A stretch of DNA of 64,000 nucleotides from NCBI RefSeq assembly GCF_900109525.1, contig NZ_FOAN01000003.1, positions 62,001-126,000 on the forward strand, given 5' to 3'. The DNA is from Allobosea lupini (GTDB lineage Bacteria; Pseudomonadota; Alphaproteobacteria; Rhizobiales; Beijerinckiaceae). Both the position numbers and the translations under genes were made by a program. Below the pieces are notes generated by a model that searched no databases, was not told where the DNA came from, and saw only the letters and a list, made by a program, of their open reading frames with translations. Shown here in pieces: positions 1 through 64,000 of this stretch (positions are counted from its first letter, which is position 1; every line of letters starts with the position of its first letter).

Positions 1-145
1 GAGAGCCCGCGCCGGTCGGATAGCCCTTGACGTCGAACAGGTCCTTGACCGCGAGCGTCAACCCGGCGAGCGGGCCTGAGGAAGCATGTTTCACCGGCGC
101 TTCGGGGTAAGGCACGAAGCAGCGGAACGGGTCGTTCTCGATCAT
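1..145 (-). CDS. Amidase, N-terminal part (cut by window start)
   Basis: The minus strand opens with ATG at 145 and stays open to the window edge, giving about 48 residues beginning MIENDPFRCFVPY. The stretch LAVKDLFDVKGYPTGAG is the typical N-terminal signature of amidase-signature hydrolases; K in AVKD is the expected catalytic lysine of the Ser-Ser-Lys triad. The short N-terminus before this motif resembles the AMI1-like indoleacetamide-type amidases rather than GatA. The serines lie outside the window. It follows the GGT-like gene by 30 bp on the same strand, so the two are probably cotranscribed. Substrate is unknown. Confidence 0.8.
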   Translation of the reverse strand, partial: MIENDPFRCFVPYPEAPVKHASSGPLAGLTLAVKDLFDVKGYPTGAGS

Positions 146-175
146 GGTTGTCTCAGATCTCCCCCAAGATCCTAA

Positions 176-1765
176 TCAGATGCCGCGGGCGTCGCCGTCC
201 GAGCGCGGGTCATGCGTCGCCTCGACATGCCCCTTCTGGTGCTTCACCAGCATGCCGGCATGGCCGAACTGGTCGGAATAGGCCTCGCTGTATTCCTCGA
301 CCGGGTGGCCGGCGGCGGTCAGCCTTGCCAGCAGCATCGGATCGAAGCGGTTCTCCAGCTTGAGCGAGATCGAGCCGGCGCCCCAGGTGCGGCCGAAGAG
401 CCAGCGCGGCGCATCGACCGCGTCGGCGACGCCCTGGCCGAAGCGGTAGCGCGACAGGATCTGCGCCTGGAATTGCGGCTGGCCGTCGCCGCCCATCGCG
501 CCGTAGCTGACGATGCGGCCATCGTCGAACCGGGCGAGCGGCGGGTTCAGCGTATGGAACGGCTTGCGGCCGGGCGTCAGTGGATTGAGCGCCTTCGCAT
601 CCAGCGAGAACGAGACGCCGCGGTTCTGCCAGTTGACCCCGGTCTTCGGCAGGACGCAGCCCGAGCCGTATTCCCAGTAGAGCGACTGGATATAGGACAC
701 CGCAAGGCCGGAGCCGTCGATCGCGCCCATCCAGATCGTGTCGCCCTCGCCGGGGCGGAACGGCCAGCTCGCGGCGCGCCTGCGGTCGATGCTGGCGGCC
801 TCGCGTTCCAGGGCCGTCTCGGTCAATAGGCTCGCCGGGTCGACCGTCATGAAGGCGGGGTCGGTGATCACCTTGTCGCGGATGGCGAGCGCCCGCTTCA
901 CCGCCTCTACCAGCCCGTGATGATGGTCGAAGCTCTCCGGCCGGGTGACGCCGAGCTTCTCGAAGATGCCGAGGATCATCAGGGCGGTGAGCCCCTGCGT
1001 CGGCGGCGGGAAATTGTAGACGGTGAGGCCCGGCAGCTTCAGCGACAGCGCCTGCACAGCCCGGGCGCGGAAGGCTTCGAGATCGGCGCGGGTGATCGGC
1101 GCGCCGATCCGGCCGAGGTCCTCGGCGAGCTCGCGGCCGATGTCGCCGCGATAGAAATCGTCGAGCCCGGCATGGGCCAACTGCTCCAGCGTCGCGCCGA
1201 GCGCTGTGGGCTTGCGGCGCTCGCCGGCCTTCGGCCGTTCTCCGTTCGGCCAAAAGAAGTCGCTGAAGCCGGGCGCCGCCTTCACGGCATCGACTTCCTG
1301 CGGCCAGGTGCGCAGCTCCGACTCCGAGATGTCGTAACCCTCCGCGCCATGGCGGATGGCGTCGGTGAGCAAATCCTTCAGTGGTAGCCTGCCGCCGAGG
1401 CTGGCGGACAAAGCGAGTGCCGCCTGCCAGCCGCCGATCGCGCCGGCGACGGTGATCGCCGCATCCGGGCCGCGCGCCGGCAGGACGTCATGCCCCTTCT
1501 CGCGATAGCGCTCGATCGTGGCGAGGCTCCCCGCCGGACCACAGGCCTCGATCGCATGGACCTTGCCGCCGGGCTCGTGCACCAGCCAGAAGCCGTCGCC
1601 GCCGATCGCGTTCATATGGGGGTAGACGACTGCGATGGTCGCGGCCATGGCGACCATCGCCTCGATCGCATTGCCGCCCTCGGCTAGGATGGCGCGCCCG
1701 GCTTCGGATGCGAGGCGGTGGGGTGCGGCGACGGCGGCCGAGTTGAAAACCGGTGAATCGGGCAT
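176..1765 (-). CDS. Gamma-glutamyltransferase family N-terminal nucleophile hydrolase
   Basis: This 529-residue protein has the GGT fold: an N-terminal SEAGRAILAEGGNAIEAMVA segment, then the NAIGGDGFW loop, and a GDT motif around residue 340 where self-cleavage would expose Thr as the nucleophile. The usual TTHxS sequence after the nucleophile is replaced by TIWMG, so it is a divergent branch and probably not a classical glutathione-cleaving GGT. No signal peptide is visible, pointing to a cytoplasmic enzyme. The early VVYPHMN and GGDGFW segments recall the oxamate amidohydrolase (HpxW) branch, and the amidase directly downstream fits a nitrogen-salvage amide-hydrolysis pair. The exact substrate is inference. 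The ATG at 1765 has only a weak ribosome binding site. Confidence 0.8.
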   Translation of the reverse strand: MPDSPVFNSAAVAAPHRLASEAGRAILAEGGNAIEAMVAMAATIAVVYPHMNAIGGDGFWLVHEPGGKVHAIEACGPAGSLATIERYREKGHDVLPARGPDAAITVAGAIGGWQAALALSASLGGRLPLKDLLTDAIRHGAEGYDISESELRTWPQEVDAVKAAPGFSDFFWPNGERPKAGERRKPTALGATLEQLAHAGLDDFYRGDIGRELAEDLGRIGAPITRADLEAFRARAVQALSLKLPGLTVYNFPPPTQGLTALMILGIFEKLGVTRPESFDHHHGLVEAVKRALAIRDKVITDPAFMTVDPASLLTETALEREAASIDRRRAASWPFRPGEGDTIWMGAIDGSGLAVSYIQSLYWEYGSGCVLPKTGVNWQNRGVSFSLDAKALNPLTPGRKPFHTLNPPLARFDDGRIVSYGAMGGDGQPQFQAQILSRYRFGQGVADAVDAPRWLFGRTWGAGSISLKLENRFDPMLLARLTAAGHPVEEYSEAYSDQFGHAGMLVKHQKGHVEATHDPRSDGDARGI

Positions 1766-1843
1766 CAGGTTCTTTTCATTCAGGCAGGCGGGACCATATG
1801 CCGGTAGGCGCGATTTTGTTGCATGCCGACGCCGGCTAGGCTA

Positions 1844-1892
1844 GAGCACGTTCCGCAAAAGTGGGGACCACTTTTGCGATCAGAACATGCTC
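1844..1892. repeat. Intergenic palindromic repeat, GAGCA-type (49 bp)
   Basis: A near-perfect hairpin: outer arms GAGCACGTTC and GAACATGCTC enclose a perfect 11-bp inner stem CGCAAAAGTGG / CCACTTTTGCG around GGA. It lies in the divergent gap between the GGT-like gene and the small membrane protein gene. Elements of this form (GAGCA...TGCTC with a CAAAAGTG-like core) are, from memory, widespread in Hyphomicrobiales genomes. There is no T-run, so it is not a standard terminator. Confidence 0.75.
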
Positions 1893-1988
1893 CAATCTAT
1901 TGATTTGGCGCGAATTCTGGTCGTTCGCCCGTTCCGGGCGACCGGAATGCGCGCCGGCGGTCCGTGCATGGGTTCCGAGGGTAAAAGC

Positions 1989-2228
1989 ATGGCGGCTGGC
2001 CGCACCAACTGGCGCAACGTGATCATGGTGGTCTCGCTCGCCATCCTGATAGCGGTCGAAATCTTTGGCGTCGCGCTGGCGTCAGGCTGGGCGCTCGCCG
2101 GCCTGTTCGAGCTCGGCCACGTCGTCGCCTATGTTCTGATGGGCCTGTTCTCGGTGCTTGCCGCCTATGGCCTTGTGAATTTCATGCGCCGGGTCGTGAA
2201 GATCGAGCGCCTGACCCATCGCGGCTGA
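1989..2228 (+). CDS. Small two-helix membrane protein, unknown function
   Basis: The 79-residue product starting MAAGRTNWRN has two clear hydrophobic segments, about residues 12-33 and 37-62, with a basic C-terminus (RRVVKIERLTHRG), so an inner-membrane hairpin is likely. The ATG at 1989 is preceded by GAGGGT at a workable spacing. In-frame starts at 1968 and 1887 would add non-hydrophobic sequence running into the palindromic repeat and are less likely. I do not recognise the family. It converges on the TRAP operon with only three bases between the stops. Confidence 0.6.
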   Translation: MAAGRTNWRNVIMVVSLAILIAVEIFGVALASGWALAGLFELGHVVAYVLMGLFSVLAAYGLVNFMRRVVKIERLTHRG

Positions 2229-2231
2229 GGT

Positions 2232-2597
2232 TCAGCCGCACGCCTTCATCACCACCGGGTCGGCATCTGCCGGCAGCAGTTCGTCGAGCGACCGGCAGCG
2301 ACTCTCCACGCAGATCCGCCAGTCGGCGGTCGCGCTGGAGCGGCGCATCACCACGTCCGGCAGCGCGGGCAGGTTCGGTTTCCAGCGCCAGAAGCCCTCG
2401 ACCAGTTTCGCGCCATCGGGCGGGTCCATGCCGGCGCCCGAGCCCTCGATGCGGGCCTCGGTTATGACGAGGCCCTCAGGCGTTTCCTGCCAGACTTCCT
2501 CCCACAGCGATTTCTGCACCGAATGCCGCCAGGACAGCGTGATCTCGCTCGCGCCGAGCGAAATCACCAGCGCGCCGGCGGCGAGGCAGATGCTCAT
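2232..2597 (-). CDS. DUF1850 protein of the TAXI-TRAP operon
   Basis: The 121-residue product begins MSICLAAGALVISLGASEITLSW with a hydrophobic N-terminus and continues with SWRHSVQKSLWEEVWQ, the pattern of the DUF1850 family, which habitually accompanies TRAP transporters of the TAXI type. The ATG (2597-2595) overlaps the stop of the TRAP permease gene by ATGA, which fixes the start and shows translational coupling. A longer reading would run through permease sequence in another frame. Its role is unknown; it may be an accessory subunit facing the periplasm. Confidence 0.75.
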   Translation of the reverse strand: MSICLAAGALVISLGASEITLSWRHSVQKSLWEEVWQETPEGLVITEARIEGSGAGMDPPDGAKLVEGFWRWKPNLPALPDVVMRRSSATADWRICVESRCRSLDELLPADADPVVMKACG

Positions 2598-4903
2598 GTC
2601 GCCGGGTGCGCGTCGGCTCTCGCCCGCCAGAGATGCTGGCCGATCATCGCGGCGGCGAGCGCAAAGCCGATCTCGTCGGTGAGCGGGACCGCCGCGACGA
2701 GGAAGGCGGCGGCGATGGCGGCGAGCGCCCTCTCCCACAGCGCAAGTGATCGCGAGAGATAGCCGACGAAGGCCGCACCCCAGAGCACCATGGCGAGCGT
2801 CGCCTTGATGGCGATGTAGGCGACGGCGAGCCAGTAGGACGCGCCGGAGAGGCCGGCGACCGGCTGCAGCATCAGCGTCGGGTCATAGACCGCCATATAG
2901 GGCACGACGAAGCCGGGCAGGGCGATCTTCACGGCCTGCACGCCGATCTTCATGCCGGAGACCTTGGCCATCGGCGCCGCCGCGAAGGCGGCGAGCGCCA
3001 CTGGCGGGGTCAGGTCGGCCATGATGCCGAAATAGAAGACGAACATGTGGCTGACGATCAGCGGCACATCGAGCTGCAGCAGGATCGGCGCGGCGAGCGA
3101 GGAGGTGATGATATAGTTCGGGATGGTCGGGATGCCCATGCCGAGGATCAGGCTGAACACCATGGTCAGGATCAGGGCGAGGAACATCGAGTTCTTGCCG
3201 ATGCCGATCAGCCAGGAGCCGAAGATGGTGCCGAGGCCGGTCAGGGTCATGGTGCCGATGACGATGCCGACGAGGGCGCAGGCGAGGCCGACCGGCAACG
3301 CCTGGCGGGCGCCATCGGCGAGCGCTTCGATGCAGCTCCGCAGGACTTCGCGGCCGGAGGCGCCGCGCAGCACGTTCCAGATCACCAGAGCGAGCACGAC
3401 GAGCAGCACGGTCGCGATGCTGACGCTCATCGAGGCCGCGCAGATCAGGCCGAAGCCGACCCAGAAGACGACACGCAGGGCCGGTGTCGTCAGTCCGGCC
3501 GAGACGGCCAGAGCCAGGATCAGCGCGACGGTGAGCGCAAGGCCGATCGCCCCGGCGAAGAGCGGGGTGAAGCCGGCGAAGAGCAGCACGACCAGCACAA
3601 GCAGCGGCGCGATCAGGTACCAGTGCCGGCGCAGTTCCTCTCGGGCGCTCGGCAGTTCGGATTTCGGCAGGCCGCGCAGGCCGAGCTTGCCGGCCTCCAG
3701 ATGCACCGCCCAGTAGCAGGCGGCGAAATAGAGCAGCGCCGGGATGATCGCCGCCTCGACGATCTTGGAATAGGGCACGTCGATCGTCTCGGCCATGATG
3801 AAGGCGACGGCGCCCATCACCGGCGGCATGATCTGGCCGCCCATGGACGAGGTCGCCTCGACGCCGCCGGCAAAGGCGCCGTTGAAGCCGGAGCGCTTCA
3901 TCAGGGGAATGGTGAACTGGCCCGACGCCACGACATTGGCGACGCCCGAGCCGGAGACCGTGCCCATCAAGGCCGAGGAGGCGACGCAGACCTTGCCCGG
4001 CCCGCCCTGCTTGCCGCCGAACACCGCCATCGACAGGTCGTTGAAGAAGTCGATCACGCCGGCGCGTTCCATGAAGGCGCCAAACAGGATGAACAGGAAG
4101 ATGAAGGTGGCGGAGACGGCGGTCGGGGTCGAGTAGAGCCCTTCCGTGCCGAAGGCCATCTGCTCGATGACCTGCTCCAGGCTGTAGCCACGATGGTCGT
4201 AAGGGGCGGGCAGGTAATTGCCGAACAGGCAGTAGGCGAGGAAGGTGCCGGCTACCAGCGGCAGGGCGATGCCCATGGCGCGCCAGACCAAGAGGAACAG
4301 CACGATCAGGGCGCTGATGCCGACGACCATGTCGGCATGGGTCAGCTCGCCCGCCCGGTTCACCAGCTCGTTGTAGTTCCACCAGTGATAGAGGCCGAGC
4401 GTAAAGCCGACGATGCCGACCGCCCACCAGAAGATGCGTGCCGGCGGCGAGGTCTCGTCGGCATTGGCGAGCAACCCGCAGGCGGTCAGGCAGAGGAAGC
4501 CGACATGGAGGGTGCGCAGCACCTGGTTCGGCAAGGTGCCGGTATAGAGCGAGACCAGCTCGAAGGCGCCGAACAGGGTGAGAAAGGCGAGGATCGCCTC
4601 GATGTTCGCCCTGCCCCGCGCGGCGCCGAGCAGGATCCAGACCAACCAGAGCGCAAAGGCGATGCGGATCAGCAGGATCGGGGTCAGCCAGGACAGCGAC
4701 GGCACGATCCGGAAATCGAGCGGGATGCCGAAGGCGGTGACGATCTGGAAGGCGGAGAAGGCGACGGCGATCCAGAACAGCAGGCGGCCCTTCCAGCCTG
4801 TGCCGAAGGTCGCCGGCAGGCCGTGTTCCGGGTCATGCGGCACGGCCGGTGCGGTGCCGGCAGTGTCCGGCACGGCCAGGGGCCTGCTGGTTTCGTTGCT
4901 CAT
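2594..4903 (-). CDS. TRAP transporter permease, fused 4TM/12TM subunits (TAXI type)
   Basis: A 769-residue polytopic inner-membrane protein. The first ~200 residues correspond to the small (DctQ-like) subunit and the rest to the large DctM-like subunit, fused as in TAXI-TRAP systems. Visible DctM landmarks are GSGVANVVASGQFTIPLM, GGVEATSSMGGQIMPPVMG and MGIPTIPNY, which belong to the conserved glycine-rich loops. It imports an organic acid-type solute using an ion gradient, fed by the TAXI binding protein encoded just upstream. It overlaps the DUF1850 gene by 4 bp. The substrate cannot be told from sequence. Confidence 0.92.
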   Translation of the reverse strand: MSNETSRPLAVPDTAGTAPAVPHDPEHGLPATFGTGWKGRLLFWIAVAFSAFQIVTAFGIPLDFRIVPSLSWLTPILLIRIAFALWLVWILLGAARGRANIEAILAFLTLFGAFELVSLYTGTLPNQVLRTLHVGFLCLTACGLLANADETSPPARIFWWAVGIVGFTLGLYHWWNYNELVNRAGELTHADMVVGISALIVLFLLVWRAMGIALPLVAGTFLAYCLFGNYLPAPYDHRGYSLEQVIEQMAFGTEGLYSTPTAVSATFIFLFILFGAFMERAGVIDFFNDLSMAVFGGKQGGPGKVCVASSALMGTVSGSGVANVVASGQFTIPLMKRSGFNGAFAGGVEATSSMGGQIMPPVMGAVAFIMAETIDVPYSKIVEAAIIPALLYFAACYWAVHLEAGKLGLRGLPKSELPSAREELRRHWYLIAPLLVLVVLLFAGFTPLFAGAIGLALTVALILALAVSAGLTTPALRVVFWVGFGLICAASMSVSIATVLLVVLALVIWNVLRGASGREVLRSCIEALADGARQALPVGLACALVGIVIGTMTLTGLGTIFGSWLIGIGKNSMFLALILTMVFSLILGMGIPTIPNYIITSSLAAPILLQLDVPLIVSHMFVFYFGIMADLTPPVALAAFAAAPMAKVSGMKIGVQAVKIALPGFVVPYMAVYDPTLMLQPVAGLSGASYWLAVAYIAIKATLAMVLWGAAFVGYLSRSLALWERALAAIAAAFLVAAVPLTDEIGFALAAAMIGQHLWRARADAHPAT

Positions 4904-4960
4904 GCCTCTTCCCCGTCCCCGTCGCGCTTATGCGCGGTCGTTCTTTGATCGGCTAACGCA

Positions 4961-4986
4961 AGCGGGGCCGGTCGTCCGGCCCCGCT
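4961..4986 (-). terminator. Intercistronic hairpin between TAXI binding protein and permease
   Basis: A perfect 11-bp stem (AGCGGGGCCGG / CCGGCCCCGCT) with a 4-base loop lies in the 105-bp gap between the binding-protein gene and its permease gene. There is no strong T-run. A partial terminator or an RNA-stabilising structure that keeps binding-protein mRNA in excess over permease mRNA would fit its position; this is inference. Confidence 0.6.
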
Positions 4987-5008
4987 GATGGCGAATCTGC
5001 CAATAGGC

Positions 5009-5974
5009 TCAGGAACCGACCTTCAGGCCCTTTTCCTTGAAATAGCGCGCAGCGCCGGGGTGCAGCGGCAGCGGCATGCCTTCGAGCGCGCTCTCGAGCT
5101 TGATCGAGCGCGCGGCGGCATGGGCGGCGGCGAGGTCGGGCAGGCTGTCGAAGACGGCCTTGGTCATCTGGTAGACCGTCTCCTCCTTCACGCCCTCGTG
5201 GGTGACGAGGTAGTTGACGACGGCGGCGGCGGGCACCGCCGCAGTCTGGCCGGTATAGGTGTTGGCCGGGATCGAGACCTTGACGAAGGGCGGGCCGGCC
5301 TTGTCGACCACGGCGGCGGGCACCTCGACCACGGTGATTTCGACCGAGGTCGCGAGGTCGCGCAGCGAGGCGACGCCGAGGCCGGCCGATTGCAGGGTGG
5401 CGTCGAGCTGGCGGTTCTTCATGAGCTCGACCGATTCGGCGAAGGGCAGGTACTCGATCTTGCCGAGATCCTTGTAGGACATGCCGGCGGCCGCGAGGAT
5501 GGCGCGGGCGTTGAGCTCGGTGCCGGATTTCGGCGCGCCGACCGAAAGCCGCTTGCCCTTGAGGTCGGCCAGGGTCTTGATGCCGCTGTCCTTCGAGGCG
5601 ACGATCTGGACATAGTTCGGGTAGATCGCGGTGATGCCGCGCAGCTTCTTCAGCGGACTCTTGAAGCCGGCCTCCTCGTCGCCCTTCCAGGCCGCGTCGA
5701 GCGAATCGCCGAGGGTGAAGGCGATCTCGCCCTTGCCCTGCTGCAGCAATTGCAGGTTCTCGACCGAGGCCTTGGTCGCCTGAACGGTCGGGCGGACGTT
5801 CTGGATCTTCTCGCCGTAGATCTTCGAGAGCGCGACGCCGAGCGGGTAGTAGACGCCCGAGGTGCCGCCGGTCAGCACGTTGATGAAATCCTGCGCACGC
5901 GCCGCCATAGGCGTGGCGGCGAGGGTGAGCGCGGCAATACCGGCCAGGGCCCGGCGATGAAGCGAAATAGACAT
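5009..5974 (-). CDS. TAXI family TRAP transporter solute-binding protein
   Basis: The 321-residue protein has a signal peptide (MSISLHRRALAGIAALTLAATPMAARAQD, cleavage near residue 28) and the TAXI signature VLTGGTSGVYYPLG, followed by LKGKRLSVGAPKSGTELNARAIL. It is the periplasmic solute receptor for the fused TRAP permease downstream. The start ATG at 5974 is preceded by GGGAGGA, an excellent ribosome binding site. A much longer open frame continues upstream, but it is antisense to the opgG gene and is not coding. It is the first gene of the operon binding protein - permease - DUF1850. Confidence 0.92.
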   Translation of the reverse strand: MSISLHRRALAGIAALTLAATPMAARAQDFINVLTGGTSGVYYPLGVALSKIYGEKIQNVRPTVQATKASVENLQLLQQGKGEIAFTLGDSLDAAWKGDEEAGFKSPLKKLRGITAIYPNYVQIVASKDSGIKTLADLKGKRLSVGAPKSGTELNARAILAAAGMSYKDLGKIEYLPFAESVELMKNRQLDATLQSAGLGVASLRDLATSVEITVVEVPAAVVDKAGPPFVKVSIPANTYTGQTAAVPAAAVVNYLVTHEGVKEETVYQMTKAVFDSLPDLAAAHAAARSIKLESALEGMPLPLHPGAARYFKEKGLKVGS

Positions 5975-6211
5975 GAATCCTCCCGAGAGACGAAAGACCG
6001 CATCCCGGCTCTCAAGGCCGGCTGACGCTGTTGTAGGACGCTTGCGGGCAAAAAGGGAACCCGCGCCAATGGGATAAGAGGCCGGCGCGTCGCCTTTCCG
6101 CGCGATTTTCGCCCTGCTCGCGCCAGGAAGCTGCGGAGATTGCCCTCGCCGGCTGGACAGGCTAGCCGGAAACACCAACTGTCGATCTTCCCCGATGGAG
6201 CGCCCCGCCCG

Positions 6212-7834
6212 ATGCAACCGCGACAGCCGACCATACCTCTGATCGACCGCCGCACATTGCTCGCGGGTGCCGCCGGTACGGCCGCTCTCGCCGCAGCCGG
6301 TTTCTCCGGCACGGCGCTGGCGCAGCAGGGCCTGAAGCTCGGCGCCGCCGAGGCGTTCTCCTTCGAAGGGTTGAAGGCGCGGGCCCGCGATCTCGCCGCC
6401 AAGCCGTATGAGGCGCCGCCGAACCCCAAGCCTGACGTGCTCGAGAAGATCGACTACGACGCCCACGGCAAGATCAAGTTCAAGCCGGAGCTGGCGCTCT
6501 GGGCCAATGGCCCGTCGCCCTGGCCGGTGACCTTCTTCCATCTCGGCCGCTACTTCCAGAAGCCCGTGCGCATGCATGTCCTCGACGACGGCAAGGCGCG
6601 CGAGATCGTCTACGACGAGAGCTATTTCGAGATGCCGGCCGACTCCCCGGCGAAGCAGTTGCCTCCAGGCGCGGGCTTCGCCGGCTTTCGCTTCCAGGAG
6701 AGCCGCTCCGGCCATCCCGGCCGCAAGGGCGAGAAGCTCGACTGGCAGAAGAACGACTGGGTCGCCTTCCTCGGCGCCTCCTATTTCCGCGCCATCGGCG
6801 AGCTCTACCAGTACGGGCTCTCGGCCCGCGGCCTTGCGGTCGATCCGGCGGTCGGCGACCGGCCGGAGGAGTTCCCCGATTTCACCCATGTCTGGCTCGA
6901 GACACCCGGCGAGGCGGCCGAGCATGTCGTGGTCTACGCCCTGCTCTCGGGACCGAGCGTCTCGGGCGCCTTCCGCTTCCGCATGCATCGCGGCAAGGGC
7001 GTCGACATGGAGATCGAGCAGGAGTTGCACCTGCGCAATGATGTCGCGCGGCTCGGCATCGCACCACTGACCTCGATGTACTGGTATTCCGAGACCGGCA
7101 AGGCGACCATGGTCGACTGGCGGCCGGAGGTGCACGATTCCGACGGGCTCGCGCTCTGGACCGGCAGCGGCGAGCGCGCCTGGCGCCCGCTCAACAATCC
7201 GCAGCGTACTGTCGCCTCGTCCTTCGTCGACGACAACCCGCGCGGCTTTGGCCTGATGCAGCGCGACCGCGCCTTCGACCACTATATGGACGGCGTCTAC
7301 TACGAGCGCCGGCCGAGCCTGTGGATCGAGACGCTCGGCCAATGGGGCAAGGGCGCGGTCCAGCTGATCGAGATCCCGACCGACGACGAGATCCACGACA
7401 ACATCGTCGCCATGTGGGTGCCGGAAGCTCGCGCCAAGGCCGGCAATTCCTATAATTTCCGCTATCGCCTGCATTGGCTCGCCGACGAGCCCTTCCCGCC
7501 GACGCTCGGCCGCGTCGTCGCGACGAGGCTCGGCAATGGCGGCCAGCCCGGCACGGCGAGGCCCAAGGGCGTGCGCAAGTTCATGCTGGAGTTCAGGGGG
7601 CCGGCGCTCGAGGACATCCCGTTCGGGATCAAGCCCGAGGTCGTGCTCTCGGCCTCGCGCGGTACCTTCTCCTACATCTTCGCCGAAGCCGTGCCGAACG
7701 ATATCCCCGGCCACTGGCGGGCGCAGTTCGACCTCACCGTCGACGGCACCGACCCTGTGGAGATGCGCTGCTTCCTGCGCGGCGGCGACAAGGTGCTGAC
7801 CGAGACCTGGCTCTACCAGTACTGGCCGGCCTGA
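6212..7834 (+). CDS. Glucan biosynthesis protein OpgG/OpgD (MdoG family), Tat-exported
   Basis: A 540-residue periplasmic protein for synthesis of osmoregulated periplasmic glucans. After the start MQPRQPTIPLIDRRTLLAG comes a twin-arginine signal (DRRTLLAG then a hydrophobic stretch to ALAQQG). Typical family sequence follows: FSFEGLKARARDLA, FKPELALWA, FFHLGRYFQKPVRMHVL, GFAGFRF and DNPRGFGLMQRDR. The Tat signal resembles OpgD, but the family split between OpgG and OpgD is not resolvable here, so no symbol is given. An in-frame start at 6140 would add 24 residues with no signal character. It converges on the 87-aa gene with a palindromic repeat in between. No opgH is visible. Confidence 0.88.
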   Translation: MQPRQPTIPLIDRRTLLAGAAGTAALAAAGFSGTALAQQGLKLGAAEAFSFEGLKARARDLAAKPYEAPPNPKPDVLEKIDYDAHGKIKFKPELALWANGPSPWPVTFFHLGRYFQKPVRMHVLDDGKAREIVYDESYFEMPADSPAKQLPPGAGFAGFRFQESRSGHPGRKGEKLDWQKNDWVAFLGASYFRAIGELYQYGLSARGLAVDPAVGDRPEEFPDFTHVWLETPGEAAEHVVVYALLSGPSVSGAFRFRMHRGKGVDMEIEQELHLRNDVARLGIAPLTSMYWYSETGKATMVDWRPEVHDSDGLALWTGSGERAWRPLNNPQRTVASSFVDDNPRGFGLMQRDRAFDHYMDGVYYERRPSLWIETLGQWGKGAVQLIEIPTDDEIHDNIVAMWVPEARAKAGNSYNFRYRLHWLADEPFPPTLGRVVATRLGNGGQPGTARPKGVRKFMLEFRGPALEDIPFGIKPEVVLSASRGTFSYIFAEAVPNDIPGHWRAQFDLTVDGTDPVEMRCFLRGGDKVLTETWLYQYWPA

Positions 7835-7840
7835 GCCGAG

Positions 7841-7929
7841 CCGTCATTGCGAGGAGTGCAGCGACGAAGCAATCCCGAGGCCGCAGAGCGCGACGACACC
7901 GGATTGCTTCGCTGCGCTCGCAATGACGG
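7841..7929. repeat. Palindromic repeat, CGTCATTGCGAG-type (89 bp)
   Basis: Long imperfect inverted repeat: CCGTCATTGCGAG with GCGACGAAGCAATCC on the left, and GGATTGCTTCGCTGC with CTCGCAATGACGG on the right. It fills the gap between the convergent opgG/D and 87-aa genes. The sequence type (CGTCATTGCGAGG...GAAGCAATCC) is one I recognise as a very abundant intergenic element in Hyphomicrobiales. The folded RNA may serve both genes as a 3' end. Confidence 0.8.
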
Positions 7930-7935
7930 TTCAAA

Positions 7936-8199
7936 CTAGCCCTCGATCTGGCGCTTCTGGACGCGGTCGACCGAGACGAAGAGCGTATTGGCCGCGCCGG
8001 GCTCGACGCAGAACACGTCGAAGCTCGGCGCCTGCGGATCGTCGGCTGGCATGTGCAGGGTCGCCGAGCCCTTGCGGCCGGCAAAGGCCATGACCTTGAA
8101 GCTCAACCCGTCCGGCAGGCAAATCTCGATCGCATCGGCTGCGATCTCGGTCGCGACGCCATTGCGTATCGCTTTGAAGGTCACCCGCTCGGCGCTCAC
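7936..8199 (-). CDS. Hypothetical protein, 87 aa
   Basis: The 87-residue product MSAERVTFKAIRNGVATEIA... is soluble, predicted beta-rich, with no signal or membrane segment. It opens with ATG at 8199 and ends TAG at 7936. I do not recognise the family. It is divergent from the zinc locus, whose first gene starts 114 bp away, so the two share an upstream region, but its own promoter is not evident. Confidence 0.55.
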   Translation of the reverse strand: MSAERVTFKAIRNGVATEIAADAIEICLPDGLSFKVMAFAGRKGSATLHMPADDPQAPSFDVFCVEPGAANTLFVSVDRVQKRQIEG

Positions 8200-8292
8200 C
8201 GGCCTGCTCCTGTTCGGATATCGTCGACGGTGCCGATAACGCAGTGGCGTTGCGCTCGATGCAAGGGTGATCGTGCTTGCTCCTGAACGAGC

Positions 8293-8314
8293 GTAATATT
8301 ATATCATTTACTAT
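8293..8314 (+). promoter_or_regulatory. Putative Zur-type operator before the zinc locus
   Basis: An AT-rich 22-bp stretch, beginning GTAATATTATAT, sits in otherwise GC-rich DNA and overlaps the start codon of the 48-aa gene at 8313. It aligns without gaps to a second stretch at 10229-10250 before aztC (15 of 22 identical positions, by eye). Both carry a left half-site like TGTTATA of alphaproteobacterial Zur boxes and a weaker right half. Assignment to Zur is inference from the zinc genes; the regulator gene is not in this window. Confidence 0.5.
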
Positions 8315-8459
8315 GGCTCATGATCACGCCCACCATCGCCAGCCTGTCGCCGAGGTTCCCGGCTGGTCGCTGCTGCGGCTGTCGGCCGGGCAAAGGCTCG
8401 GTCTGGCAACCGGCGTGATCCTGCTGCTCTGGGCGGCGACCCTCGCCGTTATCGTGTGA
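8313..8459 (+). CDS. His-rich 48-aa single-helix membrane protein of the zinc locus
   Basis: The 48-residue product starts MAHDHAHHRQPVAEVPG, with four His among the first eight residues, and ends in one membrane helix (LGLATGVILLLWAATLAVIV). A metal-binding cytoplasmic or periplasmic tip anchored in the inner membrane is the simplest reading. It is the first gene of the azt operon; its stop overlaps the GTG start of aztA (GTGA). No ribosome binding site precedes the ATG, because the putative operator occupies that place, so translation from a leaderless or very short leader mRNA is possible. An upstream TTG at 8277 is less likely. Confidence 0.65.
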   Translation: MAHDHAHHRQPVAEVPGWSLLRLSAGQRLGLATGVILLLWAATLAVIV

Positions 8460-9199
8460 ACAAGAGTATCCCTGTGCCCGCCATCCGCTTCAGCGACCTG
8501 ACGCTCGGCTATGACCGCCACCCGGCGGTGCATCATCTCTGCGGCGAGGTCGCACCGGGCAGCCTGACCGCGATCGTCGGGCCGAACGGCGCCGGCAAGT
8601 CGACCTTGCTCAAAGCCATCGCCGGCGCGCTCTCGCCGCTCGACGGCACGGTGACGCTCGCTAAGGGCAAGCGCCTCGCCTATCTCCCGCAATCGGCCGA
8701 GCTAGACCGCTCCTTCCCGATCCATGTCTACGATCTCGTCGCCATGGGCCTGTGGGGCGCGGCCGGCATCTTCGGCAAGATCGGCCTCAGGCAACGCGGC
8801 AAGGTCGAGGCGGCGATCGCAGCGGTCGGCCTCACCGGCTTCGAAAGCCGCAGCATCGGCACGCTCTCGGGTGGCCAGATGCAGCGCGCGCTGTTCGCCC
8901 GGCTGCTGCTGCAGGACGCCGACATCATCCTGCTCGACGAGCCGTTCACGGCGATCGATGCCCGTACCAGCGCCGACCTGCTGGCGCTGGTCCAGCGCTG
9001 GCATGGCGAGAACCGCACCGTCGTCGCCGTGCTGCATGACATCGAGACGGTGAAGCGCGCCTTCCCGCAGACGCTGCTGCTGGCGCGCGAGGCGATCGCC
9101 TGGGGCGAGACCGGCGAGGTGCTGACGGCGAACAACCTGCTCAAGGCGCGGCGCATGGTCGAGGCCTTCGACAGCCATGCCGCGCCCTGCGCGGCGTGA
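8456..9199 (+). CDS. aztA: Zinc ABC transporter ATP-binding protein AztA
   Basis: A 247-residue ABC ATPase with Walker A GPNGAGKST (about residue 42), Q-loop LPQSAELDR, signature LSGGQMQRA, Walker B IILLDEP and switch His in VLHDIET. It powers zinc import through the AztB permease. The GTG start overlaps the stop of the His-rich gene; a second in-frame GTG at 8474 would give MPAIRFSDL and cannot be excluded. The Azt rather than Znu name rests on the strong resemblance of the binding protein in the same operon to AztC. Confidence 0.85.
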   Translation: MNKSIPVPAIRFSDLTLGYDRHPAVHHLCGEVAPGSLTAIVGPNGAGKSTLLKAIAGALSPLDGTVTLAKGKRLAYLPQSAELDRSFPIHVYDLVAMGLWGAAGIFGKIGLRQRGKVEAAIAAVGLTGFESRSIGTLSGGQMQRALFARLLLQDADIILLDEPFTAIDARTSADLLALVQRWHGENRTVVAVLHDIETVKRAFPQTLLLAREAIAWGETGEVLTANNLLKARRMVEAFDSHAAPCAA

Positions 9200-9239
9200 G
9201 CTTTGCGCCCTTCTTTTCGATTGAAACATCCTGTGCCGG

Positions 9240-9332
9240 GTCATCCCGGGCGACCGAGGGGAAACCCGGGATCCATTCCTGAACCGTTCCGGAATGGCTC
9301 CCGGGTCTTCTCTCCGCTACGCCCGGAACGAC
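9240..9332. repeat. Palindromic repeat, GTCATCCCGGG-type, copy 1
   Basis: An imperfect inverted repeat with ends GTCATCCCGGGCG and CGCCCGGAACGAC and a centre ACCCGGGATCCATTCC / GGAATGGCTCCCGGGT. It occupies most of the aztA-aztB gap, inside the operon. A second copy of the same family lies at 51888-51992. The aztB reading frame is open through part of it, but the real aztB start lies beyond it. Confidence 0.75.
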
Positions 9333-9353
9333 CGCGCCTTTGAATTGAACGCG

Positions 9354-10229
9354 ATGCTCTACGACCTCCTGATCGGCCCCTTCGCCGAATTCGATTTCAT
9401 GCGCCGGGCGCTGGTCGGCGTGATCGCGCTGTCGGTCTCCGGCGCGCCGGTCGGCGTCTTCCTGATGCTGCGGCGGATGAGCCTGACCGGCGATGCCATG
9501 GCGCATGCGATCCTGCCCGGGGCCGCGCTCGGCTATCTCGTCGCCGGTTTCTCGCTGCCGGCGATGACCTTGGGCGGCCTCGTCGCCGGTTTCACCGTGG
9601 CCCTCGCAGCCGGCGCGGTGGCGCGCCTGACCGTGCTCAAAGAAGACGCCTCGCTCGCCGCCTTCTACCTGATCTCGCTGGCGCTCGGCGTCACCCTGGT
9701 TTCGCTGCGGGGTTCGGCCGTCGATCTCTTCCATGTGCTGTTCGGCAATGTGCTGGCGCTCGACGACGACGTGCTGGTGCTGCTCTCCGGCGTCGCCAGC
9801 CTGACGCTCGGCGTGCTGGCGCTGGCCTATCGCCCGCTCGTGCTCGAATGCGTCGATCCCGGCTTCCTGCGCTCGGTCAGCCGGTCCGGCGGCTTCGTGC
9901 ACCTGACCTTCCTCGGCCTCGTCGTGGTCAACCTCGTCGCCGGCTTCCATGCGCTCGGCACGCTGCTCGCCGTCGGGCTGATGATGCTGCCGGCCGCTGC
10001 GGCGCGCTTCTGGACCGCCGACATCACCCGGCTGATCCTGCTCGCCTCCGGCTTCGGCATGGCGTCCGGATATATCGGGCTCGTCGCCTCCTATGCCGCC
10101 GGCAGCAATCTCCCGGCCGGGCCGGCGATCATCCTCTCGGCCGGCGCGCTCTATCTCGGTTCGCTCCTGCTGGGATCGCAGGGCGGCCTTGCGCGGCGGC
10201 TCTTGCCGAGGGCCCATCTCCAGCGCTAG
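9354..10229 (+). CDS. aztB: Zinc ABC transporter permease AztB
   Basis: A 291-residue inner-membrane protein with about eight hydrophobic segments, of the ZnuB/TroC/MntB metal-permease family: RRALVGVIALSVSGAPVGVFLMLRRMSLTGDAMAHA near the N-terminus and GTLLAVGLMMLPAAAARFWT near residue 205. It forms the zinc channel with AztA and receives metal from AztC. ATG at 9354 gives MLYDLLIGPFAEFDF, matching the usual start of the family; upstream in-frame codons belong to the palindromic repeat. The stop overlaps the putative operator of aztC. Confidence 0.87.
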   Translation: MLYDLLIGPFAEFDFMRRALVGVIALSVSGAPVGVFLMLRRMSLTGDAMAHAILPGAALGYLVAGFSLPAMTLGGLVAGFTVALAAGAVARLTVLKEDASLAAFYLISLALGVTLVSLRGSAVDLFHVLFGNVLALDDDVLVLLSGVASLTLGVLALAYRPLVLECVDPGFLRSVSRSGGFVHLTFLGLVVVNLVAGFHALGTLLAVGLMMLPAAAARFWTADITRLILLASGFGMASGYIGLVASYAAGSNLPAGPAIILSAGALYLGSLLLGSQGGLARRLLPRAHLQR

Positions 10230-10250
10230 TTATGTTATACTGTTTCATAT
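10229..10250 (+). promoter_or_regulatory. Putative Zur-type operator before aztC
   Basis: AT-rich stretch beginning GTTATGTTATAC in the 36-bp aztB-aztC gap, matching the site at 8293-8314 at 15 of 22 positions. It suggests that aztC has its own zinc-controlled promoter inside the operon. The first base is the last base of the aztB stop codon. Confidence 0.5.
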
Positions 10251-10265
10251 AGCGCGAGTGCCATC

Positions 10266-11174
10266 ATGCTGAACCGCCGCTCCGTCCTCCTCGGCCTTGT
10301 TGCCGGCGTTGCCCTGCCATTGCCGGCCTTTGCCCAGGAGAAGCTGCCGGTCGTCGCGAGCTTCTCGATCCTCGGCGATTTCGTGCGCGAGATCGGCGGC
10401 GAGCGCGTCACGGTGACCACATTGGTCGGGCCCGACGGCGACGCCCATGTCTATTCGCCGACACCGGCCGACGCGAAGACGGTGGCCGGCGCCAAGCTCG
10501 TCGTCGTCAACGGGCTGAAATTCGAGGGCTGGCTGACCCGGCTGGTGAAATCGTCGGGCACCAAGGCGACCGTCGCGACGGCGACCACCGGGATCACGCC
10601 GCTGAAGATGGCCGACGATCACGGCCACGGCCATGGCGGCGAGGATCCGCATGCCTGGCAGAGCGTCGCCAACGCCAGGCTCTATGTCGGCAATGTCCGC
10701 GATGCACTCATCGCCGCCGATCCAGCCGGCAAGGCGACCTACGAGGCCAATGCCGCGGCCTATCAGACCAAGCTCGATGCGCTCGAAGCCGAGATCAAGG
10801 CCGCGGTCGCGCGCATTCCGGCAGACCGGCGCAAGGCTATCACCTCGCATGACGCCTTCGGCTATTTCGTCAAAGCCTACGGCATCGCGTTCATCGCGCC
10901 GCAGGGCGTCTCGACCGAGGCCGAGGCCTCGGCCAAGGACGTCGCCCGCATCATCCGCCAGATCAAGGCGGAGAAGGTGCCGGCGGTCTTCCTCGAGAAC
11001 ATCACCAATCCGCGCCTGGCCGAGCAGATCGCCAGGGAGAGCGGCGCGAAGATCGGCGGCCGGCTCTATTCGGACGCGCTTTCGGCCGCCGATGGTCCGG
11101 CCGGGACTTACATCGCGATGATGAAACACAATATAAGCCAGATCGAGAAGGCGCTCGTCGCCGGCCCGGCCTGA
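10266..11174 (+). CDS. aztC: Zinc ABC transporter substrate-binding protein AztC
   Basis: A 302-residue periplasmic cluster A-I metal receptor with a signal peptide (MLNRRSVLLGLVAGVALPLPAFAQE). Expected zinc ligands are visible: His in DAHVYSP, His in DPHAWQ, His in SHDAFGYF and Asp in YSDALS. A His-rich loop DDHGHGHGGEDPH lies just before the second ligand. The stretches SPTPADA, PQGVSTEAEASA and GTYIAMMKHN agree with Paracoccus AztC as I remember it, better than with ZnuA. It delivers zinc to AztAB. AztD, the usual partner chaperone, is not present here. Confidence 0.87.
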   Translation: MLNRRSVLLGLVAGVALPLPAFAQEKLPVVASFSILGDFVREIGGERVTVTTLVGPDGDAHVYSPTPADAKTVAGAKLVVVNGLKFEGWLTRLVKSSGTKATVATATTGITPLKMADDHGHGHGGEDPHAWQSVANARLYVGNVRDALIAADPAGKATYEANAAAYQTKLDALEAEIKAAVARIPADRRKAITSHDAFGYFVKAYGIAFIAPQGVSTEAEASAKDVARIIRQIKAEKVPAVFLENITNPRLAEQIARESGAKIGGRLYSDALSAADGPAGTYIAMMKHNISQIEKALVAGPA

Positions 11175-11217
11175 CCGGACCGCGATCGCAGCAGCGCCAC
11201 CAACCAGGTCGTTTCCC

Positions 11218-12180
11218 ATGTCCGAGAAGATTCCCGTCACGGTGCTCACCGGCTATCTGGGCGCCGGCAAGACCACGCTCCTCAACCGCATCCTCACCGA
11301 GGACCACGGCAAGAAATTCGCCGTGATCGTCAACGAGTTCGGCGAGACCGGCATCGATGGCGACCTCGTCGTCGGCGCCGACGAGGAAGTGTTCGAGATG
11401 AACAATGGCTGCATCTGCTGCACGGTGCGCGGCGACCTGATCCGCATCCTCGACGGCCTGATGAAGCGCAAGGGCAAGTTCGACGCGATCATCGTCGAGA
11501 CGACCGGCCTCGCCGATCCCGCCCCGGTCGCGCAGACTTTCTTCGTCGACCAGGATGTCGGCGACGCCACCAAGCTCGACGCGGTCGTGACCGTCACCGA
11601 TGCGAAGTGGCTGCAGGACCGGCTGAAGGATGCGCCGGAGGCGAAGAACCAGATCGCCTTCGCCGACGTGATCATCCTGAACAAGACCGATCTCGTCAGC
11701 GCCGAAGGGCTCGCCGAGGTCGAGGCGGCGATCCGCGCGATCAACCCCTATGCCAAGCTGCACAAGACGACGCGCTGCGACCTGCCGATCGCCGAGCTGC
11801 TCGACCGCAACGCGTTTGATCTCGACCGCATCCTCGACATCGAGCCGGACTTCCTCGAAGCCGGCCACCATCACCATCACTCGGAGGACGTCCGGTCGAT
11901 GTCCTTCACCATCCCCGGCGATGTCGATCCCGAGAAGTTCATGCCGTGGATCAACGACATCAGCCAGGTGCAGGGGCCGAACATCCTGCGCTCCAAGGGT
12001 ATTTTGGCCTTCAAGGACGAGCCGCGGCGTTTCGTCTTCCAGGGCGTGCACATGATCCTCGACGGCGATTTGCAGCGCGACTGGAAATCCGGCGAGAAGC
12101 GTGAATCGCGCCTCGTCTTCATCGGCCGCGATCTCGACGAGGCAGCGCTGCGCAAGGGGTTCATGGCCTGCGCGGCTTGA
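11218..12180 (+). CDS. COG0523 (CobW/ZNG1-type) GTPase, zinc-handling
   Basis: A 320-residue G3E GTPase: Walker A GYLGAGKTT, metal-binding CxCC motif in NNGCICCTVRGDL, DxxG-like ETTGLADP, and the nucleotide base motif NKTD. A run of five His (GHHHHHSED, about residue 222) precedes the CobW C-terminal domain. In a zinc operon this points to a zinc metallochaperone rather than cobalamin synthesis. It starts 43 bp after aztC with ATG at 11218. The partner apo-protein is unknown; the WD40 and 91-aa genes that follow are candidates. Confidence 0.88.
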   Translation: MSEKIPVTVLTGYLGAGKTTLLNRILTEDHGKKFAVIVNEFGETGIDGDLVVGADEEVFEMNNGCICCTVRGDLIRILDGLMKRKGKFDAIIVETTGLADPAPVAQTFFVDQDVGDATKLDAVVTVTDAKWLQDRLKDAPEAKNQIAFADVIILNKTDLVSAEGLAEVEAAIRAINPYAKLHKTTRCDLPIAELLDRNAFDLDRILDIEPDFLEAGHHHHHSEDVRSMSFTIPGDVDPEKFMPWINDISQVQGPNILRSKGILAFKDEPRRFVFQGVHMILDGDLQRDWKSGEKRESRLVFIGRDLDEAALRKGFMACAA

Positions 12181-12194
12181 GCTAAAGCGTGGGT

Positions 12195-13205
12195 ATGGAT
12201 TCGATCAGCAAACCGGTCTCGCTGCGCGAGCATGTCGTTCCCGTCGAAGCCGGCGAGCATGTCGTCGGCGCCGTCTGGCTGAAGCAGACGCTGGCGCTTG
12301 CCCTCGCCGATGGCCGCGTGCTGCGCTGGCGCGATGGCGAGACGCAGAGCGTCGAGGCGCATGGCGGCGGCCTGCTCTGCGTCGCCTCGGACGGTGCGCG
12401 CCTGATCAGCGGCGGCGATGACGGCCGCGTCGTCGCGACCTCGGCCGATGGCGCGCCGGAAGAACTCGCCCGCGATCAAAAGCGGCGCTGGATCGATGCC
12501 GTCACGGTATCATCGTCCGGCAGCATCGCCTGGAACAGCGGCCGCAATGTCCACGCCCGCGACGACAAGGGCAGGCTCAGGTCGATCGAGGTCGCCTCGA
12601 CGCCACAGGGCCTCAGCCTGGCGCCGAAGGGCTATCGCCTCGCCATTGCCCAAATGAACGGCGTGCTGCTCTGGTATCCGAACACCGAGGCCAAGCCCGA
12701 TTTCCTGGAATGGAAAGGCTCGCATCTCGACGTGACCTGGTCGCCGGACGGGCGCTTCATCGTCACAGCCATGCAGGAGAATGCGCTGCATGGCTGGCGG
12801 CTCGGCGAGAAGCCGAGCCATATGCGCATGACCGGCTACCCGGCCAAGCCGCGTTCGCTATCCTGGTCGCATGACGGGCTCTGGCTCGCCTCCAGCGGCG
12901 CGGATGCCGCGATCGTCTGGCCTTTCCAGGGCGAGGGGCCGACGGGCAAGGCGCCGCGCGAATGCGGCGCGCGACACGCCAAGGTCACCCGCGTCGCCTT
13001 CCATCCCAAGGCGCTGGTGCTGGCCGTCGGCTATGATGACGGCTGCATTCTGATGATCCGTCTGACCGATGCTTCCGAGCTGCTGGTTCGGCCGGCGCAA
13101 CGCGGCAGCGGCATCACCGCCTTTGCCTGGGACAAGCTCGGCAAGCGCCTTGCCTTCGGCACCGAGGACGGTGAAGCCGGCGTCCTGACCCTGCCGGGTG
13201 GCTGA
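12195..13205 (+). CDS. WD40-repeat beta-propeller protein of the zinc locus
   Basis: The 336-residue product is built of WD40-like blades: AVWLKQTLALALADGRVLRW, LDVTWSPDGRFIVTAM, SLSWSHDGLWLASSGADAAIVW, TRVAFHPKALVLAVGYDDG and TAFAWDKLGKRLAFGTEDG. There is no signal peptide, so it is cytoplasmic, which separates it from the periplasmic zinc chaperone AztD, also a propeller. It begins 14 bp after the GTPase stop (ATG at 12195; a GTG at 12189 is possible). A scaffold or partner for the GTPase is inference from position. Confidence 0.8.
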   Translation: MDSISKPVSLREHVVPVEAGEHVVGAVWLKQTLALALADGRVLRWRDGETQSVEAHGGGLLCVASDGARLISGGDDGRVVATSADGAPEELARDQKRRWIDAVTVSSSGSIAWNSGRNVHARDDKGRLRSIEVASTPQGLSLAPKGYRLAIAQMNGVLLWYPNTEAKPDFLEWKGSHLDVTWSPDGRFIVTAMQENALHGWRLGEKPSHMRMTGYPAKPRSLSWSHDGLWLASSGADAAIVWPFQGEGPTGKAPRECGARHAKVTRVAFHPKALVLAVGYDDGCILMIRLTDASELLVRPAQRGSGITAFAWDKLGKRLAFGTEDGEAGVLTLPGG

Positions 13206-13211
13206 GCGGCG

Positions 13212-13487
13212 ATGCGCTTCGGCCTCTTTGGCAGGGAAAAGCGCGAGGCCGCCGGCGCGGATGCCGCGGCGCAGGTCAAGCGACAGGTGCGCGAACTGCT
13301 CGGCCTGCCTGAGAACGCTGTGGTCGCGGTCAACGAGATCCTCTGCGCCGATCCCGCCTGCCCGGGCACCGAGACGGTGATTCTGGTGATGAAGCCAGGC
13401 GAGAAGACGAGGGCGTTCAAGGTCCAGATGGGGCTGGCGGAGCTGACGCCGGAGGCGCTGGCGCAGGCGTTGTCGACGGCAGGTTGA
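13212..13487 (+). CDS. Small two-cysteine protein, 91 aa, of the zinc locus
   Basis: The 91-residue product has a basic N-terminus (MRFGLFGREKREA), a helix-like middle (VKRQVRELLGLPENAVVAVNEI), then CADPACPGTETVILVM, with two Cys four residues apart that could bind metal, and a C-terminal helix. I have the impression of a conserved small family of this type beside COG0523 GTPases but cannot name it. It starts seven bases after the WD40 stop, so it is the last gene of the zinc operon. Confidence 0.6.
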   Translation: MRFGLFGREKREAAGADAAAQVKRQVRELLGLPENAVVAVNEILCADPACPGTETVILVMKPGEKTRAFKVQMGLAELTPEALAQALSTAG

Positions 13488-13566
13488 GCTAGCGAAGACC
13501 ACCGCCATGATATGTCAGCAGATGGCGGCACCGCGCCTTAACCTTCGGCAATCGCATGGCTAGCTT

Positions 13567-14727
13567 ATGCCGATGGCGACGCGACCGCGAAAGATCCTGA
13601 CGCTCGACAAGGCCGAGGCGCGCCGGATCTGGCTCAAGGCCCAGAAGCTCGACACGCGCGAGCCCTTCGGCTCCGGTCCCGCGGCGACGGCGGCTGCGGT
13701 CGCCCATCTCGGTTATGTCCAGATCGATACGATCAACGTGGTCGAGCGCTGCCACCACCATATCCTCTACAGCCGGATCCCCGATTATCGCCGCGACGAC
13801 CTCGCGCAGGCGCAGTCGCAGGACAAGTCGGTGTTCGAGTACTGGACGCATGCGCTGTCCTATGTGCCGACCGCGGACTTCCGCTATTTCCTGCCGGCGA
13901 TGCAGGCGCACCGCGCCGAGCCCAAGCGCTGGGCCTCGGTCGGTAGCCGCGAGGAGGCGCGCAAGCTGCTGCGCCGTATTCGCAAGGACGGCGCCCTCAC
14001 CATCCGCGACATCGACACTGACGTTCTGGTCGAGAAGGCGCATCTCTGGGCCAGCAAGAAGCCGTCAAAAGGGCTGCTCGAACGCGCCTTCTACGATGGC
14101 GAACTCGTGATCTCCGCCCGCTCCGGCATGCTCAAGACCTATGAGTTGATCGATCGGCACTTCGGCTGGGAGAAGCAGCCGGCGCCGGCATCCGAGCGCC
14201 AGATTGCGGCCTACAAGCTCGACCGCGCCCTGCGTGCGCAGGGCATCGTTAGCCTCGATTCGATCTGCCATCTCGATGCGCCCAGCAAGAAGGGCGTCGC
14301 CGCGCTGATCGCAGGACGCGTCAGGCGCAAGGAACTGGTGCCGGTCGCGATCGAAGGTGCAGAGAAGACGCCGCACTGGGCTGCGCCGGGCGTGCTGGAG
14401 CCGTCCAAGCCGGCCGATGACAGCCTGATCCACATCCTCTCGCCCTTCGACCCGCTGGTCATCCAGCGCAAGCGGCTGAAGCTGTTCTTCGGCTACGACC
14501 ATGTCTTCGAGGCCTATCTGCCGAAGGAGAAGCGCGTCTTCGGCTATTTCGGCCTGCCGGTGCTGGCGGGGGACCGGATCGTCGCCGTCGCGGATCTCAA
14601 GACCGATCGGGCGGCGCGCAAGCTCCTGGTGCAGCAATGGACCTGGCTGGAGCCGGAGCCGTCACTCGAACTGAAGCGGCAGGTCGACGAGGAGATGCAG
14701 CGCTTCGAGCGCTTTCAGCTGGCCTGA
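13567..14727 (+). CDS. ycaQ: YcaQ/AlkX-like winged-helix DNA glycosylase
   Basis: A 386-residue HTH_42 (COG3214) protein. VQIDTINVVERCHHHILYSRIPDY near residue 50 matches the QxD active-site motif and following HHH segment of E. coli YcaQ, which removes bulky alkylated bases and unhooks interstrand cross-links. VFEYWTHALSYVP and LSPFDPLVIQRKRLKLFFGYDH are further family landmarks. The ATG at 13567 gives MPMATRPRK; MATRPRK six bases later is possible. It stands alone, 79 bp after the zinc operon. Confidence 0.82.
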   Translation: MPMATRPRKILTLDKAEARRIWLKAQKLDTREPFGSGPAATAAAVAHLGYVQIDTINVVERCHHHILYSRIPDYRRDDLAQAQSQDKSVFEYWTHALSYVPTADFRYFLPAMQAHRAEPKRWASVGSREEARKLLRRIRKDGALTIRDIDTDVLVEKAHLWASKKPSKGLLERAFYDGELVISARSGMLKTYELIDRHFGWEKQPAPASERQIAAYKLDRALRAQGIVSLDSICHLDAPSKKGVAALIAGRVRRKELVPVAIEGAEKTPHWAAPGVLEPSKPADDSLIHILSPFDPLVIQRKRLKLFFGYDHVFEAYLPKEKRVFGYFGLPVLAGDRIVAVADLKTDRAARKLLVQQWTWLEPEPSLELKRQVDEEMQRFERFQLA

Positions 14728-14733
14728 GCCACC

Positions 14734-15978
14734 TCAGTTCGGTCGCGGCCAACGGAAATCGTCGGCGCGGCCGGGGCGCGGCTCCGGCGCGATGCCTTGG
14801 CCAAACACGCGCTCGAGCCCGGCTGCGACATCGCCGCGGCCGCGCGCCTCCTGGATCGAGGCGATCAGCGCGGCGTCGTCACCGGGGGAGACGGCCCCGG
14901 TCAAGGGCAGGATCGGGCCCGCGAGCGGCCGGAGCGGGGCCACCGGGACGAGCGGAAGATCGGTCGGGACGCCGCTGACCATGCGGTCGATCAGGCGCTC
15001 GACATCGATGGGCTGAGTCGGTGCGGGCGTGCCCTCTGCCTCGGGAGGAACAGGCAGGGCGATGACGTTCTGCGTCGGCGTCTTCTCCAGGATACGGCGG
15101 ATGACGACGTCGACGAAATGAGCGGCCTTGCGGGCGCCGGCCTTGGTGAAATGGACGCCGTCGCCGAGCCGCAGCCGGGCGACCTGGCCGTTCACGTCCG
15201 GTCCCATGGCGGCGTAGCGGTTCTCGGCGTCGACATAGGCACCCCAGAGGTCGACGAACTCACCGCCGGCCGCCTCGGCGCCCTTGCGGAAGAGGTCGTT
15301 CAGCGTGGTCAGGTCGGCCGAGAGGCGTGCATTCTGCATCGGCGGCGCGCCGACCCAGATCAGCGGTACGCGTTTGGCGCTGAAGGCTGCCGCGACGGCC
15401 TCGATCCGCGCCTTGTAGAGCTGGAGCCAGCGCTCGCTCAGCGGCTCATGGGTGATCTCGCCCTCGCGGATCACCTGGCGGTCGTTCGGCCCGAGCACGA
15501 CGACGCCGACCATGACCTTGGCGTCCCCCGCCAGCAGTTCGCCGGTTGCCTTCGGCCAGTCGTAGAAGTCGGTCCGGACAAGGCCGCTGTCGGCCTTGGC
15601 TTTGTTCACCACGGCGACATCGGCTCGGTCCTGCAGGCTGTCTTCCAGCCCTTCGGCGATCTGCCCGGCGAGCGTGTCGCCGATCACCAGGACATGGTGA
15701 TTGACGTCCACCTTGGGGATAACCGGGTCGTCGCGGACGACAACGCGGGTCGGTGCCCGGCGCTGGGCCGGCGCGACGCGTTCGCGTGGCTGCCGTTGCT
15801 GTACGGCGGGCCGCTCGGGAATCTGCCAGAACATGTTGAAGAGGCTGCGGCCTTGCGGCTGTGCCTGCGGTATCCGGCCGGGCGGCACCGGGTTCTGGGC
15901 GATCGAAACCGGCCCGCCGGTCACGAGCAGGATGAGGGCAGCTGCCAGAACCATGAAGAGCGAACGCAGGCGCATCAT
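14734..15978 (-). CDS. DUF459 SGNH-hydrolase-like periplasmic protein
   Basis: A 414-residue protein with a signal peptide or N-terminal anchor (MMRLRSLFMVLAAALILLVTGGP), a proline- and arginine-rich linker to about residue 85, and a DUF459 domain with SGNH character: VLVIGDTLAGQIAEGL where GDS is expected, VVVLGPNDRQ as the block III GxND, and DGVHFTKAGARKAA as the DxxH block. In block I the nucleophile Ser reads as Thr (GDT). The family is linked to envelope polysaccharide or peptidoglycan acylation, but function here is unproven. It converges on ycaQ with six bases between stops. Confidence 0.8.
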   Translation of the reverse strand: MMRLRSLFMVLAAALILLVTGGPVSIAQNPVPPGRIPQAQPQGRSLFNMFWQIPERPAVQQRQPRERVAPAQRRAPTRVVVRDDPVIPKVDVNHHVLVIGDTLAGQIAEGLEDSLQDRADVAVVNKAKADSGLVRTDFYDWPKATGELLAGDAKVMVGVVVLGPNDRQVIREGEITHEPLSERWLQLYKARIEAVAAAFSAKRVPLIWVGAPPMQNARLSADLTTLNDLFRKGAEAAGGEFVDLWGAYVDAENRYAAMGPDVNGQVARLRLGDGVHFTKAGARKAAHFVDVVIRRILEKTPTQNVIALPVPPEAEGTPAPTQPIDVERLIDRMVSGVPTDLPLVPVAPLRPLAGPILPLTGAVSPGDDAALIASIQEARGRGDVAAGLERVFGQGIAPEPRPGRADDFRWPRPN

Positions 15979-16042
15979 GCTCTCGATCGACGCCGTGCGA
16001 GGGTGGCGCCGAGAGCCAATATAGGCGCGATCGCTCGCTCCG

Positions 16043-17278
16043 TCAGCGGGGCGCCTTCATCCGCGTCAGCAGGGCCGGGGTCGGGTAGCCGTCGGCGAGC
16101 AGGCCGACGCGCAGCTGGTACTGCCTGACCGCCTCGCGCGTGCCGGTGCCGATGCGTCCGTCGGCGTCGTGATTGTAGAGGCCCAAGCCCTTCAGCCGGA
16201 GCTGGACATCGGTGATCCCTGCCTTGTCGAGGCGCGGCGCCTTCACCGGCCAGTCGCCCTGCAAGGCAGGCCGGCCGACGATCCGGTCGCCGAGATGGCC
16301 GACGGCGAGCGCATAGGCGTCGGAGGAATTGTACTTCTTGATGACGTCGAAATTCGCGGTCAGCAGCAGGGCCGGGCCGGTATGGCCGGCCGGGTAGAAC
16401 AGCCTGGCCTCGCCTGAGGACGGGAGCGAGCCGCCATCGGCGCGGCGCACCCCGGCCGAGCGGAAGGACGAGAAGCTGGCGCGGTAGAGATTATGGTCGA
16501 AGCCATCGGGCACCACGACCTCGATGCCCCAGGGCAGGCCGGGGGTCCAGCCATAGCCCTTGAGATAGTTGGCGGTCGAGGCGATGGCGTCGCTGCTCGA
16601 GGTCCAGATATCGGCATGGCCGTCGCCGGTATGATCGACCGCGTATTTCATGTAGCTCGACGGCATGAACTGGGTGTGACCCATCGCGCCGGCCCAGGAG
16701 CCGCGCAGCTCGCTGCGCTCGACATGGCCCTTCTCGATCAGCTCCAGCGCGGTCAGGAGCTCGTCGCGAAAGAAGTCGCCGCGATAGCGGATGTTCGCCA
16801 GCGTCGCGAGCGAGCGGATCACGTCCTTGTCGCCCTTGAACGAGCCGTAATTGGTTTCCATCCCCCAGATGCCGAGGATGATCTCCTTGGGCACGCCATA
16901 GCGGGATTCGGCTTGGGCCAGCACGCTGGCATGGGCCTCCAGCATCTCGCGGCCGCGCGAGATCCGGCCGCCGCCGACCGCGCTGTTGAGATAGCTCCAG
17001 ATCGGCGCGGTGAATTCTGATTGCTTGCGGGTCAGCGCGACAATGGAGGGATCGGGCGTCACGCCCTGGAAAGCCAGGTCGAAGGTCTGGCGCGAGATGC
17101 CGCGCGCCTGCGCCATCGGCCAGAGCGTCCTGAGGAAGCCGTCGAAGCCGGGCGCAGCCGGCCGCGCCTCGGGCCTGGGGGTCTGCGCCCGTGCCGGATT
17201 GATCGAACCCGTCGTCTGCGCGAGCGCCGGCCCGAGGCCGAGCGCAACGGCGAAGGCGAGAACGGTGACGGGGCGCAT
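16043..17278 (-). CDS. MltB-family lytic murein transglycosylase
   Basis: A 411-residue periplasmic peptidoglycan-cleaving enzyme. After a signal peptide (MRPVTVLAFAVALGLGPALAQ) comes the SLT_2 domain with catalytic Glu in GIWGMETNYG, then SWAGAMGHTQFMPSSYMKYAVD, and a C-terminal PG_binding_1 domain (VQLRLKGLGLYNHDADGRIGTGTREAVRQYQ). There is no lipobox Cys, so it is soluble rather than a lipoprotein. Start at 17278 is chosen because it begins the signal peptide; an ATG-in-frame extension to 17317 lacks signal features. Confidence 0.9.
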   Translation of the reverse strand: MRPVTVLAFAVALGLGPALAQTTGSINPARAQTPRPEARPAAPGFDGFLRTLWPMAQARGISRQTFDLAFQGVTPDPSIVALTRKQSEFTAPIWSYLNSAVGGGRISRGREMLEAHASVLAQAESRYGVPKEIILGIWGMETNYGSFKGDKDVIRSLATLANIRYRGDFFRDELLTALELIEKGHVERSELRGSWAGAMGHTQFMPSSYMKYAVDHTGDGHADIWTSSSDAIASTANYLKGYGWTPGLPWGIEVVVPDGFDHNLYRASFSSFRSAGVRRADGGSLPSSGEARLFYPAGHTGPALLLTANFDVIKKYNSSDAYALAVGHLGDRIVGRPALQGDWPVKAPRLDKAGITDVQLRLKGLGLYNHDADGRIGTGTREAVRQYQLRVGLLADGYPTPALLTRMKAPR

Positions 17279-17368
17279 GATGGCTCCTCTGGCTCGGCCG
17301 CGGTGTCTTTCCACCACAGCGCCCGATCGAGGTTAACCATGGGTTAACGCCGCGCCAAATCCCGTCGC

Positions 17369-18358
17369 TCAGCTCGCATTGCGCTTGCGCAGGCTTTCCT
17401 CCCAGGCGAGCGCTTGTGTCACGATCTGCGTGAGGTCGTCATGCTCCGGCTGCCAGCCGAGTTCGGCGCGAATGCGATCGGCCTTGGCGACCAGAGCGGC
17501 CGGGTCGCCGGGGCGGCGCGGCGAGAGCCGGACGGGGAAATCGACGCCGGAGACGTCTTTCACCACCTCGACCACTTCCTTGACCGAATAGCCGCGGCCA
17601 TAGCCGCAGTTCAGCGTCAGATTGCCGCCACCGGCGCGCAAATGGTCGAGCGCGGCGAGATGGGCGCGGGCAAGGTCGGTGACGTGGATGTAGTCGCGCA
17701 CGCAGGTGCCGTCGGGTGTCGCGTAGTCGGTGCCGAAGATATCGAGCCCGGCGCGCTGGCCGAGCGCCGCCTGGCTCGCGACCTTGATCAGATGGGTGGC
17801 AGTGGCGCTGGACTGCCCGGAGCGGCCCTTGGGATCGGCGCCGGCGACGTTGAAATAGCGCAGGGCGACATAGGTCAGGCCATGGGCGCGGGCGACGTCG
17901 CCGAGCATCCACTCGCTCATCAGCTTGGAGCGGCCATAGGGATTGATCGGATTGAGGGCGATCTCCTCCGGCACCGGCGAGACCGGCGGCTCGCCATAGA
18001 CGGCAGCGGTCGAGGAGAAGATCACATGCTTGACGCCGCCACGCACGGCGCTTTCCAAGAGGGCGCGCGTCTTGACGGTGTTGTTGTGGTAATAACCGAG
18101 CGGATCCGACACGGAATCCGGCACGACGATCTTGGCAGCGAAATGGGCAATCTCGGTGATGCCGTGCTCGGCAATGGTGCGCTCGACCACGGCCTGGTCG
18201 CCCATGTCGCCACGCACGAGCGTCGCTTCCTGCGGCACTGCCCACCAGAAGCCGGTCGAGAGATCGTCGAGCACGACGACCTTCTCGCCGCGGTCGAGCA
18301 GCTCGAGGACCATGTGGCTGCCGATATAGCCTGCGCCGCCCGAAACCAGAATCGCCAT
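17369..18358 (-). CDS. galE: UDP-glucose 4-epimerase GalE
   Basis: A 329-residue short-chain dehydrogenase/reductase-type epimerase interconverting UDP-glucose and UDP-galactose. NAD-binding GGAGYIGSH is at residue 9, the S-x24-YxxxK catalytic set is visible (SSTAAVYG then NPYGRSK), and GTCVRDYIHVTDLA is typical GalE sequence. ATG at 18358 follows GAGGAGACGAAG, a strong ribosome binding site, and a longer frame to 18463 has no family sequence. It is divergent from galU, so sugar-nucleotide supply genes are grouped here. Confidence 0.93.
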   Translation of the reverse strand: MAILVSGGAGYIGSHMVLELLDRGEKVVVLDDLSTGFWWAVPQEATLVRGDMGDQAVVERTIAEHGITEIAHFAAKIVVPDSVSDPLGYYHNNTVKTRALLESAVRGGVKHVIFSSTAAVYGEPPVSPVPEEIALNPINPYGRSKLMSEWMLGDVARAHGLTYVALRYFNVAGADPKGRSGQSSATATHLIKVASQAALGQRAGLDIFGTDYATPDGTCVRDYIHVTDLARAHLAALDHLRAGGGNLTLNCGYGRGYSVKEVVEVVKDVSGVDFPVRLSPRRPGDPAALVAKADRIRAELGWQPEHDDLTQIVTQALAWEESLRKRNAS

Positions 18359-18671
18359 CTTCGTCTCCTCGTCACGTGATCGGCATAATCCGGAATCACG
18401 ACAGTTCGATCCAGCCTCTCCGGCGCACATGGCTAATCTCGGGCGCGGCGCGAGTGAAGCCATGCAAGAATGATGACCAGGGCGGCAAAGTGCGCCAAAG
18501 GCATTGACGCATCGGCAAGGTCAGAATGGTATTCGAAGATGGGGCTGGCCCGGCTTTTGCCAGAATCGCGGGCCAGCCTTCAGCGGCCGGCATGAATGGG
18601 CGACGCCGGCTCTCCCCGAAGCCCTCCGATTTTCAGCAGGCGCGCGCCGGGCGCGCGCGAGATGGACGCGC
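18359..18671. other. galE-galU divergent intergenic region
   Basis: This 313-bp gap holds no convincing gene. It contains an inverted repeat at 18543-18578 (GGCTGGCCCG / CGGGCCAGCC, 16-base loop) and a GCGCGCGCC-rich self-complementary stretch at about 18641-18660 directly before the galU start, which could fold over its weak ribosome binding site. Promoters for both genes must lie here, but I cannot point to -35/-10 boxes. Confidence 0.5.
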
Positions 18672-19550
18672 ATGATCAAGAAAATCCGCAAGGCGGTCTT
18701 TCCCGTCGCTGGTCTCGGCACCCGCTTCCTGCCTGCCACCAAGGCGATCCCGAAGGAGATGCTGACCATCGTCGACCGGCCGGTCGTCCAGCACGTGGTC
18801 GACGAGGCGCGCGCTGCCGGGATCGAGCATTTTGTCTTCGTGACCGGGCGCAACAAGGCCGTGATCGAGGACCATTTCGACATGGCCTACGAGCTCGACG
18901 ACACGCTGGCCAAGCGTGGCAAGACCAAGGAGCTGGAGGCGCTCAAGCACGATCTGCCGGCCGCCGGCGCAGCGAGCTTCACCCGCCAGCAGGCGCCGCT
19001 CGGCCTCGGACATGCCGTCTGGTGCGCCCGCGAGATCGTCGGCGACGAGCCGTTCGCACTGCTGCTGCCGGACATGCTGCACCATGGGGCGGGCAAGGGC
19101 TGCCTCGCCGAGATGATCGCGGCCTATGAGGAGCATGGCGGCAACCACATTGCGGTGGCGCCGGTGCCGGACGACCAGACCCATCAATACGGCATCGTCG
19201 GCGTTGCCGACGCCAAGGCCAAGGTCTCGCAGATCAGCAAGATGGTCGAGAAGCCGCCCAAAGGCACGGCGCCATCGAACCTGCACATCACCGGCCGCTA
19301 CATCCTGCAGCCGACGATCTTCGACCTGCTCGCCAAGCAGGAGAAGGGCGCTGGCAACGAGATCCAGCTCACGGATTCGATGATCGCGCTGGCGCAGCAG
19401 GAAAAATTCTTCGCCGTGCGCTTCGACGGCGACATCTACGACACCGGCTCGAAGATCGGCTTCCTCAGCGCCAATGTCGCCTATGCGCTGGAGCGCGGCG
19501 ATCTCGGTCCGCAATTGCGGGCCGAGATCGAGCGGCTGCTGAAGAAATAG
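18672..19550 (+). CDS. galU: UTP-glucose-1-phosphate uridylyltransferase GalU
   Basis: A 292-residue nucleotidyltransferase making UDP-glucose from UTP and glucose 1-phosphate. The N-terminal [18 protein letters not shown] is the nucleotide-binding motif, [17 protein letters not shown] follows, and later [22 protein letters not shown] and DTGSKIGFL match GalU. The ATG at 18672 gives [14 protein letters not shown], the usual family start. A strong terminator follows at 19561. Confidence 0.95.
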
Positions 19551-19560
19551 AAAACGCCGA

Positions 19561-19591
19561 CGCCATGGCCGGGGTCAGCCCGGCCATGGCG
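19561..19591. terminator. Strong hairpin terminator between galU and ppa
   Basis: A perfect 13-bp stem (CGCCATGGCCGGG / CCCGGCCATGGCG) with loop GTCAG is followed on the plus strand by CTTTTCTC. It lies between the convergent galU and ppa stops and would act as the rho-independent terminator of galU, possibly of ppa as well. Confidence 0.85.
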
Positions 19592-19611
19592 CTTTTCTCA
19601 ATGACAGGGGA

Positions 19612-20151
19612 TCAGCCCGACTTGGCCTTCTTGGCCCGCTCGATCGCCTCGACGATCAGCTGCTTGGCCTTGGCGGCGTCGCCCCAGCCGGTGAGCTTCA
19701 CCCACTTGCCGGGTTCCAGGTCCTTGTAGTGCTCGAAGAAGTGCTGGATCTGGTCGAGCGTGATCTGCGGCAGATCGGTGTAGTTCGTGACGTTCTCGTA
19801 GCGCTTGGTCAGCTTGGGGACCGGCACGGCGATGATCTTCTCGTCGCCGCCGCCCTCGTCTTCCATCATCATCACGCCGATCGGGCGGACCGCGATGTAG
19901 GACCCCGGCACCAGCGGGCGGGTATTGGCGACGAGCACGTCGCAGGGATCGCCGTCTTCCGACAGCGTATGGGGGATGAAGCCGTAATTCCCGGGATAGC
20001 GCATCGGCGTATAGAGGAAGCGGTCGACGAAGAGCGTGCCGGCTTCCTTGTCCATCTCGTATTTGATCGGTTCGCCGCCGATCGCGACTTCGATGACGAC
20101 GTTGACCTCGTCCGGGGGGTTCTTGCCGATGGCGATGGCGTCGAGCCGCAT
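19612..20151 (-). CDS. ppa: Inorganic pyrophosphatase
   Basis: A 179-residue family I soluble pyrophosphatase hydrolysing PPi in the cytoplasm. The signature [10 protein letters not shown] carries the metal-binding Asp residues; [30 protein letters not shown] and KRYENVTNY agree with the family. Length is normal for bacteria. Its promoter region (20152-20293) is shared with the divergent phosphatase gene. Confidence 0.95.
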
Positions 20152-20293
20152 GTACCTGACCTATCGATGATAAAACTTCGGCGGCGTTATGCGCGGTTGC
20201 GGCGCAAAGGCCAAGCCCGGCTTTTAGTCGGAGTTACCGATTTGCGCAGCAAGGCTCCCGCTGCTATCGGGCGGGCATGACAGGTGCGATCCC

Positions 20294-21016
20294 ATGCTGA
20301 ACCGCTGGCGGCGGCCGGAAGACCGCTATGCGAGGCGCATGGCTCGGATCGCGCGCTGGGATCGCCCTTTGCGCGGCCGGCTCGATCGCGCTCGCGCCTG
20401 GACCAATATGCTGCTGTCCGACCACGGCATCTTCCGGCTCGTCTATCTCAATGCGCACCGCATCACCCCGCAGCTCTGGCGCGCCGCCCAGCCGGCCCCG
20501 ACCGACATCGCCTGGTTCGCCCGCCAGGGCGTGAAGACGATCGTCAACCTGCGCGGCGGCCGCGAGCACGGCGCCTGGCCGCTGCAGAAGGAGGCCTGCG
20601 AGCGCCACGGCATCGCGCTGGTCGAATTCGTCCTGCGGTCGCGTGGCGCGCCGGACCGCGACACCCTTCTGGCTGCCCCCGCGTTCTTTGCGGGGTTGCA
20701 GACGCCTGCTCTGGTCCATTGTAAATCGGGCGCCGACCGGGCCGGTTTCTTCTCTGCGCTCTATCTGCTGATCCACGAGCGGCGGCCGCTCGCAGAGGCG
20801 ATGGCCGAGCTTTCGCTGCGCTACGGCCATTTCCGCTTCGCCAAGACCGGGATTCTCGACGCCTTCTTCGAGACCTATGCGCGCGAGGGCGCCAGCAAGG
20901 GCACGCCGTTCCTCGACTGGGTGGCGAAGGAGTACGATCCCGAGCGGCTCGAGCGCGAATTCAAGCCGGGCTTCTTCTCCTCGCTGCTCGCCGACCGGCT
21001 GATCCGGCGGGAATAG
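20294..21016 (+). CDS. Tyrosine/dual-specificity phosphatase-like protein
   Basis: A 240-residue protein with the cysteine phosphatase P-loop HCKSGADRAG (about residue 141; C and R of the CX5R motif present) and the preceding WRAAQPAPTDIAWFARQGVKTIVNLRG segment typical of bacterial dual-specificity-like phosphatases. It has no signal or membrane helix. The aspartate general acid is not clear by eye. Substrate is unknown. It ends just before a palindromic repeat. Confidence 0.8.
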   Translation: MLNRWRRPEDRYARRMARIARWDRPLRGRLDRARAWTNMLLSDHGIFRLVYLNAHRITPQLWRAAQPAPTDIAWFARQGVKTIVNLRGGREHGAWPLQKEACERHGIALVEFVLRSRGAPDRDTLLAAPAFFAGLQTPALVHCKSGADRAGFFSALYLLIHERRPLAEAMAELSLRYGHFRFAKTGILDAFFETYAREGASKGTPFLDWVAKEYDPERLEREFKPGFFSSLLADRLIRRE

Positions 21017-21019
21017 CCT

Positions 21020-21111
21020 CGAGCATTTTCGAGCGAAGTGGGCACCGGTTCGCGCGAAGAAAATGCGATAAGAGAAAGACTTAGAGCAATTCTGCGATTC
21101 GAAGAATTGCT
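21020..21111. repeat. Composite palindromic repeat, GAGCATTTTC-type plus small hairpin
   Basis: The first part (21020-21069) has CGAGCATTTTC and GAAAATGCG as outer arms around GCGAAGTGGGCACCGGTTCGCG, an arrangement I recall as very common between genes in Hyphomicrobiales. The second part (21085-21111) is a separate hairpin, AGCAATTCT / AGAATTGCT, with a 9-base loop. Together they separate two convergent genes and probably serve as transcript ends. Confidence 0.75.
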
Positions 21112-21118
21112 GAATAGC

Positions 21119-22561
21119 CTAGCTTGGGTTGGCCAATCGCTGGTCGCCGATCGCGGTCCATGTCAGGCGCAGATGCAGCAGCAGGCGCCCCAGCGAGATC
21201 AACCCGATCACCGCGAGCAGGGCGGGAGACAGGCTGCCGAACCCCCAGATCACGATCGCCGCGGCGGCCAGCGCCACCGCATTGGCCGTCATCTGGCTAT
21301 GCGGGCGGGAGGAGAAGGCGCCCATTTCCTGCAAGGGGCCGGCCAGGGCGCCGCTGCCATAGAACAGCGCCATGATCGCCATCACCTCGCCAATGCCGTC
21401 CCATTTGGTGCCGCTCAGGAGCAATTCGTCGGTGCTGACAGCGACGAAGGCGATCGCGGTAAAGAGCATCGCCACGATGGCCACCATCCCCAGGGTGACG
21501 AGGCGGGCTCGCTTCTGCTGATCGTGGCCGCGATGCCTGCGCAGATTGTTCATCACCAGCGGCGTCGTCACCGCGCCGAACATCTGCGCCGGCACGTCGA
21601 GCAGGCGCGTCGCCAGGGCGACATGGGCCGCCAGCACCGGGTTGCTCGACATCGGCAGCGCCAGCAGCGGCGCCGCCGAGAAGCCGAAGGAGAGCAGTGC
21701 CGAGGGCAGGAGGAAGGTCGGCGAGTTGCGCCATTGCCAGCCTGCCATGATCAGCTCGGTCAGCGACCAGCGCGCGGGATGCATCAGGCGCAGCAGCGAG
21801 TCGCGTCGGCGCCAGGCGAGATAGCACGCCGCGACGGCGTGGCCGAATGCGTCTGCGGCGAACAGGGCCAGAGATACCGGCCCGAGCGGCCAGATCAGCA
21901 GGATCATCATCCCTGGCTGGAGCAGCGCCTGGGCGATATTGGTGTTGCCGATCGTGGCGAAGTCGCCTTCCGCCGTGGCTTCGGCCAGCAGCAGCCGGAT
22001 CGCCGCCCGGCTCGCCAGCGAGATCAGGAACAGCGCGCCGAAGCCGCGCAGGATCCAGCCCTGCGCCGCTGCGAACAGGACCGCGATCACGGCCCCGGCG
22101 AGAAAGATCGTGCCGGTGGCGACCGCCAGGCGGAAGGCCCGGCCGAGCCGCAGCCGGTCGTTGTTCTGGAAGAACACCGCCTCGAACCGCAGCAGGACAG
22201 CGATCGAAGCCAGGTTCGCCAGGGCCGCGAAGATCGCGAAGTCGGCGAAGACCTTGGGTGGACACAGGGCGGCGGCCAGCAGCAGCCCCCAGACCGACAG
22301 GAGGCGCGCCTGCACGAAGCGCAGCGCCAGCATCACCCCGTTGCGGAAGCCCGCGTGCTTGGCGAGCGATGACAGCCCTGCTATGGGGCCGGCTGCGGAC
22401 GCCGGCCCGATCAGGTCCTTGGCGAGGCTGACCCGTGTCAGGGCGAGCTGTGCCGCCATCGCAGCGTCCTCAGCCGGAGTCTCGGGCAGGCCGTCTGCGC
22501 CGGCCGGCCGGCCGTGGCGCTCACCTGTCGGAGGCCGTGCGCGATCAACGGTGTCGATCAC
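21119..22561 (-). CDS. Wzx/PST-like polysaccharide flippase-type membrane protein
   Basis: A 480-residue protein with about twelve hydrophobic segments after a roughly 70-residue soluble N-terminus. The overall plan and phrases such as FADFAIFAALANLASIAVLLRFEAVFFQNND resemble the MOP-type O-antigen/exopolysaccharide flippases, where FEAVFF-like text marks the second helix. The start is GTG at 22561 preceded by GGAG; ATG at 22459 is an alternative. No glycosyltransferases are adjacent, so what it moves is unknown. galE and galU nearby could supply sugar nucleotides. Confidence 0.65.
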   Translation of the reverse strand: MIDTVDRARPPTGERHGRPAGADGLPETPAEDAAMAAQLALTRVSLAKDLIGPASAAGPIAGLSSLAKHAGFRNGVMLALRFVQARLLSVWGLLLAAALCPPKVFADFAIFAALANLASIAVLLRFEAVFFQNNDRLRLGRAFRLAVATGTIFLAGAVIAVLFAAAQGWILRGFGALFLISLASRAAIRLLLAEATAEGDFATIGNTNIAQALLQPGMMILLIWPLGPVSLALFAADAFGHAVAACYLAWRRRDSLLRLMHPARWSLTELIMAGWQWRNSPTFLLPSALLSFGFSAAPLLALPMSSNPVLAAHVALATRLLDVPAQMFGAVTTPLVMNNLRRHRGHDQQKRARLVTLGMVAIVAMLFTAIAFVAVSTDELLLSGTKWDGIGEVMAIMALFYGSGALAGPLQEMGAFSSRPHSQMTANAVALAAAAIVIWGFGSLSPALLAVIGLISLGRLLLHLRLTWTAIGDQRLANPS

Positions 22562-22742
22562 GTCACTTGTCTCCGCAGCCAGAAAGCTGCGCTTCTATGG
22601 TTAACGCTTGGTAAATTCTCGATCTTTCGCGATATTTCAGGCCCCGCTCACCCGATATGGCGGTGCTTGTGGCGGAAGCGTGGCGACTGACGTCATTTGT
22701 CAGCGATCAGCCTGCGGCCATGCGCATGCTGCGTGACGAGAA

Positions 22743-22768
22743 AGCCCCCGCCGGGGATGGCGGAGGCT
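22743..22768 (-). terminator. Terminator of the hutX-hmuQ operon
   Basis: On the minus strand AGCCTCCGCC, loop ATCCCC, GGCGGGGGCT, then TTTCTCG: a 10-bp stem with one T-G pair and a short T-run, 36 bp after the hutX stop. The rest of the 22562-22803 gap shows no gene. Confidence 0.7.
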
Positions 22769-22803
22769 CGGATCAATTGCCCGTCAGCCGGAGTCGGTCG
22801 GTC

Positions 22804-23334
22804 TCAGGCGAAGTCGCGCTTCAGCGCCTCGAAGCGTGCGACCTGATCGGGCAGGAGCTCGCGCGCCGCATCGCGGCGGACGAAGACCTTGAACATCGCC
22901 TCGCCGGCACCATTGAAGAATTGCACCGAGCAGGAGCGGCGGCCGTGGAACTGCCGGTCGACGAGATAGATCGCCCTGCAGTTGCCGGCCTTGATATGAC
23001 CGCCGATCGGGCTGTCGCCATGGATGTTGTAATAGCCGTGGCCGAACGAGCCGAACGGCAGCGAGCCCTCGCATTCCAGCACGATGTCGGGCGTGTGCAC
23101 GATGAAGAGCACCGTGCCCCAGGTCGCAAGCTCCCGCCAGAGCGCCTCGAAGCGCTCCGCCGCGATGAAGCGGCGCTGCTCTTCCGGGGTGACCTCGAGC
23201 ACGGCTAGGGTGGAGACGCCATGCTCGCGCGCGACCGCCTCGATCACGCCGTCCGGCTTGGCGGCGAGCGCCGCCCGGACCTTCGCCATGGCTTCGGCGG
23301 GAGCAGGCGGTGCCAATGTCTCGGCAAACGACAT
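22804..23334 (-). CDS. hutX: Heme utilization carrier protein HutX
   Basis: A 176-residue HutX/HuvX (ChuX-like) cytosolic heme-carrier protein. The segment GTVLFIVHTPDIVLECEGSLPFGSFGHGYYNIHGDSPIGGHIKAGNCRAIYLVDRQFHGRRS matches the family, including the IGGHI and FFNGAGEAMFKVFVRRD stretches. It accepts imported heme and may hand it to the degrading monooxygenase encoded 13 bp upstream in the same operon. The ATG is at 23334. Confidence 0.88.
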   Translation of the reverse strand: MSFAETLAPPAPAEAMAKVRAALAAKPDGVIEAVAREHGVSTLAVLEVTPEEQRRFIAAERFEALWRELATWGTVLFIVHTPDIVLECEGSLPFGSFGHGYYNIHGDSPIGGHIKAGNCRAIYLVDRQFHGRRSCSVQFFNGAGEAMFKVFVRRDAARELLPDQVARFEALKRDFA

Positions 23335-23347
23335 CGTGATCAGCCTC

Positions 23348-23695
23348 TCACTCGGCCGCCTGGCGCGGCAGATGCGGATTGTGCTCGGTCAGGATCGTCT
23401 CGAAGCCTTCGAATTCGGGATGGCCGAGATAGAGCGGCGTCGGCCGCGGCTGGCCGGCATTGCGGTGCGACTCGCGGAACTGGTCCGACTTGGTCCAGGC
23501 GGTGAAATCGTCCTTCGAGGCCCAGGTCGTATGCGAGGAGTAGAGGGTGTGATCCTCCTTCTCCGGCCCCTTGAGCAGATGGAAGGCGATGAAGCCCTTC
23601 ATCTCATCGAGGCGAGTCTTGCGCGAGGACCAGACCGTCTCGAAGGCCTCCTCCTCACCCTTGACGACCTTGAAGCGGTTCATGGCGATGAACAT
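23348..23695 (-). CDS. hmuQ: Heme-degrading monooxygenase (HmuQ/IsdG-type ABM domain)
   Basis: A 115-residue antibiotic-biosynthesis-monooxygenase-fold protein. MFIAMNRFKVVKGEEEAFETVW begins the ferredoxin-like fold; FHLLKGPEKEDHTLYSSHTTWASKDDFTAWTKSDQFRESHRNA carries the Asn/Trp/His pattern expected of IsdG/HmuQ enzymes, which open the heme ring and release iron. ATG at 23695 follows GAGGATTT; a TTG at 23719 is less likely. First gene of the hmuQ-hutX operon, divergent from hmuTUV. Confidence 0.82.
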   Translation of the reverse strand: MFIAMNRFKVVKGEEEAFETVWSSRKTRLDEMKGFIAFHLLKGPEKEDHTLYSSHTTWASKDDFTAWTKSDQFRESHRNAGQPRPTPLYLGHPEFEGFETILTEHNPHLPRQAAE

Positions 23696-23807
23696 CGGGA
23701 AATCCTCGGCGATTTGCAAAAGCGTGATGGTCCGGCAGCTTGCGCCGCTCTTGACCCTCCTTAGTAAAGCTGCATATCACCGTCAATAACGGCTCCAATA
23801 ATCGTTG

Positions 23808-23824
23808 TTTTGAATGATTATAAA
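23808..23824. promoter_or_regulatory. Irr-type iron control element (ICE-like) in heme locus
   Basis: TTTTGAATGATTATAAA has half-sites TTTTGAA and TTATAAA separated by three bases, each one base away from the TTTAGAA-N3-TTCTAAA box of rhizobial Irr. It lies in the AT-rich gap between divergent hmuQ-hutX and hmuTUV. The regulator gene is not in the window, so the assignment is by similarity only. Confidence 0.6.
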
Positions 23825-23829
23825 AGAGC

Positions 23830-23844
23830 CATTACTTTGTAATG
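23830..23844. promoter_or_regulatory. Perfect inverted repeat in heme promoter region
   Basis: CATTACTTTGTAATG is a perfect 6-3-6 palindrome, five bases downstream of the ICE-like box. It could be a second operator or part of the hmuT promoter. I do not recognise its regulator. Confidence 0.4.
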
Positions 23845-23908
23845 ACTTCAGTGTAGCTGGGCGTTGCGAGCGCTTCTGCTGCGCGTCGTCGCACGCACGA
23901 GATCGATC

Positions 23909-24880
23909 ATGGGCACGCTGCAAGCGCCTTCATCCGCTCCGCTCGCAGGCTTCAGGGCCAAGCGCCTCGGCCGGGAGATCGCGGCTGCTGCGGTCGTGTC
24001 CCTGCTGGCGCTGGGCGGCCTCTCCGGGTCGCTGGAGTCGCTGGCCGTCGTCGCTCCCGCCCAGGCGCAGGCCGCCGAGCGTATCGTCGCTGCCGGCGGC
24101 GTCGTCACCGAGGTGCTCTATGCGCTCGGCCAGCAGGACAAGGTCGTCGGCGTCGACACCACCAGCCAGTGGCCGCCGGACGCGCTGAAGGACAAGAAGA
24201 GCGTCGGCTATGTCCGGGCGCTCTCGGCCGAGGGCGTGCTGTCGCTGAAACCCTCGCAGGTGATCGCGGCTGAAGGCGCCGGTCCGCCAGACGCGCTCGC
24301 TCTGCTCAAGGAATCCGGCACGCCGATCACGATGATCCCCGAGGCGCTTTCTCCGGAGGCAGTCGTTGGCAAGATCGCGGCGATCGGCAAGGCCGCCGGT
24401 GTCGCCGAGCCGGCGCAGCAACTCGCCGCCGCAGTGAAAGGGCGCTTCCAAGAGCTCGACAAGCTGCGCTCTGGCCTGCCCGGGCAGAAGCGCGTCCTGT
24501 TCGTGCTCTCGCTGCAGAACGGGCGCACCCTGGTCGGTGGCAGGGCCACCACGGCCGATGCGATCATCGCGCTCGCCGGTGGCGTCAATGCCGCCAGCGC
24601 CGTCGAAGGCTTCAAGCCGATGACCGACGAGGCGATCATCACCGCAGCGCCCGATGTCGTGCTGATGATGCGCCATTCCAGCGCCCACAATGCCGGCCCC
24701 GACGAGCTCTTCGCCATGCCGGCCTTCTCGGAGACACCGGCGGCGAAGCAGAAGGCGCTGATCCGGATGGACGGGCTCTATCTGCTCGGCTTCGGGCCTC
24801 GGACCCCGAACGCGGCGCGCGACCTGATGGCCGAACTCTATCCCGAAGCCAAGGTCGCCCAGCTTTCCGCCGCCAAATGA
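23909..24880 (+). CDS. hmuT: Heme ABC transporter substrate-binding protein HmuT
   Basis: A 323-residue periplasmic heme-binding protein with a long basic N-terminus and signal peptide ending APAQAQAAE. The mature part starts RIVAAGGVVTEVLYALGQQDKVVGVDTTSQWP, the usual HmuT opening, followed by VGYVRALSAEGVLSLKPSQVIA. It passes heme to HmuUV. The start is uncertain: ATG at 23909 is used, with another at 23864. Its stop overlaps hmuU by ATGA. Confidence 0.88.
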   Translation: MGTLQAPSSAPLAGFRAKRLGREIAAAAVVSLLALGGLSGSLESLAVVAPAQAQAAERIVAAGGVVTEVLYALGQQDKVVGVDTTSQWPPDALKDKKSVGYVRALSAEGVLSLKPSQVIAAEGAGPPDALALLKESGTPITMIPEALSPEAVVGKIAAIGKAAGVAEPAQQLAAAVKGRFQELDKLRSGLPGQKRVLFVLSLQNGRTLVGGRATTADAIIALAGGVNAASAVEGFKPMTDEAIITAAPDVVLMMRHSSAHNAGPDELFAMPAFSETPAAKQKALIRMDGLYLLGFGPRTPNAARDLMAELYPEAKVAQLSAAK

Positions 24881-25989
24881 CGCTTGCCGTGAAGCAGCCC
24901 CTGAGTGCGAGTGCTGCGGCGCTGGCCGTGCTCACGGCCGGCCACCGCCGCAAGGGCGTCATCGCCGTCGCCGCGCTCGTCGGGCTCTGCCTGCTGTTGA
25001 TGCTGCTCTCGCTCGGGGCAGGGGCCTTCGCGATCGCGCCCGGCCGCGTCGCCGACATCCTGCTGGCGAAGCTCGGCTTCGGTCCGGCTGAGCTGCTGGG
25101 AAGCCGGGAGGCGCTGGTCGTGCTCAATATCCGCATGCCGCGCCTGCTGCTCGGCGCGCTGGTCGGGGCGGCGCTCGCGATCTCCGGCGCGCTGATGCAG
25201 GGCCTGTTCCGCAATCCGCTCGCCGATCCCGGCCTGGTCGGCGTCTCCGCCGGCGCCGGTCTCGCCGCCGCTGCGACCATCGTGCTCGGAGACCGCCTCC
25301 TCGCGGCCTTCGCGATGAAGCTGCCCTTCGCGGTGCTGCCTTTCGGAGCCTTTTTCGGCGGCCTCGTCTCGACGCTGGCGCTCTATCTGATCGCGACGCG
25401 CCAGGGCCGCACCTCGGTCGCGACCATGCTGCTCGCCGGTGTTGCGCTCGGCGCGCTCGCCGGCTCGCTCACCGGCCTGCTCGCCTTCGTCTCCGACGAC
25501 CGGCAATTGCGCGACCTGACCTTCTGGTCGCTGGGCAGCCTCGGCGGGGCGAGCTGGACCAAGCTCTCGGTGGTAGCGCCGATCGTGCTGCCGCTGCTCT
25601 TCGCCGTGCCCTTGCTGGCGCGCGGCCTCAACGCTCTGATGCTGGGTGAGGCCGAGGCCTATCATCTCGGCGTGCCCGTCCAGCGCATCAAGGCGCTCGC
25701 GATCCTGCTGGTCGCCCTCGCGGTCGGCGCCAGCGTTGCCGCAGCCGGCGTGATCGGCTTCGTCGGCATCGTCGTGCCGCATCTGATCCGGCTCTCGATC
25801 GGTCCCGATCACCGCCTGCTGCTGCCGCTCTCGGCGATCGGCGGCGCCGCCCTTCTGGTCGGCGCCGACATCATTGCCCGCCTCGTCGTCGTGCCGGCGG
25901 AATTGCCGATCGGCATCGTCACCGCCTTCATCGGCGCGCCCTTCTTCCTGTGGCTGCTGCTGCGCCGCGGCCGGATCGCGGAGCTCTGA
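24877..25989 (+). CDS. hmuU: Heme ABC transporter permease HmuU
   Basis: A 370-residue FecCD/BtuC-type permease with about ten helices. RMPRLLLGALVGAALAISGALMQGLFRNPLADPGLVGVSAGAG and AAGVIGFVGIVVPHLIRLSIGPDHRLLLPLSA are family hallmarks. It couples to HmuV and HmuT for heme import across the inner membrane. ATG overlaps the hmuT stop, showing translational coupling. Confidence 0.92.
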   Translation: MTLAVKQPLSASAAALAVLTAGHRRKGVIAVAALVGLCLLLMLLSLGAGAFAIAPGRVADILLAKLGFGPAELLGSREALVVLNIRMPRLLLGALVGAALAISGALMQGLFRNPLADPGLVGVSAGAGLAAAATIVLGDRLLAAFAMKLPFAVLPFGAFFGGLVSTLALYLIATRQGRTSVATMLLAGVALGALAGSLTGLLAFVSDDRQLRDLTFWSLGSLGGASWTKLSVVAPIVLPLLFAVPLLARGLNALMLGEAEAYHLGVPVQRIKALAILLVALAVGASVAAAGVIGFVGIVVPHLIRLSIGPDHRLLLPLSAIGGAALLVGADIIARLVVVPAELPIGIVTAFIGAPFFLWLLLRRGRIAEL

Positions 25990-25991
25990 GC

Positions 25992-26798
25992 ATGGCGATT
26001 CTCGAAGCCGATGGTCTTTCCTTCTCGGTGCGTGGCAGCACCCTGGTTCGCGGTGCCTCGCTTGCGCTCGAAGAGGGAGCGACCACGATCGTCGTCGGCC
26101 CCAACGGTGCCGGCAAGTCGACGCTGCTCAAGCTGCTGACCGGTGAACTCGCTCCCTCGCAGGGCACGGTCCGCATGGACGGCGCGACGCTGCCGCAGAT
26201 CCCGGCCTGGGAACTCGCCTGCCGACGCGCCGTGATGGTGCAGAACCAGCGTCTCGCCTTTCCGTTCAGCGTCTATGAGGTTGCGCGGCTGGGGCTGGAA
26301 GGTGTCGGCCGGGCCCAATCGCGTGGCCGCAAGGCTGAGATCATCGCCCAAGCGCTGGAGATCGCCGGCGTGATCGGCCTTGCCGGCCGCCAGTATCAGA
26401 CACTGTCCGGCGGCGAACAGCAGCGCGTGCAGTTCGCCCGGGCGCTCTGCCAGCTCGAAGCGGGCCGCAGCGTCGCTCAGCGCCAGATCCTCTTCCTCGA
26501 CGAGCCGATCGCCAGCCTCGACCTCTGCCATCAGCTCTCGCTGCTCGACGCCGCCCGCAGCATCGCGGCGCAGGGCGCCGCCGTTCTGGTCGTGCTGCAT
26601 GATCTCAACCTCGCCGTGACCTATGCCGACCGGCTGGTGGTGATGCATGAGGGTTCGATCGTCGCACAGGGCGAGCCGGCGACCATCCTCGACGACAACC
26701 TGCTGCGCGGCGTCTTCCGCGTCTCGCTCTCCTTCAGCCGCCTGCCGCCGGCCGGCCAGCCTTTCCTGCTGCCGCAGCAGCACCTTTCGGCAATTTAG
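25992..26798 (+). CDS. hmuV: Heme ABC transporter ATP-binding protein HmuV
   Basis: A 268-residue ABC ATPase with Walker A GPNGAGKST, signature [19 protein letters not shown], Walker [13 protein letters not shown] and switch His in VLHDLNLA. It starts two bases after hmuU (ATG 25992), completing hmuTUV. No outer-membrane heme receptor or TonB system lies in the window, so heme must cross the outer membrane through proteins encoded elsewhere. Confidence 0.92.
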   Translation: MAILEADGLSFSVRGSTLVRGASLALEEGATTIVVGPNGAGKSTLLKLLTGELAPSQGTVRMDGATLPQIPAWELACRRAVMVQNQRLAFPFSVYEVARLGLEGVGRAQSRGRKAEIIAQALEIAGVIGLAGRQYQTLSGGEQQRVQFARALCQLEAGRSVAQRQILFLDEPIASLDLCHQLSLLDAARSIAAQGAAVLVVLHDLNLAVTYADRLVVMHEGSIVAQGEPATILDDNLLRGVFRVSLSFSRLPPAGQPFLLPQQHLSAI

Positions 26799-26916
26799 CT
26801 CGGCCGGGCGCGACAACTTTGCGGTTGTGCGCTGCGACAACAGGTCTATAGCGGGCGCTCCGGCGCCTTCCGCCCGACCAGGCGAGCGGGCGCATCGCTG
26901 GACCGTCGAGCGCGCC

Positions 26917-28173
26917 ATGAACCTCCCCACCGACCGGCTTTCCTTTCCGAAGGACCGCCTCCGCGTCCTCCTGCTCGAGGGAATCAACGATTCCGCCGTC
27001 GCTGCCTTGCAGCAGGCCGGATACACGAACCTCACCCGCCTGCCGAAGGCGCTCGATGAGGCCCAGCTGATCGAAGCGATCGAGAAGACGCACATCCTCG
27101 GCATCCGCTCGCGCACCCAGCTGACCGAGCCGGTCTTCGCCGCCGCCAAACGCCTCTTCGCCGTCGGCTGCTTCTCGGTCGGCACCAACCAGGTCGATCT
27201 CGACGCCGCCCGCCTGCGCGGCGTCCCGGTCTTCAACGCGCCCTTCTCCAACACCCGCAGCGTCGCCGAACTGACCATCGGCGAGATCGTCATGCTGCTG
27301 CGCCGGATTCCGGACCGCTCCCGCTCGGCACATGAGGGCGGCTGGGACAAGTCGGCCAACGGCTCCTTCGAGGTCCGCGGCAAGGTGCTCGGCATCGTCG
27401 GCTACGGCAATATCGGCAGCCAACTCTCCAACATCGCCGAGGCGATGGGCATGCGCGTGATCTATTACGATCACACCGACCGCCTGCGCCATGGCAATAC
27501 CGAGCCGGTCGAAAGCCTGAAGGCCCTGCTCGCAAACAGCGACGTCGTCTCGCTGCATGTCCCGGAAACGCCGGCCACGCACAACATGATCGGCAAGGCC
27601 GAGATCGCGGCGATGAAGCAGGGCGCCTATCTCATCAACAACTCGCGCGGCACGGTCGTCGATCTCGATGCTCTCGCCGAAGCGCTGCGCAGCGGCGCGC
27701 TCGCCGGCGCGGCGGTCGATGTCTTCCCGAAGGAGCCGGCCTCCAACAGCGAGCGCTTCGTCACTCCGCTGCAAGGCTTGTCCAACGTCATCCTGACCCC
27801 GCATGTCGGCGGCTCGACGGAAGAGGCGCAGGAGCGCATCGGCGCCGAGGTGGCACGCAAGCTGGTCGACTATTCCGATGTCGGCTCGACCGTCGGCGCG
27901 GTCAATTTCCCGCAGGTGCAACTGCCGGCGCGCCCGGCCGGCACCCGCTTCATCCAGGTCCAGCGCAATGCGCCGGGCATGCTGCGCCGCCTCAACGACG
28001 TCTTCGCCAGCCGCAACATCAACATCGCCGCCCAGAATTTCCAGACCGACGGCGAGATCGGCTATGTCGTGATGGAGGCCGATCCGGTCGGCGAGGTCGC
28101 GCGCGAGATCATCGAGGAGATCCGCGCTCTCGACGGCACGATCCGCGCCCGGCTGCTCTACGAACGCGGCTGA
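26917..28173 (+). CDS. serA: D-3-phosphoglycerate dehydrogenase, E. coli type, with ACT domain
   Basis: A 418-residue NAD-dependent enzyme oxidising 3-phosphoglycerate in serine synthesis. The sequence follows E. coli SerA closely: IGCF-like VGCFSVGTNQVDLDAARLRGVPVFNAPFSNTRSVAELTIGE, KVLGIVGYGNIGSQL, LINNSRGTVVD, LTPHVGGSTEEAQERIG and a C-terminal ACT domain ending GTIRARLLYERG. The length (about 410) is the short E. coli form rather than the roughly 530-residue form I expect as the main enzyme in this order. ATG 26917 gives MNLPTDRLSFPKDRLRVLLLEG; upstream frame overlaps hmuV. Confidence 0.92.
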   Translation: MNLPTDRLSFPKDRLRVLLLEGINDSAVAALQQAGYTNLTRLPKALDEAQLIEAIEKTHILGIRSRTQLTEPVFAAAKRLFAVGCFSVGTNQVDLDAARLRGVPVFNAPFSNTRSVAELTIGEIVMLLRRIPDRSRSAHEGGWDKSANGSFEVRGKVLGIVGYGNIGSQLSNIAEAMGMRVIYYDHTDRLRHGNTEPVESLKALLANSDVVSLHVPETPATHNMIGKAEIAAMKQGAYLINNSRGTVVDLDALAEALRSGALAGAAVDVFPKEPASNSERFVTPLQGLSNVILTPHVGGSTEEAQERIGAEVARKLVDYSDVGSTVGAVNFPQVQLPARPAGTRFIQVQRNAPGMLRRLNDVFASRNINIAAQNFQTDGEIGYVVMEADPVGEVAREIIEEIRALDGTIRARLLYERG

Positions 28174-28187
28174 GCGGAGCGCGAGCG

Positions 28188-28937
28188 TTAGTCCCCGAAG
28201 GGCTCGACCACCATCTCCATCCGCTCGCCGGCGAAGACGCTGTTGACGATGTGGATCGGCGTCAGGTCGGGCAGCGCGTCGACGGCCAGCGAGACCAGCA
28301 CCGCCGCACCGGGCTCGATCCGCAGCAACGCCGCCTCGCGCTCTGTGGCGGGCCTTGCCGTCAACCGGGTCGAGCGGCGCACATAGTCAAGGATGCCATA
28401 GGCCTTGAACGCCGCCGTGATCGACGCCTCCGCATCGCGATAGACCTTGTCGAAGCCGGGGAACCGCGCGACCGCGAGCCAATGCGTCCCGGTCCCCATC
28501 GGCGTGCCGTCGGCGAGGCTGAGCCCTTCGCACCGCCATAGCGGCGTTCCCGGCTCGAGTGCCAGTGCCTCGCAAATCTCCGGATCACCCGCCACCACCT
28601 CCGCCGAGAGCATGCGGCTGGAGCCGATCATGCCGATCCGTCCGAGATTGGCGCGCATGCTGACGCGCCGGCCGAGCGGATAGGGCACGCGCCGGGAACT
28701 GACCTGCGTGCCGCGTCCGCGCGCGACCGTGACCAGCCCCTGTTCCGCCAGATGCCGAAAGGCCTGTCGTACCGTGTGCCGGTGCACACCGTATTGCTCG
28801 GCGAGCACGATCGCCGCCGGCAGCGTATCGCCGGGCTCGTATTCGCCTTGCTCGATCGAGGCCGCCAGCGCATCGGCTATCCGCCGCCAGGCTGTGCCGC
28901 CATCGCCGCCCTGATTGTCCGGCAAGCTCGGCGTCAT
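28188..28937 (-). CDS. phnF: GntR/UTRA-family phosphonate regulator PhnF
   Basis: A 249-residue repressor with an N-terminal GntR winged helix (WRRIADALAASIEQGEYEPGDTLPAAIVLAEQYGVHRHTVRQAFRHLAEQGLV) and a C-terminal UTRA ligand domain. It is divergent from phnG and is expected to control the C-P lyase operon. The start is set at ATG 28937 (MTPSLPDNQGG); a TTG at 28952 is in frame but poor. Two inverted boxes in the intergenic gap are likely its binding sites. Confidence 0.88.
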   Translation of the reverse strand: MTPSLPDNQGGDGGTAWRRIADALAASIEQGEYEPGDTLPAAIVLAEQYGVHRHTVRQAFRHLAEQGLVTVARGRGTQVSSRRVPYPLGRRVSMRANLGRIGMIGSSRMLSAEVVAGDPEICEALALEPGTPLWRCEGLSLADGTPMGTGTHWLAVARFPGFDKVYRDAEASITAAFKAYGILDYVRRSTRLTARPATEREAALLRIEPGAAVLVSLAVDALPDLTPIHIVNSVFAGERMEMVVEPFGD

Positions 28938-28953
28938 CAAAATTTCATCCAAA

Positions 28954-28998
28954 ATGTATAGACCTTTTCCAACGACACGCTTATCTTAGTCTAGACAT
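28954..28998. promoter_or_regulatory. Paired inverted boxes between phnF and phnG (putative PhnF operators)
   Basis: ATGTATAGAC at 28954-28963 on the plus strand and ATGTCTAGAC on the minus strand at 28998-28989 differ at one base and face each other across the divergent promoter region, 25 bp apart. The core TATAGAC resembles the mycobacterial PhnF operator as I remember it. This is a good candidate for joint control of phnF and phnG-M. Confidence 0.6.
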
Positions 28999-29025
28999 TA
29001 GCCCTTGGCGAGAGGCCGACACGGT

Positions 29026-29466
29026 ATGACGGACATCGCGACACGCCAGCATTGGATGGCAGTTCTGGCCCGTGCGACGCAAGGCGAGATCGACGCCTTG
29101 CTGCAGCAGACCGGCCCGCTGCCGACGCACGAGCTGCTCAAGGCGCCGCAGACCGGCACCGTCATGGTCGAGGGCCGCGCCGGCGGCGCCGGCCGCCGCT
29201 TCAATCTCGGCGAGGCCACGGTGACGCGCTGCGTCGTCCGGCTGGAAGGCGGCGCTATGGGCTTCTCCTACGCACTCGGCCGCGACGGCCGCAAGGCGCG
29301 CCTCGCCGCTGTCACCGACGCGCTCCTCCAGGGTGAGGCCGAGACCGGCCCGCTGCGGCGCGGCGTCTTTGCCCTCGCCCAGAAGCAGCAGGCTGCCCGC
29401 GAGCTCGCCTCGCGCAAGGCCGCTGCCACCAAGGTCGATTTCTTCACGCTGGTCAGGGGCGGCTGA
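29026..29466 (+). CDS. phnG: C-P lyase system protein PhnG
   Basis: A 146-residue subunit of the PhnGHIJ core complex, which transfers the ribose triphosphate to phosphonate. QHWMAVLARATQGEIDALLQQTG, LLKAPQTGTVMVEGRAGGAGRRFNLGEATVTRCVVRL and ALGRDGRKARLAAVTDALLQ match the family. Start ATG 29026 lies after GAGAGG; a TTG at 29005 is less likely. Its stop overlaps phnH (TGATG). Confidence 0.92.
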   Translation: MTDIATRQHWMAVLARATQGEIDALLQQTGPLPTHELLKAPQTGTVMVEGRAGGAGRRFNLGEATVTRCVVRLEGGAMGFSYALGRDGRKARLAAVTDALLQGEAETGPLRRGVFALAQKQQAARELASRKAAATKVDFFTLVRGG

Positions 29467-30071
29467 TGGCTCCCAACGACACCCTCATAGCCGCCGGCTT
29501 CGCCGATCCGGTCTTCCAGTCGCAAGGTGCCTTCCGTGCCCTCCTGGCAGCGCTCTCGGAGCCGGGACTCGCCTGCGATCTTGGCGATGCGATCGTGCCG
29601 CCCGCCGGGCTCGAAGCTGCGACTGCCGTCGCGCTGCTGACCCTCGCCGATTACGAGACGCCGATCTGGCTTCCGGCCGCCTTGCGTGATGGCCCGGCCG
29701 GCGCCTGGCTGCGTTTCCATTGCGGCACCGCCCTCGTCGATGATCCCGCCCGCGCCGCCTTCGTCATGATCGACGGTGCCGCGCCGGAGCCGAGGCTCGC
29801 CGCCTTCAACGCCGGCGATGACCAGTTCCCCGATCGCTCGACCACCGTGCTGATCCAGTGTGCCGGCTTCGAAGGCGGCGAGGCTGTCACGCTCGAAGGC
29901 CCGGGCATTGCCGGCCAGCGCAGCATCGCCCCGATTGGTCTGCGTCCCGGCTTCTGGGCCGAGGTCGAAGACAACGCTGCAGTCTACCCGCTCGGTGTCG
30001 ACCTTCTGCTGGTCCATGGCGCGCAGGTGCTCGGCTTGCCGCGCTCGACGCAAATCGTGGGAACCCGCTGA
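29466..30071 (+). CDS. phnH: C-P lyase system protein PhnH
   Basis: A 201-residue PhnH, a PLP-transferase-fold protein without catalytic function that dimerises in the PhnGHIJ complex. FADPVFQSQGAFRALLAALSEPG at the N-terminus and FPDRSTTVLIQ, LEGPGIAGQ and FPxG-like VYPLGVDLLLV later match the family. It shares one base with the phnG stop. Confidence 0.92.
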   Translation: MAPNDTLIAAGFADPVFQSQGAFRALLAALSEPGLACDLGDAIVPPAGLEAATAVALLTLADYETPIWLPAALRDGPAGAWLRFHCGTALVDDPARAAFVMIDGAAPEPRLAAFNAGDDQFPDRSTTVLIQCAGFEGGEAVTLEGPGIAGQRSIAPIGLRPGFWAEVEDNAAVYPLGVDLLLVHGAQVLGLPRSTQIVGTR

Positions 30072-30094
30072 ATGCCCCGCCGGGAGCTTTGCTG

Positions 30095-31216
30095 ATGTAT
30101 GTCGCGGTCAAGGGCGGCGAAGCCGCCATCCTCGCCACCCATGATCTCGTTGCCGAAGCACGCCGCGGCGACGAAAGCGTGCCGGAACTCGGTGTCGCGC
30201 AGATCCGCGAGCAGTTGGGCCTCGCCTGCGGTCGCGTCATGAACGAGGGCTCGCTCTACGATCCCGACCTCGCCGCGCTGGCGCTGAAGCAGGCACAGGG
30301 CGATGCGATCGAGGCCGCCTTCCTGATGCGCGCCTATCGCACGACGCTGCCGCGCTTCGGCTCCTCCGAGCCGCTCGACACCGCCAGGATGGCGATCCGT
30401 CGCCGCGTCTCGGCGACCTACAAGGATCTGCCGGGCGGCCAGGTGCTCGGCCCGACCTATGACTACACCCACCGGCTCTTCGATTTTTCGCTGATGGACG
30501 AGACTGCGCCGAGTGAGACGCAGGCCCGTCCGGCCGCGCAGCCGCTCGACGCCTCGATGCCGCGTGTGCCGGATATCCTCGGCGCCGAAGGCCTGATGGA
30601 GGAGGAAGCGCCTCCCGCAGGCGATCCGCGCCCCTTCGATCTCACCCGCGAGCCCGTTACCTTTCCGGCCGAGCGCGATGTCCGCCTGCAGGCGATGGCG
30701 CGCGGCGACGAGGGCTTCCTGCTCGGCCTCGGCTATTCCGTGCAGCGCGGCTTCGGCGGCAACCACCCCTTCGTCGGCGAGATCCGGGTCGGCGAGGTCG
30801 CGGTCGAATATGTGCCGGAGGAGCTGGGCTTCGCCGTCGATCTCGGCGACATCACCCTGACCGAATGCCAGATGGTCAACCAGTTCGCCGGCTCCAAGGA
30901 GGTCCCGCCGCAGTTCACCCGCGGATACGGGCTCTCCTTCGGCCACAGCGAGCGCAAGGCGATGTCGATGTCGCTGGTCGATAGGGCGCTCAAATGCCGC
31001 GAATTTGGCGAAGCGGCGACCTATCCGGCCCAGCAGGACGAGTTCGTCCTCTACCACTCCGACAATGTCGAGGCTGCCGGCTTCGTCGAGCACCTGAAGC
31101 TGCCGCACTATGTCGATTTCCAGGGCGAGCTCGAACTGATCCGCCGCATCCGCAAGGAGCGCGAGCAGCGCCTTGCCGAGCAACAGAGCGAAGCCCTGCC
31201 GGAGGCCGCGGAATGA
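30095..31216 (+). CDS. phnI: C-P lyase core protein PhnI
   Basis: A 373-residue nucleosidase subunit that displaces the base from nucleoside triphosphate during phosphonate activation. MYVAVKGGEAAILATHDLV is the typical start, and GYSVQRGFGGNHPFVGEIRVGEVAVEY and DITLTECQMVNQFAGS are conserved. ATG 30095 has GGGAG at a good distance. A longer frame back to 29858 overlaps phnH and is ignored. The stop overlaps phnJ by ATGA. Confidence 0.93.
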   Translation: MYVAVKGGEAAILATHDLVAEARRGDESVPELGVAQIREQLGLACGRVMNEGSLYDPDLAALALKQAQGDAIEAAFLMRAYRTTLPRFGSSEPLDTARMAIRRRVSATYKDLPGGQVLGPTYDYTHRLFDFSLMDETAPSETQARPAAQPLDASMPRVPDILGAEGLMEEEAPPAGDPRPFDLTREPVTFPAERDVRLQAMARGDEGFLLGLGYSVQRGFGGNHPFVGEIRVGEVAVEYVPEELGFAVDLGDITLTECQMVNQFAGSKEVPPQFTRGYGLSFGHSERKAMSMSLVDRALKCREFGEAATYPAQQDEFVLYHSDNVEAAGFVEHLKLPHYVDFQGELELIRRIRKEREQRLAEQQSEALPEAAE

Positions 31217-32139
31217 CCGTGCACCAGAACATCACGGACGAGACCAGGCCGGCCTACAACTACGCCTATCTCGACGAGCAGACCAAGCGGATGATCCGCC
31301 GCGCGCTGCTCAAGGCGGTCGCGATTCCCGGCTACCAGGTGCCGTTCGGCTCGCGCGAGATGCCGCTTGCCCGCGGCTGGGGCACCGGCGGCATCCAGGT
31401 CACCGCTGCGATCATCGGGCCCGACGATACGCTGAAGGTCATCGACCAGGGCGCCGACGATACCACCAACGCCGTCTCGATCCGCCGCTTCTTCGAGCGC
31501 ACCGCCGATGCGCGCACCACAGAGGCGACGCACGAGGCGACGATCATCCAGACCCGCCACCGCATCCCGGAGGCGCCGCTGAAGGCCGGCCAGATCATGG
31601 TCTACCAGGTGCCGCAGCCCGAGCCGCTCAGGAAGCTCGAGCCGCACGAGACCGAGACGCGCAAGATGCACGCCTGGGCCGAATACGGGCTGATGCAGGT
31701 CAAGCTCTACGAGAACATCGCCCGCTTCGGCGAGGTGACGACCACCTACGACTACCCGGTCATGGTCAACGGCCGCTATGTAATGGCGCCGTCGCCGATC
31801 CCGAAATTCGACAATCCGAAGATGCAGATGTCGCCGGCGCTGCAACTCTTCGGCGCCGGGCGTGAGAAGCGCATCTATGCGGTGCCGCCGCATACCAGCG
31901 TGCGCAGCCTCGATTTCGACGACCATCCTTTCCGCATCCAGAGCTGGGAGCAGCCCTGCGCGCTCTGCGGCGCGGCCGATTCCTATCTCGACGAGGTCGT
32001 CATCGACGACCAGGGCGGGCGCATGTTCGTCTGCTCCGACAGCCATCATTGCGAGACGCGGCGGGCCGACGGCCATCGCGGCGCCATGCTCGCCGACGCT
32101 TCGGCGCTGCATCTTGTCGAAGACGAGGCCAAGCCATGA
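31213..32139 (+). CDS. phnJ: Alpha-D-ribose 1-methylphosphonate 5-phosphate C-P lyase PhnJ
   Basis: A 308-residue radical-SAM-type enzyme breaking the carbon-phosphorus bond. Near residue 257 the cysteines follow the PhnJ pattern CX2CX21CX5C: CALC, then CSDSHHC after the 21-residue spacer, binding the 4Fe-4S cluster and supplying the reactive thiol. YNYAYLDEQTKRMIRRALLKAVAIPGYQVPFGSREMP at the N-terminus is highly typical. Start ATG 31213 overlaps the phnI stop. Confidence 0.95.
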   Translation: MTVHQNITDETRPAYNYAYLDEQTKRMIRRALLKAVAIPGYQVPFGSREMPLARGWGTGGIQVTAAIIGPDDTLKVIDQGADDTTNAVSIRRFFERTADARTTEATHEATIIQTRHRIPEAPLKAGQIMVYQVPQPEPLRKLEPHETETRKMHAWAEYGLMQVKLYENIARFGEVTTTYDYPVMVNGRYVMAPSPIPKFDNPKMQMSPALQLFGAGREKRIYAVPPHTSVRSLDFDDHPFRIQSWEQPCALCGAADSYLDEVVIDDQGGRMFVCSDSHHCETRRADGHRGAMLADASALHLVEDEAKP

Positions 32140-32942
32140 ACATGCAGGTCAACCCGCAGGAGCTCGCGCTCGATCCTGCCCCGCTGCTCTCGGTCGCCGG
32201 CGTCGGCCGCTTCTATGGCGAGCGCATCGGCTGCGCCGACGTCTCCTTCGACCTCTGGCCGGGCGAGGTTCTCGGCATCGTCGGCGAATCCGGCTCGGGC
32301 AAGTCGACCCTGCTGCGCTGCCTTGCCGGCATCGACAAGCCCGACGAGGGGCAGGTGCTGTTCCGGGGCGGGGTCGAACCGCTCGACATCTATTCGGTCG
32401 CCGAGCAGGAGCGGCGCCGGCTGATGCGCACTGCCTGGGGCATCGTCCACCAGAACCCGCGCGACGGTCTGCGCATGGACGTCTCGGCCGGCGGCAATGT
32501 CGGCGAACGCCTGATGGACAATGGCGCGCGGCATTACGGCAGGATCCGCGAGACCGCGCTCGACTGGCTGCAGCGCGTCGAGATCGCCGCGGGCCGCATC
32601 GACGACCGGCCACGCCAGTTCTCCGGCGGCATGCAGCAGCGCCTGCAGATCGCCCGCGTGCTGGTCTCCGAGCCGAAGCTGGTCTTCATGGACGAGCCGA
32701 CCGGCGGCCTCGACGTCTCCGTCCAGGCCCGCCTGCTCGACCTGCTTCGTGTGCTGGTGCGCGATCTCGGCCTCGCCGCGATCATCGTCACCCATGATCT
32801 TGCCGTCGCACGCCTGCTCACCGACCGCCTGATGGTGATGAAGGATGGCCGCGTCGCCGAGCAGGGCCTGACCGACCAGGTCCTCGACGATCCCCAGCAC
32901 GCCTACACGCAGCTCCTGACCTCCGCGGTGCTCACCGTATGA
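32136..32942 (+). CDS. phnK: C-P lyase ABC protein PhnK
   Basis: A 268-residue ABC-type ATPase that docks on the PhnGHIJ core rather than on a membrane permease. Walker [10 protein letters not shown], signature [15 protein letters not shown], Walker [24 protein letters not shown] and [13 protein letters not shown] are present. ATG 32136 overlaps the phnJ stop by ATGA. Confidence 0.92.
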
Positions 32943-32988
32943 GCGCCGTCACATCCTCGTCACCGCGCCGGCCGAAGGCACTGACACC

Positions 32989-33687
32989 ATGACCACGATG
33001 ATTCACGTCGAGAACGTCGCCAAGGAATTCACCCTGCACAACCAGGGCGGCGTGCGCCTGCCGGTGTTCGACAACGTCAACTTCTCGGTCGCTGCCGGCG
33101 AGGCGCTTGTGCTGGCAGGTGCTTCGGGCGCCGGTAAATCCAGCCTGCTGCGCATCCTTTACGGCAATTACCGGCCGACCTCCGGCACCATCGCCATCAC
33201 CCATGGCGGCCGGCAGATCGACATCGTTTCGGCCGTGCCGCGCACCGTGCTCGACATCCGCCGCCGCACGCTCGGTTTCGTCTCGCAGTTCCTGCGGGTC
33301 ATCCCGCGCGTCACGGCGCTCGACATCGTCCGCGACCCGCTGCTCGCTCGCGGCGCCACGCCCGAGGAAGCCGGCGCGCGCGCGAAAGCCATGCTCGCCC
33401 GCCTCAACCTGCCGCAGCGCCTCTGGGACCTTGCTCCCGCAACCTTCTCCGGCGGCGAGCAGCAGCGCGTCAACATCGCCCGCTCCTTCGTCGATCCCTC
33501 GCCGATCATGCTGATCGACGAGCCGACCGCCTCGCTCGACGCCAACAACCGCAATGTCGTGGTCAGGCTGATCGCGGAGGCCCGCGAACAGGGCTCCGCC
33601 ATCGTCGGTATCTTCCATGACGAAGCCGTGCGAGAGGCTGTCGCGACCCGCTATCTCGACATCACCGATTTCCGGAAGGCCGCCTGA
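32989..33687 (+). CDS. phnL: C-P lyase ABC protein PhnL
   Basis: A 232-residue ABC ATPase (Walker [10 protein letters not shown], signature [15 protein letters not shown], Walker [13 protein letters not shown]), with [15 protein letters not shown] of the PhnL branch. It associates with PhnK on the core complex. It starts 46 bp after phnK and its stop overlaps phnM (TGATG). Confidence 0.92.
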
Positions 33688-34826
33688 TGTCCACCATCCT
33701 GACCAATGCCCGCCTGATCCTCGAGGACGAGGTCGTCACCGGGACCATCGCCTTCGACGAGAGCGGCATCCGTTCAGTCGACCAGGGCCGCTCCTCGCTG
33801 CCGGAGGCGATCGACGCCCAGGGCGACTATGTCGCGCCCGGCCTCGTCGAGATGCACACCGACAACATGGAAAAGCACTTCATGCCGCGCCCCAAGGTCT
33901 TCTGGCCGAACGGGCTCGCGGCGGCGCTGGTCCATGACGCGCAGATGGCGGCCGCCGGCGTCACCACCGTCTATGACGCGATCTGCGCCGGCACGCCCTT
34001 CTCGGCCAAGGACTATCGCAAGGACATCTTCGCCGACGTGATGGATGCGCTGCGGCTGGGTACCGCCGAGAACGTCTTCCGCATCGACCACCGCATCCAT
34101 ATGCGCTGCGAACTGACCAGCCCCGATTTGCTGAGGGATATCGAGCCCTATCAGGACGATGCCCTGGTCCAGCTGATCTCGCTGATGGACCACACCCCCG
34201 GCCAACGGCAGTGGCGCGATCTCGCCCACTTGCGCACCTACGCGCTCGGCAACGGCAAGACCGAAGCGGAGTTCGAGGAGGATGTCAGCGTCCGCCAGCG
34301 CGAGGGGACGGCCAATGTCGGCCGCAACTGGAGCGCCGTCGTCGAGATGTTCCAGGCCCGCGGCATCCCGATCGCGACCCATGACGACACGACGATCGAG
34401 CATGTCGAGGCCGGCATCGCCTCGGGCGCGGTGATCTCGGAATTCCCGACCACGGTCGAGGCGGCGCAGGCCGCCAAGCAGCGCGGCCTCGCCACCATCG
34501 CCGGCGCGCCCAATGTCGTGCGCGGCGGCTCGCATTCCGGCGGCGTTTCGGTGGCCGAGCTCGCCGAGAAGGACCTGCTCGACGGGCTCTCCTCCGACTA
34601 TGTCCCGGCGAGCCTGCTGCAGGCCGTGCTCAAGCTCCATGGCAAGCACGGCATCACCCTGCCGGCGGCGATGGCCAAGGTCACCTGGAAGGTCGCCGAC
34701 ATTCTCGGCCTGAAGGATCGCGGCCATCTCAAGCCCGGCCTGCGCGCCGATCTCGTGCGCTTCAAGGCGCTGGGCCCGACGCCGGTGATCGCCACCGTCT
34801 GGTCGCAGGGACGCCGGGCCTTCTGA
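33687..34826 (+). CDS. phnM: Ribose 1-methylphosphonate 5-triphosphate diphosphatase PhnM
   Basis: A 379-residue amidohydrolase-fold enzyme removing pyrophosphate from the phosphonate-ribose triphosphate. VAPGLVEMHTDNMEKHFMPRPKVFWP carries the metal site, and IATHDDTTIEHVE and PNVVRGGSHSGGVS supply further ligands. Length and ending (APNVVRGGSHSGG...LGLKDRGHLKPGLRADLV) agree with the family. Confidence 0.94.
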   Translation: MSTILTNARLILEDEVVTGTIAFDESGIRSVDQGRSSLPEAIDAQGDYVAPGLVEMHTDNMEKHFMPRPKVFWPNGLAAALVHDAQMAAAGVTTVYDAICAGTPFSAKDYRKDIFADVMDALRLGTAENVFRIDHRIHMRCELTSPDLLRDIEPYQDDALVQLISLMDHTPGQRQWRDLAHLRTYALGNGKTEAEFEEDVSVRQREGTANVGRNWSAVVEMFQARGIPIATHDDTTIEHVEAGIASGAVISEFPTTVEAAQAAKQRGLATIAGAPNVVRGGSHSGGVSVAELAEKDLLDGLSSDYVPASLLQAVLKLHGKHGITLPAAMAKVTWKVADILGLKDRGHLKPGLRADLVRFKALGPTPVIATVWSQGRRAF

Positions 34827-34833
34827 GCGCAGC

Positions 34834-35535
34834 ATGACCCAACCTGCGCCGCGCTACGCGCTCTACTACGCCCCCGCCGCCGAAAGCGCCCTCTGGCGCT
34901 TCGGCAGCGCCACGCTGGGTTATGATGCCGTCACCGGTGCGGATGTCGACTTGGCGGTCCCGCCGGGCTACGAAGGTCTCGACTGGTCGGAGATCACCGC
35001 CGAGCCGCGCCGCTACGGCTTCCACGCCACGTTGAAGGCGCCGTTCGAGCTTGCCAATGGCCGCAATGAGGGCGCCTTGCGCGCCTTCGCCCGCAATTAT
35101 GTCGCCGGGCGCCCGCCGGTCCGGCTCGCCGGGCTTTCGATCAACGCGCTCGGCCGCTTCATCGCGCTGACTCCGTCGGAACCGAGCGAGGAGCTGCAGC
35201 GCTTCGCCTTCGACATTGTGCAGGCCTTCGAGCCGTTCCGCGCCCCGCTCTCGCAGGCTGATCTGGCGCGCCGGCTGCAGAGCCCGCTGACGCCGGCGCA
35301 CCGGGCCTATCTCGAGGCCTATGGCTACCCTTATGTCGGTGACGCCTTTCGCTTCCACATGACGCTGACCGGGTCGTTGCCAGACGCAGAGGTGGCTTCG
35401 GTCAAGGCGGCACTGGCGCAGGCTTATGTGCAGGCCTTGCCGGCTGGCCCGGTCCCGATCGACCGCGTCGCCATCTTCAAGCAGCAGAGCCGCAGCAGCC
35501 ACTTCGTGCTGCTCGACAGCATCCCGCTCGGCTAG
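34834..35535 (+). CDS. DUF1045 2H-phosphoesterase-like protein of the phn operon
   Basis: A 233-residue DUF1045 protein, often found in rhizobial phn operons. Two HxT motifs, YGFHATLKAPF (about residue 68) and FRFHMTLTG (about residue 173), define the 2H phosphoesterase superfamily, whose members open cyclic phosphates. PhnP, which opens the cyclic ribose phosphate made by C-P lyase in E. coli, is absent from the window, so this enzyme is a candidate replacement; that is inference. It starts seven bases after phnM. Confidence 0.82.
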   Translation: MTQPAPRYALYYAPAAESALWRFGSATLGYDAVTGADVDLAVPPGYEGLDWSEITAEPRRYGFHATLKAPFELANGRNEGALRAFARNYVAGRPPVRLAGLSINALGRFIALTPSEPSEELQRFAFDIVQAFEPFRAPLSQADLARRLQSPLTPAHRAYLEAYGYPYVGDAFRFHMTLTGSLPDAEVASVKAALAQAYVQALPAGPVPIDRVAIFKQQSRSSHFVLLDSIPLG

Positions 35536-35559
35536 TTCATCCCCAACGGAAGGCCCGTC

Positions 35560-36180
35560 ATGGCAGGCAAGAAGCTCGGGCTCGAACCCGTGATCGACCC
35601 GACCGCGACCGTCCGCGACGCCGTGCTCGGCCGCTATACCGAGATCGGTGCCCGCACCGTCTTCGCGGAATCGACGCTTGGCGACTATTCCTATGTCGTG
35701 AACGATTCCAACATCATCTACACGACGATCGGCAAGTTCTGCTCGATCGCGGCGCATACCCGGATCAACCCCGGCAACCATCCGATGCAGCGGGCGAGCC
35801 AGGCGCATTTCACCTATCGCGCCAGCGCCTATTTCGAGGATGCGCAGGACGAGGCCGCCTTCTTCGACTGGCGCCGCTCGACGCCCGTCACGATCGGCCA
35901 TGATGTCTGGATCGGCCATGGCGCCATCGTACTCGCTGGGCGCAGCATCGGCACTGGCGCGGTCGTCGCAGGCGGCGCGGTCGTGACCAAGGACGTGCCC
36001 GACTACACCATCGTCGCCGGCAACCCGGCCCGCATCATCCGCCGGCGTTTCCCGGAGGAGATCGCCGAGCGGCTGAAGGCACTGGCCTGGTGGGATTGGG
36101 AGCACGCCGCCCTGCGCACCGCGCTCGACGACTTCCGGGCGCTGAGCGTCGAGGCGTTCCTGGACAAATACGAGGGCTGA
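35560..36180 (+). CDS. Phosphonate-associated hexapeptide acyltransferase
   Basis: A 206-residue left-handed beta-helix protein with hexapeptide turns ([23 protein letters not shown] and [37 protein letters not shown]), like chloramphenicol/virginiamycin acetyltransferases. The NHP motif resembles the active-site His region of that family. A group of such proteins is tied to phn operons. It may acetylate an amino-phosphonate, in place of the GNAT PhnO, but the substrate is unknown. Last gene of the lyase operon. Confidence 0.82.
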
Positions 36181-36193
36181 GAGCCCGGCGCCG

Positions 36194-37777
36194 TCAGAAC
36201 TGCACGCGCAAGCCGACCTGCGCGACGTTCGCGGTGTAGTCGGAGCCCTGGTTGGTCGAGTTCAGCCGCTCATGGGTGAAGCTGGCGCGGATCGCGAAGG
36301 TCCGGGTCAGCTTGTATTCGATCCTGGCACCGATGGTGGAGAGGTTCTCGCGCAGGTCCTGGCCGTCATATTCGGTGCGGGCGAAGGTGGTGAAGCCGGT
36401 GACGGTCAGGTTGCGGCGTAGCGCATGCGCCACTTCGAGGCCGACGCGGCGCGCCGTCGTGCCGCTCGAGCCGGGGATGGTGGTGTCGCCGAGCTCGGCC
36501 GAGCCGCGCAGCGTCACCGTGGTCAGCGGCGTCGGCGTCCACAGGATCGCGGCATCGCCGACGAAGCCGCGCAGGTTCCGCAGGCGGCCATCCTCGTATT
36601 TGCGATCCTGATAGCCGCCGGAGACCTCGCCGGTGAGCATGCGGCTGATCTCGAAGCTCGAGCCGAGGCGAAGGGTATAGCCGTCGGAGGAGCGCATATA
36701 GCCGCTGGAATCGACCTTTTCGTCGAACTGGCGCGTGTCGATTTCGCCCTGGACGAAGGGCTTGAAGCCTGGCGTCACCTCATAGGCGGCGCGCAGGCGC
36801 AGGCCGTATTGCGTCTGGTTGCGGTCGGCCTGGCTGAGGATGCGGCCATTGCCGAGTTCGGCGTCCTCGTAGTCCTGCCGGTCGATTGCGCCACGCAAGG
36901 TCACCTGCAAGCGGTTGAAATCATGGGTGACGCCGGCCGCGGCGCCATAGTTCCAGGTGATCGGCCGGCCCTGCACGGCGGAGGTCAGGTCGGGTGAGCC
37001 CGGGCGCTGGGTGTCGAGCCGCAGGCGCGATTCGAGCAGGATGCGGGTGTCGCGCGTCGCGTCGAGGCGCAAGGACATGTTGCCTTCCGCGTCTGGGCGC
37101 GAGGCACTGTCGTTGCGATAATAGCGGCTGTAGCCGCCGCGCAGCATGCCGGTGAGCTCGTGAACGTTCCAGTCGGACTGGACGCCGAGCTCGCCCTCGG
37201 TGCGGGTGAACAGCGAACCCTTGCTCGGCCCGGAAATGCGCTCGGGATTGCTGTCGTAGCCGACCGAGCCGGTGATCGCCGGGCGCAGGATGACATTGCC
37301 GAGCCGCAGGCCGAGCGGCGCGTAGGGGTCTTCCTCCGGCCGCTTGCGCTTGCGCGGTTCGGGTACCGGCAGGGGCGCCGGCGGCAGGTTGGACACGCTC
37401 TGCGGTGGCGCGCGGAACTCACGCTGGGTGACGCCGCGAAGGCGCGAGGACCGGACCGGCTGGCTGGCGCGCGTCGGCTGGCCGTTTGAGATCGCGCTGG
37501 AGCGGCCGCGCGGGGCAGGGGCGGCATCGTCGACACCATCCGGCAGCGCGGACGCAGTCCCCGGAGCCGGGTTCGGCCTTTGCGCGACATAGTCCGGCGT
37601 ACCGGTCCGCAAGGCCGGCGTCCGTGCGCGTGCCGGCGTATCGGCCGGCTGCGTCTGCGCGGAGGCCTGCTCCGGCCAGGCCGTCAGCCCGGCGACGCCG
37701 CAGCAGCCTGCGACGCCTGCCAGCCAGCAGATCTGGGCGAAACGGGACACGGGCGCGACGATGCTCCGGCGAGGCAA
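36194..37777 (-). CDS. Outer-membrane beta-barrel protein (BBP2-like)
   Basis: A 527-residue exported protein: a hydrophobic signal (AQICWLAGVAGCCGVAGLTAW ending ASAQ), a proline- and arginine-rich linker to about residue 150, then a barrel of alternating strands (LGLRLGNVILRPAITGSVGYDSNPERIS... ending YTANVAQVGLRVQF with terminal Phe, typical for outer-membrane insertion). It resembles the putative beta-barrel porin 2 family. Start is TTG at 37777 or GTG at 37750; neither has a strong ribosome binding site. Role unknown, perhaps polysaccharide export. Confidence 0.75.
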   Translation of the reverse strand: MPRRSIVAPVSRFAQICWLAGVAGCCGVAGLTAWPEQASAQTQPADTPARARTPALRTGTPDYVAQRPNPAPGTASALPDGVDDAAPAPRGRSSAISNGQPTRASQPVRSSRLRGVTQREFRAPPQSVSNLPPAPLPVPEPRKRKRPEEDPYAPLGLRLGNVILRPAITGSVGYDSNPERISGPSKGSLFTRTEGELGVQSDWNVHELTGMLRGGYSRYYRNDSASRPDAEGNMSLRLDATRDTRILLESRLRLDTQRPGSPDLTSAVQGRPITWNYGAAAGVTHDFNRLQVTLRGAIDRQDYEDAELGNGRILSQADRNQTQYGLRLRAAYEVTPGFKPFVQGEIDTRQFDEKVDSSGYMRSSDGYTLRLGSSFEISRMLTGEVSGGYQDRKYEDGRLRNLRGFVGDAAILWTPTPLTTVTLRGSAELGDTTIPGSSGTTARRVGLEVAHALRRNLTVTGFTTFARTEYDGQDLRENLSTIGARIEYKLTRTFAIRASFTHERLNSTNQGSDYTANVAQVGLRVQF

Positions 37778-37899
37778 AGGCTTATCCGCGCCGGGTCGGC
37801 GCGCATGGTTAATGGAGTTAGAACGAAGAGGGTTAATGCCCCGTCAATGCGCCGGCGCCGGTGGCCAGGCGGACCTGCGCCGTGCTAGAGGCGCGCTCC

Positions 37900-38871
37900 A
37901 TGACCGCGACCATCAGCGCCTCCGCCCTCCGCACCATCGCCACCGAACGCGCCGGGCTCGACGCCTTGCATCAGGCGATCGGCAACGGCCTTGCCGAGCC
38001 TTTCGCCGCCGCCGTCGAGATGATCCGCGCCGCCACTGGTCGCGTCATCGTCACCGGCATGGGCAAGTCCGGCCATGTCGGCCGCAAGATCGCGGCGACG
38101 CTCGCCTCGACCGGGACACCCTCCTATTTCGTCCACCCGGCCGAGGCCAGCCATGGCGATCTCGGCATGGTCCAGCCCGAGGACGTCGTCATCGCCCTGT
38201 CCTGGTCGGGCGAGGCGGTCGAGCTCTCGGCGATCGTCGGCTACACCCGCCGTTTCCGCGTCGGGCTGATCGCGATCACCGCCAATCGCGACAGCGCACT
38301 CGGCCGCGAGGCCGATGTCCCGCTCGTCCTGCCCAAGGCCGAGGAGGCCTGCCCGAACGGGCTCGCGCCGACGACCTCGACGACGATGCAGATGGCGCTC
38401 GGCGATGCGCTCGCGGTCGCCTTGTTGGAGGCGCGCGGCTTTTCGCGGCAGGACTTCTACGTCTACCACCCCGGCGGCAAGCTGGGCGCGCAGCTCAAGA
38501 CCGTCGCGACCATCATGCATTCCGGCGAGCGCCTGCCGGTCGTCGGCGAGACCGCTGCGATGGCCGATGTCGTCTCGATGATCACCGCCAAGGGCTTCGG
38601 CTGCGCCATCGTGATCGATGCCGACGGCAAGCTCACCGGGGTCGTCACCGATGGCGATCTCCGCCGTAAGCTCGGCTCTGGCTGGGGCGGCCGGCTGGCG
38701 AGCGACGTGATGACCCGGGATCCGCGCAGGATTGCGCCGGACGCGCTGACGGCCGAAGCTTTGGAGATGGTCAACCGTCTGCGCGTCACGGCGCTGATCG
38801 TCGCCGATGCCGACGACAGGCCGGTCGGCCTCGTCCACGTTCACGATCTCTTGGCACTGGGCGTCGCCTGA
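37900..38871 (+). CDS. kdsD: Arabinose-5-phosphate isomerase KdsD/KpsF
   Basis: A 323-residue enzyme converting ribulose 5-phosphate to arabinose 5-phosphate for Kdo of LPS. An N-terminal SIS domain (VIVTGMGKSGHVGRKIAATLASTGTPSYFVHPAEASHGDLGMV) is followed by two CBS domains (from MHSGERLPVV and MTRDPRRIAPD). ATG 37900 gives MTATISASALRTIATERAG; an in-frame start at 37861 is less likely. It is divergent from the barrel gene. Confidence 0.9.
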   Translation: MTATISASALRTIATERAGLDALHQAIGNGLAEPFAAAVEMIRAATGRVIVTGMGKSGHVGRKIAATLASTGTPSYFVHPAEASHGDLGMVQPEDVVIALSWSGEAVELSAIVGYTRRFRVGLIAITANRDSALGREADVPLVLPKAEEACPNGLAPTTSTTMQMALGDALAVALLEARGFSRQDFYVYHPGGKLGAQLKTVATIMHSGERLPVVGETAAMADVVSMITAKGFGCAIVIDADGKLTGVVTDGDLRRKLGSGWGGRLASDVMTRDPRRIAPDALTAEALEMVNRLRVTALIVADADDRPVGLVHVHDLLALGVA

Positions 38872-38895
38872 CCCTTAGCATCTGGCGAGGGGCCC

Positions 38896-39798
38896 ATGGC
38901 CGCGCTCGAATGGGATGATCTGCGCTATGTCCTCGCCGTTGCCGAGGCCGGTTCGCTCGCCGGCGCGGCGCGCGAACTGCGCGTCAACCATTCGACGGTG
39001 CTGCGCCGCATCGCCGCCTTCGAGCAGCAACTGGGCCTTCGCCTGTTTGAGCGCCTGCCGACCGGCTATGTGCTGACGGCCGGCGGGGAGGAGCTGGTCG
39101 CGGCGGCGCGCAGCATCGCCGGCACCGTCACCGAGCTCGAACGCAGGATCGCCGGCCAGGACCTGCGACTCTCCGGCACGCTCCGGGTCACCGCCACCGA
39201 CACGCTGATGGGCTCGATCCTGCCCGAGATCCTCGCCGAGTTCGGCGAGGCCCATCCCGGCATCGCCCTGGAGGTCGCGGTCTCCAACCTGATGTTCAAC
39301 CTGACCAAGCGCGATGCCGATGTCGCCTTGCGCACCGCCGACAATCCGCCGGTGACCTTGGTCGGGCGCCGGGTCGGCAGGATCGCCTTCGCGATCTACG
39401 CCGCGCCCGCCTATCTCGCGCGCTACGATCATGCCGACCTCGCCGAGCATCGCTGGATCGGGCCGGACGACACGCTCGCGGGAACCTCGGTGGCGCGCTG
39501 GATGCAGGCGAAATTGCCGAAGAGCGATATCGCGTTGCGGGCCGATTCGCTGCTGGCGATGCAGCAGGCGGCGGTGGCGGGCCTCGGGCTGGTCGCGCTG
39601 CCCTGCTATCTCGGTGACAGCCTCCCGGCCCTCGCTTGCGTGCGCCGTCCCCTGCCGGAGATGGAGACGGCCTTGTGGATCCTGACCCATGAGGATCTGC
39701 GCGCCGCGGCGCGGGTCCGCGCCTTCACCGATTTTGCCTATGGCGCCTTCCGCAAGCGCCGCGCCTTGTTGGAGGGCGAGGCCGCGTCGTCCGCCTGA
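38896..39798 (+). CDS. LysR-family transcriptional regulator
   Basis: A 300-residue regulator with the N-terminal winged helix WDDLRYVLAVAEAGSLAGAARELRVNHSTVLRRIAAFEQQLGLRLFERLPTGYVLT and a C-terminal periplasmic-binding-like effector domain. GAGG precedes the ATG at 38896. It follows kdsD by 24 bp on the same strand and converges on the Gdx-type gene, so no divergently transcribed target is evident. It may act on distant genes. Confidence 0.9.
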   Translation: MAALEWDDLRYVLAVAEAGSLAGAARELRVNHSTVLRRIAAFEQQLGLRLFERLPTGYVLTAGGEELVAAARSIAGTVTELERRIAGQDLRLSGTLRVTATDTLMGSILPEILAEFGEAHPGIALEVAVSNLMFNLTKRDADVALRTADNPPVTLVGRRVGRIAFAIYAAPAYLARYDHADLAEHRWIGPDDTLAGTSVARWMQAKLPKSDIALRADSLLAMQQAAVAGLGLVALPCYLGDSLPALACVRRPLPEMETALWILTHEDLRAAARVRAFTDFAYGAFRKRRALLEGEAASSA

Positions 39799-39801
39799 GG
39801 A

Positions 39802-40119
39802 TCAGGCCTCGACCAGCTTGAGGCCGATCACGCCGATCAGGATCAGCGCGAGCAGGCCAAGGCGCGCGGGCGAGGCGCTCTCGCCGAGGGCGACGATGCC
39901 CGCGATGGCGACACCGAGCGCGCCGATGCCGACCCAGACCGCATAGGCGGTCCCGACCGGCAATTGCTTCAGCGCCAGCGACAGCATGACGAAGCTAACG
40001 ATCGCCGAGACGATGCCGATCAGGCTCGGCCAGAAACGGGTGAAGCCGCCGGCCTGCTTCAGCGCAATCGCCCAGACGATCTCAAGCAGTCCGGCTCCGG
40101 TGAGCAGCAACCAGGACAT
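39802..40119 (-). CDS. SMR-family transporter, Gdx/SugE type (guanidinium exporter)
   Basis: A 105-residue four-helix protein. [35 protein letters not shown] carries the membrane Glu and the WAxxLK motif of SMR pumps, and [35 protein letters not shown] fits the SugE/Gdx branch, which exports guanidinium ion. As a single gene it would form an antiparallel homodimer. I looked for a guanidine riboswitch upstream and saw none; the gene follows a DUF606 transporter by 56 bp. Confidence 0.85.
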
Positions 40120-40175
40120 GGGATGTCTCCGTGGAAATGGGGTGACGGCGTCGGATCGGCGCCGTCGGGAAGCGT

Positions 40176-41096
40176 TCAGAAGACCTTGATCGCAGCGACG
40201 CCGAGCAGCAGGACCACGACGCCGGCAAAGCGCAGGGTCGAGATTTCGCGCTGGGGTAGGCGGAACCAGCCGTAACGATCGACGAAGAGCGAGACGATCT
40301 GCTGGCCGGCGACGGTCAGGCCGACGGTCGCGGCGGTGCCGATGGCAGGGATCGCGACGAAGACGGTGGTGACATAGGTCGCGCCGCAGACCGCGCCGAT
40401 CCAGCCCCACCAGGGCATGGCCTTGAGGCCGCCGAGCTGCGGTTTCGCGCCACCCGTCAGCAGCGTCACCAAGAGAACGACGATCATCGACAGGGTCGCG
40501 ACCGCGAAGCTGATCGTTCCGACGACGAAGGGCGCGCCGAGATCCTGCCGCAGCAGCCCGTTGATCGCGCCCTGGACCGGCAGCACCGCGCCGGCGACGA
40601 GGGCGAGCAGCATCCAGCCGAGTTTCGAGCCGGAAAGCTCCTTGGTCGCGGCCTTCTGGCCGAAGACGATCGCCACCACACCGGCGAGCACGGCCGCCGT
40701 GCCGATCAGCGTCGCGGGCTTCGGCGCCTGCCGGGGTACGCCGAGCACGCCGAAGCTGTCGAGCGCGAGCGAGGCCAGCATCTGGCCGGCGATGAAGAGG
40801 CCGACCGCGACGACCGCGCCGAGCCGCGGGAAGACCAGGATGGTCGAGGCGACATAGAGCGCCGTCGCGACGCCGCCGATCGCATGCCACCACGGCACGG
40901 CCTGCAGGCCTCCGAAGGCGGCCGCCGTGCCGGTTGCGATCGCGACGATCAGCAGGAGGAGGGCGGCGAGCACGACCTGGATCGTCGTCGCGGCGAAGGG
41001 GCTTCCCGTCGCCTTCGACAATTGCGCATTGGCGCCGGCCTGCACCGCCAGCAGACCGCCGGCGGCGAGGGACAGCGGGATGAAGAGGGTATCCAT
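40176..41096 (-). CDS. DMT-superfamily transporter, DUF606/YdcZ type (duplicated)
   Basis: A 306-residue protein with about ten helices made of two tandem halves that resemble each other: [19 protein letters not shown] with [20 protein letters not shown], and [19 protein letters not shown] with [20 protein letters not shown]. Single halves exist as the YdcZ/DUF606 family, so this is the fused form. ATG 41096 gives [14 protein letters not shown]. The substrate is unknown. Confidence 0.82.
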
Positions 41097-41124
41097 GACG
41101 AATATCCTGTCGGGAGCGACGCGC

Positions 41125-41757
41125 TCAGGCGTCGGCGTGCGCGAGCGCCGGCACGGCAAGGCCGCGCTGCACGGCGGGGCGGGCGGCGATCGTCTCGTGC
41201 CAGCGTTGCAGATGAGGGGTCTTGGCGAGGCTCAGGCCGAGTTTCGGCAGAGCGTTGATCCAGGGCCAGACCATGATGTCGGCGATGCCGTAGCTGGCTT
41301 CGACCAGATAGGGCCGCAGCGCCAGCTCGCCGTCGAGGACACGTAGGATGCGGGCGGTCTCGCGCTCATAGCGCTCGATCGCGTAGGGCAGCGTCTCCTT
41401 GGCGAAGACCTTGAAATGCCAGAGCTGGCCGATCATCGGCCCGACATGAGCCGCCTGGAAGAAGCTCCATTGCAGCGTCTTGCTCAGCGCCGGTGGGCCG
41501 TTGGGCCGGAGCACGCCGGAACGCTCGGCGAGATAAAGCAGGATCGCGCCGGACTCGAAGACCGTCCGGTCATGATCGTGGTCGACGATGACCGGGATCT
41601 TGTTGTTCGGGTTGAGCGCCAGGAAGCTCGGCCGGTGCTGGTCGCCCGCCTCGATGTCGATGACGGTGACGGCGTAGGGCAGCCCGGCTTCCTCGAGCAT
41701 GATCGAGGCCTTGTGGCCGTTCGGGGTCTGGTAGGTGTAGAGGTCGATCGGGGTCAT
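41125..41757 (-). CDS. Glutathione S-transferase family protein (YghU/YfcG-like)
   Basis: A 210-residue protein with an N-terminal thioredoxin-fold domain (IDLYTYQTPNGHKASIMLEEAGLPYAV...NPNNKIPVIVDHDHDRTVFESGAILLYLAE) and an all-helical C-terminal domain. TPNG-K and the ESGAI glutathione-binding pieces resemble the disulfide-bond reductase branch. It heads a likely operon GST - DUF606 transporter - SMR (28 and 56 bp gaps), all on the minus strand. Confidence 0.87.
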   Translation of the reverse strand: MTPIDLYTYQTPNGHKASIMLEEAGLPYAVTVIDIEAGDQHRPSFLALNPNNKIPVIVDHDHDRTVFESGAILLYLAERSGVLRPNGPPALSKTLQWSFFQAAHVGPMIGQLWHFKVFAKETLPYAIERYERETARILRVLDGELALRPYLVEASYGIADIMVWPWINALPKLGLSLAKTPHLQRWHETIAARPAVQRGLAVPALAHADA

Positions 41758-41879
41758 CGGCTTGCTCCGAAGTCTGGATGCCGATGAGATAGATTGTGCG
41801 ATGGCGCATCACGATGTGTGATGTAGCCTTGAGATTATGCGAATTCGCACAGGCCTCGGATCATGCTGGCAATCTCGCA

Positions 41880-41910
41880 TCATGGCCGGGGCATATTGCG
41901 CCGGCCATGA
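41880..41910 (-). terminator. Hairpin at the end of the phnCDEE operon
   Basis: A perfect 10-bp stem (TCATGGCCGG / CCGGCCATGA) with an 11-base loop lies 13 bp past the second phnE stop, in the 165-bp gap before the GST gene. No T-run follows on the minus strand, so termination strength is uncertain. Confidence 0.5.
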
Positions 41911-41922
41911 CGAATGAGGGTT

Positions 41923-42777
41923 TCAGATCGCCCGCTTGCCGATGATGGCGAACCGCAGCTTGCTCGAGAGGAAGTCGATCGCGGTCACCGCCGCCAGGAT
42001 CAGCAGGATCAGGAACGAGACCTGCTGCCATTCGAGCGTGCGGATGGTCTCGGCGAGATAGAGGCCGATGCCGCCGGCCCCGACGATGCCGATGATGGTC
42101 GAGGAGCGGGTGTTCGACTCGATGTAGTAGAGCACCTGGCTGGCGATCACCGGCAGCACCTGCGGGATCAGGCCGAAGCGGATCTCGTGCAGCTTGCCGC
42201 CGCCGACCGAGGCGACGCCCTCGACGGGTTTGCGGTCGGCGGATTCGATCGCCTCGGAGAACAGTTTGCCGAAGGCGCCGAGATCGCTGGTCATGATCGC
42301 CAGCATGCCGGCGAAGGGGCCGAGGCCAACGACATTGACCCAGATCAGCGCCCAGATCAGCGCGTCGACGCCGCGCACGGTGTCCATCGAGCGCCGTGCC
42401 AGGAAATGCACGATGCGGTTGGCGACGACGTTCTTGGCGGCGAGGAAGCCGAGCGGGAAGGCGAGGATCGCCGCCATGATGGTGCCGAGGAAGGCGATGG
42501 CGATCGTCTCGAACAGCGCCTTGACGAAGATGACGGCGCGGGCGAACGAGCCGGGATCGGGCGGCAGCATCAGCGCGATGAAGGTGCCGAGATTGGCGAA
42601 GCCGGCGATGATCTTCCAGAGCGAGGTCTCGAGCGTCGTCAGCCCGTAGAGGAAGAGTCCGACGAGGCCGCCGACGACGACGATGGTCATCAGCTTGGTC
42701 TTCAGCGAGCCGGCGATCGCGGCCTTGTGGCGGGCGATCAGCGCGGCGCGGTCGGCAGCGGAGAGAGCGAGCGTCAT
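41923..42777 (-). CDS. phnE: Phosphonate ABC transporter permease PhnE (second copy)
   Basis: A 284-residue permease with about six helices and the EAA-type loop ending ESNTRSSTIIGIVGAGGIGLYL. The PhnE signature RRSMDTVRGVDALIWALIWVNVVGLGPFAGMLAI is clear. It pairs with the preceding phnE copy to form the channel. Its ATG overlaps the first phnE stop by ATGA. An in-frame upstream extension would cover phnE1 in another frame. Confidence 0.92.
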   Translation of the reverse strand: MTLALSAADRAALIARHKAAIAGSLKTKLMTIVVVGGLVGLFLYGLTTLETSLWKIIAGFANLGTFIALMLPPDPGSFARAVIFVKALFETIAIAFLGTIMAAILAFPLGFLAAKNVVANRIVHFLARRSMDTVRGVDALIWALIWVNVVGLGPFAGMLAIMTSDLGAFGKLFSEAIESADRKPVEGVASVGGGKLHEIRFGLIPQVLPVIASQVLYYIESNTRSSTIIGIVGAGGIGLYLAETIRTLEWQQVSFLILLILAAVTAIDFLSSKLRFAIIGKRAI

Positions 42778-43655
42778 TTGCCGTGCTCCAGGCTGAGCAG
42801 CGCATGGCGCAGGCGCTCGGTGCCGTAGTCGATGAGCATCACCGTGACGATGATCAGCAAGAGGATGGCGCTGACATCGGTGAAGTAGAATTTGCGGATC
42901 GCCTCGATCAGATCCTGCCCGATGCCGCCGGCGCCGACGAAGCCCATGATCGAGGCGCCGCGGACATTGATCTCGAAGCGCAGCAGCGCGTAGCTGGCGA
43001 AGTTCGACAGCACCTGCGGCACCACGGCGAAGCGGATGGTCTGCCACCAGCCTGCGCCGGTCGCGGTCAGGCCGTCGACCGGCTTCATGTCGATGTTCTC
43101 GACCACCTCGGAGAAGAGCTTGCCCATCGCGCCCATGGTGTGGATGGCGATGGCGAGCACGCCGGGCAGCGGTCCCAGCCCGAACGCGATGACGAAGATC
43201 AGCGCGAAGACGATCTCGGGGACGGTGCGGCAGAATTCGAGGAAGCGGCGCGTTCCCCAGCGCAGCCAGGGAAAACGGCCGAGATTGCTGGCGGCGGCGA
43301 AGCAGAGGAAGAAGCCTCCGATAGCGCCGAGCACGGTACCGACATAGGCGATCAGCAGCGTCTGCCAGAGCAGCTTCAGCCAGCCATTCAGGCCCCAGTA
43401 CCATTCCTTGAGATCGGCGCCGAGCGTCGCCAGGCGCAGCGTCGGCAGGGTCTCGAGGATGTATTTCGGGAAACGCCAGGCATTCGCGGCGAATTTCGCG
43501 ATATCGACCTCGGAGCCGATGCCGGCGAGGACGACACAGGCGACGAAGACGCCCAGGCCGAGCAGGGTCTGGAGCCGCTTGGCCGCCATTTCGCGCCGAT
43601 AGAGCTCGGCATGGGCGGCGATGGCGGGATCGGTGCGGTCGATCGCGAGTGTCAT
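42774..43655 (-). CDS. phnE: Phosphonate ABC transporter permease PhnE (first copy)
   Basis: A 293-residue permease homologous to the second copy: RRFLEFCRTVPEIVFALIFVIAFGLGPLPGVLAIAIHTMGAMGKLFSEVVENIDMKPVDGLTATG and RFEINVRGASIMGFVGAGGIGQDL. It has a longer cytoplasmic or periplasmic insert after the first helix. Two permease genes (E1 and E2) are normal for rhizobial-type phosphonate transporters. Confidence 0.92.
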   Translation of the reverse strand: MTLAIDRTDPAIAAHAELYRREMAAKRLQTLLGLGVFVACVVLAGIGSEVDIAKFAANAWRFPKYILETLPTLRLATLGADLKEWYWGLNGWLKLLWQTLLIAYVGTVLGAIGGFFLCFAAASNLGRFPWLRWGTRRFLEFCRTVPEIVFALIFVIAFGLGPLPGVLAIAIHTMGAMGKLFSEVVENIDMKPVDGLTATGAGWWQTIRFAVVPQVLSNFASYALLRFEINVRGASIMGFVGAGGIGQDLIEAIRKFYFTDVSAILLLIIVTVMLIDYGTERLRHALLSLEHGK

Positions 43656-43700
43656 GACAGGTCCGTCGCCGAGGGAAGTGGCGGCTAGAGCGCGCCGCCG

Positions 43701-43800
43701 CCGTCATGCTCGCCCTTGTGGCGAGCATCCACGTCTTGGGCGCCGCGCGCGATCAGCGAGGCGAAGGCGTGGATGGTCGGGACAAGCCCGACCATGACGG
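43701..43800. repeat. Palindromic repeat, CGTCATGCTCG-type, inside phnD-phnE gap
   Basis: Two hairpins facing each other: CCGTCATGCTCGCC-TTGT-GGCGAGCATCCACGTC on the left and GCGTGGATGGTCGGGACAAGCCCGACCATGACGG on the right, the outer ends CCGTCAT / ATGACGG being complementary. It lies within the operon, between the binding-protein and permease genes, where it could lower downstream expression. This family resembles elements I recall from Hyphomicrobiales. Confidence 0.75.
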
Positions 43801-43817
43801 GTAGCGGATGAGAAGAC

Positions 43818-44735
43818 TTACGACGACTTCTTCTTGCGGAGAGCGTCGACGAACTTGTTCAGCTCGATGATCGGGTCGTAGGCCTTGTTGTCGACGGCGA
43901 CGAGCGGGCCCTGCTTGCCTTCATAGATCTTGTCGAAGGCGGCCTTGTCCTTGGTGGCGAGGTTCAGCACCGCGTCGCGGATCTTGGCCTTCAGCTCGTC
44001 CGGCAGCTCGGTGAGATAGGCCATCGGCGAGTTCACGATCTGCTCGGACTTGTAGATGATCCGGAAGTCGTCCGCCTTGACCATCTTCTTGCGGTCCATG
44101 CGCAGCAGGTTCGATTCCTGCTCGTCGTTCCACCAGTTCGCGGCGATGTCGACGGTGCCCTGCTGCAGGGCGATGATCGCGTTCTCGTGGCTGCCCGTGT
44201 AGACGACCTTGCCGAAGAAGGTCTCGGGTTCGATCTTCATGCCGTCGAGCGCAAAGCGCGGGACGTTGTTGCCCGAGGTCGAGTTCGGGTCGACGAGGCC
44301 GAGATTCTTGCCCTTGAGATCCTCGATCTTCTGATAGGGCGAGTCCTTCTTCACGTAGAAGACCGAGTAGTAGCCCTTGGTGCCGTCGATATTGGTCTCG
44401 ATCGCGAAGGCGTCGACCTTGGCGCCGGTCATCAGCGCGCGGGCGAAGGAGGCCGGGCCGTACATGCCGATATGGATGTTGCCGGCGCGCTGGCCCTCGA
44501 TGATCGCGGCGTAGTCGTTGGCGATGCGCAGCGTGACCTTGGTGCCGAGCTCCTTGGCGAGATAGTTCACGAAGGGGGTGTAGCGCTCGACCACGCCCGA
44601 GGCGTTCTCGGAGGGGATGATGGCGAAGACCAGCTCGGGATATTTCGCCTTCCAGTCCTGCGCGAAGGCAGGCGCAGCGAGCGTCGCGGCGAGGCCAGCC
44701 GCGGCAAGCGTGAGGGTATGACGACGGGTCAGCAT
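43818..44735 (-). CDS. phnD: Phosphonate ABC transporter substrate-binding protein PhnD
   Basis: A 305-residue periplasmic receptor. A signal peptide (MLTRRHTLTLAAAGLAATLAAPAFAQD, with an RR pair) precedes KYPELVFAIIPSENASGVVERYTPFVNYLAKELGTKVTLRIANDYAAIIEGQRAGNIHIGMYGPASFARAL, the usual PhnD ligand-binding sequence. Phosphonate versus phosphite preference cannot be read by eye. ATG 44735 has a GGAGCA site upstream. Confidence 0.93.
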   Translation of the reverse strand: MLTRRHTLTLAAAGLAATLAAPAFAQDWKAKYPELVFAIIPSENASGVVERYTPFVNYLAKELGTKVTLRIANDYAAIIEGQRAGNIHIGMYGPASFARALMTGAKVDAFAIETNIDGTKGYYSVFYVKKDSPYQKIEDLKGKNLGLVDPNSTSGNNVPRFALDGMKIEPETFFGKVVYTGSHENAIIALQQGTVDIAANWWNDEQESNLLRMDRKKMVKADDFRIIYKSEQIVNSPMAYLTELPDELKAKIRDAVLNLATKDKAAFDKIYEGKQGPLVAVDNKAYDPIIELNKFVDALRKKKSS

Positions 44736-44811
44736 GGTGGTGCTCCTTTGGAAAAGTCGGTGGTGAAAGGTCAGGCGTAAGGGCAGGCCCGCGGGCACGC
44801 CGCCGGCTGTC

Positions 44812-45630
44812 TCAGGCGGCGTTCTGCTTGGCGCGCTTGGCTTCCTGGCTGGCGATGGCTTCGAGCGCGTCGAGCGCTTCGGCACCGGCATCCTTGGCCT
44901 CGATGCCGTAGAGTTCGGCGGCAAGCTCGCTCGTCAGTGCATGCGGCGGGCCGTCGAATACGACCTTGCCGCCGGCCATGCCGATCAGCCGGTCGCAATA
45001 CTTCGCGGCGATGTCGAGATGGTGGAGATTGCAGACCACGGTGATGCCGTCCTCGCGATTGATGCGGAACAGCGCGTCCATGACGACCTGGGTGTTGCGC
45101 GGGTCGAGCGAGGCGATCGGCTCGTCGGCCAGGATGATCTTCGGCTCCTGCACCAGAGCGCGGGCGATGGCGACGCGCTGCTGCTGGCCGCCGGAGAGGG
45201 TCTCGGCGCGCTGCGCGAGCAGATGGCCCATGTCGAGCCGCTCGAGCGCGGCAATGGCGCGAACCTTGTCGTCCTGCGAGAAGCTCTTGACCAGTGTCAG
45301 CGCGGCGGAGCGATGGTTGAGGCGGCCGAGCAGGACATTGGTCAGCACGTCAAGGCGGCCGACCAGGTTGAACTGCTGGAAGATCATTGCGGTATCGCGC
45401 CGCCAGGCCCGCAGCGCCGCGCCGCGCAGGGCGGTGACGTCGCGCTCCTCGCTGAGGATACGGCCTTCGCTGGCGTCGGCGAGGCGGTTGAGCATGCGCA
45501 GCAGCGTCGACTTGCCGGCGCCCGAGCGGCCGATGATGCCGACCATCTCGCCGCGTGGAATCGACAGGGTGACGTTGTCGACGGCGGCCTTACCGCCGAA
45601 ACGCTTGGTCAGACCCTCGATACGCAGCAT
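44812..45630 (-). CDS. phnC: Phosphonate ABC transporter ATP-binding protein PhnC
   Basis: A 272-residue ABC ATPase: Walker [11 protein letters not shown]-loop [23 protein letters not shown] typical of PhnC, signature [15 protein letters not shown] and Walker [14 protein letters not shown]. First gene of phnC-phnD-phnE-phnE. ATG 45630 gives [11 protein letters not shown]; the longer frame to 45732 runs through the Pho box and is not coding. Confidence 0.94.
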
Positions 45631-45674
45631 CGACACTCTCCCGCGATTGCGGGATGATGCGGTATCGGCGGCAG

Positions 45675-45692
45675 ATGACAGCGCCGTGACAG
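45675..45692 (-). promoter_or_regulatory. Pho box before phnC
   Basis: On the minus strand CTGTCAC (45692-45686), four bases, then CTGTCAT (45681-45675): two 7-mers in direct repeat at 11-bp period, matching the PhoB box rule CTGTCAT-N4-CTGTCAN. It ends 45 bp before the phnC ATG, so phosphate-starvation activation of phnCDEE by PhoB is likely. Confidence 0.75.
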
Positions 45693-45777
45693 GAGGTGCA
45701 TTCCGGGACGGCCGAGGTGGAAGGCCGGTCATCGACCGTCAACCATATCGCCCGCACTCGCGGCAGAAGGTGGACTG

Positions 45778-46434
45778 TCAGCCCGCGCGCAGCAGCAAGT
45801 CGACGCAGGCGGCGACATAAGCCTTGCGCTCGGCGTCGGCCGCGCGCGCGATGCCGAACAGGCCGCGGACCTGATGGAAGCCGCGCAGCATGCCGATGAA
45901 CTGCTCGGCGAGCCTGTCGGCCTCCTCGTCGGCCAAGGGCCGAGGCAGGCCATCACCCGATCGTGAACGCTGCGCGAGCAAGGCGGAGAGGTCCGTTATC
46001 ATGCGGCCTGCCCCAGCCTCGTACGCAGCCTGTCCCAGTTCGGGAAAGCGGGCGGCGGCTCCGACGATCAGGCGATGCAAATCGAGCGAGGCCGGATGCA
46101 GCATCATCGCCAGCGCATCCTCGCCGAGACGCAGCAAGGTGGAGCGCAGATCGCCGGTCTCTCTGGCCGGTCTGCGCAGCGGAATCGTCAATTTTTCAGT
46201 GAGTTCGGTGCAGATCGCCAGGAACAGCGCCTGCTTGTCGGCGAAATGGCTGTAGATGGTCTGCTTGGAGACGCCGGCGCGCTGGGCGATCTGATCGAGG
46301 CTGGCGCGATCGAAGCCCTCGGCCAGGAACGTCTCCGACGCGGCCCTGGTGATCGCGTCATGTTTATCCGGCCGTGATTTTTCGGCCGGCATCGGTCTTG
46401 CTTCTGCAGCGGTGGCGCTACCGCGTCCGTGCAT
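45778..46434 (-). CDS. TetR/AcrR-family repressor of the RND pump
   Basis: A 218-residue regulator with the N-terminal TetR helix-turn-helix (RAASETFLAEGFDRASLDQIAQRAGVSKQTIYSHFADKQALFLA) and a C-terminal ligand domain. It is divergent from an RND efflux pair, with an inverted repeat in the gap, so it most likely represses that pump. ATG at 46434 or 46392 (MPAEKSRPDKHD) could be the start. Confidence 0.9.
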   Translation of the reverse strand: MHGRGSATAAEARPMPAEKSRPDKHDAITRAASETFLAEGFDRASLDQIAQRAGVSKQTIYSHFADKQALFLAICTELTEKLTIPLRRPARETGDLRSTLLRLGEDALAMMLHPASLDLHRLIVGAAARFPELGQAAYEAGAGRMITDLSALLAQRSRSGDGLPRPLADEEADRLAEQFIGMLRGFHQVRGLFGIARAADAERKAYVAACVDLLLRAG

Positions 46435-46478
46435 TGATCATTCCGTCACGCTTCCGCCCTTAAAGGGTGCTTATCAAA

Positions 46479-46496
46479 CTAGACCGTCCAGTCTAG
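46479..46496. promoter_or_regulatory. TetR-type operator before the RND pump
   Basis: CTAGAC, six bases (CGTCCA), GTCTAG: a perfect dyad with 6-bp arms in the 94-bp divergent gap, 32 bp before the pump ATG. It matches the TAGAC-N-GTCTA style of operators of this repressor family. Confidence 0.65.
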
Positions 46497-46528
46497 AATA
46501 TGTCCGTACTCCCGGAGCGTCCAGCCTG

Positions 46529-47653
46529 ATGAAGCGTTTTCTCCTCCTTATCCTGATCGCCGGGCTGGCGGGCGGCGGATATTACGGCTACCGCAACCAC
46601 TTCAAGGGCAGCGGCCAGCAGGTCCAGGCGCAAGCGACCGCCCCCGGGCAGGCTGCGGCCGTGCCGGTCGAGGTCGGCGCGATCGAGCTCTCTTCGGTCA
46701 ATGAGGAGGTCGAGGCGCTCGGCACGCTCGCCGCCGACGAATCCGTGGTGATCGCTCCCGAAATGGCTGGCCGCGTGGTCGCGCTCGGCTTCAAGGAGGG
46801 CGAGAAGGTCGCCAAGGACCAGAAGCTGGTGATGCTCGACACCGCCATGCTCGACGCCGAGCTGAAGCAGGCCCAGGCCGATCTCTCGCTCGCCCGCGAC
46901 ACCTATGACCGCAATCGCTCGCTGGTGCAGCGCGGCTCCGGCACGCAGGTCGCGCTGGAGCAGGCCACGGCGCAGCTCGCCTCCCAGGAAGCGAAGATCC
47001 AGCTCGTCCAGGCCAAGCTCGCTCTGGCGACGATCAAGGCGCCGTTCACCGGTGTCGTCGGTCTGCGCTCGGTCGGCATCGGCGATTTCGTCTCGGTCGG
47101 CAAGCAGTTGATCACGCTGACCAATATCGACCCGATCAAGGTCGATTTCCGCGTGCCCGAGATCTTCCTGACCCAGGTCAAGGTGGGCCAGCCGATCCAG
47201 CTCAAGGTGGATGCGGTGCCTGACCGGCCGTTCACCGGCCAGGTCTTCGCGATCGACCCCGTGGTCGACGTCAATGGCCGCGCCGTGAAGCTGCGCGCCA
47301 GCATCCCCAATGCCGACCTCGTGCTGAAGCCCGGCCTGTTCGCCCGCGTCACAGTGGTGGTCGACAAGCGCGACAATGCCCTGCTCGTGCCGGAGACCGC
47401 CGTGGTGCCTGATGGCGTCGGCAAGGCGGTCTTCGTCGTCGAGGGCGGCAAGGCGCGGCGCATGCCGGTCGAGCTCGGCAAGCGCCTGCTCGGCAAGGTC
47501 GAGGTGGTGAAGGGGCTGAAAGCCGGCCAGCAGATCGTCACCGCCGGCCAGATGCGCCTGCGCGATGGCTCGACCGTTGCGATCAAGGAGAAGGCTTCGG
47601 TCCAGACCAGCGCGCTGCCGGGTGCCGTGCCGCCAGGTGTGGCGCAGCAATGA
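46529..47653 (+). CDS. RND efflux periplasmic adaptor (membrane fusion protein)
   Basis: A 374-residue adaptor with one N-terminal helix (LLLILIAGLAGGGYYGY), a barrel-sandwich domain (APEMAGRVVALGFKEGEKVAKDQKLVML), a coiled coil (AELKQAQADLSLARDTYDRNRSLVQRGSGTQVALEQATAQLASQEAKIQLVQAKLALA), and TIKAPFTGVVGLRSVGIGDFVSVG. It links the RND pump to an outer-membrane channel not encoded here. ATG 46529 gives MKRFLLLILIAG. Its stop overlaps the pump gene by ATGA. Confidence 0.92.
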   Translation: MKRFLLLILIAGLAGGGYYGYRNHFKGSGQQVQAQATAPGQAAAVPVEVGAIELSSVNEEVEALGTLAADESVVIAPEMAGRVVALGFKEGEKVAKDQKLVMLDTAMLDAELKQAQADLSLARDTYDRNRSLVQRGSGTQVALEQATAQLASQEAKIQLVQAKLALATIKAPFTGVVGLRSVGIGDFVSVGKQLITLTNIDPIKVDFRVPEIFLTQVKVGQPIQLKVDAVPDRPFTGQVFAIDPVVDVNGRAVKLRASIPNADLVLKPGLFARVTVVVDKRDNALLVPETAVVPDGVGKAVFVVEGGKARRMPVELGKRLLGKVEVVKGLKAGQQIVTAGQMRLRDGSTVAIKEKASVQTSALPGAVPPGVAQQ

Positions 47654-50600
47654 GCCTGTTCGAGCTCTTCGTCCGCCGGCCGGTCCTCTCGACTGTGCTC
47701 AGCCTGCTCGTCGTCCTGATCGGCTTCGTCTCCTATACGCGCCTGACGGTGCGCGAGTATCCGAACATCGACGAGCCGATCGTCTCGGTGCAGACGACCT
47801 ATCGCGGCGCCAGCGCCGAGATCATCGAGACGCAGGTCACGCAGATCCTGGAGAACTCGATCGCCGGCATCGAAGGCATCGAGATCATCAACTCGACCAG
47901 CCGCCAGGAGCGCAGCCAGATCTCGGTGCGCTTCCGCCCCGACGTCGATCCCGACGTCGCGGCCTCCGACGTGCGCGACCGCGTCAGCCGCGTGCGGGGC
48001 CGCATGCCCGACGAGATCGACGAGCCGATCATCGCCAAGGTCGAGGCCGACGCCCAGCCGGTGATGTATCTGTCGCTGACCAGCAAGCGGCATTCGCCGC
48101 TGGAGCTGACCGACTTCGCCGACCGCTTCATCTCCGACCGGGTCCAGAACATCACCGGCGTCGCCGAAGTCCGCATCCTCGGCCAGCGCCAGTTCGCCAT
48201 GCGCATCTGGCTCGATCGCGCCCGCATGGCCGCCTATGCCATCACCGTGCAGGAGATCGAGGCGGCGCTGCGTGCCCAGAACGTCGAGATCCCGTCCGGC
48301 CGGATCGAGAGCAACGACCGCGAATTCACGGTGCTTTCGCAGACTAGCCTGATCACGCCGGAGCAGTTCCGCGAGATCACGGTCAAGGACGCCAGCGGCT
48401 TCCCGGTCAAGCTGCGTGATCTCGCCAAGGTGGAGCTCGGCGCGCGCGAGGAGCGCAACGCGGCCTGGTTCGGCGGCCAGCCTTCGGTGACGATCGGCAT
48501 CGTCAAGCAGGCGACGGCCAATCCGCTCGACGTCTCCGCCGGCGTCGTCGCGGCGCTGCCGGGCATTCGCGAGGACCTGCCCGACGGCATGTCGATCGCG
48601 ACCTCCTACGACACCTCGATCTTCATCGACCGCTCGATCAAGGCGGTCTATTCGACGATCGGCGAGGCGGTCGTCCTCGTCGTGCTGATCATCTTCCTGT
48701 TCCTGCGCTCGCTCAGGGCGACGCTGATCCCGCTCGTCACCATTCCCGTGTCGCTGATCGGCGCCTTCGCGCTGATGTATGCGATGGGCTTCACGGTCAA
48801 CACGCTGACCCTGCTGTCGATGGTGCTCGCCATCGGCCTCGTCGTCGACGACGCGATCGTCGTGCTCGAGAACGTCCACCGTCATATCGAGGAGGGGGTT
48901 GAGCCGACCGAGGCCGCGATCAAGGGCATCAACGAGATCGCCTTCGCCGTCGTCGCGATGACGCTGACGCTGGTCGCGGTCTACGCGCCGATGGCGTTCT
49001 CGACCGGCCGCACCGGCAAGCTTTTCGTCGAGTTCGCGCTGACGCTCGCCGGCGCCGTGCTCGTCTCCGGCTTCGTCGCGCTGACGCTGACCCCGATGAT
49101 GTGCGCCAAGTTGCTCCGCCACGAGAACAAGCACAACTTCCTCTACAACGCCCTGGAACGCTTCTTCGAGGCGCTGTCGAGCGGCTATCGCCGTTCGCTG
49201 CGCTTTGCGCTGAGGATCCGGCCGCTGATCGTGCTGCTGGCGCTCGGCGTCGCCGGCGGCAGCTATTTCTTCTTCACCAACCTCCGCTCCGAGCTGGCGC
49301 CGGTCGAGGATCGCGGCACCATCACTGCGATCGGCGTCGCGCCCGAAGGCGCCACCATGGCCTTCACCGCCGATTATGCCCGGCGGGTCGAGGACTATTT
49401 CAGCAAGATCCAGGAGGTCGACAGCTACCTCGTCATCGTCGGCTTCCCCGACGTGACGCGGGCGATCGCCTTTGCGCGCCTGAAGCCCTGGGAAGAGCGC
49501 CAGCGCAAGCAGCAGAATCTCGTCGCCGAGATCAACAAGGGGCTGTCGCAGATCCCCGGCATCCGCCTGTTCGCGACCAATCCGCCCTCGCTCGGGCAGG
49601 GTGGCGCCAACAGCAAGCCGGTCGAGTTCGTGCTGCGCTCTTCCGACAGTTATGCCGAGATCAAGGCGAACGTCGATCGCCTGATTGCCGAGGTGCAGGG
49701 CAATCCGGCGCTAACCAACATCGAAAGCAACCTCATCCTCGACAAGCCGCAGATCAAGGTCTCGATCGACCGCCAGCGCGCCGCCGATCTCGGCGTCGGC
49801 GTCGATGTGATCGGGCGCACCATGGAGACGCTGCTCGGCGGGCGCCAGGTCACGCGCTTCAACATGAACAGCAAGCAGTACGACGTGATGCTGCAGGTCG
49901 CGGGCGAGGATCGCAACACGCCGCAGGCCCTGCAGTCGATCTACCTGATCGGCCGTGGCGGCCAGGTCGTGCAGCTCTCCAGCCTGGTCCAGGTCGAGGA
50001 GAACGTCGCCCCCAAGGAACTGATCCGCTTCAACCAGCTACGCTCGGCGACGATCACGGCGGTGCCGGGCGCGGGCTATTCGCTTGGCGATGCGCTGAGC
50101 GTGCTGGAGCAAGGCGCAGCGAAGGTCCTCCCGGCCTCGTTCCAGACCGACTATTCCGGGCAGAGCCGCGAGTTCAAGCAGTCGGGTTCCTCGATCCTGC
50201 TGGTCTTCCTGCTGGCGCTCGGCTTCATCTATCTGGTGCTGGCGGCCCAGTTCGAGAGCTTCGTCGATCCGGTCGTGATCATGGTCTCGGTGCCCCTCTC
50301 GCTCACCGGTGCGCTCGCGGCGCTCTATTTCTCTGGTGGCACGCTCAACGTCTACAGCCAGATCGGCCTGATCACGCTGGTCGGGCTGATCACCAAGCAC
50401 GGTATCCTGATCCTCGAATTCACTAACCAGCTGCGCGAGGAGGGCCGCGAGCTCGTCGACGCCCTGGTCGAGGCGGCGGAGCTGCGTCTGCGCCCGATCC
50501 TGATGACGACCGGCGCGATGGTGCTCGGCGCCGTGCCGCTGGCCTTGGCGGAAGGCGCCGGCGCCGAGAGCCGCTCGCAGATCGGCTGGGTCATCGTCGG

Positions 50601-50724
50601 CGGCATGACCTTCGGCACGCTGCTCACACTCTATGTCGTGCCGGTCGCCTACAGCTACATGGCGCGCGGCAAGCACGGCTCGCGCCATGCGGCTGCCGAG
50701 GCGCATCCACAGCCGGCGGAATGA
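47650..50724 (+). CDS. RND multidrug efflux permease
   Basis: A 1024-residue inner-membrane pump of the AcrB/MdtB type with twelve helices. It starts MSLFELFVRRPVLSTVLSLLVVLIGF; the proton-relay motif GLVVDDAIVVLENVHRHIE sits near residue 395, as expected for Asp407/408, and the second half repeats the plan (VSVPLSLTGALAALYFSGGTLNVYSQIGLITLVGLITKHGILILEF). Proton-driven export of small hydrophobic compounds is likely; specificity is unknown. Confidence 0.93.
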   Translation: MSLFELFVRRPVLSTVLSLLVVLIGFVSYTRLTVREYPNIDEPIVSVQTTYRGASAEIIETQVTQILENSIAGIEGIEIINSTSRQERSQISVRFRPDVDPDVAASDVRDRVSRVRGRMPDEIDEPIIAKVEADAQPVMYLSLTSKRHSPLELTDFADRFISDRVQNITGVAEVRILGQRQFAMRIWLDRARMAAYAITVQEIEAALRAQNVEIPSGRIESNDREFTVLSQTSLITPEQFREITVKDASGFPVKLRDLAKVELGAREERNAAWFGGQPSVTIGIVKQATANPLDVSAGVVAALPGIREDLPDGMSIATSYDTSIFIDRSIKAVYSTIGEAVVLVVLIIFLFLRSLRATLIPLVTIPVSLIGAFALMYAMGFTVNTLTLLSMVLAIGLVVDDAIVVLENVHRHIEEGVEPTEAAIKGINEIAFAVVAMTLTLVAVYAPMAFSTGRTGKLFVEFALTLAGAVLVSGFVALTLTPMMCAKLLRHENKHNFLYNALERFFEALSSGYRRSLRFALRIRPLIVLLALGVAGGSYFFFTNLRSELAPVEDRGTITAIGVAPEGATMAFTADYARRVEDYFSKIQEVDSYLVIVGFPDVTRAIAFARLKPWEERQRKQQNLVAEINKGLSQIPGIRLFATNPPSLGQGGANSKPVEFVLRSSDSYAEIKANVDRLIAEVQGNPALTNIESNLILDKPQIKVSIDRQRAADLGVGVDVIGRTMETLLGGRQVTRFNMNSKQYDVMLQVAGEDRNTPQALQSIYLIGRGGQVVQLSSLVQVEENVAPKELIRFNQLRSATITAVPGAGYSLGDALSVLEQGAAKVLPASFQTDYSGQSREFKQSGSSILLVFLLALGFIYLVLAAQFESFVDPVVIMVSVPLSLTGALAALYFSGGTLNVYSQIGLITLVGLITKHGILILEFTNQLREEGRELVDALVEAAELRLRPILMTTGAMVLGAVPLALAEGAGAESRSQIGWVIVGGMTFGTLLTLYVVPVAYSYMARGKHGSRHAAAEAHPQPAE

Positions 50725-50870
50725 TCGGCGATCCGGGTAGAGGATATCCGGATAGCCCTTAGCGGAAACGTCTATTCGCTTTCACCGCCGCCCGACGCTA
50801 ACCGTCGCGGCGGCGGTGCCCAATGAGCGAGAACTCAGGCGACCGCCCGTGACATCAACGGGAGGAACGC

Positions 50871-51854
50871 ATGAGGATCGGTTTCTGGCTCAAGGCGGTG
50901 CTCGCCGCCTGCATGGCGACTTCTATTCCCACCGCGCAGGCGCAGACCTTCCCGAGCAAGCCGGTCACCATGCTGATCCCGTTCGCGGCCGGCGGGCCGA
51001 CCGACGTGGTCGGGCGCCTGGTCGGCGAGCATATGAGCCGCACGCTCGGCCAGCCGGTGATCATCGAGAACGCGGTCGGCGCCGCCGGCACGCTCGCCGG
51101 GCAGCGCCTGATGGCCTCGCCCGCCGACGGCCATGTCATCCTGATTGGTCATACCGGCACGCATGCCGCCGCCGTCTCGCTCAACCCGAACCTGAAATAC
51201 CGGCCGGTCGAAGACTTCGCCCCGGTCGGGCTGGTCAACACCAACCCGATCTTCCTGACCGTCCGCAAGACCCATCCGAGCGGCACACTCGCCGAGTTCG
51301 TCGCCTGGGTGAAGGCGAACGAGAAGGCGGCGAGCAACGCCCATGCCGGCGTGGGCTCGGTCAGCCACACCACCTGCCTGCTCTTCAACACGGTCGTCGG
51401 GGTGAAACCCAATGGCGTGCCCTATCGCGGCACCGGCCCGGCGATGAACGATCTCGTCGCCGGCCAGGTCGACTATCTCTGCGACCAGGCGGTGAACGTC
51501 GCCCCGCAGCATCGCGCCGGCACGATCAAGACGCTGGCCGTCGCCTCGGCTGCCCGTGCGACGGCGCTGCCGGATGTGCCGACCAGCACGGAAGCCGGCG
51601 TGCCCGGCTTCAAGGTCGAGGTCTGGAACGCGATGTTCGCGCCCAAGGACACGCCTGCGCCGGTCGTCGCCAAGCTGAACGGAGCGCTGAAGGCGGCGCT
51701 TGCCGATGCGACGGTCAAGGCCAAGCTCAACGAACTCGGCGCCGAGATCCCCTCGGCTGAATTGCAGGAGCCGGCTGGGCTACGTTCCTTCGTCGGCGCC
51801 GAGATCGAGCGTTGGGCGCCGATCATCAAGGCGAGCGGCGTCAAGATCGAGTGA
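50871..51854 (+). CDS. Tripartite tricarboxylate transporter binding protein (Bug family), orphan
   Basis: A 327-residue periplasmic protein with a signal peptide (MRIGFWLKAVLAACMATSIPTAQAQ) and Bug/TctC sequence: FPSKPVTMLIPFAAGGPTDVVGRLVGEHMSRTLGQPVIIENAVGAAGTLAGQRLM and SHTTCLLFNTVVG, PYRGTGPAMNDLVAGQVDYLCD. No TctA/TctB genes are adjacent, unlike the set at 61-64 kb, so it is an orphan receptor. The ATG at 50871 has GGGAGGA upstream. Confidence 0.9.
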   Translation: MRIGFWLKAVLAACMATSIPTAQAQTFPSKPVTMLIPFAAGGPTDVVGRLVGEHMSRTLGQPVIIENAVGAAGTLAGQRLMASPADGHVILIGHTGTHAAAVSLNPNLKYRPVEDFAPVGLVNTNPIFLTVRKTHPSGTLAEFVAWVKANEKAASNAHAGVGSVSHTTCLLFNTVVGVKPNGVPYRGTGPAMNDLVAGQVDYLCDQAVNVAPQHRAGTIKTLAVASAARATALPDVPTSTEAGVPGFKVEVWNAMFAPKDTPAPVVAKLNGALKAALADATVKAKLNELGAEIPSAELQEPAGLRSFVGAEIERWAPIIKASGVKIE

Positions 51855-51887
51855 CGCTGAGCTTCGTTCCAAGGATCGAAAAACCTT

Positions 51888-51992
51888 GTCATCCCGGACG
51901 GAGCGCAGCGGAGATCCGGGATCCATTCCTGAGCCTATCCGAAAGGGGTTCCGGAATGGGTCCCGGGTCTCCCTCCGGTCGCCCGGGACGAC
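51888..51992. repeat. Palindromic repeat, GTCATCCCGG-type, copy 2
   Basis: Same family as 9240-9332: ends GTCATCCCGGACG and CGCCCGGGACGAC, centre GATCCGGGATCCATTCC / GGAATGGGTCCCGGGTCTC. It lies between the convergent Bug-family and pbpC genes and probably ends both transcripts. Confidence 0.78.
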
Positions 51993-52016
51993 TCGTTTCT
52001 CCTGAGCAACCTCAGT

Positions 52017-54278
52017 TTATTGCAGCCTGACCGATACGCTCTCGCTGGCGCCGGCGGCATCGATCACCGAGATGCGCACGAAGCCCTTGCCGGGCGGCTG
52101 CCAGGCGGCCTCGCGGCGCTTCACCGCCGCCATCACCGGCGCGCCGTCGACCAGCCAGGTGAACGGCGCGACGCCGCCGGAGACCTTGAGGTTGAGCTGC
52201 GGCGCACCGTCGACCGCCGAGGCGGAAAGATCGATCTTCGCACCCTCGGGCGGGAAGGCGAGCTTGAGGCCCGGCGTCGCCAGCGCGGCTACCGTCTTCG
52301 GCACGTCCTGGCGCAAATGCCGCAGCGGAGGCGGCAGGGTCGCGCTGCTGGCCGAGATTGTCCCCGGCGGCTGTTCGAAGGGCCGCGGATCGAGGCCGAT
52401 GCGGGCGAAGGCGTCGAACAGGATCGGAGCCGCGACGACGCGCCCGACGAGGCCGGGCACCGCGCCATTGTCGGGCCGGCCGACCCAGACGCCGATGGTG
52501 TGCTTGCGGTCGAAGCCGACCGCCCAGGCGTCGCGATAGCCGTAGGAGGTGCCGGTCTTGTAGGCGATCCGGCCGGGCGGGGCGTTGAGCGGCGGCGGCG
52601 CACCGAGCAGCGTATCGGCGACATACCAGGCGGCGACCGGTTCGACGAGACGCAAGGGCGGCTCGATCACGCCGCTCGCCGACTTTACATGCAGCGGCAC
52701 GACTTCGCCGCCGCGGGCGAGGCCGACATAGAGCCGGGTCAGGTCGGAGAGGGTGATGCCGAGGCCGCCGAGGCCGATGGCGAGGCCGGGTGCGCCGCCA
52801 TCCCTGGGCATGGCGATGGCGGCGCCGGTATCCTTCAGGCGCGACAGGAAGCGCTGCGGACCGACTGCCGATAGCAGTTCCACCGCCGGCAGGTTGAGCG
52901 AGAGCTGCAGCGCCTTGCGGGCGCTGACCATGCCCTGGAAGCCGAGGTCGAAATTCTCGGGAACATAGAGGCCGTAGCGGGTCGGCCGGTCCTCCAGCAT
53001 GGTCTCAGGATGGGCGAGGCCGTTGTCGAAGGCGAGCGCATAGATAAAGGGCTTCAGCGCAGAGCCGGGGGAGCGCAGCGCCTGCGTCAGGTCGAGCGAG
53101 CCGGCGCGCCCGGCGTCGAAATAATCGACGCCGCCGACCGAGGCGCGGATATCGCCGGTCTCGTTATCGGCGACCAGGATGGCGATCGAGAGCTGCGGGC
53201 CCTGGCCGATCGCGCGCTCGCGGGCGAGCTGCTCCAGGCTCGCCTGCCAGCGGGCATCGATGGTGAGGCGCTGGCTGCGCTGCTCCGGGGCCTCGGCGAC
53301 GACCTGTTCGGCCGTGTGCGGTGCGAGGTTCGGGAAGGGCTTTCGCGCGGTCGGCACCGGCTCTTCGCGTGCGGCGGCAACCTCGTCAGAGGTCGCGAGC
53401 CCGGCCGCCTCGACGCGGGCTAACACACGCTCGCGGGCCTTGCGCGCGGCTTCCGGGAAACGGTCGGGCCGGCGCGTCTCCGGCGATTGCGGCAGGGCGA
53501 CCAGCAATGCGGCTTCCGCGGTCGAGAGCCGCTTTGGCTCCTTGCCGAAATAGGCGAAGCTCGCGGCGCGCACGCCCTCGAGATTGCCGCCGAAGGGAGC
53601 GAGCGTCAGGTAGAGGTCGAGAATCTGCGTCTTGCTGAAGCGCTGCTCCAGCTCGATCGCGCGCACCGCCTGCCTGAGTTTGGCTGCGAGCGAGCGCTCT
53701 TGGCGCGGTTCGAGCAGGCGGGCGACCTGCATGGTCAGAGTCGAGCCGCCGGAGACGATGCGGCCATTCGCCAGCATCTGCCCCGCGGCGCGCAAGGCGC
53801 CGAGCGGATCGATGCCGGCATGCTGATCGAAGCGCTTGTCCTCGAAGGCCTTGAGCATGGAAAGGTAGCGCGGATCGACGTCATCGGCGCCGACCGGCAG
53901 CTTCCAGCGCCCGTCCGCGGTGACGAAGGGGCGCAGCAGCTTGCCCTCGCGGTCGAGCACCACGGTCGAGCGGTCGCGGGCGGCGGTAAAATCGATCGGG
54001 GGCAGGGTGGAGGCGTACCAGAAGAGGGAGGCGGCGGTGGCCGCGGCCAGCGCACCGACGCCGAGGCCGGCATAGGCAAGCCGGCGCGGCCAGACGCTCT
54101 TCCCTTCTCCCCTCGGGGGAGAAGGTGTCTGCGGAGCAGACGGATGAGGGCCGCGCGACTGGGTGAGGCAGTTGTCAGCTTGCGCCTGACTTCCCTCATC
54201 CGTCAGCGCTCCGCGCTGCCACCTTCTCCCACGAGGGGAGAAGGAAGAGGCGTTTCGCTCGTCCGGCCCCGGCTTCAC
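52017..54278 (-). CDS. pbpC: Penicillin-binding protein 1C (PbpC) with repeat-derived N-terminus
   Basis: A 753-residue bifunctional peptidoglycan synthase. After a membrane helix (about residues 66-86) come the transglycosylase domain with catalytic Glu in KAFEDKRFDQHAG and GGSTLTMQVARLLEP, and the transpeptidase domain with SALK (SxxK), SLN (SxN) and YKTGTSYGYRDAW (KTG). A PbpC-type C-terminal domain ends it. The GTG start at 54278 has GAGGTGA nearby and lies five bases after the alpha-2-macroglobulin stop. Residues about 12-59 are encoded by a palindromic repeat (see findings). Confidence 0.9.
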   Translation of the reverse strand: MKPGPDERNASSFSPRGRRWQRGALTDEGSQAQADNCLTQSRGPHPSAPQTPSPPRGEGKSVWPRRLAYAGLGVGALAAATAASLFWYASTLPPIDFTAARDRSTVVLDREGKLLRPFVTADGRWKLPVGADDVDPRYLSMLKAFEDKRFDQHAGIDPLGALRAAGQMLANGRIVSGGSTLTMQVARLLEPRQERSLAAKLRQAVRAIELEQRFSKTQILDLYLTLAPFGGNLEGVRAASFAYFGKEPKRLSTAEAALLVALPQSPETRRPDRFPEAARKARERVLARVEAAGLATSDEVAAAREEPVPTARKPFPNLAPHTAEQVVAEAPEQRSQRLTIDARWQASLEQLARERAIGQGPQLSIAILVADNETGDIRASVGGVDYFDAGRAGSLDLTQALRSPGSALKPFIYALAFDNGLAHPETMLEDRPTRYGLYVPENFDLGFQGMVSARKALQLSLNLPAVELLSAVGPQRFLSRLKDTGAAIAMPRDGGAPGLAIGLGGLGITLSDLTRLYVGLARGGEVVPLHVKSASGVIEPPLRLVEPVAAWYVADTLLGAPPPLNAPPGRIAYKTGTSYGYRDAWAVGFDRKHTIGVWVGRPDNGAVPGLVGRVVAAPILFDAFARIGLDPRPFEQPPGTISASSATLPPPLRHLRQDVPKTVAALATPGLKLAFPPEGAKIDLSASAVDGAPQLNLKVSGGVAPFTWLVDGAPVMAAVKRREAAWQPPGKGFVRISVIDAAGASESVSVRLQ
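54103..54244. repeat. Palindromic repeat, CCTTCTCCC-type, inside pbpC coding sequence
   Basis: A 142-bp inverted repeat: ends CCTTCTCCCCTCGGGGGAGAAGG and CCTTCTCCCACGAGGGGAGAAGG (each 23 bases with internal dyads) and matching inner arms GACGGATGAGGG / CCCTCATCCGTC. From memory this CTTCTCCC...GGGAGAAGG element is common in Hyphomicrobiales. It is translated in frame as pbpC residues 12-59 on the minus strand. Confidence 0.8.
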
Positions 54279-54282
54279 GAGA

Positions 54283-57200
54283 TCACCTCGCCGACGAGAT
54301 CTCGATCGTGCCGAAGCCTGTCCGGCCGAAGCGGTCTGGCCGGTACATGTCCTCGATCACTGCCGCCGGCGCGACATAGCGGCCGGGCGAGACGGCCCGG
54401 GCGATATAGGCGACCGTGTAGCCCAGCGGGTCGTTCTTGCCGCCGCTGCGTTCGAAAGCCGCGACGAAGCGGTCGTCACGCGCTTCGGTATGCACCGGCG
54501 AGACCTCCTGCTTCAGCCAGTTGAGACCCTCGACCGAGGCGCCTTCGGTCAGCTTGGCGTTCTCGATCTCGAGGCCGGCCGGAACCGGGTCGACCAGCAG
54601 CAGCCGGCCATAGCGCGCCGCCGGCTCGGTCACCTTGAGCGCAACGACATAGCGCTCGTTCTGGCGCAGGCGCGCAGGATCGACCCGCTCGCCCTTCATG
54701 GTGAAGAGCGTGCGCTCCAGTCCGAAGCCCTGGTTGAGCGCCGGCTCCGGTGTCGCCGGGATGCCCGAGACGGTGATCACGGCATTAGCGGAGGCGGTGC
54801 CGGGATTGCCGATCACCACGGGCTTGGCCTCCAGCGAGGCCTGCGGGATCGTGCGGTAGAAGGCGCCCTTGCGCTCGGTGCCGTCGACGGTCAGCGACAG
54901 ACCCTCGGCGTCCTTGGCCATCGCCGCGGCCGCCATCGCCATCCACATGTTCTCCTGCGTCGAGGTGTAGCGCGCATTCTGGCGCGCGCTCTGCACGACG
55001 TCGGCAGCGCGGGAGAGATCGGCACGCTCGCCATTGCTCTCGGCGATCAAGGTCAGGATGCCGGCGCCGTCGCGCAGCCGCGAGCCGTAATCGGGGCGCG
55101 AGAGGCCGTCATCGCTCGCCTGCTGCAGCGTTCCCAGTGCGCTGGTGAAGGCGGCCCGGCCGCGGGTGCGATCGCCGAGCAGGGAGAGCGCGGCGCCGAT
55201 CTGGGCGCGGGCGAGGGGGGAGCCGAAATCGCCGAGCTTGTTGTCGGCGAGATAGCGCAGATCGCCCATCACCGGGCGGCCGTTGCGGGCGAGCACGTAG
55301 AGGGCATAGGCGATGCCGGCCGCCTCCTCCTTGTTGATCTCGCTGGTGTTGACGACCTGGTTGCGCAGGCGGTCGAGCGCCATGTTGAAGGCGGTCTGCG
55401 GCACCGCGAACTGGCGCTCGCGGGCGCGGGTCAGGAAGTCGGTGACGAAGGCGTCGAGCCAGAGATCCTCGCCGCCAACACCCCAGAGGCCGAAGGAGCC
55501 GTTATTGCCCTGCCGGGCGAGCACGCGTTCGATTGCGGCGGTCACGCGCTCGTCGGCATTGCCGTCGAGCGCCAGCTGCTCCATCGAGGCGAGCCGGTTC
55601 ACGACGAGCAGCGGCAGCGCCCGGCTGATCGTCTGCTCGGTGCAGCCATAGGGGTAGCGGTCCAGCGCCTTCAGCACCGCCGCGACGTCGAGCGCCGCGA
55701 CCGGCGAGACCGAGACGGAGACCGCGCCGGAATCGGGCACTAGATCGGCCATCAAGTCGGAAGAGACGGTGAGTGAGCCGCCGCCCGGAATCGGGCGCAC
55801 GATCCGGCGCGCGATCGTCTGAGTCGAGGGCTGCACGCGCACGGCGAGGTTCTGCACCGTGCCGATGCCGTTGGGACCGGTGACCTTGACGTCGAACGAG
55901 GCCCGCCCAAGCCCGGCGGCGGTCACGGGAATTGTCAGCGAGCTCTTGGCGCCGGCCGCCATGGTCATGCTGCGGCGGGTCGCATCGGCGGCGACGACGA
56001 CCGGGCCCTTGACGTCGAGATCGACGAGATAGGAGCCGGCCGGCCCCTCGACATTGTCGATCTGCAGGTGGAAGCGCGACTGGTCGCCGAGCGCCAGGAA
56101 GCGCGGCAGCGTCGCCTGCGCCACGATCTGGTCGCGCACGAAGACGTCGGCGCTGGCCTGGCCGGTGCGGCCGGCACTCCAGGCCACGGCCATGACGCGG
56201 ACTGAGCCGTTGAAGGCCGGCAGTTCGAAGTCGACCTTGGCGGTGCCGTCCGGGCCGAGCTTGACCACGCCGGAATAGCGCGCAAGCGGCTCTTGCGTCG
56301 GCGCCTCGCCATTGAGCTGCGGGGCGGCGTCGCCGCCGGAGCGGATCGCGCCACGCGCGCCCTGCATGCCATCGATCAGATAGCCGTAAAGATCGCGCAA
56401 TTCATGGCCGAGCTGGCGCTGGCCGAAGAAGTACTTGCTCGGATCGGGGCTCTCGAAGCGGGTCAGGTTGAGGATGCCGATATCGACCGCAGCGACGGTG
56501 ATGAAGGCGTCCTCGCCTGCTTTCGCGCCGGTGACCTTGACGGGGAGCGACAAGGTCGAGAGCGGGCGCACCAGGTTGGGCGCCCCGAGGTCGATCGCGA
56601 GGTTGCGTTCGTCCTTGCCGACGCTGAACCAGGCGAGGCCGATGGCGCGGCCGGGCATGCGCTGCGCAGCGGTATCCATCGGGCGATGGGCGAGCACGAC
56701 GAGATAGGCGCTGGCACCCCAGTCCGACTTGGCGGGGATGGTCACGGTCGTGCCGTTGGCGGGCACGTCGACGGTGCGGATCTCGGCGACGCGGTCGCTC
56801 ATCACTGCGAGCGTCGCCTTGCCGGCGAAGCGCGGAGTGAGACGCACCTGCATGCTCTCGCCATTGGCGTAGGACGGCTTGTCGAGGGCGACGTCGAGCA
56901 CATCGGGCTGGTCGGCGGTCTTGTCGGTCTCGTAGCCGACAGTGAAGGAGACGCTCGTCTCGGTCGCCTCGGCGCCGTCGGCGCTGACGTCGAGCCGGTA
57001 ATTGCCCCATTGCACCGGCGCGGCGATGCGCGCCGGCGTGGCCTCGGCGACGGCGATCTCGCCATCGGCAACGCGGCGGGTCGTCTTCACGCCCTCATAG
57101 TTCCAGCGGCCGTCCTGGTAGAACCACTGATAGTTGCGGCTGACCTTGGAGAGCGTCCATTTGACGCCCTGGCGGGCGATGCGGCGCCCGTCGCCCTGGG

Positions 57201-59529
57201 CCATGATCACGTCGAAGGTCGCGGTCTGGCCGTTGCCGAGCTCGCCCTCCTTGAAGGCCTTGCGCACGCCGATGGCGGCGCCCTTCGGCACGATCGGCAG
57301 CGTGAGCGAGCGGGCGATGGCGCGCCCGCCGGGCTCGCCGACACGCACCGTCAATTCGACCTCGAGCGGGCGGTTGGTCTCGGGCTGGGCGACGGGATTG
57401 GCGATCGTGACCTTGCCGTCGGCGCCGGTCTTGGCGGCGTCCTCGAACTCGCTCTGCTGCGGCTCGAAGGCCTCGTCGGTCAGGCCGACCTCGTAGCCGG
57501 AGAAGCCGGGGATCGCGGTCTGCGCTGCCGAGCGCACGGTCATCGAGCCGGTGACGTCGAGATCGGAGCCGGGCGCGCCGTACAGATAGCGGGCGTTGAC
57601 GTCGATCTCGGCCGGCTCGCCGGCCTGCAGCACCTGCTTCTTCGGTGCGAGGGTCAATTCCAGCCGCTCGGGGACATAATCCTCGACCAGGAAGGAGACC
57701 TCGCCGATCGCGGCGCCCTTCGGGTCGGAATAGGCCTGGACGCGCCAGGTGCCGGTCTGGGCACCGGAGATCAGCGGGATCGAATGGGCTCGCCCGCCGG
57801 CGCCCTGGTCCTCGACCTGGCGGCGGCGGTACTCGACGCCGTCCGGCCGCCTGACGACGAGCGTCAGCGGCAGGCCGGAGACGGCGGCGCCTTTGGCGTC
57901 GCGCAGCAGCGTCGTCAGATAGACCGTCTCGCCGGAGCGATAGACGCCGCGCTCGGTATAGAGGAAGGCGTCGAGCCCCGTCGGAGCGACGCGGCCCTTC
58001 ACGCCCCGATCGGAGAGGTCGAACGCGGTCTGCTTCAGGTCGAGGAAGCCGTAATCCTCGGCGACGCTGGCGGTGACGAGGCCGGGCGCATTGCCGCCCT
58101 GGCCCTTGCCGAGGGCCGCGTCGAAGCGGGCATAGCCGTTGGCGTCGGAGCGGACGGTCGCCAGCACCTCGTTGTTGCGGGCGATCAGGCGCAATTCCGC
58201 ATTGGCGACGGGCGCGGCGTCGGCGAGCGAGCGCACCAGCACATGCACGCCATCCGGGCCGGAGAAGGAGGTCAGGCCGAGATCGGAGACGACGAACCAT
58301 TGCGTCGCGCGGGTCGTGCCGTCGTCATAGTCGCCATCGCTGTCGGACGAGCTTGCAGTTCGCGTGCTGCCGGTCGGCTTGGCGAACATGACGTAGACGC
58401 CAGGCTGGAGCCGGCCGACCGCTTCCAGCACCGGGAAGGCGGTGGTGACGTCCTTGTTGAGCTCGGACTTCACCGCCATCGTGCCCTTCCAGACGCTCGC
58501 GCCCTTGTCCGAGGCGATCTGGCTGGCGTTGTAGCTGCCGAGCTGGCTCAGGAAGTCGTCGGAATGGACCGAGCCGATCAGGTTGCGGTCGCCGATGCGC
58601 ATCACTTCGAGATCGAGGCTATCGGCATTGACCGAGACGACCGGCACGCCCTGCTGGCCGGTGCGCGGCAGGACGTAATTCTTGCCGGTGAAGCGCACGG
58701 AGGGGGCGCGATCGCGGACATAGACCTCGTAATCGGCCGATTTCAGCAGCTTCTCGTCGGGGATGGCCGAGGGCACGCCCTGGCGGATCACGAAGCCATA
58801 GCGCTCGCCATGGCGCAGGCCGTCGACGCAGAGCTGGCGCTCTTCGCCGCTGACGGCGAAATCACCCTTGCCGGTGATGGCGACGTAAGGCGCGAAGTCG
58901 ACGCGGCCGCGCGAGAGCGGTTCGGAGAACTCGAAGCAGGCGCGTGGGCTCGCCGCGTCGGAATCGACCTTGTTTGAGAGAAGACGGAAACCGCGCTGGG
59001 CCCGCAGCGCCTCGTAATCGGTGCGCAGCGAGGCGTTGTCGGAAAGATCGAGGCTGAGCCGATAGGTCGTCAGCGCCGGGCGCCAGAGCTCGTGCTTCTC
59101 GAAGACGCGGGCGAGCACGCCGAGCGAGGAGGCCTCGTCCGGGCGCGAGGTCGAGCGCTGATAAGCGAGATAGGCGGCGCTGATCGCCCGCTCGCGCAAT
59201 TCGTAGCGCTCGCGATAATCGCGCGGCTCGATGCCGCTCGCCGCCTGCGCCATCAGGCGCCAGCCGCCGGGATTGGTGGGATCGGCGACCGCTGCGGCAT
59301 TGGCGAGCGGCAACGCTGCGCGGGCGTCGCCGCGATTGAGGGCCGCAGTGCCGTCGCGCAGCAAGGTGGCGAAGGGGCGTTGGCCGACCGAGACCTCGCG
59401 CTTCAGCCGCTCCTCCAGGCGCTGCCCGTCGCTGGCGAGATCGGGCCGCACATAGGCCTTCTGCGCGAAAGCGGGTCCGGCGGCGACAGTCAGGCCGAGC
59501 AGTAGGGCGAGACGGACGAGATGGCGCAT
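54283..59529 (-). CDS. Bacterial alpha-2-macroglobulin (YfhM-like)
   Basis: A 1748-residue periplasmic protein with signal peptide MRHLVRLALLLGLTVAAGPAFAQK and many macroglobulin beta-domains (for example GVYRSGETVYLTTLLRDAKGAAVSG at the middle). The thioester motif YGCTEQ sits near residue 1295, able to trap attacking proteases covalently. There is no lipobox Cys, unlike E. coli YfhM. It is paired with pbpC, the usual arrangement, with five bases between stop and start. ATG 59529 is chosen for the signal peptide; the frame extends to 59688 without coding character. Confidence 0.93.
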   Translation of the reverse strand: MRHLVRLALLLGLTVAAGPAFAQKAYVRPDLASDGQRLEERLKREVSVGQRPFATLLRDGTAALNRGDARAALPLANAAAVADPTNPGGWRLMAQAASGIEPRDYRERYELRERAISAAYLAYQRSTSRPDEASSLGVLARVFEKHELWRPALTTYRLSLDLSDNASLRTDYEALRAQRGFRLLSNKVDSDAASPRACFEFSEPLSRGRVDFAPYVAITGKGDFAVSGEERQLCVDGLRHGERYGFVIRQGVPSAIPDEKLLKSADYEVYVRDRAPSVRFTGKNYVLPRTGQQGVPVVSVNADSLDLEVMRIGDRNLIGSVHSDDFLSQLGSYNASQIASDKGASVWKGTMAVKSELNKDVTTAFPVLEAVGRLQPGVYVMFAKPTGSTRTASSSDSDGDYDDGTTRATQWFVVSDLGLTSFSGPDGVHVLVRSLADAAPVANAELRLIARNNEVLATVRSDANGYARFDAALGKGQGGNAPGLVTASVAEDYGFLDLKQTAFDLSDRGVKGRVAPTGLDAFLYTERGVYRSGETVYLTTLLRDAKGAAVSGLPLTLVVRRPDGVEYRRRQVEDQGAGGRAHSIPLISGAQTGTWRVQAYSDPKGAAIGEVSFLVEDYVPERLELTLAPKKQVLQAGEPAEIDVNARYLYGAPGSDLDVTGSMTVRSAAQTAIPGFSGYEVGLTDEAFEPQQSEFEDAAKTGADGKVTIANPVAQPETNRPLEVELTVRVGEPGGRAIARSLTLPIVPKGAAIGVRKAFKEGELGNGQTATFDVIMAQGDGRRIARQGVKWTLSKVSRNYQWFYQDGRWNYEGVKTTRRVADGEIAVAEATPARIAAPVQWGNYRLDVSADGAEATETSVSFTVGYETDKTADQPDVLDVALDKPSYANGESMQVRLTPRFAGKATLAVMSDRVAEIRTVDVPANGTTVTIPAKSDWGASAYLVVLAHRPMDTAAQRMPGRAIGLAWFSVGKDERNLAIDLGAPNLVRPLSTLSLPVKVTGAKAGEDAFITVAAVDIGILNLTRFESPDPSKYFFGQRQLGHELRDLYGYLIDGMQGARGAIRSGGDAAPQLNGEAPTQEPLARYSGVVKLGPDGTAKVDFELPAFNGSVRVMAVAWSAGRTGQASADVFVRDQIVAQATLPRFLALGDQSRFHLQIDNVEGPAGSYLVDLDVKGPVVVAADATRRSMTMAAGAKSSLTIPVTAAGLGRASFDVKVTGPNGIGTVQNLAVRVQPSTQTIARRIVRPIPGGGSLTVSSDLMADLVPDSGAVSVSVSPVAALDVAAVLKALDRYPYGCTEQTISRALPLLVVNRLASMEQLALDGNADERVTAAIERVLARQGNNGSFGLWGVGGEDLWLDAFVTDFLTRARERQFAVPQTAFNMALDRLRNQVVNTSEINKEEAAGIAYALYVLARNGRPVMGDLRYLADNKLGDFGSPLARAQIGAALSLLGDRTRGRAAFTSALGTLQQASDDGLSRPDYGSRLRDGAGILTLIAESNGERADLSRAADVVQSARQNARYTSTQENMWMAMAAAAMAKDAEGLSLTVDGTERKGAFYRTIPQASLEAKPVVIGNPGTASANAVITVSGIPATPEPALNQGFGLERTLFTMKGERVDPARLRQNERYVVALKVTEPAARYGRLLLVDPVPAGLEIENAKLTEGASVEGLNWLKQEVSPVHTEARDDRFVAAFERSGGKNDPLGYTVAYIARAVSPGRYVAPAAVIEDMYRPDRFGRTGFGTIEISSAR

Positions 59530-59744
59530 GGCTCGGTCTCCGAAAAGGCGGGCGGCAGGATACTGGCGGCAGCAGGCGGCGACGCGATGACGGGTCATCA
59601 CATTGCGCTGCGCGAAGCTAGCACCGGGCGCGTCGGGCGCAACTCGGCTTGCGATCAGTTGAGCCCTTCTCGCCTCTTGCCTCCGCAACGAGGCTGACGC
59701 TGAATGGCGCCGCGTCGCGGCGCGGTCTGGATGAGGAGAAGGTC

Positions 59745-61121
59745 GTGCTCAAGGTTTCCTCTTGGATCGGTATCGCCGGCATGCTCGCCTGCCTCGGTGC
59801 TGCGCAGGCACAGCAGCCGGCCGATCCGCGCCTGGCTGCGGCAACGCAGAGCTTTTCCGCGCTGCCCGAAGCGGAGCGCAAGGCGATCCAGGCCGATCTG
59901 ATCTGGACCGGGCATCTCAACAGCGCCGCAACCGGCAATTTCGGGGCGCTGACCTTCCGTGCCGTCAACAGCTTCAAGGCCGGGCGCGGCGAGCCGAATG
60001 GGCAATTGACGCCGGCCGAGCGGCAGGAGCTGGCGCGCCTCGCCAGGACGGCGCGCGATGCGGCAGGCTTCGCCGTGATTACCGACCAGCCGACCGGCGT
60101 GCGCATCGGCATCCCGCAAAAGCTGCTGCCCAAGCGCGAGGCGACGGCCGCCGGCGGCAGCCGTTGGCAGAGCGCCGACGGCAAGATCACGCTCGACGTC
60201 AGCGCCGGCCCCGCAACCGAGCCGCTGCAGGCGATCTTCGAGCGCGCCATCGCCGTCAACCCGAACATCCAGCGCAAGGTCACCTACAAGCTGCTGCAGC
60301 CCACCTTCTTCGTCGTCGCCGGCGAGACGCCGACCGGAAAGTTCTTCAGGCGGCAAGCTTTGGGGCCTTCGGGCCTGCGCGGTTTCTCGGTCGGCTACGA
60401 CAAGGGGGTCTCCGCGACCTTCGACAAGGTCGTGACCGCCATCGCCGACAGCTTCGAGCCGTTCCCGAGCGGTGCAGCGCCGGGGCCGGCGCCGACGCCG
60501 GCGGCTCCCGGCGCGCCTGCCGTGGCGACCACTCCGGCCCAGCCGGCGACCGAGCGCTTCGGCGTCGGCCTCGTCGTCGGCAGGGAGCTGGTGCTGACGG
60601 CGCGTGCCGCGGTCGATCCGTGCAAGGGCCTGAAGGTCGGCACGCGCCCGGCGAAATTGCGGGCGCAGGATCAGGCGAGCGGGCTTGCGCTGCTCGATGT
60701 GCCCGGACTGGCGACAGGTGCCGCGCCTGGGCTGCGCGATGCCGCGCCCGCCGCGAAAGAGGCGGTCGTCGTGCTGGCCTATGACGGAACCGCCGCCGCG
60801 CGCACCGCGGTTGCGCTGCCCGGAGAGGTGACGAGCGACGCGGTGCTCGCGCCCCTGCAGCCCGGTGGCGCCGGCAGCCCGATCTTCGACCGGCAGGGCC
60901 GGCTTGCGGGGGTGATCACTGCCAATCCCTCCGACAAGGCCCTGATCGCAGGGGTCGCACCGCAGCGCAACTACGCCATCGCGGGGGTCGCGCAGCTCAG
61001 GGCGATGCTGGAGAAGGCCGATGCCAGGCCGGCGGCAGCTGCAGCGACCAGCGAGCTCAGCACGGGCGCCATCGCCGAGGCTGCGGGCAAGAGCGTCGTG
61101 CCGGTTGCCTGCGGGCTCTGA
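59745..61121 (+). CDS. Trypsin-fold pseudoprotease with N-terminal extension
   Basis: A 458-residue exported protein. GTG at 59745, after GAGGAG, starts MLKVSSWIGIAGMLACLGAAQAQQ, a signal peptide. The N-terminal half (about 25-260) is unrecognised apart from a PG-binding-like start; a proline/alanine linker near residue 245 leads to a trypsin-like domain. There, triad blocks are changed: LTNAHVV-like is LTARAAV, NDLALL-like is SGLALL, and GNSGGP-like is GGAGSP, so His, Asp and Ser all appear lost. It is divergent from the alpha-2-macroglobulin gene. The long antisense frame here is not coding. Confidence 0.72.
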   Translation: MLKVSSWIGIAGMLACLGAAQAQQPADPRLAAATQSFSALPEAERKAIQADLIWTGHLNSAATGNFGALTFRAVNSFKAGRGEPNGQLTPAERQELARLARTARDAAGFAVITDQPTGVRIGIPQKLLPKREATAAGGSRWQSADGKITLDVSAGPATEPLQAIFERAIAVNPNIQRKVTYKLLQPTFFVVAGETPTGKFFRRQALGPSGLRGFSVGYDKGVSATFDKVVTAIADSFEPFPSGAAPGPAPTPAAPGAPAVATTPAQPATERFGVGLVVGRELVLTARAAVDPCKGLKVGTRPAKLRAQDQASGLALLDVPGLATGAAPGLRDAAPAAKEAVVVLAYDGTAAARTAVALPGEVTSDAVLAPLQPGGAGSPIFDRQGRLAGVITANPSDKALIAGVAPQRNYAIAGVAQLRAMLEKADARPAAAAATSELSTGAIAEAAGKSVVPVACGL

Positions 61122-61138
61122 ACCTGTCGGTGTGATCG

Positions 61139-61153
61139 TGCATACAGCATACA
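61139..61153. promoter_or_regulatory. Tandem GCATACA repeats before tctC
   Basis: Two perfect direct 7-mers GCATACA (61140-61146 and 61147-61153) lie in the 147-bp gap before the tctC gene. TGTATGC-like half-sites recall GntR-family operators, but no regulator gene is adjacent, so this is only a candidate control site. Confidence 0.35.
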
Positions 61154-61268
61154 AAGACTGTTGCCTCGCGAGCGGCAATCGGCTCTGATAGCGACTTCAT
61201 CAAGAAGGCCGCGCCACCAGGCGAAGAAGCTTTCAAAATTTAAATCGATTGAACGGGAGGACATTGAG

Positions 61269-62267
61269 ATGAGCAGAATCAGCAGACGTTCGGTCCTGGC
61301 TGGCGCGGCAGCGGCCGGCGCAACGGGATTGATCGCACGCCCGGCGATCGGCCAGGCGAAATGGCCGACGCGGCCGGTCCAGATGATTTGTCCCTGGGGC
61401 GCGGGCGGCGGCACCGACGCGGTCGTACGCATCGTCGGCGGCCTGCTCGAGAAGAGCCTCGGCCAGCCCTTCAACGTCGTCAACCGGACCGGCGGCTCCG
61501 GCGTCGTCGGTCACTCGGCGATCGCGACAGGGGCGCCGGACGGCTACACGCTGGGCATCATCACCTCCGAGATCGCGATGATGCACCATCAGGGTCTGAC
61601 GCAGCTGACCTTCGCTGACTACACGCCCCTGGCTCAGATGAACTCGGACCCTGCGGGTGTGCAGGTCAAGGCCGACTCGCCTTACAAGGACATCAAGGCC
61701 CTCGCCGAAGCGATCAAGGCGGCTCCGGCCGGCAAGCTCAAGGCGTCGGGCACCGGCCAGGGCGGCATCTGGCATCTCGCGCTGATCCAGTGGATGCTCG
61801 GCATGAAGCTGAAGCCCGACCATGTCTCCTGGGCGCCTTCGAACGGTGCCGCCCCGGCCATGCAGGACCTCGCCGCCGGCGGCATCGACCTCGTGACCTG
61901 TTCGGTACCGGAGGCGCGCGCCATGCTGGACGCCGGCCGTGCCCGCTCGCTTGCGATCATGGCGCCCGAGCGTAACCCTCAGTTCAAGGACGTTCCCACC
62001 ATGCAGGAGACGCTCGGCATCGATGCTGAAGTGGGTTCCTGGCGCGGAATCGGCGGACCGAAGGGCCTGCCCGAGAACGTCCAGAAGGTCATGCGCGAAG
62101 AGCTGAAGAAGATCTACGAGTCGAAGGAATACACCGACTTCATGAACTCTCGCGGCTTCGCGATGGTCTACAAGGACGGGCCGGATTTCGGCAAGTTCAT
62201 GGCCGAGAGCGACAAGCAGATGGGCGTCGCGCTTGCCGCTGGCGGGCTCGCCAAGAAGGCCTCCTGA
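61269..62267 (+). CDS. tctC: Tripartite tricarboxylate transporter binding protein TctC
   Basis: A 332-residue periplasmic solute receptor. The signal sequence MSRISRRSVLAGAAAAGATGLIARPAIGQ has an RR motif suggesting Tat export. WPTRPVQMICPWGAGGGTDAVVRIVGGLLEKSLGQPFNVVNRTGGSGVVGHSAIA follows the family pattern. GGGAGGA precedes the ATG at 61269. It is first in tctC-tctB-tctA. The ligand (carboxylate) is not predictable here. Confidence 0.92.
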   Translation: MSRISRRSVLAGAAAAGATGLIARPAIGQAKWPTRPVQMICPWGAGGGTDAVVRIVGGLLEKSLGQPFNVVNRTGGSGVVGHSAIATGAPDGYTLGIITSEIAMMHHQGLTQLTFADYTPLAQMNSDPAGVQVKADSPYKDIKALAEAIKAAPAGKLKASGTGQGGIWHLALIQWMLGMKLKPDHVSWAPSNGAAPAMQDLAAGGIDLVTCSVPEARAMLDAGRARSLAIMAPERNPQFKDVPTMQETLGIDAEVGSWRGIGGPKGLPENVQKVMREELKKIYESKEYTDFMNSRGFAMVYKDGPDFGKFMAESDKQMGVALAAGGLAKKAS

Positions 62268-62282
62268 CGTATCGCAGCACCG

Positions 62283-62311
62283 AAGGCGGCGGCGCGGTGC
62301 GTCGCCGCCTT
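62283..62311 (+). terminator. Hairpin after tctC
   Basis: AAGGCGGCG, an 11-base loop, CGCCGCCTT, then TTCG: a 9-bp perfect stem with a short T-run, 15 bp after the tctC stop and before tctB. It probably reduces read-through so that the receptor outnumbers the membrane subunits. Confidence 0.7.
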
Positions 62312-62378
62312 TTCGTCTTCTCCGGTCCGTGACCAGAGCGCCCGGCCACGGCCCTGCCGCTCAGGAAGGTTGAATCCC

Positions 62379-62852
62379 ATGCGCTTCAACGATGCCGCAG
62401 TCGGCTTCGTCTTCATCCTGATCGCCGCTGCAATGATCGCGATGACCTTTTCGTTTTCCGCGTTTCCCGGCCAGCAATACGGTCCGAGCCTGTTCCCGCG
62501 CATTCTCGGCGCAGGCATCATCGGCTGCTCGGCGCTCCTGATCGTCCGTGGCTTGCGCGAGCGCGCGGCCGGAGGGCGCTGGCTCGCCCTCGACGAGTGG
62601 ACCGGCGAGCCACGCCGCGTTGCGTCCTTCGCGCTGATGCTCGGGGCGATGGCGTTCTATGTCCTGGCCTCGGAGCCGCTCGGCTTCATTCCCTGCGCTC
62701 TCCTGGTCCAGCTCGTGCTGTTCCTCTGGTTCGGCGTCAGGCCGATCACGGCGGTCGTGGTCGCCGTCGTCATGACCGGGCTGGTGTACTGGTTCTTCTC
62801 GTCGCTGATGCGCGTTCCGCTGCCGCGCGGCGTCCTCGACAGCGTCCTTTGA
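62379..62852 (+). CDS. tctB: Tripartite tricarboxylate transporter small membrane subunit TctB
   Basis: A 157-residue four-helix protein (segments about 8-26, 40-57, 80-103 and 110-137). MRFNDAAVGFVFILIAAAMIAMTFSF...GPSLFPRILGAGIIG is the typical TctB opening. ATG 62379 follows GGAAGG; a TTG nine bases upstream is less likely. It lies 11 bp before tctA. Confidence 0.88.
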   Translation: MRFNDAAVGFVFILIAAAMIAMTFSFSAFPGQQYGPSLFPRILGAGIIGCSALLIVRGLRERAAGGRWLALDEWTGEPRRVASFALMLGAMAFYVLASEPLGFIPCALLVQLVLFLWFGVRPITAVVVAVVMTGLVYWFFSSLMRVPLPRGVLDSVL

Positions 62853-62863
62853 GGAGCCGGCAA

Positions 62864-64000
62864 TGAACGCGATCGCAACCGCCTTCGGGCTGGTCTTCGA
62901 CCCTTATGTGCTGGCCGTGATCATGGGCTCGGCCGTCTTCGGCATGTTCGTCGGGGCGATGCCGGGCCTGACCGCCACGATGGCGACGGCGCTCCTGGTG
63001 CCGGTTACCTTCTTCATGTCGCCGGTGCCGGCGCTAGGCGCCATCGTCACGGCCACCGCCATGGCGATCTTCGCCGGCGACATCCCGGCCGCGATGCTGC
63101 GCATGCCGGGCACGCCCGCCTCGGCGGCCTATGCCGACGAAAGCTACGAGATGACCAAGAAGGGTCAGCTCGACCTGTGCATGGGCGTCAATCTCGTGTT
63201 TTCCGTGCTTGGCGGCATCTTCGGCGTCATCATCCTGATCGTGCTCGCGCCGGTCCTGGCGGAGGTCGCGATCAACTTCTCCTCCTTCGAGTATTTCTGG
63301 CTCGCCTGCCTCGGCCTGACCTGCGCGGTCTTCATCGGCACTGGCGATCCACTCAAGGGCTTGCTCTCGCTGTTCATCGGTCTCGCCATCGGCTGCATCG
63401 GCATCGACCCGGCCGCCGGCCAGCCGCGCTTCACCTTCGGCAATGTCGACCTGCTTTCCGGCATCAACTTCATCCCGACCTTGATCGGTATGTTCGCGGT
63501 CTCGGAGCTGCTCCGCGGAGCCGTGACCATGGAAAAGGCCGGCATGATGGTGCAGCAGACCGTCGGCAACATGTTCACCGGCCTCGGTGCCGTGACGCGC
63601 AAGTACTGGAAGAACTTCATCCGCGGCTCGGTCATCGGCACGGTGATCGGCGCCTTGCCCGGCGCCGGCGCCGACATTGCGGCCTGGGTCTCCTATGCCG
63701 TTTCAAAGAAGCTCTCCAAGGAGCCGGAGAAGTTCGGCACCGGTCATATCGAGGGCATCGTCGATTCGACCTCGGCCAACAATTCTGCGCTCGGCGGCGC
63801 CTGGATTCCGGCGCTGGTCTTCGGCATCCCCGGCGACTCGATCACTGCGATCGTTATCGGCGTGCTCTATATGAAGGGCATGAATCCGGGGCCGACCGTC
63901 TTCCTGCAGACGCCGGAACTGATCTACGCCGTCTTCATCATCTTCATCCTCGCCAACCTGCTGATGTTCCCGCTCGGCTGGGCCGCGATCAAGTCGGCCA
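62864..64000 (+). CDS. tctA: Tripartite tricarboxylate transporter large membrane subunit TctA (cut by window end)
   Basis: ATG 62864 starts MNAIATAFGLVFDPYVLAV and the frame stays open for 379 codons to the window end. VIMGSAVFGMFVGAMPGLTATMATALLVPVTFFM, the GALPGAGADIAAWVSYAVSKKLSK loop and ANNSALGGAWIPALVFGIPGDSITAIVIGVLYMKGMNPGP are hallmark TctA sequences. About 120 residues should be missing compared with the usual 500. It carries out the ion-coupled transport step. Confidence 0.93.

Follow-up and report, generated by a model that had tools for sequence, protein, structure and literature searches.

Palindromic Repeats within and behind Genes

The mosaic repeats RIME, ABC, and BIME, which are made up of exchangeable palindromic units, are described as intergenic. 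Other palindromic repeats lie within protein genes. The Rickettsia palindromic elements (RPEs) of Ogata and Claverie, which are around 100–150 bp long, are found there in frame and are tolerated, and N-terminally decorated proteins of R. conorii have been reported as expressed (PMC3733652, PMC2229807). The CGTC-tagged REPs described by Di Nocera (2013, PMC3733652) consist of two hairpin units that are inverted relative to each other; they are located just behind the 3′ ends of ORFs, and some are intragenic. The CGTC superfamily includes, by assignment, RPE-4 and RPE-6. One case has been reported in which different REPs occupy roughly the same place, in recB of two Xanthomonas species (PMC3733652).

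In-frame palindromes, in the form of RPEs or intragenic REPs, are therefore already known. What is new here is the genus-wide replacement of palindromes from several families at a single junction, that between a2m and pbpC in Bosea, with the reading frame almost always kept, plus a rule of position that explains it. An old question is whether REP-like repeats serve the genes that they follow. This junction amounts to a natural replicate experiment in which one position has been occupied by at least four unrelated families of palindrome, and in which the constraint of the frame allows the retained and rejected insertions to be counted. It also shows how tight packing of genes turns a repeat at a gene end into protein sequence, and it is relevant to the long-held suspicion that N-terminal REPs are mere annotation errors.

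The Repeat in pbpC of Allobosea lupini

The window (the whole stretch of 64,000 nucleotides that was analysed) contains, on the minus strand at 52017–54278, the 753-aa gene pbpC, the product of which is penicillin-binding protein 1C (TIGR02073, E 5e-208). Its GTG start codon (54276–54278, minus strand) lies 7 nt past the first nucleotide of the upstream gene's stop codon (54285–54283), which is itself overlapped by a Shine-Dalgarno-like sequence, GAGGTGA (54283–54289, minus strand). The upstream gene, listed as an ORF of 1801 aa (54283–59688, minus strand), is one that we take to be a bacterial alpha-2-macroglobulin gene (a2m); its 3′ end is the landmark that adjoins the repeat, and its C-terminal homology adjoins pbpC in relatives as well. 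In a predicted structure model, PbpC has a transmembrane helix at residues 63–91 (54006–54092, minus strand), and residues 1–60 are disordered with a pLDDT of about 33, the model being a modest one (mean pLDDT 62).

An earlier note on this DNA had described a 142 bp inverted repeat between the GTG and the helix, a frame left open through it to give residues 12–59, and the lack of a good in-frame start between repeat and helix. The repeat, which belongs to the family that we term F1 (ends CCTTCTCCC/GGGAGAAGG), is indeed present at 54103–54244 on the minus strand, the ORF 52017–54278 runs across it in the frame of pbpC, with residues 12–59 encoded by the repeat, and no ATG, GTG, or TTG occurs in frame in this window from the repeat to the end of the membrane helix. 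The description of the repeat as a palindrome holds insofar as it is an inverted repeat, but it is not one perfect palindrome: two copies of a unit of around 50 nt, inverted with respect to one another (54244–54193 and 54150–54103), flank a 42-nt centre. The left unit (54193–54244, minus strand), which is the inverted R unit, contains the terminal hairpin CCTTCTCCC/GGGAGAAGG, a small hairpin with the stem AGCGC/GCGCT, and GGATGAGGG; the right unit (54103–54150, minus strand) contains CCCTCATCCG, a small hairpin with the stem TCTGC/GCAGA, and again the terminal hairpin. Hence, the stems of the small hairpins differ between the two units, and across copies of the unit this stem has undergone compensatory changes (18 cells altered on both sides, which 0 of 500 shuffles reach); the terminal hairpin CCTTCTCCC..GGGAGAAGG is conserved across unit copies. 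The dimer of hairpin units in inverted orientation, with its pairing maintained, is a trait of REP/BIME-type repeats.

The element has a predicted folding energy of −105.6 kcal/mol (z = −9.9 relative to shuffled sequence), and chance would not account for the presence of its two 23-nt hairpin motifs in the window, since they arose in 0 of 100 shuffles. A search of the genome with the F1 repeat gave 72 DNA matches (both strands and half elements being counted), the element in pbpC belonging to a set of dozens of related copies that this Bosea genome contains. A search of Rfam with the F1 element gave only chance-level matches, none of which was above the gathering score, and an unpaired CGTC or GTAG tag is absent from the F1 element of the window.

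The element resembles an RPE in being an in-frame palindrome inside a protein gene and in having many related copies in the genome; this likeness is one of arrangement. RPE insertions are, however, scattered over many genes and positions, whereas the pbpC junction has been reoccupied by unrelated families, and, unlike RPEs, only the pbpC copy among the F1 and F2 copies inspected clearly runs into a coding frame. Indeed, when the genus was searched with the peptides encoded by the repeat, many other copies were found, and of the ten that were inspected, the coding score of the downstream frame was strong for pbpC alone and was negative, near zero, or weak for the rest.

Several Families at One Junction

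The comparison covered the pbpC loci from 36 Bosea genomes and from further named records. In almost all Bosea species, a palindrome is present at the a2m–pbpC junction, and these palindromes come from at least four different families, some of them nested. F1 is found in a few close relatives of the window genome. F2 (CCCTCTCCC..CTCATCCG..CTTCTCCC), which has the R unit in common with F1, is the commonest family at the junction; this sharing of exchangeable palindromic units makes F1 and F2 similar to RIME, ABC, and BIME in organisation. F3 begins with CTCCCCTCCCC.., and F4 (CGTCATTCTCGGG..CCCGAGCATGACG) is a CGTC-type REP that begins with CGTCAT. F4 (CGTCAT...ATGACG) thus fits the CGTC-tagged type and resembles the CGTC superfamily, whereas F1, F2, and F3 begin with neither CGTC nor GTAG. 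Some F2 elements contain extra palindromes nested inside them, also in frame (G020, G008, G033, G002, and G013), and in-frame, shortened remnants occur in G017 and in Bosea sp. WAO (L204).

When the family present is placed on a tree of the neighbouring proteins, at least 12 changes are needed, or 10 when F1, F2, and the remnant count as a single state. If recombination has spread in-frame alleles, the independent insertions could be fewer than parsimony indicates; this may be the case for G003, the sister of G000, which carries F3 and in which the helix junction is unlike that of its sisters.

No repeat is present at the junction in Bosea G011 (L058, which matches L184 from Bosea sp. Leaf344), in three deep-branching members of the genus (L061–L063), or in most of the outgroups. 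In these relatives, the pbpC start is within about 0–25 nt of the a2m stop, with the helix a short way beyond, so that a start adjoining this stop is conserved whether or not a relative carries a repeat. This indicates that the ancestral gene already began there and that the repeat entered coding sequence; as with RPEs, an in-frame insert in a conserved gene is accompanied by homologues that lack the insert. The comparison of relatives that the earlier note had proposed therefore gave the result that it had anticipated, the extension being either absent (L058/L184, L061–L063, and outgroups) or different and made from another repeat, and the single later start conserved among relatives that would have spoken against its reading was not found, since the relatives have no later start codon in common. 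Its central reading, that an in-frame palindrome extends the protein, is supported by these comparisons; what it had missed was the occupation of the junction by several families and the habit that these repeats have of lying behind 3′ ends.

Preservation of the Frame and the Position of the Start

The a2m stop and the helix are at least 100 nt apart in 54 distinct loci. Of these, 50 have an open pbpC frame, compared with 19 and 6 for the other two frames. Of the four loci in which the pbpC frame is not open, one has its stop before the start codon (L038), two are outgroups with ordinary spacers (L214 and L227), and only the fourth, L163 from Bosea sp. Root483D1, is a real break, in which the element introduces an in-frame TAG. 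It is possible that a GTG within that element serves as a new start. This break implies that an intact frame is not an absolute requirement. Elsewhere in the genome, the lengths of copies from these families fall into all three residue classes modulo 3, and the probability of a copy being at once frame-preserving and open is about 0.11 for F1/F2, 0.22 for F3 (based on three copies only), and 0.15 for F4. A frameshift is present in the pbpC of G029 (L035), right after the membrane helix and outside the repeat, and this gene is either a pseudogene or affected by a sequencing error.

One alternative is that the repeat is extragenic, that pbpC really starts downstream of it, and that the open frame is an artefact of annotation. 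Misannotation is, according to PMC3733652, the explanation for most N-terminal REPs, and the situation does exist in this genome: L002, which at 89% is the closest match among the remaining copies, is followed by an ABC-transporter gene with a good ATG past the repeat. This locus illustrates the extragenic arrangement and was for that reason rejected as a second N-terminal case. Moreover, elements of the F4 type bring an ATG of their own. In all 13 F4 loci at the junction, the element ends in an in-frame ATG, and the part upstream of that ATG need not be translated in these loci. In Bosea, however, the frame is kept genus-wide and across families, the repeat-free relatives start beside the a2m stop, and downstream starts are absent in many genomes: in 15 of the 31 non-F4 loci, including the window, there is no ATG, GTG, or TTG from the repeat to the end of the helix, and in most of the remaining non-F4 loci, the sole candidate starts fall inside the helix. 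An extragenic repeat at this junction is consequently improbable.

The donation of a start codon by a repeat may be seen at another locus, L131:1501–1580 (G000, C6:33216–33295), where a CGTC-type repeat ends in ATGACG. A TPM-domain protein with a signal-peptide-like N-terminus probably starts at this ATG.

The earlier note had also suggested that the repeat could fold the mRNA and cut translation. In a simple fold, the predicted accessibility of the ribosome-binding region is 0.38 with the element and 0.38 without it, and masking of the ribosome-binding site by the element is not supported by this prediction.

Location behind the 3′ Ends of Genes

Where do these repeats normally lie? In this genome, 52 of the 63 sampled repeats of these families are located within −10 to 30 bp of the 3′ end of a gene (gene ends being called by a simple codon score), with a median of 8 bp, compared with 3.8% of random positions in the same loci. 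A location just behind the 3′ ends of genes is characteristic of REP/BIME-type repeats, and it explains the presence of such a repeat inside pbpC, the start of which adjoins the a2m stop.

Two control genes, each of which is followed by an F1 repeat in this genome, were used to examine the orthologous 3′ ends in congeners. Inspection of the sequences revealed a palindrome in most of the congeners, the type varying from one to another; a motif count gave only 7 of 22 and 9 of 23, these values being low because other types of palindrome are absent from the motif list. The idea that the pbpC junction is a lone hotspot was therefore dropped, since the control 3′ ends turn over in the same way and pbpC is not singled out. 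Across Bosea species, the 3′ ends of these two unrelated genes (L240–L261 and L270–L292) bear differing palindromes, which include types outside F1–F4, such as GGCAGTCGGCAATAGGCAGTCGG.

The element in pbpC is probably a 3′-end palindromic repeat of the REP/BIME type that is translated because the next gene starts at the upstream stop. In this genome, such elements are found about 8 bp behind the stop codons of genes and, given that in the a2m–pbpC operon pbpC starts about 0–25 nt from the a2m stop, an element inserted behind a2m would land between the pbpC start and the helix. Retention would then be limited to elements, nested insertions, and deletions that leave the frame intact. The outcome would be a disordered cytoplasmic tail of 20–110 residues on PbpC, the amino-acid sequence of which is not conserved, and the elements at the site are replaced over time by those of other families, via either new insertions or local recombination. 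Direct support for this explanation comes from the position of the repeats, the open frame, the repeat-free relatives with the same start, the turnover of several families, the gene-end rule, and the lack, in many genomes, of any start farther downstream. Translation of the tail itself is what the sequence would predict.

Start-codon capture, in which an old intergenic repeat was later included when pbpC was extended upstream through it, would agree with the normal location of such repeats between genes but is very hard to credit, since the repeat-free, deep-branching members and the outgroup families already have the early start, with just a short stretch ahead of the helix, which leaves little intergenic space for it.

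Conservation of the Hairpin and of the Peptide

In four species, pbpC contains an F1 copy, which allows the substitutions to be compared. Within the repeat, there is no excess at third positions (e.g., 2, 3, and 1 or 5, 4, and 3 substitutions at positions 1, 2, and 3, respectively), and replacements outnumber silent changes; in a2m and the remainder of pbpC, by contrast, silent changes predominate. By inspection, the arms of F1 are nearly invariant between the four species, and most of the substitutions are in the 42-nt centre (54151–54192, minus strand). This pattern indicates that the hairpin and the frame have been kept but the peptide has not.

G014 gives no usable comparison for the core of pbpC, since the gene is split there: residues 4–534 and 535–753 match the distantly placed C1:4555867–4557459 and C1:1897986–1898642, respectively. 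The distance between the two halves suggests a rearrangement through the gene.

It might be argued that the translated tail has been selected for a function in the PbpC protein, such as the binding of a cytoplasmic partner, because some tail is retained, with its frame preserved, in most Bosea species. This is very unlikely. The sequence, length, and family of the tail change freely, with the excess of replacements in the repeat described above; the tail is disordered in the prediction; tailless species exist (G011/L184); and a similar turnover of palindromes occurs at other 3′ ends without the involvement of any protein. The tail would rather appear to be tolerated by PbpC than to benefit it, and any function would be expected to reside in the hairpin behind a2m, as in the protection of the 3′ end of the mRNA or the tuning of the operon. 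A more specific suggestion, which we offer tentatively and which may well be wrong, is that the palindrome behind the a2m stop is selected as a regulatory or mRNA-end element that is indifferent to sequence, such that any one of several unrelated families of hairpin could serve and pbpC would translate whichever is the occupant; the same replaceable, gene-end palindromes would then lie behind many Bosea genes.

The Junction outside Bosea

In a record titled Microvirga terricola (L176), PbpC shares 80% identity with its Bosea counterpart and lacks the repeat; this may be either a misnamed record or a transferred locus. In some Methylobacterium and Methylorubrum (L212, L222, L225, L229, and L237), the a2m–pbpC junction is occupied in frame by other large palindromes, of types unseen in Bosea, with predicted folding energies of the junction sequence down to −159 kcal/mol.
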